A stretch of 64,000 nucleotides of DNA from Promethearchaeota archaeon (GTDB lineage Archaea; Asgardarchaeota; Lokiarchaeia; Sigyniarchaeales; SOKP01). The position numbers were made by a program, and so were the translations under genes. The DNA is taken from the NCBI GenBank assembly GCA_030603385.1, contig JAUVXW010000004.1, positions 62,001 to 126,000 of the forward strand, written 5' to 3'. How positions within the stretch are numbered: position 1 is the first letter of the stretch; each line of letters opens with the position of its first letter. The notes under the pieces were generated by a model, which ran no database searches, had not been told where the DNA came from, and was given only the letters and a program-made list of their open reading frames with translations. Shown here piece after piece: positions 1 through 64,000 of the stretch.

Positions 1-2
1 TT

Positions 3-464
3 GCGAGAAGTATTTATGAAGGATGTCAAGGTGAGGATGTAGATTTAAAACCTATTAAAGAAGTAGATCCTTCAGATTTGAAAAACTTTGATTTAGTCTT
101 TTTAGGATCTGGTATTTATGCAAGCAGAGTAAATAAAGCACTCTCAGATTTAGTAGCTGCAGCTCAAGAATTACCTCTAAAATTCATATTTTTCTCTACC
201 CACGCAAGTAAAGAGGCTTATCAAGATGGCTTTAAAGTAGTGAAAAAAAAAATTGCGGAATCATCACAAATAATAGATGAGTTTGATTGCTGTGGTGATA
301 ATATTGGTGTACCTGAGGCAATGCGTAAAGCTATGTTAGAAAGATTGCCGGAAGATAAACGAAAAGAAGCTGAAGAACATCAACAATGGCTGAAAGGAAG
401 ACCAAATGAAGAAGATCTACAGAATGCTAAAAATTTTGCTCAATCGGTAATAAAAAAGCTATAA
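3..464 (+). CDS. Flavodoxin-family protein, 5' end outside the window
   Basis: The frame is already open at the left edge and ends at 464, so about 153 C-terminal residues are visible and the true start is missing. The text DLVFLGSGIYASRVNKAL followed by FIFFSTHAS is typical of the middle strands of a flavodoxin fold, where the FMN phosphate and isoalloxazine loops sit. Family members carry single electrons between redox enzymes. The C-terminal part is charged and helical. It runs convergently to the Fe-S oxidoreductase pair at 515-3150. The flavodoxin fold is well supported; the electron partner is unknown. Confidence 0.7.
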   Translation, partial: ARSIYEGCQGEDVDLKPIKEVDPSDLKNFDLVFLGSGIYASRVNKALSDLVAAAQELPLKFIFFSTHASKEAYQDGFKVVKKKIAESSQIIDEFDCCGDNIGVPEAMRKAMLERLPEDKRKEAEEHQQWLKGRPNEEDLQNAKNFAQSVIKKL

Positions 465-514
465 ATCTAATAATTACTGATTTTTTATTTCTTTTCCTTT
501 TTAATGAATACTCC

Positions 515-1885
515 CTATCTTGTTTTTAATATCGTCATTTGTAATAGAAACAATTTTCTAAAAATCTTTCTTATAATCTCGCTCCTAAATAATGTTCTGA
601 TCAGTTTCAATAATAAATGATGTTTTGGTTTGAATGTACTCTTGTTTTTATCATAACTAATCCGTTTAATGAAAAAATTGTTTTGTAGTATTGAAATAAT
701 TAATTGATAGGTTATAATCGCAATTATATCCCAAGCTCGTTTTATATGCTGTTCTGGATATTGTAATTGTTCTCCCATTGCCATCCTTACAATTTCAATA
801 ATATGATATAAATCAATCTTACTCCCTATAAGTTCACGTGTTGCCCATAATAAATATAAACAGCCACTGCAATAAGAGACTAACGCTTTTGCTCCTGTCT
901 CTTCTGCTTCTTTGAATTTTTTACATCCTTCTGAAATAAGATCAAATGGAATTGAACTATTTCTTACCCAAGAAGCTCCTGCTCCAAAACCACAGCAGAG
1001 AGAATCTTTTTTAATATGTTTCATTTCCTTAATTTCACAACCGCACATTTCCAAGATTTTTCTTGGTGGGTCCCAATATTTTCCACTTAAAGCTTTTGAA
1101 TAACAGTTGTCGTGAATAGTTACACTAAAGTTTAATTTATTTGTAATCGGTAGTTCTCCAGATTTTAGACTATTTAACATCCAATCATTAAAATTAATAA
1201 AATCTCGATTATGGTTAACTCCCATTTCCTTACGATGTACTTCTGAAAAGATGTATTGAACTGCGTCTACTGTATGAGCAATGTTTTTGACATCCCATTT
1301 ATCAAAATCAGTTTTGCATTTTTCAGCAATTTTCTGAACAACATCTAGATATCCCCCTTGGTATAAATACGCACCGCCTTCCCATTGATCAATTAGATCA
1401 ATCGGTTTAAAAAAGTCTAATAATTTACTACCACCTAGTATAAATGGAAATAGATGTGTGTAATTTCCAATTATCAAGATTGTATCTTCTGGATTAGGTG
1501 TATAACTCATCCAATCAAAAATCCACTTCCGTTCTTGATTAGATAAGAATATATTAAGCAACTGCCAAATATTCGGTACTTCTGTTGGGCAAACAAATTT
1601 ATATAATGGAGGAGCACCCCGTTTCTTATATTTATCATTCCACCTCTCAAGAATTAATTGATAAGGATTAGCATTTTGAGGGCAGTATAAATTACATGAA
1701 AAGCACGTATTGCATTTAGAAAGTACATACTTAGATTCTTTTCTTTTAATTAATCTTTCAATTTCCTTTTTTGATTCTTCTAAGGGTAATTGTAGAACAG
1801 GGCATAGATGAAAGCATTGTCCACATAGATCACACAACTCTTCATTAAAAGCAGAGATTCTTTTACCCGTAGTCATCTTTACCAT
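515..1885 (-). CDS. HdrD/GlpC-like Fe-S oxidoreductase with a degenerate first CCG domain
   Basis: 456 residues. Two N-terminal 4Fe-4S motifs of ferredoxin type are at C18/C21/C24/C28 and C58/C61/C64/C68. A C-terminal cysteine-rich CCG domain follows, with CCGFGAG and CSGC. This is the architecture of HdrD, GlpC and related subunits that pass electrons between membrane carriers and flavin or heterodisulfide partners. The first CCG domain has lost its cysteines: IIGNY and WEGG stand where the neighbouring paralogue has PGC and CCGE. A basic tail of about 80 residues follows the second CCG domain. The start ATG overlaps the end of the upstream paralogue by 7 bases, so the two are one operon and may form a heterodimer. 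Confidence 0.8.
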   Translation of the reverse strand: MVKMTTGKRISAFNEELCDLCGQCFHLCPVLQLPLEESKKEIERLIKRKESKYVLSKCNTCFSCNLYCPQNANPYQLILERWNDKYKKRGAPPLYKFVCPTEVPNIWQLLNIFLSNQERKWIFDWMSYTPNPEDTILIIGNYTHLFPFILGGSKLLDFFKPIDLIDQWEGGAYLYQGGYLDVVQKIAEKCKTDFDKWDVKNIAHTVDAVQYIFSEVHRKEMGVNHNRDFINFNDWMLNSLKSGELPITNKLNFSVTIHDNCYSKALSGKYWDPPRKILEMCGCEIKEMKHIKKDSLCCGFGAGASWVRNSSIPFDLISEGCKKFKEAEETGAKALVSYCSGCLYLLWATRELIGSKIDLYHIIEIVRMAMGEQLQYPEQHIKRAWDIIAIITYQLIISILQNNFFIKRISYDKNKSTFKPKHHLLLKLIRTLFRSEIIRKIFRKLFLLQMTILKTR

Positions 1886-3150
1886 GCCTCTCCGTACATT
1901 GGTGGGTCTTCAGGGATTTCAGCTAATTTAAAAGTCTTTTTAGAAAATATTTTTGGTACTTGCTTCCTAATAGTGCCCCAGAAAAAGTGTTTCGCACGTT
2001 TTTTCTTTACTTTTTTTGTAAGGGAAGGTTTTTCTCCGATTGCTAGTTGCAATAGTTCAATTATATGATACACTTTCAGCTTCCTTGGATATAATTTTTT
2101 ATTTGCAGTAAATGTTGCTAAGCATCCAGCACAATAAACACACACTGCTTCAGCTTTAGATTTTCTAAATTCTTTAAAATTTCTAATAGTTACTCCTCTT
2201 ATTTTAAAGGGTTGATATGAAGAATCCACAGAAAAGCCAGCACCTATTCCACAACATCGCATGTTTTCTCTGCATGCTTCAACTTCTACTATTTTAACCC
2301 CAATTGCGTTGAGGATTCTCCTCGGTAAATCCATATATTCTTCACCAAACATTTTGGCATAACATGAATCTTGGATTGTTACAGATATGTTTAGTTTATT
2401 TTTGATTACAATATTACCACTTTCAATTTCTTCCCATAGATATTGAATATAAGATTTAATCTCTTCAAACTTATACGTAAGACCATAACGCGGTAAAACA
2501 TTCTTGAAGACATTTGTTCCTGCAGTACATAAAACTAATAATTTCTTCGGATTTAGTATTTTAAACCATTTATCTAATCTTTTTGCTACTTGAAATAATT
2601 CATCTCGATATCCTGTACGAAATAATGTCTCACCGCAACAATACTCTAAACGCCCTCTTATATCTAATTCTTTAAAAAAACTTGTTTGAGTTAATTCTGC
2701 GAATGTGATAATATTACAACCCGGATAAGTTAATGTATCACCTTTTAACGGTTTCAAGGATACCCATTCTTTAACTAATTCTTTTGTCTTCTTCGGGAGG
2801 CGTTCCATAACATAAGATCGAAAATTTGGATAATGGGGATATAGAGTCATATAATATTTTCCCCTTTTCCTCAATCCTTCATTTTTATATTGCTCATTCC
2901 ATCTTTGTAAAATCAAGCTTGTAGGATGAGCATTTTCAGGGCAATAGAAATTACATGAAAAGCAACTTTGACATTCAGTTAAAACTTTGTTGGTTTTCTC
3001 TCCTTTAATTAGTTTTGTTATTTCATCAATTGATTCATCTTTAGAAAGACTCATTACTGGACATTTGCTAAAACAATCTCCACATAAAGTACAAACATTT
3101 CTATTAAATGGTGAGAAAAACTCAATCCCCACAGGTTCAATATTAGTCAT
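1879..3150 (-). CDS. HdrD/GlpC-like Fe-S oxidoreductase
   Basis: 423 residues. N-terminal ferredoxin motifs are at C20/C23/C26/C30 and at CQSCFSCNFYCP. The first CCG domain keeps PGC and CCGE but has CTAGT instead of CxxC at its end. The second is complete, with CCGIGAG and CAGC. The CCG domains of HdrB/HdrD bind the noncubane clusters that split heterodisulfides, but many relatives act on other quinone, lactate or acyl-CoA partners. No membrane segment is evident. It is the first gene of a two-gene operon with the degenerate paralogue at 515-1885. The family is clear; the substrate cannot be read from sequence. Confidence 0.8.
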   Translation of the reverse strand: MTNIEPVGIEFFSPFNRNVCTLCGDCFSKCPVMSLSKDESIDEITKLIKGEKTNKVLTECQSCFSCNFYCPENAHPTSLILQRWNEQYKNEGLRKRGKYYMTLYPHYPNFRSYVMERLPKKTKELVKEWVSLKPLKGDTLTYPGCNIITFAELTQTSFFKELDIRGRLEYCCGETLFRTGYRDELFQVAKRLDKWFKILNPKKLLVLCTAGTNVFKNVLPRYGLTYKFEEIKSYIQYLWEEIESGNIVIKNKLNISVTIQDSCYAKMFGEEYMDLPRRILNAIGVKIVEVEACRENMRCCGIGAGFSVDSSYQPFKIRGVTIRNFKEFRKSKAEAVCVYCAGCLATFTANKKLYPRKLKVYHIIELLQLAIGEKPSLTKKVKKKRAKHFFWGTIRKQVPKIFSKKTFKLAEIPEDPPMYGEAW

Positions 3151-3211
3151 ATAATAATAACCAAAGTAAGAAATTATTAAAGATTAATCGTAAAAGCATG
3201 ATTAAAGGAAG

Positions 3212-4462
3212 TCATGGAAAGATACCTCTTAAATCAAAAGCTTTAGCAATCCGGGATACAGCGATAATGTAAGCCGCAGTACGAAGTTGAATCTTTCGTT
3301 CTTCATACACTTTATATACATCTTCAAATGCTTCTAATAGAATTCTTTTAAGTTCCTTATTAATTCTATCTAAATCCCAAAAATAAGCACGAATATCTTG
3401 GACATACTCAAAATATGAGACACAAACGCCACCAGCATTTGCAAGAATATCAGGAATCACATGTATCCCCTTATCAAATAAAATACGATCTGCATCAGGT
3501 GTAGTTGGACCATTAGCGCCTTCTAATATGATTTTGCAATTAATATCATTTGCATTTTCTTTTGTAATTTGATTTTCAATAGCCGCTGGTATTAAGACAT
3601 CGCATTCTGTTGTTAATAATTCAGAGTTGGTAATAAGTTTATACCTATCGTCATCATAATCTTTCAAATAATTACCTTCCCGTGTCCATTCTAATAATTT
3701 ATCGATTTGTAATCCTTCAGAATGATAAAGCCCACCAGATATATCTGAAACAGCTAAAATTTTACAACCCCGTTCATATAACAAACTAGCAATCCAACCA
3801 CCAACATTACCAAATCCCTGAATAACAATAGTTTGTGATTCTAGTTTGCAACTTAATTTTTCACACATAGCATCAATTACAAAGTATAACCCCATTCCTG
3901 TAGCTGAATTTCTACCTACTGATCCTCCAATTTCTATTGGTTTTCCTGTCACAACTCCAGGTACTGACCTCCCCTTATTCATACTGTAGGTATCCATGAT
4001 CCAGGCCATGATTTGTGCATTTGTGTTAACATCTGGCGCAGGTATATCAATATCAGGCCCGATAATATTTATTATCCCCGTTGTAAATCTTCTAGTAAGT
4101 TTTTCTAATTCTTTTCTTGATAATTCTCGAGGATTCACACATATTCCTCCTTTAGCTCCACCTAATGGTAATTTCAAAAGACTACACTTCCAAGTCATCC
4201 ATGTGGCTAATGCTTTGACTTCATCGAGATTAACATTAGGAGCAAACCTTAGACCCCCCTTTCCTGGACCTCGCACAGTTGAGTGGTGAACTCGATAACC
4301 TTCAAAAATTTGAAGTGAACCATCATCCATCATTATAGGAATAGATACTATTAGAGCTCTTTCAATTCTTTTAAGATATTTAGTTATATTTGGATCCAAT
4401 CCCATTTCTTTTGCCACTATATCAATTTGTTTTTTTGCTATTTCAAATGGATTTAATTCCAA
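3212..4462 (-). CDS. gdhA: Glutamate dehydrogenase (Glu/Leu/Phe/Val family), copy 1
   Basis: 416 residues, normal for a hexameric archaeal or bacterial GDH. GPGKGGLRF and LPLGGAKGG hold the substrate-binding and catalytic lysines, PDVNTN the dinucleotide-domain entry, and GFGNVG the Rossmann phosphate loop. The enzyme would interconvert glutamate with 2-oxoglutarate and ammonia. The start is TTG, with GGTG about seven bases upstream. It lies 49 bases downstream of a close paralogue (4512-5765), so the pair is likely cotranscribed. Which nucleotide each uses cannot be decided from sequence. Confidence 0.92.
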   Translation of the reverse strand: MELNPFEIAKKQIDIVAKEMGLDPNITKYLKRIERALIVSIPIMMDDGSLQIFEGYRVHHSTVRGPGKGGLRFAPNVNLDEVKALATWMTWKCSLLKLPLGGAKGGICVNPRELSRKELEKLTRRFTTGIINIIGPDIDIPAPDVNTNAQIMAWIMDTYSMNKGRSVPGVVTGKPIEIGGSVGRNSATGMGLYFVIDAMCEKLSCKLESQTIVIQGFGNVGGWIASLLYERGCKILAVSDISGGLYHSEGLQIDKLLEWTREGNYLKDYDDDRYKLITNSELLTTECDVLIPAAIENQITKENANDINCKIILEGANGPTTPDADRILFDKGIHVIPDILANAGGVCVSYFEYVQDIRAYFWDLDRINKELKRILLEAFEDVYKVYEERKIQLRTAAYIIAVSRIAKAFDLRGIFP

Positions 4463-4511
4463 GTTTTTACACCTTCGATATTTTCTTTTCTTAAAATATA
4501 ATTTTTTGGTT

Positions 4512-5765
4512 TCATGGAAATAACCCTCTTAATTCATGAGCTCTAGCTAATCTTTCTCCTCCTATTGCATATGCTGCAGTACGGTACGTTATATCTTTTT
4601 CGCTTGATAAATTTAAAACAAACTCAAATGCTCTAAGTAAAATTCTTCTCATTTCACTATTAACTCTTTCAAGATTCCAAAAATATGAATGAATATCTTG
4701 AATATATTCAAAATACGAAACACATAAACCACCAGCATTTGCAAGAATATCTGGAATGATAATTATTCCTTTTTCATTCAATATTATATCTGCTTGAGAG
4801 GTTGTAGGGCTATTTGCACCTTCTAATATCATCTTACAATCAATATCGTCAGCATTACCACTAAAAATCTGATTTTCTGTTGCTGCTGGAATAAGAATAT
4901 CACATTTTGTACCAAATAATGCCTCGTTTGTAATGATTTCGACTTTATTCCCTTTATAATCTTTTAAAGATTTGCCTTGTTGTTTCCAACTAATCAGCTT
5001 ATTAATGTTTAAACCTTTATCAGAATGAATCCCTCCCTCTGAATCGGTGATAGCAATTATTTTACAACCAACATCACTTAAAATCTGGGCAACTACACTC
5101 CCTACTTTTCCAAAGCCTTGAATTGCTACTTTACTTGAGGTTAAACTGATATTTTGTCTTTCACATAAAGATTGAAGAATATAATACATTCCAGTTCCAG
5201 GTGCTTCTGTACGTCCCACTGTCCCCCCAATCTCAATTGGTTTTCCAGTTACAACACCAGGAATAGATCTACCTTTATTCATCGAATATGTATCCATAAT
5301 CCAAGCCATCTCGCGCTCTCCAGTGTTCATATCCGGAGCGAGAATATCAATATCAGGTCCAATCATGGTAAGAATTTCGGAAGTATATCTTCTCGTAAGT
5401 TTTCTCAGTTCATCGGTAGATAACTTCTTCCTATCAACACAAATTCCTCCTTTCGATCCTCCTAAAGGTAATTCTAACAAGCTTGTTTTAAACGTCATCA
5501 AAAAGGCTAATGCTTTTATTTCATCTAAAGTTACATCTGGAGAATATCTCAAGCCGCCTTTCGCAGGCCCACGTAAGGTTGAATGATGCACTCTATATCC
5601 TTCAAAAATTTCAAGTGAACCATCATCCATAACGACAGGCATGGACACAATTAAAGATCGTTCTACTTTTTTTAAATATTCAAGAGTGTTAGGCTTTAAA
5701 TCAATTACTTCAGCTGCAATGTCGAGTTTTTTTTTCGCACTTTCAAAAGGGTTAATATCTAACAA
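4512..5765 (-). CDS. gdhA: Glutamate dehydrogenase (Glu/Leu/Phe/Val family), copy 2
   Basis: 417 residues and colinear with the copy at 3212-4462 throughout. Active-site lysines are in GPAKGGLRY and LPLGGSKGG; the Rossmann loop is GFGKVG. One difference near the substrate pocket is PDMNTGEREMAW, where the other copy has PDVNTNAQIMAW, so the two may differ in specificity or regulation. The start is TTG, because no ATG or GTG is in frame before the stop upstream. It is the first gene of the tandem pair. The family assignment is firm; another amino-acid dehydrogenase activity remains possible for one copy. Confidence 0.9.
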   Translation of the reverse strand: MLDINPFESAKKKLDIAAEVIDLKPNTLEYLKKVERSLIVSMPVVMDDGSLEIFEGYRVHHSTLRGPAKGGLRYSPDVTLDEIKALAFLMTFKTSLLELPLGGSKGGICVDRKKLSTDELRKLTRRYTSEILTMIGPDIDILAPDMNTGEREMAWIMDTYSMNKGRSIPGVVTGKPIEIGGTVGRTEAPGTGMYYILQSLCERQNISLTSSKVAIQGFGKVGSVVAQILSDVGCKIIAITDSEGGIHSDKGLNINKLISWKQQGKSLKDYKGNKVEIITNEALFGTKCDILIPAATENQIFSGNADDIDCKMILEGANSPTTSQADIILNEKGIIIIPDILANAGGLCVSYFEYIQDIHSYFWNLERVNSEMRRILLRAFEFVLNLSSEKDITYRTAAYAIGGERLARAHELRGLFP

Positions 5766-5921
5766 TTTCTATCACTTTGAAATTGTAATTTTAAGATAAT
5801 CTAATTAATACTTATTGTATAATATAATTTTTTCTAAAGTATATATCTTTAATAAAGGGTCTTAATAGAAGTAGTAAAAACGATATTAGAATAGGTAGAG
5901 TTTCAATGTAGTGTATTCAAT

Positions 5922-6071
5922 TTAGAAATGCTTAGTATTGCAATTTTCACATTCAATTTCTTCGAAATCTTCCAAGTCACTACGATAAATTATAATTCTA
6001 CCACTACCTCCACATAATTCACATTTTCCAATGGTTATAGTAGTTATTGTTTTTTCTTGTAAGCTCATCAT
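5922..6071 (-). CDS. Small zinc-ribbon protein, 49 residues
   Basis: The frame starts with two ATG codons (6071 or 6068) and encodes 49 residues. CELCGGSGRI near residue 17 and CENCNTKHF at the C-terminus give two CxxC pairs about 24 residues apart. The first resembles a DnaJ-type CxxCxGxG knuckle, so one zinc ion is probably bound. It stands alone between glutamate dehydrogenase and the LRR gene. Function is unknown. The conserved-looking cysteine spacing is the main support. Confidence 0.6.
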   Translation of the reverse strand: MMSLQEKTITTITIGKCELCGGSGRIIIYRSDLEDFEEIECENCNTKHF

Positions 6072-6287
6072 ATTATCAAGTAAAATTAAGTATTTTTAAA
6101 TATACATAAATGGAAAATTATAAATATAAAATATTAAATATATTCGATATTATTTGGACAAGTTCTCTAAAACAAGCCAAGTCATTGAAATCAAAGATAG
6201 TCTTTCCTTAGAAGACTTAATTAATGATATATTCATCAAATCTCCTTAATTAGGGAATCATATATAAAAGTAGTCTTAATTATAAAG

Positions 6288-7334
6288 CTAAAGGTTTATA
6301 AGACAATATTGAACAAATTTTAAAGGTTCATTAGCACACCCACCAGAGTCCAAACCCCCCAATTGATCAATTATCTTTTGAGGTATCACGTTATCTGCAA
6401 TCCATAAATCCTTTAAATTAACTAAAGATTCTAACCCTTTAATTTGAATTATTTTATTTTGACCTAAATCGAGTGTTTCTAATTTTGTAAGCGGTTCTAG
6501 TCCCTTAATTTCACCTATATTATTTTCTGAGAGAAAAAGGTTCTCTATATTTGTTAGAGAATATAAACCTTTAATATGGTTTATCTGGTTCTGTTTTAAA
6601 TTTAAGATTTGTAATTCCGTGCTGTTATCTAATCCCCTAATTTCTGAAATCTGGTTTGAATTTAACCATAGTGTCTCCAAATTTTCTAATGGCTCAAGAT
6701 TTTTTATTTCTTGAATTGAATTATTATTAAGATAAAGGCTTTTTAAATTATTTAGATTTTCAAATCCCTCTATGCTTGATATTTGATTTCCTGCTATATT
6801 TAGCACTTCTAAATTCTTTAGATTTTCTAGGTTTTCGATTTTTTGTAATTGATTTCCTGCAACCCACAATACTTCAAGATTACTCAAATTATCAAGCCCA
6901 CTGATTTTTGAGATGTTATTCCAAGATAAATCTAATCTCTGAAGAGATGTAAGATTTTCTAAACCTTTTAATTCTTCAATTTGGTTTCCCCTAAGATATA
7001 ATTCTTTCAAATTAGGTAAATTCTCTAATCCCTTGATTTCTTTTATTTCGTTGCTGATTAAATGTAAGATTTCGAGATTCTCCAGTTTGTCTAACCCTTT
7101 TATTTCTCTTATTTTATTACTCCCTAAATTTAGAATCTCCAATTCTGTTAGATTATCTAATCCTCTAATTATAACAATTTCATTAGAGCTAAGTTCAAGA
7201 TTATTCAAACCTTTAACGTTGTCTAAACCAATAATTTCCTCAATATCTTTGATTTCAAGAAGCCCTAAATCAAGGAAGCCATTTACTATTTCGAATTTAG
7301 TACCAGCCCATTGAACAGATTTCATTAATTTCAC
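6288..7334 (-). CDS. Leucine-rich-repeat protein (SDS22-like, 13 repeats)
   Basis: 348 residues. After a 45-residue cap come 13 consecutive 22-residue repeats of the type LExLxLxxNxIxxIxGLxxL, the short LRR class also found in SDS22 and internalins. There is no signal peptide or membrane segment, so it should be a cytosolic, curved protein-binding scaffold. The C-terminal cap holds GGLDSGG and a final helix. Its repeats are highly regular, which makes misassembly or recombination possible. LRR proteins of this class are common in Asgard genomes. The binding partner is unknown. Confidence 0.9.
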   Translation of the reverse strand: MKLMKSVQWAGTKFEIVNGFLDLGLLEIKDIEEIIGLDNVKGLNNLELSSNEIVIIRGLDNLTELEILNLGSNKIREIKGLDKLENLEILHLISNEIKEIKGLENLPNLKELYLRGNQIEELKGLENLTSLQRLDLSWNNISKISGLDNLSNLEVLWVAGNQLQKIENLENLKNLEVLNIAGNQISSIEGFENLNNLKSLYLNNNSIQEIKNLEPLENLETLWLNSNQISEIRGLDNSTELQILNLKQNQINHIKGLYSLTNIENLFLSENNIGEIKGLEPLTKLETLDLGQNKIIQIKGLESLVNLKDLWIADNVIPQKIIDQLGGLDSGGCANEPLKFVQYCLINL

Positions 7335-7523
7335 TTAATTTGATGTAGTTAGATGATCGTAATATGTAATATCATTAATTAGATTAAATTATAAATTAAT
7401 TATAAAAGCCTTTTAATTTATTTATTTTCTTTATGAAAAACTTATTAAAAGTATAACTGAAATTTTACATTTTTCTAATTTATAACAAGAACTTATTAAA
7501 AATCTATTTATGATAGTTAAAGT

Positions 7524-7676
7524 ATGAATGCTATTGTTTGTAAAGAATGTGGATATTCATTCGAGAATAAGGAACCGGGTAAACATTTTTGCCCTAATTG
7601 CTCAAAAGAAATGAAGTTTTACAAGTTCGAAGCTTTTTGTGGCGCAAAACCAAACGAACTTCATGAGATAAATTAA
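7524..7676 (+). CDS. Zinc-ribbon microprotein A, 50 residues
   Basis: 50 residues with CKECGYSFENKEPGKHFCPN as the core: two CxxC knuckles 14 residues apart, a rubredoxin- or zinc-ribbon-like site. The C-terminal part (FEAFCGAKPNELHEIN) is shared with the next small gene. It lies 28 bases before its paralogue at 7704. The cysteine pairs and the duplicate make a real gene likely. The role is unknown. Confidence 0.65.
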   Translation: MNAIVCKECGYSFENKEPGKHFCPNCSKEMKFYKFEAFCGAKPNELHEIN

Positions 7677-7703
7677 ATAATAATCCATAATTGTTTTTAT
7701 TAT

Positions 7704-7862
7704 ATGTCATTGTTTTACGCAGTATGTAAGGAATGTGGTTTTAGTTATAAGAATAAAGAACCAGGTAATTATTTTTGCCCTAATTGTAATAAAGAGAAGA
7801 AATTCTTAAAACTGGAATTGTTTGATGGTGTCAAACCTTCAGAAATCCATGAAAATGATTAA
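7704..7862 (+). CDS. Zinc-ribbon microprotein B, 52 residues
   Basis: 52 residues, colinear with microprotein A: VCKECGFSYKNKEPGNYFCP, a second CxxC knuckle (CPNC) and a matching C-terminal GVKPSEIHEND. The differences between A and B are mostly conservative, which argues for selection on both. It ends about 40 bases before the AlaX gene on the same strand. Function is unknown; a single zinc or iron site is expected. Confidence 0.65.
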   Translation: MSLFYAVCKECGFSYKNKEPGNYFCPNCNKEKKFLKLELFDGVKPSEIHEND

Positions 7863-7900
7863 AAGTTAAAATTTTAAGTTTGCATACATTTTTACTCTTC

Positions 7901-8608
7901 ATGGTAAGAGCTTTATATATGGATGATTCCTATCTTAAAAGTTGGAATGCAAAAATTACTAGTGTGAAAGATGGAAAATTTATTATTCTTGATCAAACTG
8001 CATTCTACCCTAAAGGAGGCGGACAAAATTGGGATGAAGGCTATATAATTAAAGATGATGAAAAATTTAGAGTTGTTTACGTTGGTAAATTTTCTGGTGA
8101 AATTAGCCATGAAGTCGATAAGTCTGGATTAAAAGAAGGTAATGAAGTTTCTTGTGAGCTAGATTGGGAGCGAAGATATGCTTATATGCGATATCATACT
8201 GCTTCTCATCTTATCTCAAACATTCTTTACAGAAGAGCTGATGCTAAAATTACAGGTAATCAAATCGAACTAGACAAAACAAGAATGGATTTCTCTATGA
8301 TTGATTATTCACCTGAAAAATTAAAAGCTTATGTAGATGAAGCCAACGAAATTATAGAACAAAATCTGCCCATTACTGTAGATTACATGTCAAGACAAGA
8401 TGTTTTAGGAAAACCAGAATTAGCTCGCTTAGCTGTAGGATTACCCAAAAATATCAAAGAATTTCGTATTGTTAGAATAGGAGATATCGACGAACAAGTA
8501 GACGGTGGTACTCATATCAATCATTTAAAAGAAATCGGTAAAATTGAAGTAATTAAAACTGTAAACAAAGGTAAAAATAATCGACGTATGTATTTTATAC
8601 TTAAGTAA
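7901..8608 (+). CDS. alaX: Alanyl-tRNA editing protein (AlaX)
   Basis: About 235 residues from the ATG that gives MVRALYMDDSYLKSW, the usual N-terminus of the family; a TTG 21 bases further up is a weaker choice. HTASH at residues 99-103 is the first zinc-binding motif. The second motif reads DGGTH, with Asp where AlaRS has Cys (CxxxH). AlaX hydrolyses mischarged seryl- or glycyl-tRNA(Ala) in trans. The Asp may be a subgroup trait or may weaken zinc binding. A longer AlaX is encoded at 45144-46325. Confidence 0.85.
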   Translation: MVRALYMDDSYLKSWNAKITSVKDGKFIILDQTAFYPKGGGQNWDEGYIIKDDEKFRVVYVGKFSGEISHEVDKSGLKEGNEVSCELDWERRYAYMRYHTASHLISNILYRRADAKITGNQIELDKTRMDFSMIDYSPEKLKAYVDEANEIIEQNLPITVDYMSRQDVLGKPELARLAVGLPKNIKEFRIVRIGDIDEQVDGGTHINHLKEIGKIEVIKTVNKGKNNRRMYFILK

Positions 8609-8735
8609 AAGAAACTTTTTTTCTAAAATTTGAAACTAGATTTTTTAATGAAATGTAAGATTTATAATCAGAAAAAATCTAATAATTCTAATTGCATGAT
8701 TTTTTTAAAAAATAAAAATCACAAGGGATTTTAAA

Positions 8736-10565
8736 ATGTTAGAAATGGCAAAAGCTGATAAATCTAATCTCATCAATGTTGAAGAGTTTAATAAAAGATT
8801 TCAAGAATGGGTTAAAAACCATGCTGAACTCATCCAAGAAATTGGGAAAATTTTTGAAGAAAATAAAATTTCATGGGGATCCATTCTTGAACAAAATGCT
8901 CAAAAATACCCTAATAATCCCGCTATTAAATTTGAAGATACTATTCTTACTTATAAAGAATTTAATGACAAGGTTAACCAGTATGCGAATTATTTTATCT
9001 CTTTAGGTTTGAAAAGAGGTGATGTCGTAAAGGTTTTAATAAAGAACCGCATTGAATTATTGCTGGTTTATACCGCTAATGCTAAAATCGGAGTAATATC
9101 TTCAATGATCAATACTGATCTTCGCAAAAAAACCCTAGTGTATAGTTTAAACCTAACACCTGGCAAGATTGTTGTAATTGGTGAAGAATGTTTTAATGCT
9201 TTTAATAAAATTAAGTCTGATGTCAATTTATCAGATGCCAAACAACTCTGTTTTATAAATGATAGTGGGGACATGAACCTTCCTGATGAATTCATTGACC
9301 TTCCGCAAACTGTAATGGATTTCCCTGTAGAGAATCCACCAACTACAATTGATGTTAAGACTTCAGATGTTATTGCTTATATATTTACTTCCGGTACGAC
9401 GGGCTTACCTAAAGCAGCACTTTTAACACATTATAGAGTAATTGCTGCGGGTTCTGTTTTTGGGAGAATGATCGCAGATTTTTCTTCTGATGATACTATG
9501 TATATTCCACTACCTTTTTTTCACGGTACAGCTCTAATGACGGGATGGCCATCCATCTTTATTTATGGAGGTGCTTTAGCTTTAGCCCGTAAATTCAGCG
9601 TTAGTCTCTTCTGGGAAGATGTTCGTAAATTTAATGCGACTGGCTTTAATTATGTTGGAGAAATATGTCGCTATCTAATGAATCAACCTTCTAAACCAGA
9701 TGATTCAAATAATCCTGTTAGAGTAGTGATTGGGAATGGTCTCCGTCCAGAAATTTGGCTAGATTTTAAAAAACGATTTAAGATCCCTTTTATTGGAGAA
9801 TTTTATGGGTCATCAGAAGGAAACGGAGCATTTGCTAATGTATTAAATTTTGATTGTACATGTGGATATTCTGCTGGCGGTTATGCCATTGTAAGGTACG
9901 ATCTTGAGGAAGATAAACCCATTAGAAACACGAGAGGATTTATGAGAAAAGTACGTAGAGGTGAAGTTGGCTTAGCTCTATTCGAAAGTACGGAAACAAG
10001 CAAATTTAGGGGGTATACTGATAAAAATGCAACTGAAGCGAAGCTGTATCATAATGTTTTTAAAGAAGGAGATGAATGGTTTAATTCAGGCGATTTAATG
10101 CGGAATCAAGGATGTAGTCATGCCCAATTTGTTGATCGTCTCGGAGATACTTTCCGATGGAAGGGACATAATGTTTCAACTACTGAAATAGAACAAATCC
10201 TTAATATATTTGATCAGATCTCAATGTCATCTGTTTATGGGGTTAAAATACCATTGGTAGATGGACGAGCAGGAATGGCAGCAATTGTTCTCTCATCCAT
10301 CGTTAATGAATTTGATTTCAAGGAACTAGCAAGGCTTTTTAATGATAATCTTGCCCCATATGCCATACCAATTTTTCTCAGATTTAAGTCAGATCTCTCA
10401 ATAACGTACACTTTTAAACTTAAAAAAGGAAAACTCAAAGAAGAAGGCTTCGACCCTCAACATATTGAAGATACCCTATATGTTATGCTACCAAACGAGT
10501 CAGAATACATACCTATGACGAAAGATATCTATAAGAACATTCAGAACCAGAAATATAACTTTTAA
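8736..10565 (+). CDS. Acyl-CoA synthetase, FATP/very-long-chain type
   Basis: 609 residues of the AMP-forming adenylate superfamily. The P-loop is TSGTTGLPKAALLTH, the A5 region GEFYGSSEGN, and the motif FVDRLGDTFRWKGHNVSTTE matches the FATP/very-long-chain acyl-CoA synthetases. It should activate fatty or other carboxylic acids with ATP and CoA. There is no strong N-terminal membrane helix; the first 40 residues are charged and helical. The start ATG has AAGGGAT upstream. It runs convergently to a hexapeptide-repeat membrane protein, a family that could use acyl donors, but this link is only inference. Confidence 0.88.
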   Translation: MLEMAKADKSNLINVEEFNKRFQEWVKNHAELIQEIGKIFEENKISWGSILEQNAQKYPNNPAIKFEDTILTYKEFNDKVNQYANYFISLGLKRGDVVKVLIKNRIELLLVYTANAKIGVISSMINTDLRKKTLVYSLNLTPGKIVVIGEECFNAFNKIKSDVNLSDAKQLCFINDSGDMNLPDEFIDLPQTVMDFPVENPPTTIDVKTSDVIAYIFTSGTTGLPKAALLTHYRVIAAGSVFGRMIADFSSDDTMYIPLPFFHGTALMTGWPSIFIYGGALALARKFSVSLFWEDVRKFNATGFNYVGEICRYLMNQPSKPDDSNNPVRVVIGNGLRPEIWLDFKKRFKIPFIGEFYGSSEGNGAFANVLNFDCTCGYSAGGYAIVRYDLEEDKPIRNTRGFMRKVRRGEVGLALFESTETSKFRGYTDKNATEAKLYHNVFKEGDEWFNSGDLMRNQGCSHAQFVDRLGDTFRWKGHNVSTTEIEQILNIFDQISMSSVYGVKIPLVDGRAGMAAIVLSSIVNEFDFKELARLFNDNLAPYAIPIFLRFKSDLSITYTFKLKKGKLKEEGFDPQHIEDTLYVMLPNESEYIPMTKDIYKNIQNQKYNF

Positions 10566-10599
10566 AGAGGATAATATTTTAAAACTATATAAAATTTAA

Positions 10600-11496
10600 C
10601 TATATGTTAAAACCATCATCAAAATCATCATAATCTTCAAGGTCAAACCTTTTCCTTTCTTCTTCTTTCTTTTCTCTTTTAAGTTCTTTACGATCCTTAC
10701 GAGTAAGCTCATCTTTTCGTTTAACATAAATTTGTTCATATCTTTCTCTCAAAGCCTCAACATCTTCAACATGACCAATTTTGTCTTCCAATCCATCTTC
10801 AAAGAAAAAGTTCCGTTTGAATTTCTTAGCAGGAACACCCACATATATATAGTTTTTTTCTAAAACTTGTCCAACCGTCGTTACAGAATTAGCTGCTAAA
10901 ATACAATTATGCCCAATTTGAGTGCCTGGCATAACTATTGCGTGTGAACCAATCCTGACCTCATCTTCAATCACTGTCTTCCGTATTATCAACAAATTGC
11001 CTACGATTACAGCAGATTGGATGATTGCACCTTGTCCAACCACTACATCTTTTCCAAAATCTATAAATTCTGTATCAACCCATCCTTCGAACAAACTGTT
11101 CGAGATTTTAGTTTTTACTCCAAACATTTTGAAACAGACATTATCTAAAAATCCAGGGAAAGGGAATCTATGAGCAAGCCAGATTGGCCACCTTTTTATA
11201 GTATTCCGTAAACTCCAGTATCGGTAATCTTTATCTTCTGGAATTCTTAGGAAAACCCCTTCTCGAGGCTTATGAATTGCATTAACAATAAGTAGCAATA
11301 TTTTAGCAAAAATAATTGCTGAAAAAACAAGAGTTATATACATCAGAAATGCTAAAAGTGGTAGAAACGTGTAAAAATGAACGGGTCTTGCATAATTCCA
11401 TAAAAGTTGCCAATACACCCATAATTCCACGAGTATTGGTAATATACTTATCCAAATAAGAAAAATATAAAAAATCAAATAACGTTTCTTTACCAA
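10600..11496 (-). CDS. Hexapeptide-repeat (LbH) membrane protein, single module
   Basis: 298 residues from a TTG start: two or three membrane helices, a conserved IHKPREGVF loop, a left-handed beta-helix of [LIV]G-type hexapeptides (GQGAIIQSAVIVGNLLIIRK and following) and a highly charged C-terminal tail. It is closest to the third gene of the operon at 29022-31688. The fold resembles the terminal membrane/LbH domain of some non-ribosomal peptide synthetases, so acyl or aminoacyl transfer is a guess. A better ribosome site (AAAGGAG) lies upstream of an ATG encoding MSVPNTMRVE and then a stop, in another frame. The paralogue also begins MSVP, so this 5' end is probably frameshifted. Confidence 0.75.
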   Translation of the reverse strand: MVKKRYLIFYIFLIWISILPILVELWVYWQLLWNYARPVHFYTFLPLLAFLMYITLVFSAIIFAKILLLIVNAIHKPREGVFLRIPEDKDYRYWSLRNTIKRWPIWLAHRFPFPGFLDNVCFKMFGVKTKISNSLFEGWVDTEFIDFGKDVVVGQGAIIQSAVIVGNLLIIRKTVIEDEVRIGSHAIVMPGTQIGHNCILAANSVTTVGQVLEKNYIYVGVPAKKFKRNFFFEDGLEDKIGHVEDVEALRERYEQIYVKRKDELTRKDRKELKREKKEEERKRFDLEDYDDFDDGFNI

Positions 11497-11735
11497 TACC
11501 GTCGGCGTGAATGGCCTTGTGTGAAAATGCGAATCGCATCTTACTCTACACGCATTGTATTTGGAACCGACATTACTCTTCTCCTTTAACTTACTTATTT
11601 CTGTTTCTTTTTTACTACTTTTTTATTTAATTATTTAATAACTATAGATATTTACTAATATATCTTATTAACTAAAAATAAATCTTATAAATTATAAAAT
11701 CTACTTATAGTTAAAATTAGAAGTCCTCATTTTTG

Positions 11736-12272
11736 TTAGTTATTTAGAGCCATTTTGGTATAAATTGAAATAATATCTCCATCTTCAATTATATGGTTTA
11801 AATTAGCAATTTTTTGACCTGGATGTCTTGCAGAGTTCCCCCATATTAGCGAAAACCGAAAATCTTTTACAAATCTTTTATGAATCTTACGACAAAGAGT
11901 TTTCATGTTATCACCTTTATGAAGAATTATTGGTTCATCCATATCTGCTTCTTTTTTAGGAGGCTTTAAATATACTCGAATTAAATTCAATTCTTGGAAA
12001 ATACGATGGCGAAGTGCATTTATATTTTCTTGATTTTTTGCTGAAATCATGACCCAATGATTGTGCCCAATAGATTCCGTGATTTCTTCTGGTGAGAGTG
12101 GAATCTTCATCAAATCTACTTTATTAATTACAACAAATTCTTTTGTATAAACCCGATTTCCCATTATAAAATCAATTAATTGATCCGGTGTAGTATTTGG
12201 CTCAGAAAAATACACTCCTGCATTAAGAAGACCTAATTCGTTTGATAAAGCTTTAACCTCATTTTTATCCAT
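11736..12272 (-). CDS. drg: DRG-family GTPase, C-terminal part with TGS domain
   Basis: 178 residues in the same frame as the upstream part at 12315-12884. It begins at an internal ATG in the segment GGIHFTSKGPQLMDKNEVKA, which is continuous with the N-terminal part except for one TAA. It supplies the G4 motif NKVD, the G5 serine-alanine (SAK) and a C-terminal TGS domain ending DGDIISIYTK. DRG proteins bind ribosomes and are found in all archaea and eukaryotes. Alone this piece has no P-loop and should not bind GTP normally. Confidence 0.75.
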   Translation of the reverse strand: MDKNEVKALSNELGLLNAGVYFSEPNTTPDQLIDFIMGNRVYTKEFVVINKVDLMKIPLSPEEITESIGHNHWVMISAKNQENINALRHRIFQELNLIRVYLKPPKKEADMDEPIILHKGDNMKTLCRKIHKRFVKDFRFSLIWGNSARHPGQKIANLNHIIEDGDIISIYTKMALNN

Positions 12273-12314
12273 TAATTGAGGGCCTTTTGAAGTGAAGTGA
12301 ATCCCACCTCGAGT

Positions 12315-12884
12315 TTATTCTTTAATAGAAATTCGTGATGGTCGACTATTTAAACGGATACCCGCATTATTTAGTTCATTTCTAATTTTTTTCAAATCTA
12401 GAAAATTGATGGTTCCATCTTCTCGAAAACAAATGATTATTAGAATCAATTCAGCTGTCCGTACAGCACCTAAGACTTGTTTCCCTTTACCTTTTCCGGT
12501 GGCGGCTCCTAATATGATACCTGGCAAATCTATCAGCTGTATTTTAGCATCCTCAATATTCATCATACCAGGAATGGCAGTTATTGTAGTAAAATCGTAA
12601 GCTGCTACTTTTGAATGAGTATCACCTTCAGTTAATAGGTTAAGCAATGATGATTTCCCAACGGATGGAAATCCAATAAAAGCTACTTGGGCATCACCCG
12701 ATTTTTTAATCCCAAAGCCCCCGCCACCTCCTTTCTTAGAACTCGCGATTTGAATCAAATTTTCTCGGAGTTTGGCTAATTGGGCTTTAATATAATTTAT
12801 ACTACGCTGAGTGCTCTTATTTGGGATAGTCTCTGCTAACCGTTCCTCAAGCTCCTTAATTCGATCTTCAACTTTTTCACTCAT
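12315..12884 (-). CDS. drg: DRG-family GTPase, N-terminal part, ends at an in-frame TAA
   Basis: 189 residues. A coiled-coil start (residues 1-45) is followed by the glycine-rich linker, P-loop GFPSVGKSS, switch region with TTIT, and G3 DLPG. It ends SRPSRISIKE at TAA 12315-12317, but the next codons TRGGIHFTSKGP continue the DRG sequence in the same frame. The intact gene would be 11736-12884, about 380 residues with that codon read as an amino acid, the normal DRG length. A sequencing error, a recent nonsense mutation or readthrough could each explain it. Confidence 0.78.
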   Translation of the reverse strand: MSEKVEDRIKELEERLAETIPNKSTQRSINYIKAQLAKLRENLIQIASSKKGGGGGFGIKKSGDAQVAFIGFPSVGKSSLLNLLTEGDTHSKVAAYDFTTITAIPGMMNIEDAKIQLIDLPGIILGAATGKGKGKQVLGAVRTAELILIIICFREDGTINFLDLKKIRNELNNAGIRLNSRPSRISIKE

Positions 12885-13125
12885 TCCATGTATATAAAAC
12901 TACTATATCCAAAAAAATTTTCGAAAATTACCTAAGAAAAAGGTTTTTAATAAAGTTGATAATTTAGAAAAACATTTCAGAAGCCATTATGACGATATGG
13001 GTTATTAGTTGATGCCCATTGACCGAAATAATAGTTCGTAGAGGAATTTATTTTAGATAGATGGTAATAAAGAAAATTAAGTACTGAAAATTTTAAAAAT
13101 ATAACAAAAATAAAATAAAAGTTAA

Positions 13126-14343
13126 TTATTCCATTCTTTTCCTTCTGCGTCTTATTAACAGTAGGGCTGCTACACCAATCAATGCCCCTCCACTAATAAC
13201 CGAAATTAAAATAATCAGTTCGATTGGAATTCCACCATCTTGAGCTGAAATTGGACATTTCATTAATGGAAAATTGTCTTGACTTCCTCCAGTAATAATA
13301 TATGGTGTATCCCCAATTCCATCACCATCTTCGTCTGAACCCGTATAATCAGCCCAATAATTACCCTTAATTCCATTATCCCATTCATTAATAGCACCCT
13401 CATCATCAGCATTGAGAGTATTATTAAAACAATTTAGATATATGTTGTTAAATAAAGAAACATGCACGTTTATTCCAGCATCCCCGTTATGATTTACGGT
13501 GTTTCCTGTAATATTGTTATACAAACTACTCCATAAAGATATCCCCCATCTGTTGTTAAAGGAAATAACGCATTCAGATATAATGTTATTATCAGAATCA
13601 GTAATACCAATCCCAATATTATCATTATTATTTACAGTGTTTTCAGAAATAATGTTATTAATACAATCTCCTAAAATTACCCCATTCCAGTTGTTTTCAC
13701 ATATGTTTCCCGAAATGGTATTATTATCACTACTAAGGCCTAATGATATCCCCTCCCCATATTCTGCACCATTTACCGAATTTCCTGAAATTTCGTTATT
13801 ACTACTATGAGTTAAATATATTCCATCCACACTATTATTACTTACTGTATTTCCCGAAATTTCGTTATTGCTACTACTCGATACACGTATACCATGACCG
13901 TTATTATTTGAAACGTTATTGTTTATTAATAATCCATTACTCACTGATGATAATACGATACCCGCATTTGGATATTCAGCAGAATTATAAACTCTACAAT
14001 TTTCTATTTTGAAATACACATTGGAATTTGCAATCCAGATACAACTGCTAGAATTTTTCCCATCGATTATCAAATCTTCTATAACATACGGTTCAGAAAA
14101 GGTACCATTCCCCGTACAATTTCCCGCACTTTTAAAAGCAAGCCACCCAGAATTATCGTCAATATGAATTTTTCCCGAAACTGCTGAGATTTTTGGAATC
14201 TCGTTATTGAAAATAATATCATCGCTATAGCCCGAACTTTTGTTGTAATTGTCCGTAATATAACTAAGATTAGTGGTGATTATTGGTAATAATGCGAAAA
14301 GGATTCCTATGATGATTAAATTTGATTTTACATTTGATTTCAT
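13126..14343 (-). CDS. NosD-like right-handed beta-helix surface protein
   Basis: 405 residues. An N-terminal hydrophobic signal (about residues 8-30) leads to a domain with repeated NxISxNxVxNNxxxGI units, the parallel beta-helix repeat of NosD/pectate-lyase-like proteins. The repeats cover about residues 90-310. A C-terminal membrane helix (PIELIILISVISGGALIG) and a basic RRRRKR tail anchor it, so the helix faces outward. In other archaea such proteins bind or cleave polysaccharide or form surface layers. No catalytic residues are evident, and no copper-system neighbours support a true NosD role. Confidence 0.8.
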   Translation of the reverse strand: MKSNVKSNLIIIGILFALLPIITTNLSYITDNYNKSSGYSDDIIFNNEIPKISAVSGKIHIDDNSGWLAFKSAGNCTGNGTFSEPYVIEDLIIDGKNSSSCIWIANSNVYFKIENCRVYNSAEYPNAGIVLSSVSNGLLINNNVSNNNGHGIRVSSSSNNEISGNTVSNNSVDGIYLTHSSNNEISGNSVNGAEYGEGISLGLSSDNNTISGNICENNWNGVILGDCINNIISENTVNNNDNIGIGITDSDNNIISECVISFNNRWGISLWSSLYNNITGNTVNHNGDAGINVHVSLFNNIYLNCFNNTLNADDEGAINEWDNGIKGNYWADYTGSDEDGDGIGDTPYIITGGSQDNFPLMKCPISAQDGGIPIELIILISVISGGALIGVAALLLIRRRRKRME

Positions 14344-14612
14344 ATTATTTTCACTATATTAGAAAAATATAATTTGTATGTGATTAGTAATTAAGGTAAT
14401 TTCCTTTATAACATTTCAATCTATTAAGGAATAAATCAATTAACATTTCTGTCAATTAAGTATAACGGGTTATAATAACAAGATTATTTTCTTATTTCAT
14501 AAATGCTCTCAAATGTTAGTTTTTGCCCTCTCTTTTACAATGTGAAACTTTTGGACTAATAAAATATTTAATTTGTTAATAATAAGCTTACTTCGCTGAA
14601 AATACTGATATT

Positions 14613-16505
14613 TTATTCCTCTTCGTCCTTTGTTTTTATTAAATCTTTTTTATCTTCATCTATATTTACTTCATGCGAAACTTCAAATTTTTTTGCTTCA
14701 TCTACATCTCTTTTCATAAGAATTTCTCTTTTTGATTCAGCGTACTTATTTTCTTTCAATTCTATAGCAGGTATACCAAAATATATCCAGCCAGGTTTTA
14801 AAACTTGATCGTAGGTGGTTGAACTAATTGCTCCAATTACAGATTCTTTTTTTATAATAGTTCCTGGTGCAATTGAAGTCTGTCCTCCAACCATAACATA
14901 GTCATCAAATAAAACACCCTTAATTAATAAATATTTTCCAACAACCATGGAAGACATAATGGTTGCCCCCTGTCCGATCAGAACTTTACGACCTAATTTA
15001 ATAAATTCAGAGTCACACCACGTATCAGCTAAATGACTTGAAAAATCCATATCAACCCCAAGTTGCTGAAAAGCTATTACATCTACCCATGGAAATGGTG
15101 AATTCCGTAAAAACCATAAAGAAATCTTCTTTATTTGCGTTCGGAGCTGCCAGAATTCAAAATCTGTGCTTCCTATTTGCGCTTTAAAAACGCCCTCTTT
15201 AGGTTTATGAATTAAATTTACTAATATTAAAAGTAATTTACTGAAAAGAATACACGCTACTATAAAGATGTATAGCAATCCAAATAAGATGACTGGAAAA
15301 AAAAGAAAAAATGGTAAATGAAATCTTATAGAATTTCCATCTATTATATCCCCGGAATACCAATACCATAGGATTGTAATAAGTAAACCTGAAATCCAAA
15401 ATATTGGTATATAGACTAACAAAAACTTTACATTCACTCTGCTTATCGCAGAGCTAGTTGTGAAATCAATCGCCAAATCTTCTTTTGAAAGACTATTAAT
15501 ATCTATTTTTTCTTCTTGTAAGTCATCCAACAATTGTGTGTTATTAGGAACTTTATCTGTTTTCTCTAATCTACGCTCTTTCTCTTTCAATTGATTTAAT
15601 AATTTTTTATCTTTATACTCTTCAATATTCGCATTCTTTTCTAGATCCTTTGGTTTAACATCTAAGTATTCCATAATCTTTCTTCTAAAGATTCTTCTCA
15701 TAGGCATTCCATAATAAAAGTGTTTTCCTCCCTTTAATACACTATGTTTCGGTGTAGAAGCTAGAGGTAATAGATATGAATCATCAAAAATCTCACATCC
15801 TGGGGCAATATTGGCAAATGCAGCAGATGTTACATTATTACCAACTTTAATTTTAAAATAGGAGATATTGCCAAAGATCCCCTCAACAAAATGGCTCGCT
15901 AATGTAGTATTCACACCAATATAACAGTTCTCGCCGCATTCTATAAATTTATCCATACCGACAGACTCCTCAAAGGTTGTACCTTTTCCAATTTTGTTTG
16001 AGCCAACAAAATTAAAAAACCAGTTGCTGAGCCAAGGAAATATACCCTTATTAAAAGTGTTTTTTCCGTATTTTATCATAAAAGCCCTGATATGATAATA
16101 ATTTGCTGTTCTACTTTTTACATTTCGTGGAATAATTCCAGATATCGATGGAGATGTTCTTTCCGTAATTCTCCATATAATTCGTGTGATTAACCCTATC
16201 AGAAATAAGTGAATTAAATAGCACATTATAAGAACTAATGGCATAAATAAAAGAGATATCAACGATTTAAAATCAGTAAAAATTGATATAAAACTAAGAT
16301 TTTCTAAAAAGTATATCCGAAAGGGAAAGAAAAAGTATAACAAAAAAACAAATCCGGGGATTACCCATGAAATGTAATAAATAATAAAGAAAATAATAAT
16401 ATACAAATGAAATTGAACACTTACCTCCTCTTTAATGACTTCATTATTCAATTCATTAGAAGAGGGATGTTCAATTTCACTGTCTTCGTTGTTCATTTCT
16501 ACCAT
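14613..16505 (-). CDS. Two-module hexapeptide-repeat (LbH) membrane protein, copy 1
   Basis: 630 residues in two similar halves. The first has membrane helices (about 30-110) and a hexapeptide beta-helix (about 165-260). A charged linker (280-350) with KEKERRLEKTDK joins it to a second half with helices (about 360-435), the loop IHKPKEGVFKA and a second beta-helix containing GQGATIMSSMVVGKYLLIKG. The C-terminus is acidic and basic mixed. The architecture resembles the membrane/LbH terminal domain of poly-lysine-type peptide synthetases. Two close copies follow on the same strand (17009, 19011). An envelope acyl- or aminoacyl-transfer role is inference. Confidence 0.8.
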   Translation of the reverse strand: MVEMNNEDSEIEHPSSNELNNEVIKEEVSVQFHLYIIIFFIIYYISWVIPGFVFLLYFFFPFRIYFLENLSFISIFTDFKSLISLLFMPLVLIMCYLIHLFLIGLITRIIWRITERTSPSISGIIPRNVKSRTANYYHIRAFMIKYGKNTFNKGIFPWLSNWFFNFVGSNKIGKGTTFEESVGMDKFIECGENCYIGVNTTLASHFVEGIFGNISYFKIKVGNNVTSAAFANIAPGCEIFDDSYLLPLASTPKHSVLKGGKHFYYGMPMRRIFRRKIMEYLDVKPKDLEKNANIEEYKDKKLLNQLKEKERRLEKTDKVPNNTQLLDDLQEEKIDINSLSKEDLAIDFTTSSAISRVNVKFLLVYIPIFWISGLLITILWYWYSGDIIDGNSIRFHLPFFLFFPVILFGLLYIFIVACILFSKLLLILVNLIHKPKEGVFKAQIGSTDFEFWQLRTQIKKISLWFLRNSPFPWVDVIAFQQLGVDMDFSSHLADTWCDSEFIKLGRKVLIGQGATIMSSMVVGKYLLIKGVLFDDYVMVGGQTSIAPGTIIKKESVIGAISSTTYDQVLKPGWIYFGIPAIELKENKYAESKREILMKRDVDEAKKFEVSHEVNIDEDKKDLIKTKDEEE

Positions 16506-16600
16506 TAAAAGCTTTGATTTGCAATTGATCCTTATTATATTTTAATAGATATTTTTTTCCTTTTAAATTTATGAGTCTTAAGCATAGATAAAGATTTGCT

Positions 16601-16996
16601 ATGAATAACAAATGTGAAAACTGTGGAAAATGTTGTTTAGATACAGAAATGATTCTTTCTTTTGAAGATATCGAATTAATAAAGAAAAATTCAATCGATA
16701 ATATAGGAGAAGGTGATTTTGTGTTTAAAAATGAAAATGAGCAATTTCAACTCAAAAACATTGATGGTCATTGCGTTTTTTTAAATTACTCTGCAAAGAA
16801 ATGTAACATTTATGAATTTCGACCTCAAGGATGTAGATTTTATCCATTAATCTATGATATTAACAAAAAAAAATGCTTACTTGATGATGATTGTCCTAAA
16901 AAGGATCAATTTTATAATACAAAACAAAGTCTAAAAATTACATGTTCGAATTTGAAAAGGTTTTTAGAACAACAATTTACTTTGAAAATTGATTAA
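16601..16996 (+). CDS. YkgJ-type cysteine-cluster protein
   Basis: 131 residues. CENCGKCC near the N-terminus and C-x6-R-x3-C (CNIYEFRPQGCRFYPL) with a later CPKK form the metal cluster of the YkgJ/UPF0153 family, taken to bind zinc or Fe-S. The role of the family is not established. A TATA-like element (CTTTTAAATTT, 16560-16570) lies about 31 bases before the ATG, so the transcript leader should be very short. It lies on the strand opposite the flanking hexapeptide-repeat genes. Confidence 0.8.
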   Translation: MNNKCENCGKCCLDTEMILSFEDIELIKKNSIDNIGEGDFVFKNENEQFQLKNIDGHCVFLNYSAKKCNIYEFRPQGCRFYPLIYDINKKKCLLDDDCPKKDQFYNTKQSLKITCSNLKRFLEQQFTLKID

Positions 16997-17008
16997 AGTT
17001 GAGATATC

Positions 17009-18847
17009 CTAGGTCAGATCTTTTTTGTCTTCTTCAATGTTAATTTTATGCTCAACTTCAAACTTCCTCTCTTCATCTACATCTTTTTTCATAACAATAT
17101 CACGTCTTTCTTCAGCATATCGGTTTTTCTTTAATTTAATGACGGGAATTCCAAAATATATCCATCCTGGTTCGAGGATCTGATTATATGTAGTTGAACT
17201 TATAGCTCCAACGACTGAATCCTTACCTACTATTGTTCCAGGTGCAATGGTTGATTGTCCTCCTATCACTACAAAATCATCAAGAATAACATCTTTAATT
17301 AATAAGTATTTTCCAACGACCATTGATGACATTACGGTAGCACCTTGACCTATTAGAACGGATCTTCCCATTTTTATAAATTCACCATCGCACCACGAGT
17401 CAAATAAGGAACTTGAAAGAGTCATTTTTATACCCATTTTTTTAAAAACTAATATGTCCATCCAAGGAAGAGGCCAATTTCGTATAAGCCATAAAACAAT
17501 TTTTTTTAACTCTGTCCGTAAACACCAAAATTCGAAATCACCATTACCTTTTTCAGCTTTAAAGACCCCCTCTTTTGGTATATGAATTAAATTTATTAAA
17601 ATTAAGAATAATTTAGTAAAAAAGAAACTCGCTATAATAAAAATAAACCACATAAGGATGACCATCGTTGGTAAAAAAAATGCCATAACCAACCACCTAT
17701 TATATCCAACATAATAAGTAAATGTATAAAACATTATGGTTACTAGCATACCAGAAAGCCAAAATATAGGAACATAGACAACTAAAAATTTTAAATTTAC
17801 CCTTGAAATTGCACTACTTGTCGTAAAATCAATTCTTAAATCTTCTTCATTTATATTATTAATATCAATATTATCTTCATTTGAATCTGTGAATTCTTGT
17901 TCATATTTAGGAAAAACTTCAGATTGTTTGATATCTTTCATGGCTTTTAATTTTTTTAACAGATTTTTATCTTTATAGCCGTTAATATTTTCATTTTTTT
18001 CTAAATCCTCTGGTTTAACACCTAAGTATCCCATAATCTTTTTTCTAAAGATTCTTCTCATCGGAATTCCAAAATAAAAGTTTTTTCCTCCCTTTAATAC
18101 ACTATGTTTCGGTGTAGAAGCTAGAGGTAATAGATATGAATCTTCAAACACCTCACTTCCCGGAGCAATGTTAGCCATTGCAGCAGCGGTTACGTTATTA
18201 CCAACTTTAATTTCAAAATAGGAGATATTGCCAAAAATCCCCTCAATTAGATGGCTTGTTAAGCTTGAATTTACTCCAATATAACAATTCTCGCCTATGT
18301 TAATAAATTTATCATTAACACAAGATTCTTCTAATGTTGAACCTTTAGAAATTTTACTAGCTCCAATAAAATTAAAAAACCAGTTGCTGAGCCAAGGAAA
18401 AAGCCCTTTCATAAAAGCATTCTTTCCTTGCTTAATCATAAAACCTCTTATTTGATAGTAATTCAATGTTTTACTTGGGAAATTTCTTGGTATAATCCCT
18501 TCTTTACTTGGTGACCTTTTTTGGCTCAAACTCCAAAAACCACGTGTAATTAGACCTATGAAAAATAACCGGAGAAGATAACAACAAATGAGAACAAAAG
18601 GCATAGAGATTAATGCTAATAAAGGCTTAAACTCGGTAAAAAGTGCCAAAAAATTAGTAGTTTCTAAAAAATGTGGTAAGAAAAAAAGAATCATATAAGT
18701 CATAAATAAAATTGCCGGAATTAATAAAGAAGCTAGAAAAATTGTAAAAAGAATAAAGAGATACCAGAAATATGGATTTTTAATTTCTTCTCTAACAGTT
18801 TTTTCCTCTAAGCTATCCTCAGTCGATTGTTGCTCTATCGTTGTCAA
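17009..18847 (-). CDS. Two-module hexapeptide-repeat (LbH) membrane protein, copy 2
   Basis: 612 residues, colinear with copies 1 and 3: membrane helices about 25-110, first beta-helix about 165-260, charged linker about 280-340, second set of helices about 355-430 and a second beta-helix with GQGATVMSSMVVGKYLLIKD. The linker is the most divergent part. The segment DFTTSSAISRVNLKFLVVY marks the start of the second half and is where the split paralogues at 29-32 kb begin a new gene. Function is unknown; an integral membrane location with both beta-helices on the same side is expected. Confidence 0.8.
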   Translation of the reverse strand: MTTIEQQSTEDSLEEKTVREEIKNPYFWYLFILFTIFLASLLIPAILFMTYMILFFLPHFLETTNFLALFTEFKPLLALISMPFVLICCYLLRLFFIGLITRGFWSLSQKRSPSKEGIIPRNFPSKTLNYYQIRGFMIKQGKNAFMKGLFPWLSNWFFNFIGASKISKGSTLEESCVNDKFINIGENCYIGVNSSLTSHLIEGIFGNISYFEIKVGNNVTAAAMANIAPGSEVFEDSYLLPLASTPKHSVLKGGKNFYFGIPMRRIFRKKIMGYLGVKPEDLEKNENINGYKDKNLLKKLKAMKDIKQSEVFPKYEQEFTDSNEDNIDINNINEEDLRIDFTTSSAISRVNLKFLVVYVPIFWLSGMLVTIMFYTFTYYVGYNRWLVMAFFLPTMVILMWFIFIIASFFFTKLFLILINLIHIPKEGVFKAEKGNGDFEFWCLRTELKKIVLWLIRNWPLPWMDILVFKKMGIKMTLSSSLFDSWCDGEFIKMGRSVLIGQGATVMSSMVVGKYLLIKDVILDDFVVIGGQSTIAPGTIVGKDSVVGAISSTTYNQILEPGWIYFGIPVIKLKKNRYAEERRDIVMKKDVDEERKFEVEHKINIEEDKKDLT

Positions 18848-19010
18848 TTTATTAAATTTTTAATTTTGATTTATATTTAGTAATTAAGATAATTTTTCTA
18901 AAAAACTCAATGTTTTAAAAATATGACCTAATTGTAAAATTGATTACTTGTTAAAAGAGTCTTTATAAAAGCAATTAAATATGAAAATAAATTAAAAAAT
19001 TAGAGGCTTT

Positions 19011-20843
19011 TTAAGCAAGATCTTTTTTGTCCTCATCTACATTGATTTCATATTCAATTTCATACTTTTTCTCTTCGTCTACATCTTTTTTCATAAGGAT
19101 TTCTCTTTGCGATTCAGCGTATTTGTTTTCTTTTAGCTTGATAACAGGAATTCCAAAATAAATCCAGCCTGGTTCGATAATTTGATTATATGTGGTTGTA
19201 CTAATAGCACCAACAACGGAATCTTTACCTATTATTGTTCCAGGTGCAATGGTTGATTGTCCTCCTATCACAGCAAAATCATCGCATATAACCTCTTTAA
19301 TTATTAAATATTTTCCAACGACCATTGAGCTCATAACCACAGCCCCTTGACCTACAAGGTTTTTACGCCCAAATTTAATAAATTCACCATCACACCATGA
19401 ATCATATAAAGTACTGGAAAGAGACATTCTTATTCCCCCAAATTTGAAGGCTAATATGTCCATCCAGGGAAGAGGCCAATTACGTATAAGCCATAGAACA
19501 ATTTTCCTTAATTCGGTCCGTAAACACCAAAATTCCCAATTAGTGTCTCCAACTTCGGATTTAAAGATACCTTCTTTAGGTTTATGTATTAAATTGATTA
19601 AAGTTAAAAATAATTTACTGAAGAAGAAACAAGCCAGTATAAAAACAAACCACATAAGGATGACCATCGTTGGTAAAAAAAATGCTATAACCAACCAGTT
19701 TCGAACATAAAATGTGAACGTATAAAACATTATGGTTACTAGCATACCAGAAAGCCAAAATATAGGAACATAGACAACTAAAAATTTTAAATTTACCCTT
19801 GAAATTGCGCTACTTGTTGTGAAATCAAGTGCTAATTCTTCTTCTGATAATTTATTAATATCTATTTTTTCTTCTTGTAGGTCGTCCAACATTTCTGTGC
19901 TATTAGGAATCTCATCTGTTTTCTCTAATCTACGTTCTTTCTCTTTCAATTGTTTTAATAATTTTTTATCTTTATACCCTTCAATATTCTCATTTTTTTC
20001 TAAATCGCCAGATGTTATCTCTAAATATTCCATAGTTTTTTTTCTAAATATCTTTCTTAATGGAAGCCCCCAATAATAATTATTTCCTTTTAGTGCACTA
20101 TGTTTTGGAGTTGAAGCTATTGGAAGTAAAAAAGAGTTGTCGTAGACTTCTGATCCAGGGCCAACGATATTCATTACTGCTCCAGTAACATTATCTCCCA
20201 CTTTTACCTTAAAGTAAGAAACATTCCCAAAAATTCCCTCAGTAGCGTGGCTGGATATGGCAGAATTAACCCCTATGTAGCAGTTCTTGCCTACTTCAAT
20301 AAATTTATCATTACTTACGGACTCCTCAAAGGTACAACCTTTTCCGAATTTACTTGCTCCGATAAAGGTGAAGAACCAATTACTAAGCCATGGAAAAATA
20401 CCTTTCATAAAGGAATTCTTTCCGTATTTAATCAAAAAGCTCCTAATATGATAATACTTGAGAATTCTACTTGGAAAATTTCTCGGAATTATCCCATCTT
20501 TACTAGGGGATTTTTTTTCACTCGATTTCCAAAAAGCACGAGTAATTAATCCCACGAAAAATAAGCGGATTAAATAACAACCAATAAGAACCAAGGGCAT
20601 AGAGATTAATGCTATAATGGGTTTAAATTCAGTAAAAAGCGTGATAAAACTTGTAGTTTCTAAGAAATGTGGTAAGAAAAAAAATCTCATATAAGTCATA
20701 AATAATATAGCAGGAATGACCAATGAAGCTAAAAAAATCGTAAATAGCATGAAGAGATACCAAAAATATTGATATTTAATTTCTTCTCTAATCATTCCGT
20801 TCTCAGAATCGTTTTCAATTGACTGTAATTTAGTATCTGCCAT
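19011..20843 (-). CDS. Two-module hexapeptide-repeat (LbH) membrane protein, copy 3
   Basis: 610 residues with the same order as copies 1 and 2. It shares the linker text KEKERRLEKTDEIP with copy 1 but its second membrane segment is closer to copy 2, so parts may have been exchanged between copies. The second beta-helix reads GQGAVVMSSMVVGKYLIIKE. It has its own 160-base leader region, so it may be transcribed separately or be the first gene of a three-gene unit. Function is unknown. Confidence 0.8.
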   Translation of the reverse strand: MADTKLQSIENDSENGMIREEIKYQYFWYLFMLFTIFLASLVIPAILFMTYMRFFFLPHFLETTSFITLFTEFKPIIALISMPLVLIGCYLIRLFFVGLITRAFWKSSEKKSPSKDGIIPRNFPSRILKYYHIRSFLIKYGKNSFMKGIFPWLSNWFFTFIGASKFGKGCTFEESVSNDKFIEVGKNCYIGVNSAISSHATEGIFGNVSYFKVKVGDNVTGAVMNIVGPGSEVYDNSFLLPIASTPKHSALKGNNYYWGLPLRKIFRKKTMEYLEITSGDLEKNENIEGYKDKKLLKQLKEKERRLEKTDEIPNSTEMLDDLQEEKIDINKLSEEELALDFTTSSAISRVNLKFLVVYVPIFWLSGMLVTIMFYTFTFYVRNWLVIAFFLPTMVILMWFVFILACFFFSKLFLTLINLIHKPKEGIFKSEVGDTNWEFWCLRTELRKIVLWLIRNWPLPWMDILAFKFGGIRMSLSSTLYDSWCDGEFIKFGRKNLVGQGAVVMSSMVVGKYLIIKEVICDDFAVIGGQSTIAPGTIIGKDSVVGAISTTTYNQIIEPGWIYFGIPVIKLKENKYAESQREILMKKDVDEEKKYEIEYEINVDEDKKDLA

Positions 20844-21118
20844 TGCTGTTTAGTATATTGAGAATAATTCAATGATTTTTAAGATATATTAAATTAATAA
20901 GAAAATTTGATGTGCACTATTTAAAACTATTGCAAAATCTAAAAGAGAACTCGATGTCTTAATTTATTGGATCTTGAGATATAGTCTGTACATGTTTTAT
21001 AGTCTGGAATTCTATATCTAAATGGTTCTTCTTCCGCCATTTTTTTAGGAAATTTCGAAAGAAATTTGGATTTAGACTTATTGAATTAAGTTGGGTATCA
21101 AAAAAATCTGTAATTTTA

Positions 21119-21245
21119 GCTTGGATTACTCGGAAATAAAGCATTAAAAAATTAGAGCTTTTTCTAGTTATGCTTATATCCTTCGCAAAAATTTCTATAT
21201 TAATAATGGAGTGTTATTTAGATCTTCTACAGTTGTTTCATTTAA
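21119..21245. repeat. Perfect 127-bp direct repeat, copy 1
   Basis: The stretch from GCTTGGATTACTCGG to GTTGTTTCATTTAA is found again, base for base as far as I can read, at 23412-23538. It is not flanked by recognisable inverted repeats. A 38-codon frame (21206-21322) starts inside it and runs out into a CNKCGHEQQLEL zinc-knuckle tail. The 20844-21386 gap otherwise shows only AT-rich sequence; I do not accept the 61-codon minus-strand frame there. Confidence 0.85.
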
Positions 21246-21322
21246 AATTTATTATATTCACCTATAAATGCAATAAATGCGGACACGAACAACAACTCGA
21301 ACTTTACTATGGTATAGACTAG
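21206..21322 (+). CDS. Possible microprotein with one CxxC knuckle, 38 residues
   Basis: The ATG at 21206 lies inside the 127-bp repeat and the frame leaves it to encode FIIFTYKCNKCGHEQQLELY before a stop. Only one CxxC pair is present and no ribosome site is clear. It may be the tail of a decayed zinc-ribbon gene rather than a working one. Support is weak. Confidence 0.25.
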   Translation: MECYLDLLQLFHLKFIIFTYKCNKCGHEQQLELYYGID

Positions 21323-21386
21323 ATAAAAATTACTGGGCGGTATAATAATAACAAAAACAAATTAAAGAAAAAAAATGGATTTAAAT

Positions 21387-21827
21387 TTAAGGAGTAACAG
21401 TTATTTGCTTCTTATCAAAATCATCAGGATTTCCTCCATCTTCAAGAAATTCTGCGAAACTCTTTAAGCCTTTTAGTAATAACTCAGCAGCTTTTACGAG
21501 GATCTTTTCATTCTTTTCATCCTCAAAGTCTCCCCATATTGTAGCTTCGACAATATCTCCTTTGGGATTTAAAATATAACCCAATGCATTAAAGATTCCA
21601 CCTTCTATCCTCACTGAAATTTTATCTGGTTCAACGGTCTCAGTTCGAATAGATGTAAAATCCCCCACTGTAGATTTAACAGCGAATTTTCCTTCAGATA
21701 TTTGCGTTATTTCATTTGTAGGCAAATTCCATTTAACTCCTAATAAAGGGTCATCTAAGATATCAAAAATTCTCTTTTGAGACGCTTTAATATCGATCTT
21801 TCTCTCAACACGAACCAATACTTTCAC
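21387..21827 (-). CDS. SRPBCC/START-like ligand-binding protein
   Basis: 146 residues. The N-terminal VRVERKIDIKASQKRIFDIL is the first strand and helix of the polyketide-cyclase/START-like (SRPBCC) fold. An alternating beta-sheet follows, then the long C-terminal helix (KILVKAAELLLKGLKSFAEF). Such proteins bind hydrophobic ligands; the ligand here is not predictable. It is a single gene on the minus strand and ends 60 bases after a poly-A run that would be T-rich on its RNA strand. Confidence 0.65.
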   Translation of the reverse strand: MKVLVRVERKIDIKASQKRIFDILDDPLLGVKWNLPTNEITQISEGKFAVKSTVGDFTSIRTETVEPDKISVRIEGGIFNALGYILNPKGDIVEATIWGDFEDEKNEKILVKAAELLLKGLKSFAEFLEDGGNPDDFDKKQITVTP

Positions 21828-21948
21828 ACCTACTATTTTTAAATTGGATTAAGACTTGTGCATTATACAAGTATAACATTTTCCTTTATATACATTTGTA
21901 TGAGAATTATCAGTTCTCGCTTGTAAAAAAGGGGAATTTTTCCATACT

Positions 21949-22125
21949 TCATTGAACATAGATGGTTGTCTTCTTATGTATTTTTACAACTTTAACTTGA
22001 GGCGTGTGATTTACAACGATTAGATCTATTTTTCGCTCCTTCTCTCGAAACGAGAAGATATCTCCTCTAGTCACAAGGCTATTGTTTAATTTTTTAGCTA
22101 AAACTTCTGGATTTTTTATTGCTAC
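21949..22125 (-). pseudogene. CDC48 N-domain, second half, out of frame with its first half
   Basis: 58 codons without a plausible start codon, one base out of frame with the end of the frame at 22122-22343. It reads NPEVLAKKLNNSLVTRGDIF and later DLIVVNHTPQVKVVKIHKKT, which fits the second (four-stranded) subdomain of the CDC48/VAT N-domain with its rGD turn and hydrophobic-P strand. The linker normally found between the halves is shortened by roughly 20 residues. The frameshift sits at the AGGAGG run around 22125-22130. Confidence 0.5.
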
Positions 22126-22343
22126 CTCCTGATGATAACATTTGTACCACTATCCTTATAATAGCTCGGAAATGCAAATGCTGAGGTTATCTTTTTTGCG
22201 GAATCATTATAAATGCATATAATACTACTGGCTTCGATGATATTATTCAAAAATAGACTTGGATCCACTCGAGCAATTCCCTTTCCGGCATCCTCTTTAA
22301 AAGCTTCCTTAACTCTTAATTTTTTTCCAATAATCTCTATCAC
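22122..22343 (-). CDS. Stand-alone CDC48/VAT N-domain, first half (double-psi barrel)
   Basis: 73 residues. LRVKEAFKEDAGKGIARVDP and FPSYYKDSGTNVIIR match the opening of CDC48/VAT/p97 N-domains (VxEAxxxDxGxGIxRxD and PxYxxDSGxxxIR). No ATPase domain follows; the frame stops and the second N-subdomain continues one base out of frame (21949-22125). In CDC48 this domain holds substrate adaptors. The gene follows the 121-residue gene at 22359 by 15 bases. It could be a decayed fragment or an adaptor-like single-domain protein with one sequence error. Confidence 0.6.
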   Translation of the reverse strand: MIEIIGKKLRVKEAFKEDAGKGIARVDPSLFLNNIIEASSIICIYNDSAKKITSAFAFPSYYKDSGTNVIIRR

Positions 22344-22358
22344 TATAAATTTTTATCC

Positions 22359-22724
22359 CTATAAATGAAAATAATAATGACTCTTATAATACACTCCCTT
22401 AATCTTTCCCTCATCAACCATACGAATTAGATCTCTTTCCACTTTCTCATCATTTATCTCATAGGATTCTTCTACCCCAAAATGACAATCAATAAATGCT
22501 TGAAGTGTATACGCTTTTTCTCTATTTTCTTCAAAGAATTGGTAAAATTTCGCTTGATTGTGCTCCAAGATTATATCCTTATTTATTCCGTTAAGCTTAT
22601 ACAGATCTTCAACTAGTAATACTCTATGATCTTCACAATAAAGTTCTTTCTTATGGTTTCTGGTGAAGTAAACAGGGTGGTTATCCTCAATTTCTTTAAA
22701 CATACTAACTTTTTCTTCTGACAT
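22359..22724 (-). CDS. Hypothetical protein, 121 residues
   Basis: I do not recognise the family. The protein is cytosolic and acidic, without membrane segments or cysteine clusters. Residues 75-121 (AFIDCHFGVEESYEIND and GKIKGVYYKSHYYFHL) have the helix-then-beta-wing pattern of a small winged helix, where GKIKGVYY would be the wing. It sits between a 79-residue hypothetical gene and the CDC48-N fragment on the same strand, probably one operon. Confidence 0.5.
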   Translation of the reverse strand: MSEEKVSMFKEIEDNHPVYFTRNHKKELYCEDHRVLLVEDLYKLNGINKDIILEHNQAKFYQFFEENREKAYTLQAFIDCHFGVEESYEINDEKVERDLIRMVDEGKIKGVYYKSHYYFHL

Positions 22725-22827
22725 TTTTATAACCTTCTTTTTTAGTGACTAATAATTATAGGGAAAGTATTTAAATGAAAAAAAATCTAAAATTGAAAAA
22801 AGGTTAGCCGTAGCCTTTCATGGCACA

Positions 22828-23067
22828 TTATACTGTCTTGCTTTTAGAGAGATTAAACCCAATTTTCCTTAAAATCCAATTTTCGATAAGAAACTCTTGT
22901 AGGATGTTTTCTTTTTTAGAATAGCTCGAGTCGATAAATCGTTTTGGAACCCAGAAAGAAATTCCATTATAAATCCTAATGAGAACTGATTTAGAAGTCT
23001 CATTCATGTAATATCCTTTTATTGTGCTACACAAATTAAAATCTTTTGGGATGATAGATTCTGTCAT
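22828..23067 (-). CDS. Hypothetical protein, 79 residues
   Basis: Not recognised. The start ATG gives MTESIIPKDFNLCSTIKGYY; a YNGISFWVPKRFIDSS segment suggests beta strands with exposed aromatic residues, and the C-terminus is a basic helix. It is the first member of a run of small minus-strand genes (23067 to 21949). Size, start and codon use are plausible for a gene, but no motif gives a role. Confidence 0.4.
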   Translation of the reverse strand: MTESIIPKDFNLCSTIKGYYMNETSKSVLIRIYNGISFWVPKRFIDSSYSKKENILQEFLIENWILRKIGFNLSKSKTV

Positions 23068-23128
23068 GAAATAAAGAAATGCCTAAATACATAAAAAAAG
23101 AAAAAGTGTGAAAATTTAGTAATTAAAT

Positions 23129-23188
23129 TTATTCTATCATTTTCAGAAATTCTTCTTCTGTAATGATTTTGGTTTCTTGTCCTTGGGC
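23129..23188 (-). pseudogene. Possible BRCT-domain C-terminal relic
   Basis: Nineteen codons ending AQGQETKIITEEEFLKMIE then TAA, with a stop immediately before them. KIITEEEFLKMI is the usual end of BRCT domains in DNA ligases and clamp loaders. No upstream coding sequence of such a gene is visible nearby, so at most this is a fragment. The match is short. Confidence 0.25.
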
Positions 23189-23316
23189 TTATACATACTT
23201 AGTAAAAAAGATTTAAATACGTTTTCTACAAGTATATATTGAAGACAAATGAAAAAATCAGAAGTAATTTTAAACTAAACCAGATGCAATAATTCAATTA
23301 AAGGATGAGGAGGAAA

Positions 23317-23448
23317 ATGAATAAAAAAATTTTGTTGTTGGATCATATACCTAAAACAACTTTATTTGAACCTGAAAATATTATATTATTTATAAATGAT
23401 TACCAAAAAGTGCTTGGATTACTCGGAAATAAAGCATTAAAAAATTAG
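23317..23448 (+). CDS. Small protein of 43 residues whose end is made by the 127-bp repeat
   Basis: The ATG at 23317 follows a strong ribosome site (GGATGAGGAGGAAA). The frame encodes KKILLLDHIPKTTLF and continues through INDYQKV into the repeat, which supplies the last 12 residues (LGLLGNKALKN) and the TAG. The joint suggests that insertion of the repeat cut a longer gene short. Function is unknown. The ribosome site is the best evidence for translation. Confidence 0.35.
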   Translation: MNKKILLLDHIPKTTLFEPENIILFINDYQKVLGLLGNKALKN

Positions 23449-23538
23449 AGCTTTTTCTAGTTATGCTTATATCCTTCGCAAAAATTTCTATATTAATAAT
23501 GGAGTGTTATTTAGATCTTCTACAGTTGTTTCATTTAA
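23412..23538. repeat. Perfect 127-bp direct repeat, copy 2
   Basis: Same sequence and orientation as 21119-21245. The right end runs 4 bases into the 3' end of the longin gene (stop at 23535), and the left end forms the tail of the 43-residue frame. Identity over 127 bases in such AT-rich, decayed surroundings means a recent duplication or transposition-like event. Confidence 0.85.
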
Positions 23539-24323
23539 TCCAGATTAAAATTGAATTCACAAATTTTATCATGAATCTTATTCTTTAATTCCCTTGATAT
23601 ATCATTGATAAAATCCTCTGGAATACTCTCTAAATATTCACCTAATACTTTTTCAATTGTAGGAGAAATTTTATTTATAACTATCTCAAGAATTTCATGC
23701 TTCTTTAAATATCTGTTTTGAAATGCCTGTATATAGGTTTTATTTAACTTCTTTAACCATACTTTTCCTTTATTCTCTAAAATTGTAAGAATCCTTCTGG
23801 AATTTGAATCATTAAAATGCTGAAACTCATATTCGTACCTAATTAAAATTTCTTTAAAGTACTGAATAATTTGTTCCTTTTCTTTTAAGTTTAAATCAAC
23901 TTTAGAGTTTAGAAAAATAATTACCATAAACTTATCAAACAGAAAATACAACTGGACTTTAATGTTGGATCCATGAATTTCAAGATTTGATAAGTTTTGG
24001 ATATTAGTTTGCCCAGCAAATGTTTTGAATGAGCTAAAATACATTGAAATTAGATCGATTTCTAATAAACTCTTATTATCTTCAGACAAATACGATTTTA
24101 TTGAGCCGTAATTTTCTTCCGGCTTATTTTCATATTCAAGAACCATGATTGTATTTCCAAATTGATCGGCAATTATCATACCAATAATCGGTGGTATTTT
24201 GTTAAAATTATATGAGAAATTTGCAATTTGGTCTAGTTTTCCATTTATTGATGTTCCGTGGTTTTGAATTCTATTGTAGGTTTTCATAAAATTGTCGTTT
24301 GAAATATTTTTTTGTAAAAACAA
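23535..24323 (-). CDS. Longin-domain-like protein
   Basis: 262 residues. Residues about 44-150 show the longin/roadblock-like alternation: IIGMIIADQFGNTIMVLEYE, a helix beginning LLEIDLISMYFSSFKTFAGQ, then strands NLEIHGSNIKVQLYF and FMVIIFLNSKVDLN. The rest is helical (about 160-262). Asgard archaea carry many such proteins, and eukaryotic relatives regulate small GTPases and vesicle transport. No membrane segment is seen. Its 3' end overlaps the 127-bp repeat by 4 bases. The longin reading is from pattern only and should be tested by structure. Confidence 0.65.
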   Translation of the reverse strand: MFLQKNISNDNFMKTYNRIQNHGTSINGKLDQIANFSYNFNKIPPIIGMIIADQFGNTIMVLEYENKPEENYGSIKSYLSEDNKSLLEIDLISMYFSSFKTFAGQTNIQNLSNLEIHGSNIKVQLYFLFDKFMVIIFLNSKVDLNLKEKEQIIQYFKEILIRYEYEFQHFNDSNSRRILTILENKGKVWLKKLNKTYIQAFQNRYLKKHEILEIVINKISPTIEKVLGEYLESIPEDFINDISRELKNKIHDKICEFNFNLD

Positions 24324-24772
24324 ATAATTAAATTAGCATTTCAAATATTTGCTCAATCATAATAAATCTCAAGGGGGGTGTCGGTTTTAACAAAAAGTGA
24401 ACTTTTCCTTTATAAGTTATTACGACAAAAACCATTTAACAGATAGTAATTAGATTATGGTGATCTTTTTTACTTCCATAAATAAAATTATTTATTTCTC
24501 TTCCTTAAAAGAAGTTATTGAATTCTTAAATACATTTTAACTCTTTTTATTTTGTTTAAATCCAAATAAATATCGAGAAGAGAGGATATGAAAAAATTCG
24601 GTCATAGAGAAAAGAAGATAAAAAGTCCAGAAAGCTCGTATACTGTCTTTACGGCATTAAATTATTTAATGTGCTTTTCTAGGAACTTCTCAATGGATTG
24701 AATCCCATGCAAAATCTTTATATATCATACCATTATCAATAAGCTTGGTAAAAAGATTAGTGAGATCTAAAA
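24324..24772. other. 449-base intergenic gap
   Basis: Contains a GGGGGG run at 24374-24379 in otherwise AT-rich DNA, a 37-codon frame at 24588-24701 with a fair ribosome site but no recognisable content, and the promoter of the following membrane protein. Nothing else is seen. Confidence 0.5.
24716..24724 (+). promoter_or_regulatory. TATA box for the membrane protein at 24773
   Basis: CTTTATATA with A-rich sequence just upstream (AAAAT). It lies about 50 bases before the proposed TTG start, giving a leader of about 25 bases. Confidence 0.45.
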
Positions 24773-25201
24773 TTGTTGAGAAGATCAAGAATATCCTTCA
24801 TAGTTGTCTTAGTAAGTATGATTTTATTTCTAGTTCCATTATTCCTTCAAACAGGAATAGAAGAAGTCCCTATTAACCCGGAGGTCCCAGAAATAACAGT
24901 ACTCACCGATAGGTCTTTTATCTCTATTTATTTTTATATCCTTTCCCCAATGGGGCTTTTTATGCATATTGCTTTTCTCTATTTTATTTGGAACGAAAAA
25001 TCTCCGAAATATAGATATAAAAATCCAAGGAATATGGTTATCATGGGGGGAATTGCAGTAGTATTACTTCTCTTTGCCCCAAAGTATCTTTTTCCTGAAT
25101 TTCTTACAGAAGAGCAAGATATTATAATAATAGTATTAATGGCATTGAGTGCGATTTTACTATTTATTAGCGGAATAATCTACAAGAAAACAGAAACTTA
25201 A
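24773..25201 (+). CDS. Small multi-pass membrane protein, 142 residues
   Basis: Four hydrophobic segments: about residues 7-26, 47-67, 83-101 and 114-133. The loop after the first helix is acidic and carries IEEVPINPEVPEI, and the C-terminus is basic (KKTET). The start is a TTG, since no ATG precedes the first helix in frame. No family is recognised. The gene stands alone with its own promoter. Confidence 0.55.
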   Translation: MLRRSRISFIVVLVSMILFLVPLFLQTGIEEVPINPEVPEITVLTDRSFISIYFYILSPMGLFMHIAFLYFIWNEKSPKYRYKNPRNMVIMGGIAVVLLLFAPKYLFPEFLTEEQDIIIIVLMALSAILLFISGIIYKKTET

Positions 25202-25296
25202 TGATTACTTAATATTTTTCTCTAAAAATCTCTCAACTTTTCTTCAGGGAAAATAAATTTTTTATAGAATTAACTCTAATCCATTAGATACTGAAT

Positions 25297-25307
25297 AAAA
25301 AAAAAAA
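25297..25307 (-). terminator. T-rich stop for the gene at 25343-25678
   Basis: Eleven A on the plus strand, so eleven U in the minus-strand transcript, about 35 bases after the stop codon. Archaeal transcription commonly ends at such runs. Confidence 0.45.
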
Positions 25308-25342
25308 GAATTTGTTTATTAAGTATTAAACTCATCAATTAA

Positions 25343-25678
25343 CTACTCAGGCGCTTTCATTCCAACCATTTCTAAAGCTTCCGATACTTTGAAACGAACT
25401 TCTATGTGATATTTATACCCTGGTATGTTATGATAGTTTACCATGTTCTTTTGTTCTAGGAATAAAAATTCCTCTAATTTACCTTCTTTTACATCATAAA
25501 CACTAAAACTTTCAATACCATCATCAGTTGCTTTTACAGCATTTGGAACTATTTCTTTTGCAAATTCTCTATGTTTGGATCGGTAATCTTTGGCAGTTTC
25601 TACATAAATTTTAGCTACCTCGTTTGTCTGATCAAGTGGAAATTTACTAGTTGAAACAACATAAGGCATATTTTTCAC
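25343..25678 (-). CDS. Hypothetical protein, possible dimeric ferredoxin-like fold
   Basis: 111 residues, start MPYVVSTSKFPLDQT within MKNMPYVV. Strand-helix-strand order with YVVSTSKFP, a helix KIYVETAKDYRSKHREFAK, then SFSVYDVKEGKLEEF, and a final HIEVRFKVSEALEMVGM resembles small alpha/beta-barrel (Dabb/EthD-like) proteins. I do not recognise a named family. It is a single minus-strand gene with a poly-T stop. Confidence 0.5.
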   Translation of the reverse strand: MKNMPYVVSTSKFPLDQTNEVAKIYVETAKDYRSKHREFAKEIVPNAVKATDDGIESFSVYDVKEGKLEEFLFLEQKNMVNYHNIPGYKYHIEVRFKVSEALEMVGMKAPE

Positions 25679-25787
25679 CTCTTTTTACAATTACCATTTA
25701 TTTATTAATTTAGAAAATTGAATTTTCAATTTACAGAAAAGTCAAATAATTATTTAAGATTAACTATTTGACAAAATTAGTGAAGAA

Positions 25788-25970
25788 TTAAATCTCATAT
25801 AAATAATTTGATATTGAACCTAAATCCAACCTAAGTCCAATTTGGGAAGATCCAAGACCTTCTTTATAAAGCCGTAAGCTAAATAAATAAGAAAAAAAAA
25901 GTTTTTTGGATGGGTCTACATTTCTAATTTCCTTTCTAATACAATTCCTTATTTGGGTTATATCATTCAT
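25788..25970 (-). CDS. Doubtful small ORF, 60 residues
   Basis: MNDITQIRNCIRKEIRNVDP starts a basic, helical frame with no motif and no clear ribosome site. It may be noise between two real genes. Confidence 0.2.
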   Translation of the reverse strand: MNDITQIRNCIRKEIRNVDPSKKLFFSYLFSLRLYKEGLGSSQIGLRLDLGSISNYLYEI

Positions 25971-26108
25971 TATTTTTCTACTAATAATTATATTTTCTTC
26001 AATAGAGATAAAAGATTATGAAATCAAAAAGTCTTTTAGCTTTTTCTGGATCTTTAAGCTCCTCGAACTTTTCTGAATTAATCAAAAACATAAATTTCAG
26101 TCTTAATA

Positions 26109-26119
26109 GGTTTAAATAT
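26109..26119 (+). promoter_or_regulatory. TATA box for the collagen-like surface protein
   Basis: GTTTAAATATA lies about 60 bases before the start region of the gene at 26168-26992. Confidence 0.4.
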
Positions 26120-26167
26120 AAGAGCATCTAAATTATAAATAATCATTTTAATTCATAAAATAGAGAT

Positions 26168-26992
26168 GTGAAATTTATGGTAGAAAATAAAGGTTCGTTA
26201 TTTGGTATTATCGCAATTATTATTGGAGCTTCTGGATTAGGGCTTGGAGCCTTTTCGATAGTGAATTTTCAAGTGGTCGAAGGACCACCTGGAGGTGATG
26301 GGCAGGATGGTACAGATGGTCAAGATGCTCCAATAGGGCTTGTCGTAGGAATTTTAGATCCAGACCAAGATGATACGGTATGGGGGGAAATAGTAATAAG
26401 AGCGTTAGTATATGGAAGTAATAACTATTCAGTGTCCGTGAAAGCAAATCAAACCGAAATTGGAACCCAATTACCCACCTTCTGGGATACATCTTTAGAA
26501 GTAGAAGGGTGGTATAATCTAACGGTTATAATTACAGACTATGAAACTAAAGAAACCGCTTTTGATGAAGTATGGCTCAAGGTGGAGAATCCGGTGAAAA
26601 CTTATTATCTTTCAACCGCAAATGAAATAATATGTACCACATCTTCAGGCGGTTGGCGAAGCGTTTTTGATTTAGACGGAGGATTGGGAGGTATTTTTAT
26701 AGAATTAGAAGAAGGAGAAGCCCTTTATCTAAGTTTTACAGGGTATTTTCGTGAACCGGCGTTTCCTGGCTATTATGATATTAGCTTCTATGATTGGGCT
26801 ATTGGTCCGATTGGGATACCACTTACGGTATATCTCGATGATACTTATCAAAGCGTTACTTTTGTAAGAGAAGTATTCTCTCCCTCTTATCAGATTCCTG
26901 GTATTCATCGGATAGATGTTGCTATATATGATCCACAACTTGGAATCCGGACTAAGGACCGATCTTTGATGGTACAAATCATAGTTCTTTAA
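26168..26992 (+). CDS. Surface protein with collagen-like segment
   Basis: 274 residues from GTG 26168, or 271 from ATG 26177, which has the better spacing from GAGATG. One N-terminal membrane helix (about 11-33) is followed by a short collagen-like run (GPPGGDGQDGTDGQDAP). Next comes an Ig-like beta domain (SVSVKANQTEIGTQLPTFWD and GWYNLTVIITDYET) and a second beta domain with FTGYFREPAFPGYYD. It is probably exported and held by the helix. Collagen-like G-x-y repeats are unusual here but short, so a trimer is uncertain. Function is unknown. Confidence 0.65.
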   Translation: MKFMVENKGSLFGIIAIIIGASGLGLGAFSIVNFQVVEGPPGGDGQDGTDGQDAPIGLVVGILDPDQDDTVWGEIVIRALVYGSNNYSVSVKANQTEIGTQLPTFWDTSLEVEGWYNLTVIITDYETKETAFDEVWLKVENPVKTYYLSTANEIICTTSSGGWRSVFDLDGGLGGIFIELEEGEALYLSFTGYFREPAFPGYYDISFYDWAIGPIGIPLTVYLDDTYQSVTFVREVFSPSYQIPGIHRIDVAIYDPQLGIRTKDRSLMVQIIVL

Positions 26993-27392
26993 AGATTCTT
27001 ATTTTTCTTTTAATTATCTTTTTTTTTATTTCATCTAAGTCTCTGATTGGGCATTTTAACGTTATATACTTGGCATGATCAAATTCAATTTTTTACCAAT
27101 AAAATAAATCACTAAATCATTACTCTGTATCCATTTATAAAGACGTTTTTAAACTGAATAGGATATAAGAAGACGTTAAAAGCGAAGGTTCATAACGAAT
27201 CGGACAAAACTATCCAAAGTTTAGTGCAATAACAAACAAATGGTAGATATTAATTCTCCTAAATACAATTCACTGTTATAATTTTCTCCGTCAAATACAG
27301 CAGCTTTCATATCTTGAACATTTTACATAAAATTTAGAAAGAAAACATGCTAGTATTGAAAAGATATAATAACTGTCATTTACTATATTATA
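26993..27392. other. 400-base intergenic gap
   Basis: AT-rich with no frame that I can support. The last 40 bases (AAGATATAATAAC and TACTATATTATAATG) look like the promoter of the VapB-like gene. Confidence 0.4.
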
Positions 27393-27668
27393 ATGACAAT
27401 TGAAAAAATGAAGATGCAAATGACTGAAAAAATAATTCAAAAAGTCTCATCAAATGGAAGGATTGTCATACCAAAAAAATGGAGAGACAAGTTAGCTATT
27501 GATGATAAAAATGAGGTTGAGATGGAACTGAAGGATGATAAAACTATTTTAATCAAAAAAAAAATACATCCGCTTGAGATAGAGGATAACTTATTTAAAG
27601 GAGTAGCTCCGTTTACAGAAGAAGAGTTAGATGAAGCAAAAAAATCGTTATTCCCTAGTGAGAAATAA
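27393..27668 (+). CDS. vapB: AbrB/SpoVT-type antitoxin (VapB-like)
   Basis: 91 residues. KVSSNGRIVIPKKWRDKL and EVEMELKDDKTILIKKK form the swapped-hairpin AbrB DNA-binding domain (about residues 16-62); the acidic C-terminus (PFTEEELDEAKKSLF) would hold the toxin. It is followed 28 bases later by a PIN-domain gene, the usual order of VapBC modules, and probably represses the pair. Confidence 0.85.
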   Translation: MTIEKMKMQMTEKIIQKVSSNGRIVIPKKWRDKLAIDDKNEVEMELKDDKTILIKKKIHPLEIEDNLFKGVAPFTEEELDEAKKSLFPSEK

Positions 27669-27696
27669 ACAAAAATTTAGTGGTTTTTGATATAAA

Positions 27697-28098
27697 ATGA
27701 CAGAAAAAGTAGTAATTGATGCTCAGGTCCTATTTTATTTCCATTATGAATATCAAAAGATTCCATTAATTCTCCAACAACTGAAAAAAAAAGTGATAAA
27801 TGGAGAAATAACAGTAATCCTCCCTACAATTGCAATCGCAGAATTATTTTGGAAAATGAGAAGAGCTGGAAAAACAGATGCATTTGAGGAGGCTCTCAAT
27901 CGATGGGAAAACTCAGAAAATATCATTATCGATGATTTTAATTTGGAAATCATTAAATTGATGTTAAAAAATACTGAAAGTCACGAATTGCATGATGAAA
28001 TCATTGCTATGACTTGTAAAAAGCACAATACGGACATTATTTACTCTAAAGACAAAAAATTTAAAGAAATATTCAATTTACTACTAAGATCTTGGTAG
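27697..28098 (+). CDS. vapC: PIN-domain ribonuclease toxin (VapC-like)
   Basis: 133 residues. The acidic residues expected of a PIN nuclease are visible: D in VVIDAQVLFYF, E in TIAIAELFWKM, E in HELHDEIIAMTC and D in DIIYSKDKKF. It would cleave RNA with a divalent metal when not bound by the AbrB-type partner upstream. Length is normal for VapC. Confidence 0.85.
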   Translation: MTEKVVIDAQVLFYFHYEYQKIPLILQQLKKKVINGEITVILPTIAIAELFWKMRRAGKTDAFEEALNRWENSENIIIDDFNLEIIKLMLKNTESHELHDEIIAMTCKKHNTDIIYSKDKKFKEIFNLLLRSW

Positions 28099-28181
28099 TA
28101 GAGAATTGTGTTTTTTCTCGCCTATAATTTAGAAAAAAGATAATTCATTTTAGTATTTCATCAAATTTAAAATGGAAAGAA

Positions 28182-28586
28182 TTAAACTTTGTAAAAATCC
28201 TTCCTTCTATCCTCAAAAATATCATTGAAATTGTTGAGTTTTTTGTCTCTTACTTTTTCTATATCAATTTCTGCAAACCCTGAATAAATCTTGTCGACTG
28301 GTGCTGACGAGAGGATTTGTCCATCATAAGAAGTAATCTGACTAGCCCCTGTAAATACGAAATTATCTTCCCCTCTTATTTCTTCTCCAATTCGATTCGC
28401 TGTAACGGCGTAAATTCGATTTTCTAAACATCGCGTTATCATTGCCTTTTGACAATAGGGAAGTACTAAATTTGCTGGATGAGCAATAATATCCGCACCT
28501 AAGAGTGCAAGTGTCCTGGCTGTTTCTGGAAAGAACCAATCAAAACATATCATTATGCCAATATTAACACCATTTACTTCAAACAC
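28182..28586 (-). CDS. Carbon-nitrogen hydrolase (nitrilase family), C-terminal part
   Basis: 134 residues in frame with 28632-28967. It starts at an internal codon (FEVNGVNIGIMICFDWFFPE) and carries the catalytic cysteine in ICFDWFFPE. The segment before its first ATG/TTG, YKEKLWFSPGNKPLKV, also belongs to the enzyme. On its own it lacks the catalytic glutamate and lysine. See the N-terminal part for the interruption. Confidence 0.72.
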   Translation of the reverse strand: MFEVNGVNIGIMICFDWFFPETARTLALLGADIIAHPANLVLPYCQKAMITRCLENRIYAVTANRIGEEIRGEDNFVFTGASQITSYDGQILSSAPVDKIYSGFAEIDIEKVRDKKLNNFNDIFEDRRKDFYKV

Positions 28587-28631
28587 TTTTAATGGTTTAT
28601 TGCCCGGAGAAAACCATAATTTCTCTTTATA

Positions 28632-28967
28632 TTATAGATGAATTTTCCTATAAGTGTCAATAACTCCCTTATTTGAAACAATCAATGCCGAATTATATAT
28701 TTTATTGCCTTCTTTTTCTACAAACCCACCAATAATCACAGCTCCAGTATTTTTAGCAATTTTAAGTAAAAATTGAGATGTTTTTCCATTTATTTTTTCA
28801 GCTAAAGAAACTGCTTCTTCTTTTGATATGAAAGTATAACCCGTTGCAAATAACTCAGGTAATACTATTAAATCACCCTTCAAATTAGCAATTAATTTCT
28901 CAATTTCATTAAAATTTTGCTCCTTCTCGCCAAAAATGGGATTTGTTTGAATATAACCAACTTTCAT
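28632..28967 (-). CDS. Carbon-nitrogen hydrolase (nitrilase family), N-terminal part, ends at in-frame TAA
   Basis: 111 residues: MKVGYIQTNPIFGEKEQNF, catalytic Glu in VLPELFATGYTF, and catalytic Lys in TYRKIHL. TAA (28632-28634) follows KIHL directly, where relatives continue with an aromatic residue and E-KLWFTPG; the next codons YKEKLWFSPGNKP continue in the same frame. The intact gene would be 28182-28967, 261 residues, the normal length. Family members hydrolyse amides, N-carbamoyl compounds or omega-amidic acids. It is either a fresh pseudogene or a sequence error. Confidence 0.75.
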   Translation of the reverse strand: MKVGYIQTNPIFGEKEQNFNEIEKLIANLKGDLIVLPELFATGYTFISKEEAVSLAEKINGKTSQFLLKIAKNTGAVIIGGFVEKEGNKIYNSALIVSNKGVIDTYRKIHL

Positions 28968-29021
28968 TTTTAATCATTTTTGAATGTATATATTTTCATA
29001 AAATAAGATAATAACTTTATA

Positions 29022-29879
29022 TTAGTCAATTTTAGTTTCTTTGTCCACACGCATTGTATATAACTCTTCAAATTTTTCGTGTGATTCTATTTCCTTTTCT
29101 ATTTGCTTTTCAATTATATCTTCTAATCCTTCTTCAAAAAATACGTTTTTTTTGAACTTTTTTGCGGGAGCTCCTAAGTATATAAAATTTTCTTCTAACT
29201 CTTGACCAACAGTAGTCAAAGAATGCCCTCCTAAAATTGAATTCTTTTTAATATGTGTTCCAGGCATAACAACACTGTGAGCACCAATTACTACATTATC
29301 TTCTATAATTGTTTTTCTTATAATAAATAAATTTCCGACTATTAGAGCTGATTGAACAATAGCACTTTGCCCAACGACTATATTTTTTCCAAATTCAATA
29401 AATTCCGTATCAACCCACCCTTCAAAAAGTGAATTTGAATATTTAATTTTCATACCAAACATTTTTAAACATATATTATTCATAAATGGGAAGGGGAATT
29501 TATGAGATATCCAAATTGGCCATTTCTTTATCGTACTTCTTAAACTCCAGTATCTATAATCTTTATCAGAAGAGTGCCTTAAAAAAATACCCTCTCGCGG
29601 TTTATGAATACGATTGACGATTATGAGAAATATCTTAGCAAAAATTAAGGATACGATAATAGAAGTTAGGTACATTACAAAAACTAAAAGGGGTAAGAAA
29701 AAAAGGAAGTGAATAAATTTTGGCTCATAAAGTTTCCAAAACAACCAAAATTCAAATTGAATTGTAAAAATACTAATCCAGATCAAAAAAATATAGAAAA
29801 TTAAGTATCTCTTTTTTACTAAAGTAAGAGTAGTATTTGGTCCAACATTTAAACTTGCGGGTACTGACATAATGTTCAA
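29022..29879 (-). CDS. Hexapeptide-repeat (LbH) membrane protein, third module as a separate gene
   Basis: 285 residues beginning MNIMSVPASLNVGPNTT, then membrane helices (about 23-85), IHKPREGIF, and a beta-helix with GQSAIVQSALIVGNLFIIRK. Closest to the single-module gene at 10600-11496. Its ATG overlaps the stop of the preceding gene by 4 bases (ATGA), so it is translationally coupled as the last gene of the operon. It may form one complex with the products of the two genes before it. Function is unknown. Confidence 0.8.
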   Translation of the reverse strand: MNIMSVPASLNVGPNTTLTLVKKRYLIFYIFLIWISIFTIQFEFWLFWKLYEPKFIHFLFFLPLLVFVMYLTSIIVSLIFAKIFLIIVNRIHKPREGIFLRHSSDKDYRYWSLRSTIKKWPIWISHKFPFPFMNNICLKMFGMKIKYSNSLFEGWVDTEFIEFGKNIVVGQSAIVQSALIVGNLFIIRKTIIEDNVVIGAHSVVMPGTHIKKNSILGGHSLTTVGQELEENFIYLGAPAKKFKKNVFFEEGLEDIIEKQIEKEIESHEKFEELYTMRVDKETKID

Positions 29880-30766
29880 TCCTCCGAGTTAATGTGAAGA
29901 AATTTTTTCTTATCTTCATCAATATTAACTTCTTGTTTAACTTCATATTTTATTTCTTCATCCACATGCTTTCTATAAATGAGATCTCTTCTTTGCTCTG
30001 CATATTTATTAGGTTTTAATTTCCTTGCAAATTGAGGGCCTATATAAATCCAGGCTCGTTCTAAAATTTGGCTAGGAATTATAGTAGAAAAAGCTCCAAG
30101 CACAGATTCCTTCTCCATAATAGTACCTGGAGAAACGTGTGATACACCACCAACTAGTATGTGATCTCCTAGGATTACCTTTTTTATTATCAGATAGTTT
30201 CCTACCACCATTGAACTCATTACTACAGCTCCCTGCCCAACGGTAATGTTTCGGCCAAATTCTATAAATTCTCCATCCACCCAAGCATCATGTGCGTGAC
30301 TTGAGAAATCAATTCTTATACCTAACCACTTAAATCCCCACGTAACGACCCACGGGAGCGGACCATTACTCATAAACCAAAATACGAGTTTTTTAAGTTC
30401 TACTCTCAATCTCCAAAATTCATAATCGTTATCACCCTCGATTGCTCTGAAAACACCCTCTTTGGGAGTATGGATCATATTTATTATAAGAAGGAATGCT
30501 TTTGTAAAAATCGCAATACCAAATATAAAGATAAAATATAAAACAAATAACCATATAGGAAGTAAAAACATATTTATATACCATGTAATATTTCGCGATA
30601 TATCGAAAAATATAGCAGCAGCCATGTATCCAGAAATCCATAAGATAGGGATGTATAAAGCTAGAAACTTATAACCAATTCTACTTATTGCACTGGTTGT
30701 TACAAAATCAATCGTATAATCTATTTTGTTAGTCTCGTTTTTTAATCCTTTTCCAACTTTACTCAT
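29876..30766 (-). CDS. Hexapeptide-repeat (LbH) membrane protein, second module as a separate gene
   Basis: 296 residues. TIDFVTTSAISRIGYKFLAL matches the start of the second half of the 610-630 residue proteins at 14.6-20.8 kb. Membrane helices (about 32-95), IHTPKEGVFRA and a beta-helix with GQGAVVMSSMVVGNYLIIKK follow, ending in a basic/acidic tail (KYEVKQEVNIDEDKK) shared with those proteins. Start overlaps the upstream gene by 8 bases and stop overlaps the downstream gene by 4. Confidence 0.8.
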   Translation of the reverse strand: MSKVGKGLKNETNKIDYTIDFVTTSAISRIGYKFLALYIPILWISGYMAAAIFFDISRNITWYINMFLLPIWLFVLYFIFIFGIAIFTKAFLLIINMIHTPKEGVFRAIEGDNDYEFWRLRVELKKLVFWFMSNGPLPWVVTWGFKWLGIRIDFSSHAHDAWVDGEFIEFGRNITVGQGAVVMSSMVVGNYLIIKKVILGDHILVGGVSHVSPGTIMEKESVLGAFSTIIPSQILERAWIYIGPQFARKLKPNKYAEQRRDLIYRKHVDEEIKYEVKQEVNIDEDKKKFLHINSED

Positions 30767-31688
30767 TTAATTTACTCTCAATATTTTTCTTTTTTCTTTT
30801 TTTTGATAAATTCATCTTTTCGTTAAGATCTTCCGCTCTTTTCAAATCTTCTTCTGTGATTTGTAAGAAATCCATTACCCTTCTCTTAAAGATTTTTCTT
30901 AGAGGAGTTCCAAAATAGTAATTATTACCTTTCAAAATATTATATTTTGTTGCTCCTGTCACGGGAAACCACCAAGAATTATTACCAATTTCTACACCAG
31001 GACCAAAACAATTAAAACCTCCAGAAGTAACATTATTACCAATTTTTACTTTTGCAAAAGAAATATTTCCGAAAATCCCTTCTACAGCATGCGAGACCAT
31101 ACCAGGATTTGTTCCAATGTAAGAATTTTCTCCAATTTCTATAAATCGATCACCAGCAAGTTGTTCTTCTATAACCGTTCCTTTTCCAATTTTATTAGTC
31201 CGTGTAAAATTAAACATCCATTTTAATAGCCAGGGAAATGGTCCTCTTGAAAAAGCATTTTTCGGATATTTAATCGTAAAACTACGAAAGTGGTAAAAAT
31301 TTAAAGTTTTACTGGGTATATTTCTTGGAATAATCCCTGATTTTGAAGGGGATCGCTTTTCTGAGATGCCCCAAAACCATCGGGTAATTAATGCTACAAA
31401 AAATAGATGTATTAAGTAGCATACGATAATTACAAGAGGTAGACATAAAGAAGCAATTAGAGAAGGTAAATTGGTAAATATTGAGATAAAATTCCTTACT
31501 TCTAAGAAAAAGGGTAAATAAAATAGCATTATAAACATCATGAAAATTATGGCTGGTACTAGGAAAGAGCCAAAATAAATGACAAAAAATGCAGGTAAAT
31601 ACCAATGCAATTGTAAATTAATTTCTTCTTTAATAAGATTATTAGCAGGATCTACGTTTTTTGTTTCAGTTTCTTTTGTTTCCGCCAC
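30759..31688 (-). CDS. Hexapeptide-repeat (LbH) membrane protein, first module as a separate gene
   Basis: 309 residues corresponding to the first half of the 610-630 residue proteins: leader, membrane helices (about 28-110), SKSGIIPRNIPSKTLNFYHF, and a beta-helix about 165-255. The charged linker is cut off after KRKKKNIESKLNE. Relatives continue from here into the second module, but here a stop falls and a new gene starts 8 bases back. First gene of a coupled three-gene operon with a TATA-like element (TTTTTAAATAC on the minus strand) near 31770. Confidence 0.8.
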   Translation of the reverse strand: MAETKETETKNVDPANNLIKEEINLQLHWYLPAFFVIYFGSFLVPAIIFMMFIMLFYLPFFLEVRNFISIFTNLPSLIASLCLPLVIIVCYLIHLFFVALITRWFWGISEKRSPSKSGIIPRNIPSKTLNFYHFRSFTIKYPKNAFSRGPFPWLLKWMFNFTRTNKIGKGTVIEEQLAGDRFIEIGENSYIGTNPGMVSHAVEGIFGNISFAKVKIGNNVTSGGFNCFGPGVEIGNNSWWFPVTGATKYNILKGNNYYFGTPLRKIFKRRVMDFLQITEEDLKRAEDLNEKMNLSKKRKKKNIESKLNE

Positions 31689-31867
31689 GATTTTTCCCTT
31701 TTAAGTAAAATCTTTCAAATTTCCACTATTTTCTTACGGTTTCTTTTTTTATATACTTGAGAGTATTTAAAAATTTTCAGATTAAAAATCATCGGATAAG
31801 TGGAAAAATAAGAGTGTTAAAAAACAATTATTTAATCTTTTTTTTTCTTTAGAAATTACTGACAAAA

Positions 31868-31876
31868 CTTTATATA
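31868..31876 (+). promoter_or_regulatory. TATA box for the FG-GAP surface protein
   Basis: CTTTATATA about 60 bases before the ATG at 31928; predicted leader of about 30 bases. Confidence 0.5.
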
Positions 31877-31927
31877 CTAATCGCTCATTTTTTCCATAAA
31901 AGTCTATATGGCTTCGGCGAATTTAGA

Positions 31928-32554
31928 ATGAATAAAAATTGGAAATCTAAATATTTGGTATATTTAATAATAATAGGTTTTTCGATAGTTATAATTAGCA
32001 AAAATAACGTTAATCTCAACCTAGAACAGGTTAATAATACAGATGTGGTAAAAGATAAATTTGGAACTAAATTGAAACAAGCTTCTGGGTATTGGGATCC
32101 ACAAATTACCAAACCAGTAGGGGATGGACCTCGCAGTGTATTCATAGAAGACACAAACAACGATGGATATAATGATATTTGTACTGCTAATTTTGATGAT
32201 GATAATGTCTCAATACTTTTATGGAATAATACAATTGGTGATTGGAACCCACTGATTACAAGATCTGTAGGGAATACCCCTTTCAGTGTATTCATAGAAG
32301 ACACAAACAATGATGGATATAATGATATTTGTACTGCTAATTTGATTGATGATACTATCTCAATACTTTTATGGAATAATACAATTGGTGATTGGAACCC
32401 ACTGATTACAAGATCTGTAGGGAATGCCCCTTACAGTGTATTCATAGAAGACACAAACAACGATGGATATAATGATATTTGTACAGCTAATTTTTACGAT
32501 AATACTACCTCAATACTTTTAATAATAATACAATTGGTGATTGGAACCCACTGA
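31928..32554 (+). CDS. FG-GAP (beta-propeller) surface protein, N-terminal part before a frameshift
   Basis: 208 residues. Signal or anchor helix (about 8-24), then repeats of 50 residues of the type ITRSVGNxPxSVFIEDTNND with GYNDICTAN, which hold integrin-like calcium loops (DxNxDGxxD). At about 32521 the DNA has one base fewer than the equivalent point of the other repeats, and the frame falls into IIIQLVIGTH and a stop. The next blade continues in frame +1 and joins the piece annotated from 32668. The two are one gene, 31928-34662. Confidence 0.78.
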   Translation: MNKNWKSKYLVYLIIIGFSIVIISKNNVNLNLEQVNNTDVVKDKFGTKLKQASGYWDPQITKPVGDGPRSVFIEDTNNDGYNDICTANFDDDNVSILLWNNTIGDWNPLITRSVGNTPFSVFIEDTNNDGYNDICTANLIDDTISILLWNNTIGDWNPLITRSVGNAPYSVFIEDTNNDGYNDICTANFYDNTTSILLIIIQLVIGTH

Positions 32555-32667
32555 TTACAAGATCTGTAGGGAATTACCCTTTAAGTGTATTCATAGAAGA
32601 CACAAACAATGATGGATATAATGATATTTGTACTGCTAATTTTTTTGATGATACGATCTCAATATTC

Positions 32668-34662
32668 TTGTGGAATAATATCAGTGCCAATTGGGACCCA
32701 CAGATTACAAGATCTGTAGGAGAGGGACCTCGCAGTGTATTCATAGGAGACACAAACAATGATGGATATAATGATATTTGTACTGCTAATATTAATGATA
32801 ATACTATCTCAATACTTTTATGGAATAATACAATTGGTGATTGGAACCCACAAATTATAAAATCTGGAATAATAAATCTACATAACTTATGTATAGGAGA
32901 TGCTGATAATGATGGGGATAATGACATTGTCACCGCTAGTTCTGCTACAAATAATATCTTAATATTTTTATGGAATAATACGATTAGTGACTGGGATCCA
33001 GAGATTACAAAATCTGTAGGAAATGGCCCAGATATGGTATATATAGGAGATGCCAATAATGATGGGTATAATGACATTATTACTGCCAATCGTCTAGGTA
33101 ATACGGTCTCAATACTTTTATGGGTACCTCATTATGTAAATATTAGTACACCCGAAAATAGCATATATAACAAACCGATGAGTGGATATTACCTTTGTTC
33201 CAACGGATTTGAAAATGATGAAATTGGAAGTGAACCTGAATGGTTTGAACAAATTGGTACTAATGGCGGAACTGTGCAAGTTATTGGAACGCTCGATGGC
33301 CATGAATATGTTCTTGATATTTATGATTCTTCAACAGGTATTTTAAACGCTCACGTAAGAAAATTACTTCCCTCAATGCCGTCTTCCGGGACTGTGGAAT
33401 ATTGGATGAGGGTTGATGATTCTACAAAAGTGTGTGGATTTCGTATTGATCAAGGCGCAATACCTAATGAAATGGTTACTATGCGCACTTTTTTCAATTT
33501 CTTACAATATAATAACGGAACTGATTGGAACACCATTCGATTTATTTCTAATAATACTTGGTATCATATAAGAGTGGATTTCGAATGCACAACTGGGAAC
33601 TACCAAGGTCTTTCACAATACTCATGGCGATTGTATGTAAATGATACTCAATATGGTGATTATCCCTTTGCTAATAATCAATCATATGCATATAGAACCA
33701 CTTGGTATAATGATTATTTACACGCTATGTCAGATTATCATTATTATCTTGATGCTATTGGCTTTTCTTGGGATTCTAAGTATCACATAGGTGATAATTT
33801 AAATGAAGGAATGTTATTGAGCATTGAGGAAAATTTTGACCATGAGTGGATATGCTACTCAATTGATGGTTCGACCAATGTTACAATATTAGGAAATATA
33901 CCATTTGCTTTTCCTAGTGATGGTCAACATTCAATTCAGGTATTTGCACAAGATTCGGCAGGGGATATAATTACGTCAGACTTAAGATATTTTTTTATTG
34001 ATACAACATCTCCAGAAATTATAATAAATTCACCAGCTCAAAATTATTATTTTGGGATGAATGCACCCACTTTTGATATTTCTATAATAGAACCAAATTT
34101 AAATTCTACATGGTACACTTTAGATAGCGGAACAACTAATATTACATTTAGTGGATTGACTGGTACAATTAATCAAACAGAATGGGAAGGGTTTGGTCCT
34201 GGCCCGGTAACCATAGAGTTTTACGCAAATGATACTTTTGGCCTCGAGGATTATAATGAAGTGACAGTAATCAAAGAGCTAAATGCTCCATCAAGTAGTA
34301 TATCGTTTATCCCCCATAGTGGAGTTAATATTGTAAATAAATCAACATTATTTTCTCTATCAGCAGATGATAGTATGGAATCTGGAGTTGCTGTAATTAG
34401 ATATAAAGTAAATAATTCTAATTGGGTGGATTATATAAACTCATTCAGCTTGTCTGCGTATCCTGCCGGTGATTATTTGATCACATATTATGCCATTGAT
34501 GTAGCGGGTAATACAGAGATGGAACATTCAATTTTAGTAACCTTAGTGGACATACCTTCAAAATCTTCATCCACCATTCCTGGTTATAATATGTTTCTTA
34601 CTATTGGAATAATTTGTACACTTTTATTTATATTCTTTAGAAGGAAATATAAAATTAAATAA
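32668..34662 (+). CDS. FG-GAP surface protein, C-terminal part with Ig-like domains and sorting-type anchor
   Basis: 664 residues; coding really continues from about 32522 in this frame. Together with the upstream part there are seven 50-residue FG-GAP repeats, enough for one seven-bladed propeller. A jelly-roll-like domain follows (SNGFENDEIGSEPEWFEQIG), then Ig-like domains with FFIDTTSPEI and YAIDVAGNTE. The C-terminus, IPGYNMFLTIGIICTLLFIF then RRKYKIK, is a tripartite signal like PGF-CTERM or Loki-type sorting motifs. The protein should be displayed outside the cell. Confidence 0.78.
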   Translation: MWNNISANWDPQITRSVGEGPRSVFIGDTNNDGYNDICTANINDNTISILLWNNTIGDWNPQIIKSGIINLHNLCIGDADNDGDNDIVTASSATNNILIFLWNNTISDWDPEITKSVGNGPDMVYIGDANNDGYNDIITANRLGNTVSILLWVPHYVNISTPENSIYNKPMSGYYLCSNGFENDEIGSEPEWFEQIGTNGGTVQVIGTLDGHEYVLDIYDSSTGILNAHVRKLLPSMPSSGTVEYWMRVDDSTKVCGFRIDQGAIPNEMVTMRTFFNFLQYNNGTDWNTIRFISNNTWYHIRVDFECTTGNYQGLSQYSWRLYVNDTQYGDYPFANNQSYAYRTTWYNDYLHAMSDYHYYLDAIGFSWDSKYHIGDNLNEGMLLSIEENFDHEWICYSIDGSTNVTILGNIPFAFPSDGQHSIQVFAQDSAGDIITSDLRYFFIDTTSPEIIINSPAQNYYFGMNAPTFDISIIEPNLNSTWYTLDSGTTNITFSGLTGTINQTEWEGFGPGPVTIEFYANDTFGLEDYNEVTVIKELNAPSSSISFIPHSGVNIVNKSTLFSLSADDSMESGVAVIRYKVNNSNWVDYINSFSLSAYPAGDYLITYYAIDVAGNTEMEHSILVTLVDIPSKSSSTIPGYNMFLTIGIICTLLFIFFRRKYKIK

Positions 34663-34864
34663 AATCTTTTTTTTATTTCTATCTTTAGTTTAATTTGAAA
34701 TTAAAAATTTGATTCTTATTTTTTGTTTAAATAAAATAATTTCATTTGATATACAAAAGATAGCACAAATAAGAATATTGAAGTTTTCGGATAGAAGCAT
34801 TAAAAATAAAGAATAAAGGAAAGCCGATTAACTTTTTAAGGCCTATAAAACTAATTTGTTGAAT

Positions 34865-35020
34865 TTAAGTTTTTTTCAAAAATGTGATCACACGAAAGAG
34901 ATGCAATTCAAAAAGCGTTTCATCTTGGGGAAATTCCTCTCTTAGTTCTTTAATCAGTTTTTCCTTTTCTTCATTTATTAAGTCTAAATTTTTTAAAAGA
35001 ATATCAATATCATACAACAT
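34865..35020 (-). CDS. TA-associated 51-residue protein, copy 1
   Basis: 51 residues starting MLYDIDILLKNLDLINEEKE: a single charged helix pair with LIKELREEFPQDETLFELHL and no cysteines. It lies 34 bases after the HEPN gene on the same strand. An almost identical protein (36065-36220) ends the RelE module 1 kb away; the DNA of the two copies differs at only about ten positions over 156 bases, several silent. Function unknown. Co-location with two unrelated toxins suggests a regulatory or third-component role, by inference. Confidence 0.6.
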   Translation of the reverse strand: MLYDIDILLKNLDLINEEKEKLIKELREEFPQDETLFELHLFRVITFLKKT

Positions 35021-35054
35021 GTATTTCCCCTCTAAAATTTAAAAAGATAAACGA

Positions 35055-35525
35055 CTAAGTGGTATTTTTATGATTCGAATCTCCTATTAAATCTTCTTTG
35101 AACTTCCTCAAAACTGCTTCTTTAAAAGAATGAAAATCTTTCAAATTGTTCTGTAAGATATTGTATATAACCTCGTTATCAATTTCTAAATAAAAATGCC
35201 CTAAAAAATTACGGAATCTTACCATTTTAGTAAGTTGAGTTTTTAATTCCTCGTTTATAATTTCATGCTTGGCTAAGATTTTTATTATATCTGTAAATGT
35301 TTCAGGTTTTTCTTTATTATTGAGTGTCACAATATGATTTCCAATGTCAATACATATATTTATACAAATTTCTAAGGCTCTCTGTGCTGCGAAATAATTT
35401 TTATAATTAGAAAGGAATTCATCTTTTCCTATCTCTTTAAGTTCGCGTAAATTTTCCAATAATTGATCTAATTTATTAAATCTAGTTAGAATTAAGTCCC
35501 GATTTACTTTAATCCTTAAGCACAT
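35055..35525 (-). CDS. hepT: HEPN-domain toxin (HepT-like)
   Basis: 156 residues, all helical. RNFLGHFY (RNxxxH) near residue 117 is the HEPN RNase motif. The start overlaps the end of the nucleotidyltransferase gene by 17 bases, the normal coupling of MNT/HEPN modules. In studied systems the partner adenylylates the toxin to block it. A 51-residue gene follows. Confidence 0.85.
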   Translation of the reverse strand: MCLRIKVNRDLILTRFNKLDQLLENLRELKEIGKDEFLSNYKNYFAAQRALEICINICIDIGNHIVTLNNKEKPETFTDIIKILAKHEIINEELKTQLTKMVRFRNFLGHFYLEIDNEVIYNILQNNLKDFHSFKEAVLRKFKEDLIGDSNHKNTT

Positions 35526-35949
35526 CCATTATGGTCATTTTATCATAAATATCAAGTAGCGGTTTAATCTCTAAATAATCGTATAAAACTCTTATTTCAA
35601 ACTCATGCTGAAATGTCTCATCTTTGGAGTGGATAATACGCCCACTTTTTATAATGTTATATAAAAATCGAGGTGTGGCATCATTCAAAACACAAAAATC
35701 TATTTCAATTTTGTTTCCAAATTCCTTCTCTATTTCCAAACTTAAATCAACTAGATATAAATAATGTTTTTTATATATACGATCTAAAAGTATTCCAAGA
35801 TCTATATCACTAAATTCAGATCTATTACCTGATACATAAGAACCATACAAATAACACAATAGAACTTCATCTCGATTATTAAACACAATATTTATTAACC
35901 TTTCCAGCTCAGTTATCGATATTATTCTATGCCTTTCTCGTTCCATCAT
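35509..35949 (-). CDS. mntA: Minimal nucleotidyltransferase antitoxin (MntA-like)
   Basis: 146 residues. GSYVSGNRSEFSDIDLGIL is the GS-x10-DxD motif of polymerase-beta-type nucleotidyltransferases, and a third acidic residue is in KIEIDFCVLND. It is the first gene of the MNT/HEPN pair and would neutralise the HEPN protein by adding AMP to it, as described for other members. Confidence 0.85.
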   Translation of the reverse strand: MMERERHRIISITELERLINIVFNNRDEVLLCYLYGSYVSGNRSEFSDIDLGILLDRIYKKHYLYLVDLSLEIEKEFGNKIEIDFCVLNDATPRFLYNIIKSGRIIHSKDETFQHEFEIRVLYDYLEIKPLLDIYDKMTIMDVLKD

Positions 35950-36064
35950 AATTTACAAATATTATTTCAGTTTCATAATTAATTATAAATATAGCTATGC
36001 AGTCTAATAACTTTTTATCCCGTATCTAATATAATTCAATGTAAGAAATGATTTTAAGATTAAA

Positions 36065-36220
36065 TTATGCTTTTTTTAAAAATTTGATCACACGAAAGAG
36101 ATGCAATTCAAAAAGCATTTCATCTTGGGGAAATTCCTCTCTTAGTTCTTTAATCAGTTTCTCCTTTTCTTCATTTGTTAAGTCTAAATTCTTTAAAAGA
36201 ATATCAATATCATATAACAT
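36065..36220 (-). CDS. TA-associated 51-residue protein, copy 2
   Basis: 51 residues, differing from copy 1 at about four positions (for example NLDLTNEEKE and FPQDEMLFEL). The ATG is 4 bases after the stop of the RelE-like gene, with GGAAGTAG close upstream, so it is the third gene of that operon. Helical, no transmembrane part. The recent duplication makes both copies worth testing as parts of the modules. Confidence 0.6.
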   Translation of the reverse strand: MLYDIDILLKNLDLTNEEKEKLIKELREEFPQDEMLFELHLFRVIKFLKKA

Positions 36221-36224
36221 GCCT

Positions 36225-36500
36225 TTAATATCTACTTCCATGAGCGATTATTAAGATCTCGATGATTTCTTCCTTAATTTCATATACAATTCTATAGTTT
36301 TTAAAAATTATTTCTCTTAATTGATCATCCTCTCTATCTGGAAATTTTCGACCAATATTAGGAAACTGTTTTAATTGCTCAATCTTTTCAATTATCCCTT
36401 TAACAATTTCTCTAGCCTTTTCTGGAGAATCTTGTTCAATATAAGCAGAAATAGATTCAAGATCGTCTAACGCTCCAATAGACCATCTTATCACAACCAT
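36225..36500 (-). CDS. RelE/ParE-family toxin
   Basis: 91 residues with the family order: IRWSIGALDDLESISAYIEQ, a helix ending QFPNIGRKFPD, and strands LREIIFKNYRIVYEIKEEII then IIAHGSRY. It overlaps the upstream antitoxin gene by 10 bases. ParE members poison gyrase, RelE members cut mRNA on the ribosome; the ending HGSRY fits either. It is followed by the 51-residue gene. Confidence 0.82.
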   Translation of the reverse strand: MVVIRWSIGALDDLESISAYIEQDSPEKAREIVKGIIEKIEQLKQFPNIGRKFPDREDDQLREIIFKNYRIVYEIKEEIIEILIIAHGSRY

Positions 36501-36673
36501 TTTTTCATCTTTTCCTTTACCTCTTCATGTGAAATATATTTACCTTCCCTAATTTGCTCTTGTGCCTTATTGATTTTTTCATTTACGTACAACTTATAAG
36601 CGATTTCTTCCACATTAAGATTATCAGGCAATTTTTTAATAAAATCAATTGCGTTTTCTTTTGCGGTTGTCAT
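36491..36673 (-). CDS. Antitoxin partner of the RelE/ParE toxin
   Basis: 60 residues: AIDFIKKLPDNLNVEEIAYK then a helix with EKINKAQEQIREGKYISHEE. This is the layout of the small antitoxins that precede RelE/ParE toxins (prevent-host-death/axe-like and related). Overlap of 10 bases with the toxin gene supports the pair. DNA binding by its N-terminal part is expected, not seen. Confidence 0.75.
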   Translation of the reverse strand: MTTAKENAIDFIKKLPDNLNVEEIAYKLYVNEKINKAQEQIREGKYISHEEVKEKMKKWL

Positions 36674-37052
36674 ATTGATAATAAGGTAATTTTAGAATTA
36701 ATATGTATCTTTTGATTAATGAAATTTCTAAAAATTCCAAACCCATTTTTTATTTAAATATTACGGCTGATTTTTATAGATGATATGGTGTCTAAAATAT
36801 CGACGAAAAAAAATTGAGAGCTTTTAGAATAAAATCATTAAAAATAAATTTACAAATTTGTATATATTCCATAGATTTACACAATTATTAATTAATAAAA
36901 AGTAGAGTGGTTAATCAATAGCTTAATAATAACCCATCAATAATTTTATATTCGAATAAATAATAAAGTTATAGATAGGTTAAGGCAATTAAATTTACCA
37001 TTTAATACTCAAGCCGATAAAATTATTATTTTAACTTTCCAAACAATAATGG
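36674..37052. other. 379-base intergenic gap upstream of the ribonucleotide reductase
   Basis: AT-rich divergent promoter region between the TA operon and nrdJ. I see no coding frame, no structured RNA and no convincing cobalamin riboswitch. Confidence 0.4.
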
Positions 37053-39314
37053 ATGAATAACATGACCGATAATTCGTTTTCGTTAATAGATTTATATCCG
37101 AAGTATGTAATTAATGCAAAGGGAGAGAAGAAGAAGTTCGATGAAAACAGTATTGCGAAAATTTTAAATAAGGAAACCGGATTGGATATGCAAATTGCTG
37201 AAAAAGTGGCTGAGGATGTTATTCGTACAATAATAGGCCTAGGAATAGATGAAATTACTACAAATTATATACGTGAGTTAGTTTGTGTTGAATTAACTCA
37301 ACGCGGACTAAATAAATACAGAAATCTGTTTGCTAGAGCTATTAATTTAGAAAGTATTGGATTCAAAATTGATGGTGGATTTATCAATCAATACAAAAGT
37401 AAGCAACCCGATTGGGGGCCTATAGGATATATTACATATAAGAGGACTTATGCTAGAATAGTTGAAGGTGAAAACCGTAAGGAAGAATTTTGGGAGACAC
37501 TTAGACGGGTTGTGGAAGGATGTTATTCAATTCAGAAAGAGCATTGTATGAAGTTAAGTTTACCTTGGTCTGACCAAAAAGCTCAAAAATCAGCCCAAAT
37601 AATGTTTGAAAAGATTTGGAATTTTAAGTTTTCCCCTCCTGGACGTGGCTTATGGATGATGGGAACTGAGTTCATTGCACGTCATGGTTCAATGTCTCTT
37701 AATAATTGTGGATTTGCATCAACAGAAGATATAGCCCTTAAATATTCAAAGGCGTTTGAATTTGTCATGGACGCTTTAATGTTAGGCGTAGGAGTGGGAT
37801 TTGACACTAAAGGAGCAGGAAAAATAAAAATACAAAAACCTAAGGAAGGGACTTTTAATTTTGAGATAGATGATTCTAGAGAAGGATGGGTCGAATCCCT
37901 AAAACTTATTCTTGAAGCTTACTTTTTAGGAAAACAAACCCCCACATTTGATTTTAGCAAGATTCGACTCGCTGGTACGCCAATTAGAGGATTTGGTGGT
38001 ATTGCCTCTGGTCCAAAACCATTGAGAGAGATGCTAGAAGACATTCAGAAAATTCTCGAGGCACGTATAGGAAAGATGATTACATCCGTTGACATCGTAG
38101 ACATTATGAATTATGTCGGCAAATGTGTAGTCGCGGGTAATGTACGGAGAAGTGCAGAAATTGCTTTAGGAGACCCTACCGATTTGGATTTTGTAACTTG
38201 TAAACAAGACGAAAAAGCATTATATTCTCATAGATGGGCTAGTAATAATTCCGTTTTTGCCCTAAAGGGGTTAGATTATTCATTTATTGCAGATCAAATA
38301 GCTATAAACGGAGAGCCTGGAATTTTTTGGTTAGAAAATGCTAGAAATTATTCAAGAATGGGTGATGCTCCTGATTATAAAGATAAGAAAGTAGCTGGGG
38401 TTAATCCATGTGGGGAACAAAGCTTAGAATCATTCGAGCTTTGTTGCCTTGTAGAGACTTTTCCGTCTCGTCATGATAGTTATGAAGAATTTGAAGAAAC
38501 ACTAAAATATGCTTATTTATATTCTAAATCTGTTACGTTAGTAAACACACATTGGAAAGAAACTAACGCAGTCATGCTTAAGAACAGGCGAATGGGAATT
38601 TCACAGACAGGAATAATTGAGGCTTTCGTTAAACATGGGAGAAGAATGGTTTTAGAATGGTGTGATAAAGCTTATAATTATTTGAGAGATTTAGATGAAC
38701 AATATTCTGATTGGCTTTGTATACCGAAGAGTATAAAGATTACAACAGTGAAACCTAGTGGCACAGTGAGCCTACTACCCGGAGTACCTCCTGGAATTCA
38801 TTATCCCCATTCGGAATATTATATAAGGAGAATTAGACTCTCAAAAAATTCAGATTTAATTGAACATATAAAGAATGCTGGTTATAAGATTGAGGACGAT
38901 TCATATTCACCAAACACAGTAGTGGCGGAGTTCCCAATTCATGAAAAACATTTCAATCGTTCTAAAAATGAAGTGTCAATTTGGGAACAAGCAGCTAACG
39001 CGATCGATTACCAACGATTATGGTCCGATAACCAGGTAAGTATTACAATAACTTTTAAGTCAGAAGAAGCAGATCAAATTAAACATGTTCTACAATTTTG
39101 TGAAGATAAGCTTAAAAGTGCAAGTTTTCTACCAATTAAAGAACACGGCTATAAGCAAGCACCCTATGAAGAAATAACTAAAGAACAATATGAAGAAATG
39201 AGTGCAAATACTAAGCCTTTACTTTTAGATGAGACAAAAGATAGAGCAATTGGGGTTAAATTCTGTGATGCGGATGGGGTCTGTGAAGTATCTATTGATC
39301 ATAGTAAAAAATAG
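37053..39314 (+). CDS. nrdJ: Adenosylcobalamin-dependent ribonucleotide reductase (class II, RTPR-like)
   Basis: 753 residues, similar in length to monomeric class II RTPR. An ATP-cone is at about 12-100 (VINAKGEKKKFDENSIAKIL). The barrel has SPPGRGLWMMGTEF, LNNCGF with the first active-site cysteine, NPCGEQSLESFELCCL with the radical cysteine and glutamate, and KPSGTVSLLPGVPPGIHY. The C-terminal CDADGVC would be the reducing dithiol. It makes deoxyribonucleotides using B12. No intron or intein is evident. It is transcribed alone. Confidence 0.92.
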   Translation: MNNMTDNSFSLIDLYPKYVINAKGEKKKFDENSIAKILNKETGLDMQIAEKVAEDVIRTIIGLGIDEITTNYIRELVCVELTQRGLNKYRNLFARAINLESIGFKIDGGFINQYKSKQPDWGPIGYITYKRTYARIVEGENRKEEFWETLRRVVEGCYSIQKEHCMKLSLPWSDQKAQKSAQIMFEKIWNFKFSPPGRGLWMMGTEFIARHGSMSLNNCGFASTEDIALKYSKAFEFVMDALMLGVGVGFDTKGAGKIKIQKPKEGTFNFEIDDSREGWVESLKLILEAYFLGKQTPTFDFSKIRLAGTPIRGFGGIASGPKPLREMLEDIQKILEARIGKMITSVDIVDIMNYVGKCVVAGNVRRSAEIALGDPTDLDFVTCKQDEKALYSHRWASNNSVFALKGLDYSFIADQIAINGEPGIFWLENARNYSRMGDAPDYKDKKVAGVNPCGEQSLESFELCCLVETFPSRHDSYEEFEETLKYAYLYSKSVTLVNTHWKETNAVMLKNRRMGISQTGIIEAFVKHGRRMVLEWCDKAYNYLRDLDEQYSDWLCIPKSIKITTVKPSGTVSLLPGVPPGIHYPHSEYYIRRIRLSKNSDLIEHIKNAGYKIEDDSYSPNTVVAEFPIHEKHFNRSKNEVSIWEQAANAIDYQRLWSDNQVSITITFKSEEADQIKHVLQFCEDKLKSASFLPIKEHGYKQAPYEEITKEQYEEMSANTKPLLLDETKDRAIGVKFCDADGVCEVSIDHSKK

Positions 39315-39555
39315 GTTAAATTTAAACTTCAATTAGTAATCATTCTAAATGTAATGCTATATCATAGGCGAATTTTAATAACCATTTATTTAACTATGAT
39401 CATTTATTTCAGTTCAAAAATCTATAATAATTTTTCACTCTGATAAGAAATAGTATTAAATTAACAAGAGATTAAGGTAAAAATTATAAGGTATCTTAAT
39501 GAAAATAAATTTAATACAATATTATTTATAATACAAATTTTGAATGTGATTTTGA

Positions 39556-40494
39556 ATGTCGGAAGAAGATCCGGTAGAAGAATTAGAAGAGATGGCAAAA
39601 AAGGCTAAACCACGAGCTAAAGCAAGAGCAAAACCAACAAAAAAGAAACCTAAAAAAACGACTAAAAAGGAGGTAGCGGCAGGAGCGGAGCCAAAACCTA
39701 AGAAGGCTGTTTATAAAGAAATGAAAGTTAATTTCTGGCGTACAAGACTGCACGATGAAGAACTTGGAATACATCAACAACTCAAATATCAAGCTAAAAC
39801 TAGGTTTTTCTCCAAAAACTTTGATATCGAAGGAGTAGTAGAAATAAACAAGGAGAAAAAATATATTATTGCTTATAGTAAGGAATCGTGGGAAGAAAAA
39901 CCTGAGGCAGAAAAAAGACTAGTCTGTAGAATTTTTACGATAATGGAAGAAAAAGTTACAGGTGCAGGTACCGCTAAAGGTGGGAACTATAAGGGAAGTC
40001 TTGAACTAAGTATTACCCACTCATTAATCCAGAGCTATGAAATTAAACATCCTGCTCCAGTATTCTTTATGCAAATACCTAGAACAATCAATTTAGTTCG
40101 AGTAGTTAGAGGTTGGAGATTAGTAGGAACACGATGGACATGGCCATTACTTCCAGAAGAGAAAGATGATAAATTCCAAATAGTTCGTGCAAAGGGGGTT
40201 ATTGGACCAGGGAGAAATTACAATATATTCATTGGTGATGTAAAAATTGCACGTGTAGATGGACAAGTTATCCAGAAGAATTTTGAAATTGAAGTTTATG
40301 ATGAACAATATGCGAAAGACAAAACTTTTACTATTTACTTGATTTTATTTGGATGTATGTGTAATTTTATGAAGGAAGCAGAGAAGATGGTTAAAAAAAT
40401 GTATAAAAAAATGAAAAAGACAGCAACCTCAGATTATAAACCGCCAAGATATGAACTAACTTTGTTCAGGAACCCTCGTATGATGAGACGTTAG
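39556..40494 (+). CDS. Protein with lysine-rich tail and possible tubby/scramblase-like domain
   Basis: 312 residues. Residues 1-55 are disordered and Lys/Ala/Pro-rich (AKPRAKARAKPTKKKPKKTT), like a histone tail. The rest is a beta-rich domain; the last third, GVIGPGRNYNIFIGDVKIAR, FEIEVYDEQY and a hydrophobic YLILFGCMCNFM segment, resembles the closing strands and central helix of tubby/LURP-one/scramblase barrels. This reading is tentative. The basic tail could bind nucleic acid or acidic lipids. It stands alone and ends at a poly-T run. Confidence 0.5.
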   Translation: MSEEDPVEELEEMAKKAKPRAKARAKPTKKKPKKTTKKEVAAGAEPKPKKAVYKEMKVNFWRTRLHDEELGIHQQLKYQAKTRFFSKNFDIEGVVEINKEKKYIIAYSKESWEEKPEAEKRLVCRIFTIMEEKVTGAGTAKGGNYKGSLELSITHSLIQSYEIKHPAPVFFMQIPRTINLVRVVRGWRLVGTRWTWPLLPEEKDDKFQIVRAKGVIGPGRNYNIFIGDVKIARVDGQVIQKNFEIEVYDEQYAKDKTFTIYLILFGCMCNFMKEAEKMVKKMYKKMKKTATSDYKPPRYELTLFRNPRMMRR

Positions 40495-40524
40495 AATAAA
40501 ATTATATAATTTATGAAATCCAGA

Positions 40525-40536
40525 TTTTTTTTTTTA
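40525..40536 (+). terminator. Poly-T terminator after the gene at 39556
   Basis: Twelve consecutive T followed by more T-rich sequence, 30 bases after the stop codon. Confidence 0.5.
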
Positions 40537-40659
40537 ATTTTTTAAATTTTAAGTACGTAAAACTGAAGAATTTGCCGAAATCTCTTTTTCTAATAATTTA
40601 AAATAAAAAAAGAATTAAAAAAAAATTTTATAAAATACTTCCTTATTCATTAAGATTTG

Positions 40660-41433
40660 TTATTTTATTCCAAGTTTGTCTTTCCACTCTCTATAGCCAC
40701 TAGTTTCTCGTCCTCGATGTATGGGTTTTTGCCCCATCTCTTTCTTATAGATGTCTCTTAGTGTTCGCTCATCAGAATTCTTAATTGCTTCTTTTTTTAT
40801 GTTTTCCTCAATTTCGATCTCTTCTTCTATTTCTTTAACGTGGCTTAATACCCAAAACACACCTCTATTCCAGATCATGATTCCAATAAAAATGATTCCA
40901 ATAAAAAGCCAAACAAGTAGTCCTACCCACATAATCCACATTCCAAGTGAGAATTTATCCACCATCCCGCTCCAGACTTCTTTAACAAGCCCCAAGAATG
41001 CTGAGGGAAGAAGTCCTATAACAACACTTATAAGGGTTACATAGAGACCTAAGAGAGCAACGCCTATAAGCATGCGTAGTCCATAGTAGTCTGTCCATTT
41101 GTTTGCAATTAGACGATCTTTAAACATTATCTGGCATAATCGTACCATTCCTCCACGAAAAAGGGTATAGAAGAGAACTAATAAAAATAAATTACCTGTG
41201 ACTGCTCCAGCTATAATAGCTATCTGAAATCCAAGATCAAGGTCTAACCAAACATCCCAAGCACCTTTAGAGAATAAAAAATTAATAAGAACTCCCCATA
41301 TACCTAGTACGAGTATTACCGTACCAAGGATAAATCCATAATAAATCAATTTTGCGTAGCGTAGATCCCATGTACTATAAACATCAAGTGGATTGGGTTC
41401 TCTATCCGGAGCTTTTCTTCCTGTACGCGGCAT
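40660..41433 (-). CDS. Multi-pass membrane protein, 257 residues
   Basis: Four or five hydrophobic segments at about 30-53, 70-93, 120-145 and 165-190. The C-terminal 65 residues are charged and cytosolic (KEIEEEIEIEENIKKEAIKN). N-terminal residues RTGRKAPDREPNPLDVY look cytosolic too. No transporter motif is recognised. The downstream neighbour on the plus strand is convergent, and a zinc-ribbon membrane protein lies upstream on the same strand. Confidence 0.65.
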   Translation of the reverse strand: MPRTGRKAPDREPNPLDVYSTWDLRYAKLIYYGFILGTVILVLGIWGVLINFLFSKGAWDVWLDLDLGFQIAIIAGAVTGNLFLLVLFYTLFRGGMVRLCQIMFKDRLIANKWTDYYGLRMLIGVALLGLYVTLISVVIGLLPSAFLGLVKEVWSGMVDKFSLGMWIMWVGLLVWLFIGIIFIGIMIWNRGVFWVLSHVKEIEEEIEIEENIKKEAIKNSDERTLRDIYKKEMGQKPIHRGRETSGYREWKDKLGIK

Positions 41434-41545
41434 AATTATTTCATCTTATGATTTTTTTTTTTAAATTTAGATTAAGTTTTAAAAATTCTATAATTTTATA
41501 ATTGGTTATTATACTATTTATTTTTACTTAGTAATTATTAAAAAA

Positions 41546-42004
41546 TTACCACTCTATGACAGCTTGACAGAAAGTACATGTTGGAACTTTTTCTTCTAGT
41601 TCTTCACCACAATATGGGCAGAATATTTTAACTTCTCCTGGTTTCTCCTTTGTTTGTTTTTTTCTTGCGGGTTTTTTCGCAGGTTCTTCTTCCTCTTCAA
41701 TCCCTGCTTTGTCGAGTACTCTCTCTTTTGGAGTCATTTCCTCAGGTTTCTTTTTTGGCTTTTCGAATGGTTTATCTGATTTAACTATTTTAGTGTTACA
41801 ATCTGGACAGTATTCTTTAAGTCTAGTAGAGAGATATATTGCTAAAATAATTGCACCAATCCCGATTGTAGCGACTATAACAATAACCCAGATAGTTTTC
41901 TGCGTTCTTGTTAATGGTTTCCTGCTAGGCTCTTCTACTTCATGTTTGCATATATTACAATAATTATATTTTATTTTCGGTGACATTTCTACCCAACTTT
42001 GCAT
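41546..42004 (-). CDS. Membrane protein with zinc ribbons on both sides of one helix
   Basis: 152 residues. A CNICKHE knuckle precedes a single membrane helix (about 38-58); then CPDCNTK pairs with it or with later cysteines. A lysine/glutamate-rich linker (about 78-120) leads to a C-terminal ribbon FCPYCGEELEEKVPTCTFCQ. An alternative start is M7. Probably cytosolic ribbons on a membrane anchor. No role is known; the next gene downstream is the 257-residue membrane protein. Confidence 0.6.
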   Translation of the reverse strand: MQSWVEMSPKIKYNYCNICKHEVEEPSRKPLTRTQKTIWVIVIVATIGIGAIILAIYLSTRLKEYCPDCNTKIVKSDKPFEKPKKKPEEMTPKERVLDKAGIEEEEEPAKKPARKKQTKEKPGEVKIFCPYCGEELEEKVPTCTFCQAVIEW

Positions 42005-42116
42005 GTTTAATATGTGTTTTTTAATGAAAGATTATTTTAATTAAAAAACGTTTATATTACCTAATAATCAAGTTCTTTTTTTATAAATTATTATATTCTT
42101 TTTATATGATCTAAAG

Positions 42117-43430
42117 TTGCGTGAGAATTCATTTTATATTGAAACTTATGGCTGTGCTTCAAATAAAGCAGATTCTTATATTATTTCAACAATTTTATCA
42201 AATTCAGGTTATGTTCAAGCAAAATTAGAAGATGCTCAATTTCTAATTATTAATACGTGTGGGGTCAAGGAACAGACTGAAAACAAGATAAAGGACCGAT
42301 TGAAAAAGTTACATGAATTATATCGCAATAAATCTAATATTTATGTCATTATTGCTGGTTGTTTACCTCACATCACACCTGAATATATTAATGTTATTAA
42401 AAAGATTATCCCCTCATTTTCAGCTATTATAGATTTAGATAATTTTAAAGAACTTCCAGAAATATTCGATGAAATTAAACTTGGTAATAAAAATCGAATT
42501 TACAAATCAGAAAGATCAATTGATAAGGCAGAAATTTTAATAAATCATTCAATTGGAAAAATCACAGGAATAATACCAATTTCAGAAGGCTGTCTCGGTT
42601 CTTGCACTTATTGTTGTGTTAAGCATGTCAGAGGAAAATTATATTGCTACAATCCTAAAAATATTGTTCAAAATGTCAAATATCAATTAGAACAAGGGAT
42701 TAAACAGATTTATTTAACTTCCCAAGATTGTAGTATTTATCAATATCAAGGGGCTCAATTATCGAGTTTAATAAAAGATATTATTAATTTAGATTTTAAA
42801 TTTTATTTAAGAATTGGAATGATTAATCCAAGCTTTTTAATTAATAATACAGAACAATTAATCTCAATTTTCAAACAACCAAAAGTATATCAATTTCTAC
42901 ATATACCTATTCAATCTGGGAGTAATAAGATTCTTAAAGAGATGCAAAGAAAATATCTAATTTCTGATATCCTAGATAATCTTGAACTTTTAAGAAATGA
43001 ATTTCCTCATCTTACAATTTCCACAGATATCATATGTGGTTTTCCTGGTGAAACGGAATACGATTTCTATAGAACTATAAATTTTATTAAGTGGTTAAAG
43101 CCTGATATTCTAAATATTTCAAAATTTACTCCTAGACCTGGCACAAAAGCAAAAAACATGAAGCAGCTAGACAGTAAATTAATAAAAAAAAGGTCAATAA
43201 GGTTATCGAACGTTTTTCGGAACAGTTTAAAGCATATCAACGATAATTGGAAAGACTGGGAAGGTGAGGTTCTTCTATTACACGAAGGATCTGAGAAATC
43301 CCAAGCTTTTGGGAGAAATTTTGCTTATAAAAATGTATTTATCGATAATTATAAAGGCAAATTCGGTAAATTTGTTAACGTCAAAATAGAACGCGTTGAA
43401 GGTTTCAATTTGTTTGGAAAAATTATTTAA
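42117..43430 (+). CDS. tRNA t6A37 methylthiotransferase (archaeal MtaB/CDKAL1 type)
   Basis: 437 residues. The N-terminal UPF0004 domain starts YIETYGCASNKADSY and has CGVKEQTENK and AGCLPHI; the radical-SAM core has CLGSCTYCCVKH (CxxxCxxC), and the C-terminal part is a TRAM-like beta domain (WEGEVLLLHEGSEKSQAFGR). The three cysteines of the first domain bind the second cluster. It adds the methylthio group to t6A37 of tRNA. The start is TTG; no upstream ATG is in frame. Confidence 0.9.
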   Translation: MRENSFYIETYGCASNKADSYIISTILSNSGYVQAKLEDAQFLIINTCGVKEQTENKIKDRLKKLHELYRNKSNIYVIIAGCLPHITPEYINVIKKIIPSFSAIIDLDNFKELPEIFDEIKLGNKNRIYKSERSIDKAEILINHSIGKITGIIPISEGCLGSCTYCCVKHVRGKLYCYNPKNIVQNVKYQLEQGIKQIYLTSQDCSIYQYQGAQLSSLIKDIINLDFKFYLRIGMINPSFLINNTEQLISIFKQPKVYQFLHIPIQSGSNKILKEMQRKYLISDILDNLELLRNEFPHLTISTDIICGFPGETEYDFYRTINFIKWLKPDILNISKFTPRPGTKAKNMKQLDSKLIKKRSIRLSNVFRNSLKHINDNWKDWEGEVLLLHEGSEKSQAFGRNFAYKNVFIDNYKGKFGKFVNVKIERVEGFNLFGKII

Positions 43431-43442
43431 TAAAAAAAAAGA

Positions 43443-43640
43443 TTATTTTTTAAATCTATCTACAAGTAATTCTCCATTCGCTCCGACATTTTCAGGGGTA
43501 TTTTCGCGGATAATAATTGAAATATGAGGAAAATCTTCAGGGTATCCGTAAATTTCTTTAAATATTTTAGTAAATTGCTTAACTAGTTTTCTTTTAGTTT
43601 CTACATCTCGGGGTGGTCCTTCAATCATAATAATTGGTAT
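43443..43640 (-). CDS. 4-oxalocrotonate tautomerase-like protein with an apparent AUA start
   Basis: The family needs an N-terminal proline. Here the codons before the first ATG (43628) read ATA CCA ATT ATT ATG, giving (M)PIIMIEGPPRDVETKRKLVK if ATA 43640 is the start. GAGGTGAG ends 6 bases before that ATA, while it would be 18 bases from the ATG. So the AUA start is favoured by both the ribosome site and the catalytic Pro1. The mature chain is 64 residues, normal for 4-OT. The role may be isomerisation of an unsaturated oxo acid. Confidence 0.75.
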   Translation of the reverse strand: MPIIMIEGPPRDVETKRKLVKQFTKIFKEIYGYPEDFPHISIIIRENTPENVGANGELLVDRFKK

Positions 43641-43762
43641 TTTTTTCTCACCTCATGATTAATAATGATGTTTTTTATATGAAAATATTTATTCTTACTA
43701 ACCCAAGTAAACTTCCTATTACTAACAATAGATTTAAATGTTATTCGTCTATAATCAAAAAT

Positions 43763-44083
43763 ATGCCATTCAAAGTTTTATTTATTGCACATGCACCTGA
43801 TGCAGATTATAAAAAACATAGAAGTGTAATTGATACTGGAATGTATAAATTGTATTCTATAGTTGTTAAAAACCAAGAAGAGGCAGTACAAGTATCCAAA
43901 GATTATTTGCAAAACGAATCAATAGAAGCTATATTATTGTGTCCTGGATTCAAACATGGTGATGTAGCTGAAATCTTTGAAGCTGTAGAAGGTAAAGCCA
44001 GTGTAAATGTAGCAAGAGGAGATGGCCCAAGTAGCAAGATTTCTGCGGAAGCTAGAAAAAGAGCAGGGTATTTTCGTTCATAA
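43763..44083 (+). CDS. Conserved protein of unknown function (DUF6506-like)
   Basis: 106 residues from ATG 43763, though the frame is open further up. MPFKVLFIAHAPDADYKKHR and LLCPGFKHGDVAEI with VNVARGDGPSS match a small family that I recall as DUF6506; its function is not known. A TATA-like GATTTAAAT lies 28 bases before this ATG, which fits a leaderless transcript and supports the start. It is divergent from the tautomerase gene. Confidence 0.65.
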   Translation: MPFKVLFIAHAPDADYKKHRSVIDTGMYKLYSIVVKNQEEAVQVSKDYLQNESIEAILLCPGFKHGDVAEIFEAVEGKASVNVARGDGPSSKISAEARKRAGYFRS

Positions 44084-44130
44084 TTAAATCTTACATAATC
44101 AACAAGATAAAATAACTAATTATTTTTCAG

Positions 44131-45039
44131 TTAATCCCTTCCTAATTTAAAAGCTTCTAATGCTTTTTTAGCTATATTATCACCCCATTCTTGTACAAAA
44201 TGTCCTGCGTCTTTGATTTCCATCGGTTTGGGGCATCTTGGTATCATTCCTCTTAAAATCTCCATCATGGGTAGTCCAAGTACGGGATCTTGCATTCCGA
44301 CAGCCATAAAAGATTCTCCATTCCATTTATCTTGGAACCAATCACGAGCTCTTCTTGATATTTCAGCACCTGGAGCATCATAACTAGTTGGAACTAATTG
44401 AGGAAATCTTCTAACGCCTGCTTTATACTTAATATCAAGAAAAGGTGCATCATAAGCAACAATATCATCTTGAATTAAAATTGGTGTTGATCTTAGCATC
44501 AAGCTTCCAACATTCATATCAGGAGTTTGACTTACCCAATCTCGAAAGCCTCTAAATCCTTGAGAGATCTCAAAGTCTCCTGTCCCTAATATCGTGTTCA
44601 TTATTAGTAATTGTTTGAATTTAGTGGGGAATGTGAGAGGTAATGTAAGACCTAGAATTCCTCCCCAATCTTGACAGACAAGTGTTATATTATTTAAATC
44701 TAATTCGCTTATAAATTCGATTAGGGAATTCCTATGGAAATCAAAAGTATAAATAGCATCCTCAACAGGTTTATCAGATCTCCCAAATCCAAAATAATCA
44801 GGAGCCACAACTCGATAGCCTGCATTTAAAAAAATAGGTGCCATCTTACGGTATAGATATGCCCACGTTGGTTGCCCATGAAGGCACAAAAATACTTCAT
44901 TAGAACTTTTTGGACCTTCATCAATGTAATGCATTCTCAAATCTTCAAATCCTTTAAGATTATCAATGTAATGGGGTTTATAAGGGAAGTTAGGAAGATT
45001 CTTAAATCTTTCATCAGGTGTTCTTACAAAATCAATCAT
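44131..45039 (-). CDS. Haloalkane dehalogenase-like alpha/beta hydrolase
   Basis: 302 residues. HGQPTW (54-59) forms the oxyanion site, QDWGG has the nucleophile D124 with W125 (same numbering as the Xanthobacter enzyme), and DAGHFVQEWG near the C-terminus holds the catalytic histidine. A cap domain with tryptophans lies between. These enzymes hydrolyse carbon-halogen bonds. Epoxide hydrolases and other hydrolases share the fold, but D-W after the nucleophile and HGxPTW favour a dehalogenase. Single gene, divergent from the second AlaX gene. Confidence 0.8.
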   Translation of the reverse strand: MIDFVRTPDERFKNLPNFPYKPHYIDNLKGFEDLRMHYIDEGPKSSNEVFLCLHGQPTWAYLYRKMAPIFLNAGYRVVAPDYFGFGRSDKPVEDAIYTFDFHRNSLIEFISELDLNNITLVCQDWGGILGLTLPLTFPTKFKQLLIMNTILGTGDFEISQGFRGFRDWVSQTPDMNVGSLMLRSTPILIQDDIVAYDAPFLDIKYKAGVRRFPQLVPTSYDAPGAEISRRARDWFQDKWNGESFMAVGMQDPVLGLPMMEILRGMIPRCPKPMEIKDAGHFVQEWGDNIAKKALEAFKLGRD

Positions 45040-45143
45040 CTAAAACCAACTCCTTATTATATTTTATGTATCTTATAATTTGAAATACGTTAGAATATTA
45101 ATTGATATATTCTAATATTAATCTTTTCAAGAGATATCAAGAA

Positions 45144-46325
45144 ATGACTAAAAAATTATATTGGGAATCTCCCTATGAAACTAAGTTTACAGCAAAAGTA
45201 ATATCAATTAAAGAGTCTGGTTTTGTACTTGATAAAACCTTGTTTTATCCAGAAAGTGGTAATCAGGTAAGCGATCATGGTAATTTGAAAATTAAAAAGT
45301 TTAGATTTAAGATTGATGAAGTAACAAAACAAGGAGATGATATTATGCATCATATTACTGTCCCCTATAAAGACAAAATCAACATTGGAGATAAAGTGGA
45401 GGGTGAAATAGATTGGGAATATCGATATGGTTTGATGAAAGCTCACTCATCTCAGCACGTATTTTCAGCGGTTCTAAAAAATACAAATGATATTGATACA
45501 ATGCGTGCAAATCTTAATCATGAAGAAGTATTCCTTCAAACGTCTCAAAATTTAGATTATGAACAATTAAAAGAAATATTATATAAAGTAAATAACATTT
45601 GCACTTCAAAAAACTATAAAATAAGCGCAGAGATTATTCCTCTTATCAAGGCTCAAGAAATAGCTAATAAGATAAGAAGTCAAATTCCGAAAGAACCTCA
45701 AGTTCGCTTAATGGAGATTGAGAATCTAGATCTAGTGTGTTGTGGAGGAACTCATGTTCAAAATACGACAGAAATAGGCTGTCTATTCATCTATGATTTT
45801 AAAAAAGGGAATGAGATTAGATATTATGTAGGAAACAAAGCAACCCTGAATAGTTCAAATATTAATGTTAACCTGATTAATTTAGCTAATAGTTTAAACA
45901 TACCCATTTTAAAAATACGAGAGATCGTCAAAAAACGTTTGGAACTCCTTGAAGATATTCAAAATCAACAGAAAGATTTATCCTATAAGTTCTTGGATGC
46001 TATTTCAAAAACACCTTATAAAGTAATTAATAATACATCTTTGTTTTATCTTGAGTTTGATATTGATATAAAAATTCTAAATAAATCCATAAGTATCTTT
46101 CCTCAAAATTCTCTTATTATTGTATTGATGGGAAATAATAGGTTAAGATTACTTTCCTTGAATGAAAGTATAGATGCAAATAAGATTTTACAAAATATAA
46201 TTCAGAAATATGATGGTAAAGGAGGGGGAAATTCTAAATCTGCCCAGGCTGTTATAGGAAAAATGCCTGAAGATCTCTTATTTGAGATAGAACAATTAAT
46301 CAATAAAGAATTAGTAGTAAAATAA
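45144..46325 (+). CDS. alaX: Long alanyl-tRNA editing protein (AlaX-L) with DHHA1-like tail
   Basis: About 393 residues from the ATG giving MTKKLYWESPYETKFTAKVI; the frame is open 14 codons further up. HSSQH and CCGGTH are the two zinc motifs, both complete. The C-terminal domain (about 260-393) ends GGGNSKSAQAVIGKMPEDLL, as in the DHHA1 domain of alanyl-tRNA synthetase, and would bind tRNA. It removes mischarged serine or glycine from tRNA(Ala). Unlike the short copy at 7901, its cysteine is present. Confidence 0.88.
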   Translation: MTKKLYWESPYETKFTAKVISIKESGFVLDKTLFYPESGNQVSDHGNLKIKKFRFKIDEVTKQGDDIMHHITVPYKDKINIGDKVEGEIDWEYRYGLMKAHSSQHVFSAVLKNTNDIDTMRANLNHEEVFLQTSQNLDYEQLKEILYKVNNICTSKNYKISAEIIPLIKAQEIANKIRSQIPKEPQVRLMEIENLDLVCCGGTHVQNTTEIGCLFIYDFKKGNEIRYYVGNKATLNSSNINVNLINLANSLNIPILKIREIVKKRLELLEDIQNQQKDLSYKFLDAISKTPYKVINNTSLFYLEFDIDIKILNKSISIFPQNSLIIVLMGNNRLRLLSLNESIDANKILQNIIQKYDGKGGGNSKSAQAVIGKMPEDLLFEIEQLINKELVVK

Positions 46326-46335
46326 AAAGTAAGGA

Positions 46336-47223
46336 TTATTTTAACCCGTGCTTCTCTAAAAAGGCTGTTAACCTGATACGATGGAATTTTAATCCTAAAT
46401 CATCCGGATTTTCACCAAAAGCAAGGGCTAATAATTCAGTTATATATAACACAGGTAAACCAAAAGTCTTGTTATCTATTTTTTCTGCTTTTTTCTGGTT
46501 ACTATCAAATTGTTGATAACACGCAGGACAATTTACAATCATAACTTCTGCGCCAGCATTCATAGCACTCGTTAATTTATTTGATAATATTTGCATAGCG
46601 GGTTCTTCTTCCGTATTGCCAACGCCAGTACCGCAGCATAGCATTTCTTCTTCATAATCAACTGGAATCGCACCTGCTGCCGCCACAATTTCTCTCAATT
46701 TAACAGGTTTCATAGGATCATCGGTTTGTACTTTTTCGGAAGGTCTATTATAATGACAACCTGTATGGCACGCAACCTTTAGACCAGATAAATCTTTTTT
46801 AACAAATTCTTTAATTTTTTCTGCTCCAAGTTCATGTAAAACTTCTACAAAATGCTTCACATTGATTGTACCTTTAAATTCTCTTCCGACGGTTTTTAAT
46901 AATTTATTTATTTTCTCTTTTTCATGATCATCATGTTTTAATTCTTCATTAACAAGTTTAAGAGTTTGAAAACATCCATTACATAAAGAGATAATATTCT
47001 TTCCTTCTTCTTCGGCAATGGTTAGGTTTCTTGCACCCATCGCTAACCAGCTAAGATGATCAGTGCTATTGAAACCAACTGGATCTGGACAACATGCAAA
47101 TGCAGCATCAGAAGTGTTAATTCCTAATTTATCAAAAACTTTTCTTGCAGATGCCTCAATAAACGGAATTCGATTACCAATGACGCATCCTTGAAACATC
47201 TTGTATTCTTCAGCTTTAGCCAT
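46336..47223 (-). CDS. hdrB: Heterodisulfide reductase subunit B (HdrB-like)
   Basis: 295 residues with two CCG domains. The first has FQGCVIGNR, FACCPDP and CNGC, the second CHTGCHYNRPS, MLCCGTGVGN and CPACYQ. Both are complete, as needed for the two noncubane 4Fe-4S clusters that split the CoM-CoB disulfide in methanogens. Here no HdrA or HdrC is adjacent, so the natural disulfide or other acceptor is unclear. It runs convergently to AlaX-L. Confidence 0.85.
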   Translation of the reverse strand: MAKAEEYKMFQGCVIGNRIPFIEASARKVFDKLGINTSDAAFACCPDPVGFNSTDHLSWLAMGARNLTIAEEEGKNIISLCNGCFQTLKLVNEELKHDDHEKEKINKLLKTVGREFKGTINVKHFVEVLHELGAEKIKEFVKKDLSGLKVACHTGCHYNRPSEKVQTDDPMKPVKLREIVAAAGAIPVDYEEEMLCCGTGVGNTEEEPAMQILSNKLTSAMNAGAEVMIVNCPACYQQFDSNQKKAEKIDNKTFGLPVLYITELLALAFGENPDDLGLKFHRIRLTAFLEKHGLK

Positions 47224-47389
47224 AATATTTACACTTTTTTAGAGTTAATTTTAGTAAATTAGTGTTTGTATTACTTAATATTTAGATCTATTAAGAATTA
47301 ATTAAAAAATTTGTTAAATAATTCAATAAGTTCTATATTACACACAAGAATAAAATAAATATAGAAAAAAATAGAAAAAATTTTGTCGT

Positions 47390-47821
47390 TTAATCTTTCT
47401 TTAACTTAATTCGTGCAAGTATTGTAAGAAATATACCCAAGAAACCATAACTACCGTGGACTATTCCTGAAACGATTCCTTCTACCTCTTCGACTATTGA
47501 TCCCTCAAATATACCTGAAATAAAAAAGATTATCAGACTAATTAAACCCATACCAGCACCTAGACTAATTAGGAATTTTCCCAATCTATAATGATCCATC
47601 GCAACAATAAGAGCTCCTGTGATAATAGATATTCCTCCTCCCATTGCTACATATCCTAAGACCTGTATAACAAGGGATACAATCTTAGCTACATCTTCTC
47701 CAACATCAGCCTCAATTAAATCAAAAAGTGTTTCGAAAAATGCAATACTCCCCACAACGGAACTAATAATCATTAAAATTCCGCCGATTATACATAGTAG
47801 AATCCATTTTTTGTTTTCCAT
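47390..47821 (-). CDS. Four-helix membrane protein, 143 residues
   Basis: Four membrane helices at about 6-28, 40-64, 72-98 and 110-138. The first, KKWILLCIIGGILMIISSVV, is very similar to that of the protein at 49008-49631, which has the same four-helix plan plus a zinc ribbon. Members of this type are small and unassigned. It flanks FdhD on one side while the paralogue flanks the other. Confidence 0.6.
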   Translation of the reverse strand: MENKKWILLCIIGGILMIISSVVGSIAFFETLFDLIEADVGEDVAKIVSLVIQVLGYVAMGGGISIITGALIVAMDHYRLGKFLISLGAGMGLISLIIFFISGIFEGSIVEEVEGIVSGIVHGSYGFLGIFLTILARIKLKKD

Positions 47822-47947
47822 TATTTTTTAAACCTCTTAGATTTAGATTTATGTAATTTTAATTGTATGATTAAAATTTAAAAGCTTTTTCTATAATTTA
47901 AAAGTCTTAAAAAAATAGCTTTTTCTAAGATATAAAACGTGGGAAAA

Positions 47948-48763
47948 TTAGGTTTCAATTCTTTCCGGATGAGTATATATATTCATTCTAGCTCCACGTG
48001 CAAAACCTATTAATGTGATTCCATAAGCAAAAGCTAATCTAATACCCGATTCTATTGCCGCTGAGAATGAGGCTACAATAGGAATTTTGGCCTGTATCGC
48101 TTTTAAAACTGAATCACTTGTTAATCGACCGGTTGATGTTAAAAAAACGTTTTCAAAGCTATGCTTTTTCAGCAGCATTTCACCAATTACTTTATCAATT
48201 GCGTTATGCCTACCAATATCTTCTTTTACAGCTAGTAAATTTCCTTCATTATCAAAAATAGCAGCACCGTGACATCCACCTGTTTCTCTATATAAAGGAG
48301 TAGCTAGTTGCATCTTTTTAATAGCAGAAAAAATTACATCTGAATTAATTTTTATTGATCCCTTAGACTTCAATTCTTCTTTAACATTAGCACTGTCTAA
48401 ACTGTTTTTAATTACTTTCCGCCAAGGTGAGGGAATACCACAGGTTGTATCAACAACTCTGCTTACTGGATTCATATCAATATCTTCAATTTTAAAGTCT
48501 ACCGTATTTTGTAATTCGATAAAAATATTATTTTCTAATTCTGCTATTTTTATTTCTTTAACGTCATTAACGGAATTTATAATCCCTACAGAAAATAAAA
48601 ATCCAAATGCTAATTCTTTAAGGTCCTTAGGTAAACAGATGATATTTACCAGTGGTTCTGAATCAATAAATATATCAACAGGGCTTTCGATAAGAACGAT
48701 ATCTTGTAGATCTTCTTTTTCTTTTTTTTTAATTCTAGTGATATTTACTTTCCGCTTGAACAA
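47948..48763 (-). CDS. fdhD: FdhD-family sulfurtransferase
   Basis: 271 residues. ESPVDIFIDSEPLVNIICLP opens the domain; TTCGIPSPW holds one of the usual two cysteines (the second of the CxxC is Pro-Ser here), and REDIGRHNAIDKVIGEMLLK plus FLTSTGRLTSDSVLKA form the cofactor loop. FdhD transfers sulfur to the molybdenum or tungsten cofactor of formate dehydrogenase-type enzymes. Formylmethanofuran dehydrogenase 1 kb away is such an enzyme and the likely client. Confidence 0.85.
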   Translation of the reverse strand: MFKRKVNITRIKKKEKEDLQDIVLIESPVDIFIDSEPLVNIICLPKDLKELAFGFLFSVGIINSVNDVKEIKIAELENNIFIELQNTVDFKIEDIDMNPVSRVVDTTCGIPSPWRKVIKNSLDSANVKEELKSKGSIKINSDVIFSAIKKMQLATPLYRETGGCHGAAIFDNEGNLLAVKEDIGRHNAIDKVIGEMLLKKHSFENVFLTSTGRLTSDSVLKAIQAKIPIVASFSAAIESGIRLAFAYGITLIGFARGARMNIYTHPERIET

Positions 48764-48884
48764 AGTTTCGACCTATATCTAATTCTCTAAATTATTTTAT
48801 AAACAGTAATCTAAAATAGTTATTGAAACATAAATTTTAAAAAAATCTTTTATCCATTATAAATTTGTAAAGTAAAATTGAATT

Positions 48885-48893
48885 AAAAAAAAA
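48885..48893 (-). terminator. T-rich stop after the gene at 49008-49631
   Basis: Nine A on the plus strand (U in the minus-strand RNA) about 115 bases after the stop codon; weaker T-tracts lie closer. Placement is uncertain. Confidence 0.3.
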
Positions 48894-49007
48894 GTCATTT
48901 AATTTTGGCTTCTTTTGTGAGATTTCTTTCTCTTTTCAACAAGAATAATTGTTAATATTAACTATAAATATGGGAAGCAGTTAAAAATAGAAAGTTAAAC
49001 ACTTTTA

Positions 49008-49631
49008 TCAATTTTCAAAACTGCTTCCACAGCTATTACAGAAAAGTGCATTTATAGGTAGTTCAACACCACAATTGGGGCAAAACTTATTCTCTGAAGT
49101 TATTGGTTGGGTAGATTCCCCCTCTTCCTCACTAATCTCCGTCGTTTTGGATTCTTCTTTTGCTTCTTTTTCCTTTTTTGGTTTTTTAATAAACATACGT
49201 CCAACAACTGCTGATGCAACACCTATAAATTGTAAACTGGCACCATAGGTAAAAAATCCTTTAAGTCTGGCTAAATAACTCAAAATCTGTGGATCGGAGA
49301 TAACATCTGTAGCATCTACAATTTTTGAAATCAGCCATATTATCAATGCAAGCGATCCAAAAGTTAATCCAATACCAACTATCCATTTTCCTACCCTAAT
49401 CTGATTCAACATTATTAAAAATGCTCCAACTATAATTGCTCCGCCACCCCAGTCTGCGATAAATCTGATTATAGTTAATATTATTTCTAGTAATGGTCTT
49501 AAATCTGGATCTACTTCAGTAGATATCATGTCATATAGAAATTCATAAATTCCGATACTCCCAACTGCAGAACTTAAAATCATTAGTATTCCACCAATGA
49601 TCAATAAGATGATTCCAGTTTTATGCTTCAT
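49008..49631 (-). CDS. Four-helix membrane protein with C-terminal zinc ribbon
   Basis: 207 residues. Helices at about 5-28, 44-66, 74-100 and 120-145, beginning KTGIILLIIGGILMILSSAV like the 143-residue protein at 47390. A charged linker (KKPKKEKEAKEESKTTEISE) leads to FCPNCGVELPINALFCNSCG, a zinc ribbon of the zf-ribbon_3 type. The ribbon should be cytosolic. Function unknown. Confidence 0.65.
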   Translation of the reverse strand: MKHKTGIILLIIGGILMILSSAVGSIGIYEFLYDMISTEVDPDLRPLLEIILTIIRFIADWGGGAIIVGAFLIMLNQIRVGKWIVGIGLTFGSLALIIWLISKIVDATDVISDPQILSYLARLKGFFTYGASLQFIGVASAVVGRMFIKKPKKEKEAKEESKTTEISEEEGESTQPITSENKFCPNCGVELPINALFCNSCGSSFEN

Positions 49632-49774
49632 ATTATTATTATCTCATTATCGTTTTTAATCTAATAATTATTATACATCCATTAAAAATAATTAATATTA
49701 TTGTTATTATTAATCATAATCAATAAGGAATATCGAAATAAAATTTATAAAATGAGAATACAAATTCAAAAATT

Positions 49775-50626
49775 TTAGGCAGCGATAAATAATCTGCCAT
49801 TAGAACTATTTGAGATTTCTCCAGTTTTTTTATCAATTTTAGAATGATTTTTTTCAACAGAATGATCTCCACTATATTCGATAAATTTTCCAGTTATCTT
49901 TTCTCCGCTCATTAAAACAATTTCTTTTACTTCACCGATTTTCTTATAGGAGGGAAGTATTCTTGACACTTTACCTTTAACTACAATTGTACCTCTGACT
50001 TGGTCTGCGCCTGCACATCGATTGCAGTTCCCCTCAACAATAATGGTCCCTCCATGACTGTGAATTCCTAATAGGGATCCAGCACTTCCACAAATCAATG
50101 TTGGGAATCTTTTTCCGGGTTTTGAGCCGTTTACCCAAGTTAAAGCTTCGTCACCTATTTTACCATGAACTTTTATTGTTCCATTTTGCATTCCTTTCCA
50201 AAAGCCTCTATAAGCAGCACCAACATAATGACCGGCATCTCCAGTAATCTCTAATTCACCACCATTTAACATTGCGCCAGCCCAATCATCAGCATTCCCA
50301 TTAACTAGTATTTTACCACCCGTCATTTTGTTGCCAACATGCATACCCACATTTCCATTTACAACAATTTCACCCGCACTCATCTTTTCACCGATGCGTT
50401 TGACATTGGAAAGATTGCCCTCTATAACGACTTTTAAATCAGCTATTTCTCCCGATTTTCCGGATATATCAAAAAAATCTCCTAAAGATTTTTCTTCATT
50501 ACCATGGAAAACTGTTAACTTCTTGATATCTGTTAAGGTTTTTCCAGCGAATTGATCTGGGCTAATAACATCTGCTTCTAAGGGAAATTCAGATTCTTTC
50601 TTTAGCTTTAATTTAATTTCGGTCAT
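49775..50626 (-). CDS. fwdC: Formylmethanofuran dehydrogenase subunit C
   Basis: 283 residues. The GxGxG-type beta-helix repeats run through the middle (GEIVVNGNVGMHVGNKMTGG, GDAGHYVGAAYRGFWKGMQN, GTIIVEGNCNRCAGADQVRG), as in FwdC and the C-terminal domain of glutamate synthase. FwdC is a structural subunit that contacts FwdA and FwdB. It starts 3 bases after the FwdB stop and is the last gene of fwdG-F-D-B-C. Confidence 0.92.
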   Translation of the reverse strand: MTEIKLKLKKESEFPLEADVISPDQFAGKTLTDIKKLTVFHGNEEKSLGDFFDISGKSGEIADLKVVIEGNLSNVKRIGEKMSAGEIVVNGNVGMHVGNKMTGGKILVNGNADDWAGAMLNGGELEITGDAGHYVGAAYRGFWKGMQNGTIKVHGKIGDEALTWVNGSKPGKRFPTLICGSAGSLLGIHSHGGTIIVEGNCNRCAGADQVRGTIVVKGKVSRILPSYKKIGEVKEIVLMSGEKITGKFIEYSGDHSVEKNHSKIDKKTGEISNSSNGRLFIAA

Positions 50627-50629
50627 AAT

Positions 50630-51955
50630 TTACATCCCCTTTTTCTTTTTTACTACTTCAACTAATCTTTCTAGAATCTCTTTATCTGTTAAACAATCTC
50701 CAGGAGCATCTTTCACTTTTCTCAATCTGATCGGAACATTATCCATTCGATATGCTGTACCTTCACATTCAATTCCTGCAATAGCGGGAGGTAATATAAC
50801 ATCAGCATTCACAGAAGTCGGAGTATGATGCGGTTCAATTGATATTAAAGGATGTTTAAACATGTTTTTTACTGCTGCTGCTGGAAAATTGCTTGCAGGA
50901 TCGGATGCTACTATTAAAGATGCATCAATTTCATTTCTAATTAGTACATCAACAGATGAAAATTCTCCCGGATTATATCGGGGATATCCTTTTGAAAAAT
51001 CAATAGAATATGAATATCCTGTTTGCCATGTGAATACTTGATTTGCTCCAGCAACATTATAGTGCCCTCTCATTGGAGTTAATAAAAATTTCGTATAATC
51101 ATTTAATTCCCTTACTAAACAAATTGCTGCATCGACATTTCTATGGTGTGAAAGAGATTGTGTTAAACCCATCCCGAAAAAGATAACACCAAAGTTACAG
51201 GTTTTTAATTTGTTTACCAATTCAATAATATTTTCCATCGGAACTCCAGAAATTTCTTTGCTGTCTAATTCGGTACCCCTAAGAATGGCTCTAATTGCGT
51301 TTAATAATTCATAATCTTCACTTGGTTTTACTTGAACGAATAAATCCGCTATTTGAGCAGTGTGAAAATTTCTAGGATCAACAACTATTATAAATCTATC
51401 ATTTCTTCCATCTTTTCTAAAATATCCTCTTACAAACTCACTATATCTACTAAGATGTCTCGGATGAGCATGAACAGGATTACAACCCCAAAAAACTATA
51501 AGATCTGCTCTATTCTTATATTCCCCTAAAGTTGAGGTGGGGGCTCCAACATCTTGAATTGCTAATAATGATGGACCATGACATACAGAAGCAGTATTAT
51601 CTAATACAGCACCTAAAATTTCTGCTAATTCAACTCCTTTACCTTGAGCCTCACATTCAGTACTAGAAAATCCATATAGCAACGGTCTTTTAGCTTTTAC
51701 TAAGATATCCGCTGCTTTATTTAGTGCTTCATCCCAAGATACTTCCTTAAAAGAACCATTATATTTAATTAAAGGTTTTTCATATCGATGATCACTAGGA
51801 TTTGAAGCAAAATATTTTTTAGCACCTATTTGGCAGCCGTTTCTAACTTCTATAACTTTGTTTTCTTTAATATCAACATCTACTTCCAAATCATCACATA
51901 AAGTTCCACAAAAAGGACAAACTACATCTGTGATTGTATTGATTTTTTCTACCAT
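50630..51955 (-). CDS. fwdB: Formylmethanofuran dehydrogenase subunit B (molybdo/tungstopterin catalytic)
   Basis: 441 residues from ATG 51955, which lies 7 bases after AAAGGAGG; a TTG two codons up is less likely. CPFCGTLC and a later cysteine (NGCQIGAKKYF) hold a 4Fe-4S cluster, and GFSSTECEAQGKG carries the cysteine that ligates Mo or W in place of the selenocysteine found in some methanogens. It reduces CO2 to formate for FwdA, or the reverse. It overlaps the end of fwdD by translation coupling. Confidence 0.92.
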   Translation of the reverse strand: MVEKINTITDVVCPFCGTLCDDLEVDVDIKENKVIEVRNGCQIGAKKYFASNPSDHRYEKPLIKYNGSFKEVSWDEALNKAADILVKAKRPLLYGFSSTECEAQGKGVELAEILGAVLDNTASVCHGPSLLAIQDVGAPTSTLGEYKNRADLIVFWGCNPVHAHPRHLSRYSEFVRGYFRKDGRNDRFIIVVDPRNFHTAQIADLFVQVKPSEDYELLNAIRAILRGTELDSKEISGVPMENIIELVNKLKTCNFGVIFFGMGLTQSLSHHRNVDAAICLVRELNDYTKFLLTPMRGHYNVAGANQVFTWQTGYSYSIDFSKGYPRYNPGEFSSVDVLIRNEIDASLIVASDPASNFPAAAVKNMFKHPLISIEPHHTPTSVNADVILPPAIAGIECEGTAYRMDNVPIRLRKVKDAPGDCLTDKEILERLVEVVKKKKGM

Positions 51956-51957
51956 AT

Positions 51958-52353
51958 TCAAGCCTCCTTTAATGTATTTATTAATTCTACTGCGCCTAAT
52001 ACTTTGCCATTTGGAATTGCTTCAACAGTTGCTTTCATACCTTTATAAGTCGGCGTTCCACAAGATTGTGAATCAGGATTTACAACTTGATTAGCCCATG
52101 GGCCCATAGGTATGAAAATAATTCCTGGATGAGGTCCTTCTTCTGATATTGTAGAATAAACTAAAACCTCACCAAAATCAGTAGCAACTTTTATCGGAGT
52201 TCCTACAAGACAATCTAGTTTCTTAAAATCTTCTTTATCAAATGCACAGATCGCAGCAGCACGTACACTTTCTCTAGATACTTTCCCGCCTTCAAGTGCA
52301 ACACCTTGATCTATTGTTCGACATGTAATTAATATTAAATTATTCATACTCAT
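51958..52353 (-). CDS. fwdD: Formylmethanofuran dehydrogenase subunit D
   Basis: 131 residues from ATG 52353, 9 bases after a strong GAAGGAGG; codons further up to 52380 overlap the previous gene. NLILITCRTIDQGVALEGGK and IFIPMGPWANQVVNPDSQSC are the molybdopterin-dinucleotide binding segments shared with the C-terminal part of formate dehydrogenases. It completes the FwdB cofactor pocket. Stop overlaps the FwdB start region. Confidence 0.9.
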   Translation of the reverse strand: MSMNNLILITCRTIDQGVALEGGKVSRESVRAAAICAFDKEDFKKLDCLVGTPIKVATDFGEVLVYSTISEEGPHPGIIFIPMGPWANQVVNPDSQSCGTPTYKGMKATVEAIPNGKVLGAVELINTLKEA

Positions 52354-52357
52354 TTTT

Positions 52358-53080
52358 CTATTCCTCCTTCTCTGCTTCACTCCATCGTAAAGTTTTTAAT
52401 CGTTCCAAAAGCGGTTCCCAAAACATTTTACTAAATTCTCCTGATGTTTTAACATCAGTAATCTCTAATTTAACCGCTCCCGTAGGACAACCATTGTCAC
52501 AAGAACCACAGAAAACGCATTTCTCTTCATCTACAGCCACATTTGGGACGGACTCCCATCCTTTATCTGATTTTTCTGGAACAGATATTGCCCCTGACGG
52601 ACATACCTCATAGCAAGTTTGACATCCACCAGGACATTCTTCATCAACGATGCTTATTTTCCCATCTGTATATTGTTTAACAACTCTTTCAATATCATTA
52701 TAACTAGCAATCTTTTTTGCTTCAAATTCCAATTTAGGAACAACATGTTCTTTTACTATTTGGATATCGTTTAGCTCAATGACTTCACCATCTTTTTTTA
52801 ATGTCAGGGCACTAAAAGGACACATATATACACAAGTTCCGCAGAAAACACAAGCTTCAGGGTCATATATCTCAGGTATTATATCTTCTAAAGTTGGAAA
52901 ACGACGGGATGTACCAACAGGGCCTCGTGAAATTGCGTCTTTGGGACAAACCCGGGCGCAAGTTCCGCAACCAATACATTTGGTTTTATCTAATATTAAT
53001 TCTAAACTTTCAGTAAGGAATTGAACTTTTACATGCTCTATCTCTTTACTAATTGATCTTGAAATTTTTGGAAATGAAAT
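52358..53080 (-). CDS. fwdF: Polyferredoxin subunit FwdF-like, apparent AUU start
   Basis: 240 residues if started at ATT 53080. Four 4Fe-4S motifs: CIGCGTCARVCP, CVFCGTCVYMCP, CPGGCQTCYEVCP and CVFCGSCDNGCP. The first two lie upstream of the first possible ATG (52825), so that ATG cannot be the true start. No ATG, GTG or TTG occurs in frame before the stop at 53081-53083. GAGGTG lies 6 bases before the ATT. It passes electrons between FwdB and ferredoxin. Shorter than the eight-cluster methanogen FwdF. Confidence 0.8.
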   Translation of the reverse strand: MSFPKISRSISKEIEHVKVQFLTESLELILDKTKCIGCGTCARVCPKDAISRGPVGTSRRFPTLEDIIPEIYDPEACVFCGTCVYMCPFSALTLKKDGEVIELNDIQIVKEHVVPKLEFEAKKIASYNDIERVVKQYTDGKISIVDEECPGGCQTCYEVCPSGAISVPEKSDKGWESVPNVAVDEEKCVFCGSCDNGCPTGAVKLEITDVKTSGEFSKMFWEPLLERLKTLRWSEAEKEE

Positions 53081-53090
53081 TTAAAACACC

Positions 53091-53348
53091 TCATTTAACT
53101 TCAATTATTTCTAACAGTATTGCAGACTGGGGACAATTTTGAATGCAAACTCCACAGCCGTCGCAATTTACTTTTCGGTTTTCATCATAAACATCAAAAG
53201 CTATACCATTTTTGACCAATATTACCGCATTTTTTTCACTTAAAAAACTCTTAGTTTTTAATTGGTCAAAATTGATTGGACATGAGACCACACATATATT
53301 ACAACCAGTACAGATGTTTCGGTTAACTTTAAGCTTGTAAACTTGCAT
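53091..53348 (-). CDS. fwdG: Ferredoxin subunit FwdG-like
   Basis: 85 residues with two 4Fe-4S motifs, CTGCNICVVSCPINFDQL and CDGCGVCIQNCP. First gene of the fwd operon, which ends 10 bases before the proposed fwdF start. It should accept or donate ferredoxin-level electrons to the polyferredoxin. fwdA is not present in this window. Confidence 0.85.
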   Translation of the reverse strand: MQVYKLKVNRNICTGCNICVVSCPINFDQLKTKSFLSEKNAVILVKNGIAFDVYDENRKVNCDGCGVCIQNCPQSAILLEIIEVK

Positions 53349-53641
53349 AATCTTCCCTTATTTTTAATTAGAGATAATAAAAAAGTCTGACAAAAGCGTA
53401 TAATTTTTGTAGCTTTAAAATTGATTAATAATTTCTTTCTATATGATGAATTATGTATTTAACTTAATTTGTAGAAAGTATATTTTTATAAAAAATTTGT
53501 TGTATGATTTATTAAGTTCAAATAATAAAAAGAGCTTAAATCAGAGATCGAAATTTTACTATTCCTTAAACTTATTAATTCCTACACGAATCTTATATTA
53601 ATTAGCTAATTTAATTTTGACTTTTATCGTAGTCTGATAAC

Positions 53642-54784
53642 ATGGAATCTACAAAAAGTGAAGATTGTCTTATTTTTTATGCTTTAACTCCCGAAATTAC
53701 TAAATTACGCCAAGTATATAATATAATCGGGAATTTTATGCAGAACAAGCAATCTATTGATCCTTCTGATCGATTTAATCTGATTTGGTTTCAAGATGAT
53801 GGGCCAAATTATTTAGATAATTTTACATTTGACCCAGAATATATTTCAAAGACTTTAAAGTCATTAGGTAAAGTTATTACTAAAGCAAATATCGCTGGTG
53901 GCGTATTTATTGCGATAACATTTATCATTGAAGTATTCAAAAAGATTTCTGAAAAGTTCTTTCGGTTATTGATATTGGTTGACGATGGCGCATATGAAAT
54001 CCCTGATGAATATCTCCCAGCACTTGAAGAATTAATTAAAAAAGTCAAGGATATGCCTTTTTTTATCGATATTATCTTGATGGGAAGTCCCTATTCTAAT
54101 CAAGCTCAGAAATTATTGAAACTAGCAAATTTATCGAATGGAGAATTATATGGAATCAAAAATATAAAAGATCTAAGTCCAATCTTAACAGAGTTATCAG
54201 AAAAGAAGCGTGTTTCAGAACCTTCGTTTGTAAAACAAAAATTACGAATGATACTCCCTGATAACCAACCATTTTACATAAATTTGGCGGATGACACTAA
54301 AAACGTTAATAATATAGCAACATGTTCCATTTGTTTTCATAAAGATGATCAGGGTATAGTAAAATGTCCTTCTTGTGATACTTCTGCTCATGAAGTATGT
54401 TGGGCACAATGGTCAGAAACTTCCAATATTGGAATTCCTCATGTGTTTAGATGCCATAATTGTTTCAATATATTAAAGCTTGATAAAGACTATATACGGG
54501 ATGTTCGAGCAGGAAAGATACCAACTATTGCAGAATTAACTAAAATGAAAAAAAGGAATATTATTGAATATCTGCATGAAATTGAATCTAAACGCGAACC
54601 TAAAGTTGTTCATACTGAAGATCCAATGGCAGTTGAAATTCGAGGGATGGTTGAAGCAACAAAATCGCAACCTAAAGAAGAAATTAAAAGAAAAAAAGTA
54701 TCAGTACATATTTGCCCTAATTGTAGCAAAATTATGATGGGTGATAGGAAAAACTGTCCTTCTTGTGGATTTGTTATGTTTTAG
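53642..54784 (+). CDS. vWA-like domain plus RING-variant-like zinc finger and zinc ribbon
   Basis: 380 residues. Residues about 1-190 look like a von Willebrand A fold (IFYALTPEITKLRQVYNIIG, FRLLILVDDGAYEIPDEYLP, FIDIILMGSPYSNQAQK). A C4HC3 finger follows: CSIC-x10-CPSC-x4-H-x2-C-x17-CHNC with AHEVCWAQW, very close to RINGv/PHD spacing. A helical linker and a C-terminal ribbon (CPNCSKIMMGDRKNCPSCGF) end it. RINGv domains act as ubiquitin ligases in eukaryotes; vWA plus RING also occurs in TFIIH p44/Ssl1. No ubiquitin or E2 gene is adjacent. Confidence 0.65.
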   Translation: MESTKSEDCLIFYALTPEITKLRQVYNIIGNFMQNKQSIDPSDRFNLIWFQDDGPNYLDNFTFDPEYISKTLKSLGKVITKANIAGGVFIAITFIIEVFKKISEKFFRLLILVDDGAYEIPDEYLPALEELIKKVKDMPFFIDIILMGSPYSNQAQKLLKLANLSNGELYGIKNIKDLSPILTELSEKKRVSEPSFVKQKLRMILPDNQPFYINLADDTKNVNNIATCSICFHKDDQGIVKCPSCDTSAHEVCWAQWSETSNIGIPHVFRCHNCFNILKLDKDYIRDVRAGKIPTIAELTKMKKRNIIEYLHEIESKREPKVVHTEDPMAVEIRGMVEATKSQPKEEIKRKKVSVHICPNCSKIMMGDRKNCPSCGFVMF

Positions 54785-54861
54785 AAATATAAACTTAAAG
54801 CTAGAACGTAATAATACAATTATTTCATTCCTAAATCTTGGAATTGAGATTTTATAAACCA

Positions 54862-54872
54862 TATATTTAAAT
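54862..54872 (+). promoter_or_regulatory. TATA box for the 2-oxoacid:ferredoxin oxidoreductase operon
   Basis: ATATATTTAAA lies about 80 bases before the ATG at 54946. Confidence 0.4.
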
Positions 54873-54945
54873 AATTTAGGGCTAAAACTAATAATAAGTT
54901 GATTTAATAGGCTTTTTTAGACTTGTATTAATTTGGGTAAAAAAT

Positions 54946-56604
54946 ATGGATTCAGATGTATTTACTTTTCTTGTTGGAGGTAAAGCAGGAGAAGGAGTAA
55001 AAAAAGCAGGTTCTGTAGCAGCACATATGTTCTCGAGTATGGGTAGGCACATTTTCCAGATGGATGATTATATGAGTTTAATAAGAGGTGGTCATAACTT
55101 TTCTGTTGTAAGCACAGCTCCTAGATGGATTAGCAGTCATTATATGAAAGCAAATCTGGTTGTAAACTTTGATAAACGTAGCTGTGAAGCTCATATGAAC
55201 GATATTGCAGAAAAAGGGATAATGATTTTTAATTCTGATGAACAAGAAAATGAGCGCGGCATTGGAATTCCATTAACTTCAGAAGCAAAAAAATATCCGA
55301 TGAAAAGTTTAATGTATGGAGTAGGTGCCGTAGCTATTTTATCAGCTACAATTGGGTTTGAAAAAGAGAAAATGAATCAAATTATTGAAGAAGAATATTC
55401 AAGAGGAATAGAAGATAATATTGCTTTTGCCAACAAAATTTATGACTTAGTGTATCCTGATTGTGGCAAGAAATTTACATTAGATAAAGGAGATAAAAAG
55501 AGACCCATTATTACTGGAAATGAAGCAATTAGTCTAGGAGCAATAGCGGGGGGATTAGATGTTTATTATGGTTATCCTATGACTCCTGCATCAACAATCT
55601 TACACACACTCGCTCGTGAAGCTAATAATTTCGGTTTAGCTGTTGTTCATGCTGAAGGTGAAATTGCAGTCATTAATATGGCAATTGGCTCAGCTTTCAC
55701 AGGAGCAAGAGTCATGGTTGGCACGAGTGGTGGTGGTTTCGCTCTTATGACCGAAGGTTTCTCTTTAGCAGGTATCACGGAGGCTCCAGTATTAGTTATA
55801 TTATCTCAAAGACCGGGACCAGCAACTGGAGTTCCCACTTACACTGAACAAGCTGATTTAGCTTTTGCTTTGACAGCGGGGCATGGAGATTTCTTGAGAA
55901 TTGTGACTTCCCCTAGAACAGTTAGAGAAGCATATTATCTTTCAGGTGAAATGTTAAATTTAGTATGGAAATTTCAAACACCGGGGATAATATTAACTGA
56001 AAAACATCTTTCAGAGAGTAGCATGACGGTTGAAATTGATGTAGAGAAATCAAAATGGGAAGAGCCGAAAATGCATATAGTTGGTGATTATAAACGATAT
56101 TTAGATACTGATGATGGAGTTTCTCCTATGTTATTTCCACCATCAAACCAAATTATAAAATGGAATAGTTATGAACATGATGAATTTGGTATAACAACAG
56201 AAAATGCTGAGAAGATATCTTTAATGCACGATAAAAGAAATAAAAAGTTAAAAATACTAATAGAATACTTAAAGGGACAAGATACTGTTAGAATAATTCG
56301 TGGTGAAAATCCTACTAATATCTTCACCTATGGTTCAACTTATATGAGTGTTTTAGAAGCTCTTCGATATGCAAGTTTAAATCCCACAATCGTTGCGCCA
56401 ATTTATTTGAGTCCATTACCTATCTGGAAATTAGAAGAATTCAAAGAACAAGAAAATATCGTTATCGAGCAAAGCTCTACGGGACAATTTACTAAGCTCT
56501 TAAAAGAAAAAGCAGGGATGAAGATAAGAAATACAATTAAGAAGTATGACGGAAGACCATTTGATCCAATTGATTTAGCAAAAAAACTAAAGGAGGTGCT
56601 TTAA
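54946..56604 (+). CDS. korA: 2-oxoacid:ferredoxin oxidoreductase, fused gamma-alpha subunit
   Basis: 552 residues. The gamma domain (about 1-180) begins FLVGGKAGEGVKKAGSVAAH with MDDYMSLIRGGHN; the alpha domain (about 188-552) has ITGNEAISLGAIAGGLDVYY, GYPMTPAS, AEGEIAVINMAIG and GTSGGGFALM. The gamma-alpha fusion is typical of archaeal two-subunit enzymes. With the beta subunit 4 bases downstream it oxidises a 2-oxoacid with CoA and ferredoxin. Substrate (2-oxoglutarate or another) cannot be settled; the YPMTP loop fits the 2-oxoacid type. Confidence 0.9.
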   Translation: MDSDVFTFLVGGKAGEGVKKAGSVAAHMFSSMGRHIFQMDDYMSLIRGGHNFSVVSTAPRWISSHYMKANLVVNFDKRSCEAHMNDIAEKGIMIFNSDEQENERGIGIPLTSEAKKYPMKSLMYGVGAVAILSATIGFEKEKMNQIIEEEYSRGIEDNIAFANKIYDLVYPDCGKKFTLDKGDKKRPIITGNEAISLGAIAGGLDVYYGYPMTPASTILHTLAREANNFGLAVVHAEGEIAVINMAIGSAFTGARVMVGTSGGGFALMTEGFSLAGITEAPVLVILSQRPGPATGVPTYTEQADLAFALTAGHGDFLRIVTSPRTVREAYYLSGEMLNLVWKFQTPGIILTEKHLSESSMTVEIDVEKSKWEEPKMHIVGDYKRYLDTDDGVSPMLFPPSNQIIKWNSYEHDEFGITTENAEKISLMHDKRNKKLKILIEYLKGQDTVRIIRGENPTNIFTYGSTYMSVLEALRYASLNPTIVAPIYLSPLPIWKLEEFKEQENIVIEQSSTGQFTKLLKEKAGMKIRNTIKKYDGRPFDPIDLAKKLKEVL

Positions 56605-56608
56605 AAAA

Positions 56609-57448
56609 ATGGATGATCTTAAAACTTATGCTGAAATTACATGGTGCCCTGGATGTGGTAATTTTGGGATCTTTACAGCTGTAAGAAATGCAATCCCTCT
56701 TTTAGAAGAAAAAGGTATTAAGAGAGATAATATTGTAATAACTTCAGGGATTGGCTGTCATGGAAAAATTTTTGATTATCTTAATTTAAGTGGTTTTTAT
56801 GGACTACACGGTCGTAATTGTTCAAATTCAGAGGGTATAAAAATTGCAAATCCAGATTTAAAAGTAATTAACTTTTCTGGAGATGCGAATGGATTGGCGG
56901 AAGGTTTGGCACATACAATTTTCGCAGCAAAAAGAAACCAAGATATAACGTTTATTCTACATAATAACAGTGTTTACGCTCTCACAACGGGTCAATTTTC
57001 TCCATTAGCAGAAAAAGGTTGGAAAGGTCCATCTACACCCAGAGGAAGCTACGAAGAACCATTTAATCCGATGTCTTTAATGATCGAGGCAGGTGCAACT
57101 TTCGTAGCAAGAGGTTTTGCGGGAGATACAAAGCATCTCACTGATATTATAGTACAAGGAGTTGAACATGAAGGTTTTTCCTTCATAGAAATACTACAAC
57201 CTGCTGTTCCATACCATAAATGGACTGAATATAGAGAACAAGTTGAATACCTTGTAAAAGAACCGGAAACATATTTTAAAGCTTTTAAAGCTGCCAAGGA
57301 GAATCATAAATTTACTTTAGGGGTGTTTTATCGAACTCAAAGACCTGTTTATCACAAAGAGTTATATGCAGATCATAATCCTATAACAGATAGAATAAAT
57401 AGAAAGGTCAGGTTAGAGAAAATTCGGAAAATACTTGAATCCAAATGA
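56609..57448 (+). CDS. korB: 2-oxoacid:ferredoxin oxidoreductase, beta subunit
   Basis: 279 residues. WCPGCGN and GIGCHGK hold cluster cysteines, and SGDANGLAEGLAH to NNSVYALTTGQFSP is the thiamine diphosphate site. The usual GDGD reads GDAN here. AGGAGG before the ATG fits translational coupling with korA. The C-terminus (HNPITDRINRKVRLEKIRK) is copied as a relic at 58565-58648. Confidence 0.9.
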   Translation: MDDLKTYAEITWCPGCGNFGIFTAVRNAIPLLEEKGIKRDNIVITSGIGCHGKIFDYLNLSGFYGLHGRNCSNSEGIKIANPDLKVINFSGDANGLAEGLAHTIFAAKRNQDITFILHNNSVYALTTGQFSPLAEKGWKGPSTPRGSYEEPFNPMSLMIEAGATFVARGFAGDTKHLTDIIVQGVEHEGFSFIEILQPAVPYHKWTEYREQVEYLVKEPETYFKAFKAAKENHKFTLGVFYRTQRPVYHKELYADHNPITDRINRKVRLEKIRKILESK

Positions 57449-57480
57449 AAGAATTTATGAATTTTGAAAATATTAGGTAT

Positions 57481-58008
57481 TTAGTTAAATGTATCGTAAA
57501 TCTTTTCAATTTCTTTAAGGATTTTTGAATATAGAGCAGAGGATATCCTAAATGTAGTATTTTCTACGAGATGATGGAGAAAATTTTTACATTTTTCTAT
57601 ACCAACAAATTTTAGGCGTGTTGCTTTGATGAGGACACCTAAAGTACCCGTGACTTTTAAGTCCAAAGTCCTAGCAATTTCCCGTGCTGCTAAATCATCA
57701 ATGATAATAATACTTTCACCAGTATTATCCTGAAGTTCCTTTGCAAGGGCTAATACTGACGCTTCTCCGGTATGAATGTGTAATTCCTCTAGTCTATCAA
57801 CGAGTTGCCTATTTATTGGTTCCTTTAATAAAAGCCAACTAGAAAAGGAATCTTTTAAAACTGTAAATTCAGCAACATTGTCATCGCTTAATACCTCTTT
57901 TTTAATGATTAATGTGGTGTAACATTCAGTAAAAAGCTTTGGTACTAAAGATAATGCACCAATTTTGCTTAGATATATCAAAGGTGAAGCATTTATAATT
58001 CCAATCAT
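57481..58008 (-). CDS. PIN-domain toxin, DUF3368 type
   Basis: 175 residues: IINASPLIYLSKIGAL with the first Asp replaced by Asn, HTGEASVLALAKEL with the conserved Glu, and IIIIDDLAAREIARTL with the paired Asp. TGTLGVLIKA is typical of DUF3368. Asn in the first acidic position is common in that group. It follows the RHH/UPF0175 gene by 12 bases and completes a toxin-antitoxin pair. Confidence 0.8.
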   Translation of the reverse strand: MIGIINASPLIYLSKIGALSLVPKLFTECYTTLIIKKEVLSDDNVAEFTVLKDSFSSWLLLKEPINRQLVDRLEELHIHTGEASVLALAKELQDNTGESIIIIDDLAAREIARTLDLKVTGTLGVLIKATRLKFVGIEKCKNFLHHLVENTTFRISSALYSKILKEIEKIYDTFN

Positions 58009-58020
58009 ATTCTTGGCTAT

Positions 58021-58320
58021 TCAATCTAAGGCATATTCAATATCTTCCTTTATAGCTTGTTCATCGTATCCTGATACATTTCGCTTTTTTAATTCCTCCA
58101 TCATCTTTCTTAGCGAGACCCCAGCCTTTTCCGCAGCCTTCCAGGCACTCATGTTTTTTTCTCCTACTTGGTTACAAAGAACTACAAACATTTCCTCAGA
58201 TAGACTTTTCTCTAATAATTGACGGATGTAGGATGATTTATCTTTTTTTTTTAATCTTGCCATTAAAAACCTTAACTTTTCATCAAGATCATCATCTATT
58301 CTTACTGATAGAATTTTCAT
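58021..58320 (-). CDS. Ribbon-helix-helix/UPF0175-type antitoxin
   Basis: 99 residues. SVRIDDDLDEKLRFLMARLK with SSYIRQLLEKSL is a ribbon-helix-helix; MSAWKAAEKAGVSLRKMMEE is the UPF0175 helix pair that precedes DUF3368 toxins. Partner of the gene at 57481-58008. It lies between korB and a relic of the korB tail. Confidence 0.78.
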   Translation of the reverse strand: MKILSVRIDDDLDEKLRFLMARLKKKDKSSYIRQLLEKSLSEEMFVVLCNQVGEKNMSAWKAAEKAGVSLRKMMEELKKRNVSGYDEQAIKEDIEYALD

Positions 58321-58364
58321 GATTGTTCTATGTATACTAGATCATCTCTAGTATATATAATTAT

Positions 58365-58553
58365 TTGCAAGGGAGTCATTTTTGGGGGGATATCTATTAT
58401 GATGAAAGCTTTGATGTGACTATAGATTCGCTCGATAATGTTTACATTGTTGGTTCTTGTTGTTGCAGTTTTGGGGCAGGATCTAGGGACATGGTTTTGC
58501 TTAAATACATTCAAGATATATTTAAATCAATAATTAATTTTAATCGAATCTAG
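58365..58553 (+). pseudogene. Relic of an SBBP beta-propeller repeat protein
   Basis: The frame reads GDIYYDESFDVTIDSLDNVY, IVGSCCCSFGAGSRDMVLLK, then stops. Full SBBP repeats have DVAVDSxDNVYVxG-type text in many tandem copies; only about one repeat survives here and it has no start or export signal. It is the trace of a larger surface-protein gene. Confidence 0.5.
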
Positions 58554-58564
58554 ATAGAGTATAA

Positions 58565-58648
58565 TATGGAGATCATAACCCTATTACTAACAGACTGTCG
58601 AGATATATACGATTAGATAAAATTCGCAAAAATCTTGAATCTAAATAA
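58565..58648 (+). pseudogene. Relic of a second korB C-terminus
   Basis: 27 codons, YGDHNPITNRLSRYIRLDKI then RKNLESK and TAA, align without gaps to the end of korB (ADHNPITDRINRKVRLEKIR, KILESK). It is preceded by stops, so it is not translated. It shows that a second, diverged korB end lies about 1.2 kb after the intact gene, beyond the PIN/RHH pair. Confidence 0.7.
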
Positions 58649-58897
58649 GGAACAAGTTTTATTTTTAAATAATATTTTAAGTAATATAAAAAAAAATAGT
58701 AGTATAGGATATTCGTTAATAAGACTTGATATTTTGGAAGTACAATCGAAAAGAAAATGAGAAATATTATAAGAAAAATTTAAATATAGAAATTTTTTTT
58801 TTGAGATAAAGCCTATTGTAATCATTTTCTTAGTTTGGAATTTTGTCGTTTATTTTTTTGTATTTTTTTCCCCATAAAATTAAGTATGGGCAAAAAT

Positions 58898-58906
58898 CTT
58901 TAAATA
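58898..58906 (+). promoter_or_regulatory. TATA box of the histone-like gene
   Basis: CTTTAAATA preceded by CAAAAAT, about 97 bases before the ATG at 58995. The intervening leader is nearly pure A/T and ends with the ribosome site GTGGAGG. Confidence 0.45.
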
Positions 58907-58994
58907 TGTGGAAGATAATTATCTATATAACAAACTCTTGAAAAATAACAAAATTTAATAAAATAATAAAAAATTATTAGTGGAGGAAAAAAAA

Positions 58995-59216
58995 ATGGCA
59001 GGTTCTGAATATATTAGTTGGAGTCCTATTAGGCGCCTTATGAAACTATAATAATCAACTCGATTATTTCTTCAAAATAATGGCGCTTTAATCGTTGCTC
59101 GTGATGCAGTTAACGAGCTCGTTGAATGGATGGGTAGCTCCGCTGAGAAACTTACTAAAAGTGCTTTAACTTTAACTAAACACTCTAAAAGAAAGAAAAT
59201 CACGAGCTTCCTTTAG
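58995..59216 (+). pseudogene. Archaeal histone gene broken by a 30-base insertion and a 3' frameshift
   Basis: ATG follows GTGGAGG. The frame reads MAGSEYISWSPIRRLMKL, then TAA TAA, then in the same frame NNGALIVARDAVNELVEWMG and LTKHSKRKKI, which is an archaeal histone fold. Removing 30 bases (59046-59075) gives RRLMKNNGALIVARDAV with exactly the normal spacing. The insertion contains a 7-bp hairpin (59050-59056 with 59062-59068). At the 3' end one missing base before GAGCTT would restore a last helix (ELPLEFLKKREK to 59242). A recently decayed gene is the simplest view. Confidence 0.7.
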
Positions 59217-59543
59217 AATTCCTAAAAAAACGTGAAAAATGACATTCTTTTAGCGATTAAATACTTCAAATAAGTTAAAGTGAACTTAAAATTATAAATC
59301 TTTTTTTTTTATTATTATTATTATCTTATCGATAAAATTCAAGTTAAATGTTCCTTTAAAGGCTCTGCATGACAAAACACAGGGCAACCATGAGGAAAAG
59401 TTTAACAACCATACTTATAGTCTAATTCTCTAATAAAATAGCTTCTTGGATAGGATAAAGAGAGCAGATTGAGTACGTTAGAAACGAATCAGAAACACAC
59501 TTTCAAATGATATACAATAAATAATAGTCTTTTAAAGATAGAC
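59217..59543. other. 327-base gap after the histone relic
   Basis: Holds the last frameshifted codons of the histone (to 59242) and a T10 run at 59301-59310 that may be its terminator. The remainder shows no supported frame or RNA gene. Confidence 0.4.
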
Positions 59544-59801
59544 TTAATGCTTTTGGAAGCTGGGGGATTTTAGATCAATTATTCGATGTTTGCTTGGGTT
59601 AAATATCCATTCGTTTTTACATTTTTTAGAACAGAAATAGTGCTTTGGAATTTTTTGAGTGATATTTATAAATACAAATTTATAAGGCCTATCATAATTA
59701 CTCTGATACTGTTTTACAGGTTTTCCACACAATTCACAATTTTTTTTCAAGATGATCATACTTTCATTTATTTCTTCTGCGGAATCTTTAAAAAATTTCA
59801 T
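59544..59801 (-). CDS. Small zinc-finger protein, TRASH/MYM-like
   Basis: 85 residues. CELCGKPVKQYQ and FCSKKCKNEWIF form a C-x2-C ... C-x3-C finger of the TRASH/MYM kind, with aromatic beta strands between (YKFVFINITQK). Such fingers bind metals or proteins in archaeal regulators. It is a single gene with no operon partner. Size and cysteine spacing support it; the role is unknown. Confidence 0.6.
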   Translation of the reverse strand: MKFFKDSAEEINESMIILKKNCELCGKPVKQYQSNYDRPYKFVFINITQKIPKHYFCSKKCKNEWIFNPSKHRIIDLKSPSFQKH

Positions 59802-59941
59802 TTTTTTTCTTTTTTCGCATTTTACAATTTTAGCATCTATTACTTTAACTAATATAATAGTTTGCCTATAAAATTATTGTTTATATTTATTATAGTAAGA
59901 TGAAATGAAAAAATAGCAATATATGACGAAAGCTAAAAGTT

Positions 59942-61300
59942 TTAACCTAGATTGATACGACCAATTGCCCTAAAAGATAGATTCTTATTGAATATTTCAT
60001 AATCGTAGATTCTTCTTCCATCTACAAGATTAGGAGTTTTCATGTATTTTTTAAAGTCATCTGGAGTTAATTTTTTAAATTCATCCCATTCTGTTATTAT
60101 TAAGGCACATTCAGAATTTTTTAAGGCGTCTTCAACTGAATTAGCATATTTTATCTTATCTCCTAATTCTATTTCTGCTGTTTCATTAGCTTTAGGATCA
60201 TAACCTTCTATATTTGTTACGCCCCTTTTTATTAGTTCATTAATAACTCTAATACTAGCTGCTTCTCGCATATCGTCTGTACCTGGCTTGAAAGCAAGCC
60301 CTAATAAAGTGACTTTTTTACCAGCTAATTTTCCTGTCAATTGTTCAGCAAGATTAACAATATGAATTGCTTGGTCATCATTTATACCCAAAACTGCTTC
60401 TAATAACCTAGAGGTATACCCTTTAGATTTTGACCAAGCCTTTATAGCGTTCACATCTTTATGGAAACAGGATCCACCAAAACCAACTCCTGCTCCTAAA
60501 AATCTATGGTTCAATCGATAATCTAGACCCACCCCTTTCATGACCTGAACGATATCAACATTTGGCACCAATTCAGCGAAATTGGCAAATTCATTTGCAT
60601 AACTAATCTTAGTTGACAGTAGGCAATTATTTCCATACTTTACTAACTCAGCACTTTCTAAATTCATCCTTAAAATTGGACAATTTTCTAAATGATCTCC
60701 ATAAAAATATTCATAAAATTCTTGAAGCATCGCACCACTTTTCTCATCAAACTCTCCAATTACAATTCTATCTGGATGCAAAGTGTCTTCAATAGAACGA
60801 CCTTCAGCTAAAAATTCAGGCTGCATGCACAGTCCATAATCTTTTCCTGGTTCTTTACGTGATACTTCATTTATAATCTTAGATACCAAATTTCGAGTAG
60901 TCCCGGGTACTACAGTCGATCTTACAACAATTAGATGATAATTCTCTTTTTTCTTCAATGCCTCTCCAATTTCTCTAGCTGTACTCTCTATAAAACCTAA
61001 ATCAATACTTTTATCTTCTCTCATAGGTGTTCCTTGAGTGATCATCGAAATATCTGTTTCTAATACCGCCTTGACGGGATTAGTTAGGCATTGGAGAAGC
61101 TCCGGAACATTTTTTTTAATATTAGTCATCATATCCTGTAATTCCGCTTCAAAAAATGGAGCCTTTCCATCATTAATTATCGCCGCTTTTTTTTCATTAT
61201 GTGTGGATGCTAATACTTTTATATTTTTCTCAGCGAAACAAGCAGCAGAGCATAAACCTATAAATCCAGTCCCTAAGATTGAAACTTTATATTTATACAT
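59942..61300 (-). CDS. UDP-sugar dehydrogenase (UDP-glucose 6-dehydrogenase family)
   Basis: 452 residues. N-terminal Rossmann GTGFIGLCSAACFAEKNIKV, the middle VVRSTVVPGTTRN and PEFLAEGRSIED, catalytic GVGFGGSCFHKDV, and the C-terminal UDP-binding part LLGLAFKPGTDDMREAASIR. It oxidises a UDP- or GDP-sugar to the uronate with NAD, for surface polysaccharide. UDP-glucose is the commonest substrate, but UDP-ManNAc and GDP-mannose enzymes share these motifs. Confidence 0.88.
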   Translation of the reverse strand: MYKYKVSILGTGFIGLCSAACFAEKNIKVLASTHNEKKAAIINDGKAPFFEAELQDMMTNIKKNVPELLQCLTNPVKAVLETDISMITQGTPMREDKSIDLGFIESTAREIGEALKKKENYHLIVVRSTVVPGTTRNLVSKIINEVSRKEPGKDYGLCMQPEFLAEGRSIEDTLHPDRIVIGEFDEKSGAMLQEFYEYFYGDHLENCPILRMNLESAELVKYGNNCLLSTKISYANEFANFAELVPNVDIVQVMKGVGLDYRLNHRFLGAGVGFGGSCFHKDVNAIKAWSKSKGYTSRLLEAVLGINDDQAIHIVNLAEQLTGKLAGKKVTLLGLAFKPGTDDMREAASIRVINELIKRGVTNIEGYDPKANETAEIELGDKIKYANSVEDALKNSECALIITEWDEFKKLTPDDFKKYMKTPNLVDGRRIYDYEIFNKNLSFRAIGRINLG

Positions 61301-61568
61301 TATAAATCAATATTAGTATTTTGTTTTTAAATAGTTAAATTTTGAAAAATAGTTAAATTTTCTTTTTCAAACTTATATATAGATACTAAACTAATGAAAC
61401 TATATCTTTAATTTAAAGTTAAGAAACATACAAATAAATTTATAATTTAACGAATCTAGTATTAAATTTGTGTTCTCTTCCAATGAAAGTTGGAAGCATG
61501 GGAATTCTATGGGTAGGATTTTAAAATTAATTTTTCAATATTAATACAAAATAAGGTTAAACGATAAA

Positions 61569-62855
61569 ATGAAAGATATAAGAAAAGAATTAAAAATTAC
61601 GAATGAGGCATTAAAAGCTGTAAATGATTTTCTCTTGGATGAAAAAAATCCATTAATAAATAAACTATTCGAAGTAATCGAAAAATACGGTGGAGTCGAA
61701 GAAATCAACAAAAAAGCTAAAGAAGAAAGTCAATTAGACAACCTATTAGATAAATTGAAACATAAAAAGCTAGATTATATCCAAGATATTGAATGGTTGA
61801 TTAAACAAAGAGAAAAAAATGCTTTTATTAGTATACCTGATTATAGAAAAAAAATTCTTGGAGATAAATTATCTGAGATTACATTTGATAAGGATTTTGC
61901 TGTCACATTAGAGCTTTCAGCATGTCAATATTTTCCATTTTTTATAGATATTGTAAAAGCTGCAATTGAAGATCAGAATTTAATGCCGAGTAGAATAATC
62001 CGCGTTAGAAAAATGAAAGAACAAGAAGAGGATGGCGATTTATTAGCTATGGCAGCTGCGATGCAAATTATAGGAGCGACTTATGTAGAAACATTAGATA
62101 CCAAGGGAACGGCTCCTGGCCCTGATGGATTACCGATAAATGTACATCTTGGTGGACCCGAAACCATAACAGGTTATTTTGGAGGAATTGGGCAACCTAA
62201 CGATCTTGCATTAAAGTGGATTGATGAATATCTTTATTATTATACTAATTATGGTATCAAGCAAGTTTTAAATGTTAATCCTGGAACCGTCCTTCTTGGA
62301 TACTTCATGCATAAACTTGGAATAAATAATGAATTCAAAATCTCAGTATATATGGGAAATGATAATCCCTACGCTTGTTTGTGGACTCTTTTAACAGCAA
62401 AATTATTTGCCAGAGAAGATGGAACAAGTTCGTTGATTGGTTTTAATCTTGCTAATTCCGTAAATAATGAAACGATTGAACTCTCTGCTTATATTAGAAA
62501 AGAATTTGATTTTGAAGATGTTGTTAGATTTGAACATCATGTAATTGAGACACAGAAAAGTATTGTACGCCAACCATATGATCGAAGGGACGAATTAGTG
62601 GAGGTTGCTACGAAAGTAAAAAATATCAGTGCTAAACATGAAGGTGGTGATGTAGAAATGGATAAAAACAGAGAATATCCTTCAGATATTTTAGATTATT
62701 TTAGAGATAAGCAAGAGATTATTGATTCGGGTCATTGGGAATTTATGCGTAGAAATCACCTTGATAGATATATTGCTGTAAATACTACAGCTAAAATATT
62801 AACTGAAAATGGCATTGATATTATTGCTGCCCAAAATCTTCATAAATATGAATAA
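61569..62855 (+). CDS. Unrecognised 428-residue protein upstream of the DapA-Fae fusion
   Basis: I do not recognise the family. Helical N-terminus (1-90), then an alpha/beta region that could be a TIM-like barrel: FAVTLELSACQYFPFFIDIV, LAMAAAMQIIGATYVETLDT, HLGGPETITGYFGGIGQPND and NPGTVLLGYFMHKLG. The C-terminal part has RFEHHVIETQKSIVRQPYDR and a final AKILTENGIDIIAAQNLHKY. No cofactor motif is certain; EHHVIET could bind metal. It ends 22 bases before the fusion gene, so the two are probably one transcript and one pathway. Confidence 0.6.
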   Translation: MKDIRKELKITNEALKAVNDFLLDEKNPLINKLFEVIEKYGGVEEINKKAKEESQLDNLLDKLKHKKLDYIQDIEWLIKQREKNAFISIPDYRKKILGDKLSEITFDKDFAVTLELSACQYFPFFIDIVKAAIEDQNLMPSRIIRVRKMKEQEEDGDLLAMAAAMQIIGATYVETLDTKGTAPGPDGLPINVHLGGPETITGYFGGIGQPNDLALKWIDEYLYYYTNYGIKQVLNVNPGTVLLGYFMHKLGINNEFKISVYMGNDNPYACLWTLLTAKLFAREDGTSSLIGFNLANSVNNETIELSAYIRKEFDFEDVVRFEHHVIETQKSIVRQPYDRRDELVEVATKVKNISAKHEGGDVEMDKNREYPSDILDYFRDKQEIIDSGHWEFMRRNHLDRYIAVNTTAKILTENGIDIIAAQNLHKYE

Positions 62856-62877
62856 ATTGAAGTGAGTTGACTAAAAT

Positions 62878-64000
62878 ATGGGAAAATTTGATTTTCGACC
62901 TAAAGGTGTTATGCCTGCTATGGTAACGCCGTTTAATAAGGATGAATCTATAAATGAAGAGAATTTAAGAAATTTAGTAAATTTTCTTATCGAACAAGGT
63001 GTAACTGGTCTTGTTCCAGTTGGTACTACTGGAGAATTTGTTAATATGACATTCAAGGAGCGTTTAAAAGTTATTGAAATTGTTGTGGATGAAGTAAATG
63101 GCAGAGTTCCAGTGATTGCTGGGACTGGGGAAACAGGTACAAAATTAGTTGTTGATGCTACTAATGCTGCCACTAACATTGGTGCTGATGCAGTATTAAT
63201 AGTCACACCTTATTATTTAAAACCTAAAGCAAAAGGATTATATGATCATTATTATACTATTACGGAAAAAACAGATATTCCAATAGTTTTATACAACATC
63301 CCCCCTTGTACTGGAGTGGAATTGCCATGGACCGTTGTTGAAGATTTAGTTGATATTGAAAATATCGTAGCAATAAAAGATTCGAGTGGAGATTACAAAT
63401 ATTTTTCGGCATTATTAGAAAAAGTAAGTGATAAGATCTCAGTTTTGATTGGATGGGATGAAAATGTGTTGGGGGCCTTAGCTGGGGGTGCTGCAGGTTG
63501 TATATTGGGATCAGCTAATATTTTTCCTAAAATATGGATTGAAATATATGATCATGTGAAAAATAATCATTTAGAAGAAGCACAGGTTCTTCAAAAAAAA
63601 GTACAAAAGTTAGCAAGACTATTAATAAATTCTGGTGCATTAGGGGTAAAATCATGTTTAAATATGATGAAAATTCCAGTAGGGACTACACGTAAACCAC
63701 TTGTGCTAGGAGACGCACTCTCTTATGAGATTAAAGACGAGTTACGGGTTGAACTTGAAAAATTAGGTTTTATTAAAAAAACAGAAATCCAATTTGAATT
63801 TGGAGACAAGTCACTTATAAGTCGTTTTTATGCTGTCGGAATTACTCCTCAGAAAATCTCTGATTTCGACTTAAAAGTAGGGGAATCTCTAGTAGGGGAT
63901 CGTGCAGAACTTGCTCATATTGACCTTCTAATCGGTAAAAAAAATGGACCTGTTGGTAATGCCTATGCTCAAGCTTTAACTAATCCAGAAGAAGGACGTG
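62878..64000 (+). CDS. DapA-family aldolase fused to formaldehyde-activating enzyme (Fae), 3' end outside the window
   Basis: 374 residues are visible, with no stop. Residues 1-300 are a DHDPS/NAL-family barrel: VGTTGEF (48-54), Tyr139 in [12 protein letters not shown], Schiff-base Lys167 in AIKDSSGD. The Arg of true DHDPS (after YNVP) is Cys144 here, so lysine synthesis is unlikely. From residue 331, [40 protein letters not shown] is the start of Fae with its conserved His. Fae joins formaldehyde to tetrahydromethanopterin. An aldolase that releases formaldehyde would feed it directly. About 130 more residues are expected. Confidence 0.85.

Follow-up and report, generated by a model that had tools for sequence, protein, structure and literature searches.

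A single gene of this Promethearchaeota archaeon joins an aldolase of the DapA family to a formaldehyde-activating enzyme (Fae), and the fusion is real. The preliminary description of the window (the whole stretch of 64,000 nucleotides that was analysed, i.e. positions 62001-126000 of its contig, taken from an assembly of 3.89 Mb in 58 contigs) had placed both enzymes in one frame, which opens with an ATG at 62878 and is still open at the window end. Reading the assembly past that end bore this out. The frame continues uninterrupted, which rules out a stop or frameshift just after 64000, and it closes with a stop codon at contig position 126365 (window-equivalent 64365), giving a protein of 495 aa in which both domains are present in full. 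The completeness of the Fae domain beyond the window end settles the doubt over a truncated Fae. An assembly artefact can be dismissed as well, because the fusion recurs in 105 of 227 Asgard genomes and in independently assembled Bathyarchaeota/Bathyarchaeia copies; it is thus neither a chance nor an assembly join. The features of the gene and of its upstream neighbour are as follows.

61569..62855, + strand: orphan TIM-barrel protein of 428 aa, conserved partner of the fusion, 22 bp upstream of it
62878..64000 in the window, + strand: DapA-Fae fusion gene (open reading frame; full frame 62878-64365 in window-equivalent positions, 495 aa)
62899..63756, + strand: DHDPS/NAL-family class I pyruvate aldolase domain, residues 8-293 (Pfam PF00701, 264.2 bits, cut-off 22.1; solved DHDPS relatives)
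63022..63036, + strand: GTTGE motif, residues 49-53 (Thr51, Gly52 and Glu53 invariant in alignment A3)
63292..63294, + strand: Tyr139, position of the catalytic tyrosine (retained in 68/68 fusion copies)
63307..63309, + strand: Cys144, where DHDPS has arginine (aligned DHDPS structures, fusion copies, the genome's own DapA)
63376..63378, + strand: Lys167, position of the Schiff-base lysine (retained in 68/68 fusion copies)
63757..63876, + strand: linker, residues 294-333 (between the Pfam domains; model confidence low from residue 303)
63877..64000 in the window, ending at window-equivalent 64350, + strand: formaldehyde-activating enzyme domain, residues 334-491 (PF08714, TIGR03126)
63916..63918, + strand: His347, counterpart of the conserved Fae histidine (alignment with solved Fae 1Y5Y)

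Domains and active-site residues of the fusion

The Fae domain of the fusion scored 181.8 bits against PF08714 (cut-off 27) and 182.4 bits against NCBIfam TIGR03126 (cut-off 118). The histidine that His347 matches is presumably the catalytic one. A structure model of the whole protein (mean pLDDT 73) is confident for the aldolase domain only and poor beyond it. In the aldolase domain Lys167, Tyr139 and the GTTGE motif were found at the positions first assigned to them, and the Fwd branch that had been read from the same DNA is indeed encoded here: FwdC, FwdB and FwdD lie together with a FwdF-like ferredoxin at 49.8-52.8 kb. Elsewhere in the window, a gene at 44131-45039 (- strand) is over the cut-off of a haloalkane dehalogenase subfamily model, and a 380-aa ORF at 53642-54784 (+ strand), upstream of 2-oxoacid:ferredoxin oxidoreductase genes, has no NCBIfam match at E <= 1e-5.

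Conservation was scored over the 68 fusion copies of at least 440 aa, some genomes being counted through two collections. Lys167, Tyr139, Thr51 and Glu53 are retained in every one of them. The residue at position 144 is Cys in 48 copies, Leu in 12, Val in 8 and Arg in none, whereas the aligned DHDPS structures 2yxg and 3pud carry an arginine at the equivalent position. This arginine, Arg138 in E. coli, binds the carboxylate of aspartate semialdehyde. Of the initial claim that Cys144 replaces the DHDPS arginine, the loss of the arginine therefore stands, but cysteine is not the universal replacement. The Fae histidine is retained in 61 of the 68 copies. The seven copies that lack it are all first members of tandem pairs, and the second copy keeps the histidine each time; six of these pairs belong to family f8, which corresponds to the Thorarchaeia, and one to f12 (such family labels, including f20 for Heimdall, are not tree-based). 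The tandem DapA-Fae pairs are located at L108-L112 and L115 (f8) and at L098 (f12).

Distribution of the fusion and its genomic context

The search for the same fusion in related genomes, suggested at the outset, was positive for the Asgard archaea and for Bathyarchaeia. Among the 105 fusion-positive Asgard genomes, 97 have a match that extends into both domains (in G032 split across two contigs) and 8 were counted from partial matches (G004, G009, G125, G126, G127, G136, G158 and G190). In G004 and G009, both assembled as one contig, the frames are short, and a broken or misassembled gene is possible there. The systematic survey covered Asgard and Bathyarchaeia; elsewhere it covered the best 120 of 3973 protein matches and the best 80 of 566 loci. 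Within those 80 loci, the nearest genome-collection records were MAGs of Candidatus Lokiarchaeota/Lokiarchaeia, and homologues of the fusion with 55-58% identity were found in eight loci of Bathyarchaeota/Bathyarchaeia records. One Bathyarchaeia homologue that was scanned is over both the dapA and the Fae cut-offs. The best 120 of the 3973 protein-database matches share both domains at 83-93% identity; those that carry a name are mostly called 4-hydroxy-tetrahydrodipicolinate synthase. Two of these 120 entries (P0070 and P0076) are labelled as derived from bacterial MAGs.

A tree of the Fae domain was built from 73 non-redundant sequences, 48 from fusions and 25 from frames with an N-terminal Fae (the Fae-Hps arrangement), after removal of 28 out of 101 domains as near-identical. 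All 48 fusion domains fall in one clade with support 100, apart from Fae-Hps. A single origin is the simplest reading of this tree, and the fusion thus likely arose once. Among the papers listed on Fae in Asgard fusions, on Fae and dihydrodipicolinate synthase, or on Fae and fused pyruvate aldolases, we found no report of it. The main text of a survey of archaeal fusions (PMC11237513), as available to us, mentions Fae/Hps and contains neither dihydrodipicolinate nor DapA, and the accessible part of an Asgard paper (PMC11291895) mentions Fae-HPS and not DapA.

A comparison of presence and absence over the 227 Asgard genomes revealed an inverse relation between the fusion and homoserine dehydrogenase. 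In total, the orphan partner was found in 126 genomes, homoserine dehydrogenase in 100, ketopantoate hydroxymethyltransferase (PanB) in 168 (3 under the cut-off) and DapB in 68. Fusion and dehydrogenase occur together in 20 genomes, the fusion only in 85, the dehydrogenase only in 80 and neither in 42 (odds ratio 0.12, p 1e-12, with shared ancestry ignored). Among the 126 partner-positive genomes the two are nearly complementary (both 18, fusion only 68, dehydrogenase only 32, neither 8). The extreme case is formed by the Thorarchaeia, where 44 of 47 genomes have the fusion and 2 of 47 the dehydrogenase. The complementarity is weak in the Loki family, in which the dehydrogenase is present in 15 of 42 fusion-positive versus 15 of 23 fusion-negative genomes (both 15, fusion only 27, dehydrogenase only 15, neither 8; p 0.04, shared ancestry again ignored).

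The downstream genes of threonine synthesis were considered as well. The genome under study has homoserine dehydrogenase and threonine synthase alongside the fusion, so that the fusion is no simple replacement here. In several Loki genomes without homoserine dehydrogenase the threonine-synthase matches are weak too, as would be seen if the pathway had been lost entirely. With E <= 1e-49 in place of the curated cut-off, ThrC was matched in 36 of the 47 Thorarchaeia genomes. ThrB is over its cut-off in 14 of 227 genomes, none of them fusion-positive, and is uninformative on homoserine use because it is under the cut-off also where homoserine dehydrogenase and threonine synthase adjoin (G057 and G134).

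The fusion was also compared with Mch, in a sample of 122 genomes drawn from the phylum. Mch was found in 80 of them, 53 of which carry the fusion, and the fusion was absent from all 20 Mch-negative genomes listed (of 42). The Thorarchaeia genomes listed have weak best Fae matches (E 7.5e-23 to 1.3e-35). Six Thorarchaeia loci were read, and in them both Fae matches fall in the tandem fusions. Judged from these sequences, the Thorarchaeia seem to have no Fae other than the fused one.

The orphan gene directly upstream is a recurrent companion of the fusion. It is present in 126 of the 227 Asgard genomes and in 86 of the 105 fusion genomes, and the best 80 of 566 loci also include copies from Bathyarchaeia records and two MAGs of Anaerolineae. 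The protein is well conserved (69% mean column identity across 49 sequences) and has no convincing relative in Pfam, NCBIfam or the PDB. Among the Pfam families listed, YagK_YfjJ_C matched 12 of the 49 members (best E 0.03) and Ribosomal_L30 matched 5 (best E 3e-4), for example; such scattered matches were taken as chance. Its structure model (pLDDT 88.8) consists of an N-terminal helical part and a TIM barrel; the top Foldseek matches are class II fructose-bisphosphate aldolases with a low TM-score, and a second aligner returned generic barrels. The family is large, as all 8000 scored candidates matched. A second orphan ORF (c17, 312-322 aa) adjoins the fusion in L097-L101, which belong to families f11, f12, f21 and f25; a profile comparison with the partner showed a weak similarity, with a probability of 39% over 115 columns, both profiles being of low diversity.

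The genomic context of the partner is of two main kinds. Among the best 80 of 566 partner loci, 37 have the fusion, which adjoins codirectionally in 29, adjoins divergently in 5 (the Bathyarchaeia arrangement) and lies nearby in 3. In 22 other loci an aminotransferase gene comes after the partner, and 15 of these 22 also have homoserine dehydrogenase and aldehyde:ferredoxin oxidoreductase (AOR); in a sixteenth locus, L194, homoserine dehydrogenase and AOR precede the partner. The partner family thus changes neighbours between the DapA-Fae fusion on the one hand and homoserine dehydrogenase, aminotransferase and AOR on the other (e.g. L121, L158-L160, L177 and L192). A threonine-synthase-like gene lies near the partner in 7 of the 80 loci, five of them named Thorarchaeota. 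The flanking genes that were read around the present fusion copy include no aminotransferase gene. In G042, which has no Fae or Mch match, a stand-alone DHDPS-family gene (L121:5777-6820) is located 17 bases upstream of the partner.

Possible reactions of the fused enzyme

Homoserine and 4-hydroxy-2-oxobutanoate (HOB) are the compounds suggested by the gene context. For the retro-aldol split of HOB put forward in the preliminary description, this lends the substrate indirect support, from the ties of the partner gene to homoserine dehydrogenase, an aminotransferase and AOR and from the complementarity of fusion and dehydrogenase. We tentatively propose, as a reading that is quite possible if short of probable, that the aldolase domain interconverts pyruvate plus formaldehyde and HOB, and that Fae exchanges the formaldehyde as methylene-tetrahydromethanopterin (methylene-H4MPT). 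Going by the chemistry of the family, either pyruvate or HOB would be bound by Lys167 as a Schiff base, and Tyr139 would relay protons together with the threonine of the GTTGE motif. A pocket devoid of the arginine at position 144 for a second carboxylate would take formaldehyde rather than aspartate semialdehyde. The formaldehyde would be kept between the fused domains and swapped with H4MPT at the His347 site of Fae, which could hold the level of free formaldehyde low. Overall, the two domains would catalyse pyruvate + methylene-H4MPT <-> HOB + H4MPT, a reaction that could run as a hydroxymethylation of pyruvate with methylene-H4MPT. The complementarity with homoserine dehydrogenase fits the hydroxymethylation direction at least as well as the retro-aldol direction. 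As a single transamination separates HOB from homoserine, the homoserine pool would be linked through this enzyme to pyruvate and to the one-carbon branch. For the Thorarchaeia, in which homoserine dehydrogenase is nearly absent, we prefer the direction of HOB formation, and elsewhere a reversible role.

It has been described that promiscuous aldolases convert pyruvate and formaldehyde to HOB and that aminotransferases convert HOB to homoserine (PMC8879981 and PMC7918591, in the parts accessible to us). A bolder and rather doubtful extension of our proposal is a natural H4MPT-dependent route to homoserine that stands in for homoserine dehydrogenase in the Thorarchaeia and other archaea. In that route the fusion would hydroxymethylate pyruvate to HOB, an aminotransferase would convert HOB to homoserine, and the orphan TIM-barrel enzyme would carry out the next step. 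A replacement of homoserine dehydrogenase is most plausible in the Thorarchaeia, on the basis of co-occurrence. The C4 intermediate handled by the fusion is probably also the compound on which the partner works. A unifying idea, put forward as a conjecture from the alternating neighbours, is that the partner might work on a homoserine-like C4 compound that is supplied or drained by either route, i.e. by the fusion from pyruvate and a one-carbon unit, or by homoserine dehydrogenase together with AOR and an aminotransferase from the side of aspartate.

The alternatives differ in how much of this proposal they retain. The nearest one keeps a formaldehyde-handling aldolase and the proposed role of Fae, with another 2-oxo-4-hydroxy acid as the compound formed or split (e.g. 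one derived from 2-oxobutanoate), perhaps shared with the orphan neighbour. The variation at position 144 (Cys, Val and Leu) and the two unlike tandem copies of the Thorarchaeia suggest more than one substrate, and the neighbour is an orphan enzyme; however, the proton-relay residues are those of the pyruvate-using DHDPS and the gene context is homoserine-like, and we regard this alternative as conceivable but on the whole unlikely. Somewhat less likely still is the release of a larger aldehyde, as in the sugar-acid aldolases, with Fae as a safety or regulatory module instead of a catalytic partner. It would be in line with the matches of the domain to NAL, KDG aldolase and related sugar-acid models, although all of these are below their cut-offs, and with the stand-alone state of the solved Fae 1Y5Y, which implies that Fae needs no aldolase partner. 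A merely protective Fae is at odds with the retention of its histidine in most of the copies scored, with the presence of Mch in fusion-positive genomes wherever listed, and with the other Fae fusion of the genome, Fae-Hps, in which Fae is paired with a formaldehyde-using aldolase.

Two further explanations assign the fusion to a known pathway, and both are very improbable. The database names imply that the protein is a genuine dihydrodipicolinate synthase of the lysine pathway and Fae a passenger. Indeed, the aldolase domain passes the cut-off of the TIGR00674 dapA model (248.3 versus 206.15 bits), which counts against a non-lysine function, and DapB accompanies the fusion in 36 of the 105 genomes. 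Nevertheless, the DHDPS arginine is missing from all 68 copies, and the genome under study has a separate DapA next to DapB, in which the motif NVPSRTG retains the arginine where the fusion reads NIPPCTG. Moreover, a DapB match is lacking from 69 of the 105 fusion genomes, including every fusion-carrying genome of the Thorarchaeia; over the 227 Asgard genomes DapB_C matches were obtained in 68, and in none of the Thorarchaeia or f20. On these three grounds a DHDPS function was rejected. The other explanation is that the fusion replaces PanB, with H4MPT instead of tetrahydrofolate. The overall reaction would be of the same type, with a 2-oxo acid receiving a hydroxymethyl group from a pterin, and 25 of the 105 fusion genomes are without a PanB match. 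The other 80 do have one, among them the genome studied here and each of the 8 f20 genomes with the fusion, which led us to discard a replacement of PanB.

If the interconversion of pyruvate plus formaldehyde and HOB holds, the close archaeal kin of eukaryotes would process formaldehyde within a fused pyruvate aldolase. This would constitute a natural form of a chemistry that synthetic biologists have assembled from promiscuous enzymes, and would further connect one-carbon units on H4MPT with amino acids. It would also provide a first handle on the large orphan enzyme family, and a non-lysine function would correct the widespread database name dihydrodipicolinate synthase. The pattern in the Thorarchaeia makes their source of homoserine directly testable.

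Relation to known aldolases and Fae fusions

The fusion belongs to the same family as DapA (PF00701, TIGR00674) and shares with it the Schiff-base lysine, the tyrosine and the threonine. It differs in the absence of the arginine at the site of the aldehyde carboxylate and in the added Fae domain, and also in its setting, as DapB is missing from 69 of 105 fusion genomes and a genuine DapA is encoded elsewhere in this genome. The archaeal Fae-Hps (tetrahydromethanopterin hydro-lyase/3-hexulose-6-phosphate synthase; NF009833) likewise joins Fae to a barrel-type aldolase, and this genome's only other Fae match is part of an ordinary Fae-Hps protein (431 aa). In Fae-Hps, however, Fae occupies the N-terminus and is followed by an Hps of the OMPdecase family, whereas in the fusion it occupies the C-terminus, behind a class I aldolase of the DapA family; the OMPdecase-family domain (PF00215) has no match in the fusion and is present in the separate Fae-Hps gene. 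The Fae domains of the two arrangements fall in separate clades.

With regard to the reaction, the closest parallel is found in E. coli RhmA/YfaU and the synthetic homoserine cycle (PMC8879981 and PMC7918591, again as far as their accessible parts go), which share with our proposal the conversion of pyruvate and formaldehyde to HOB, followed by transamination. The homoserine route outlined above, if true, would be the natural counterpart of that engineered cycle. YfaU is a class II aldolase with a promiscuous HOB activity that was recruited into an engineered route, whereas the fusion has an aldolase of a class I family with a built-in domain for the transfer of formaldehyde to H4MPT, and is found in natural genomes.
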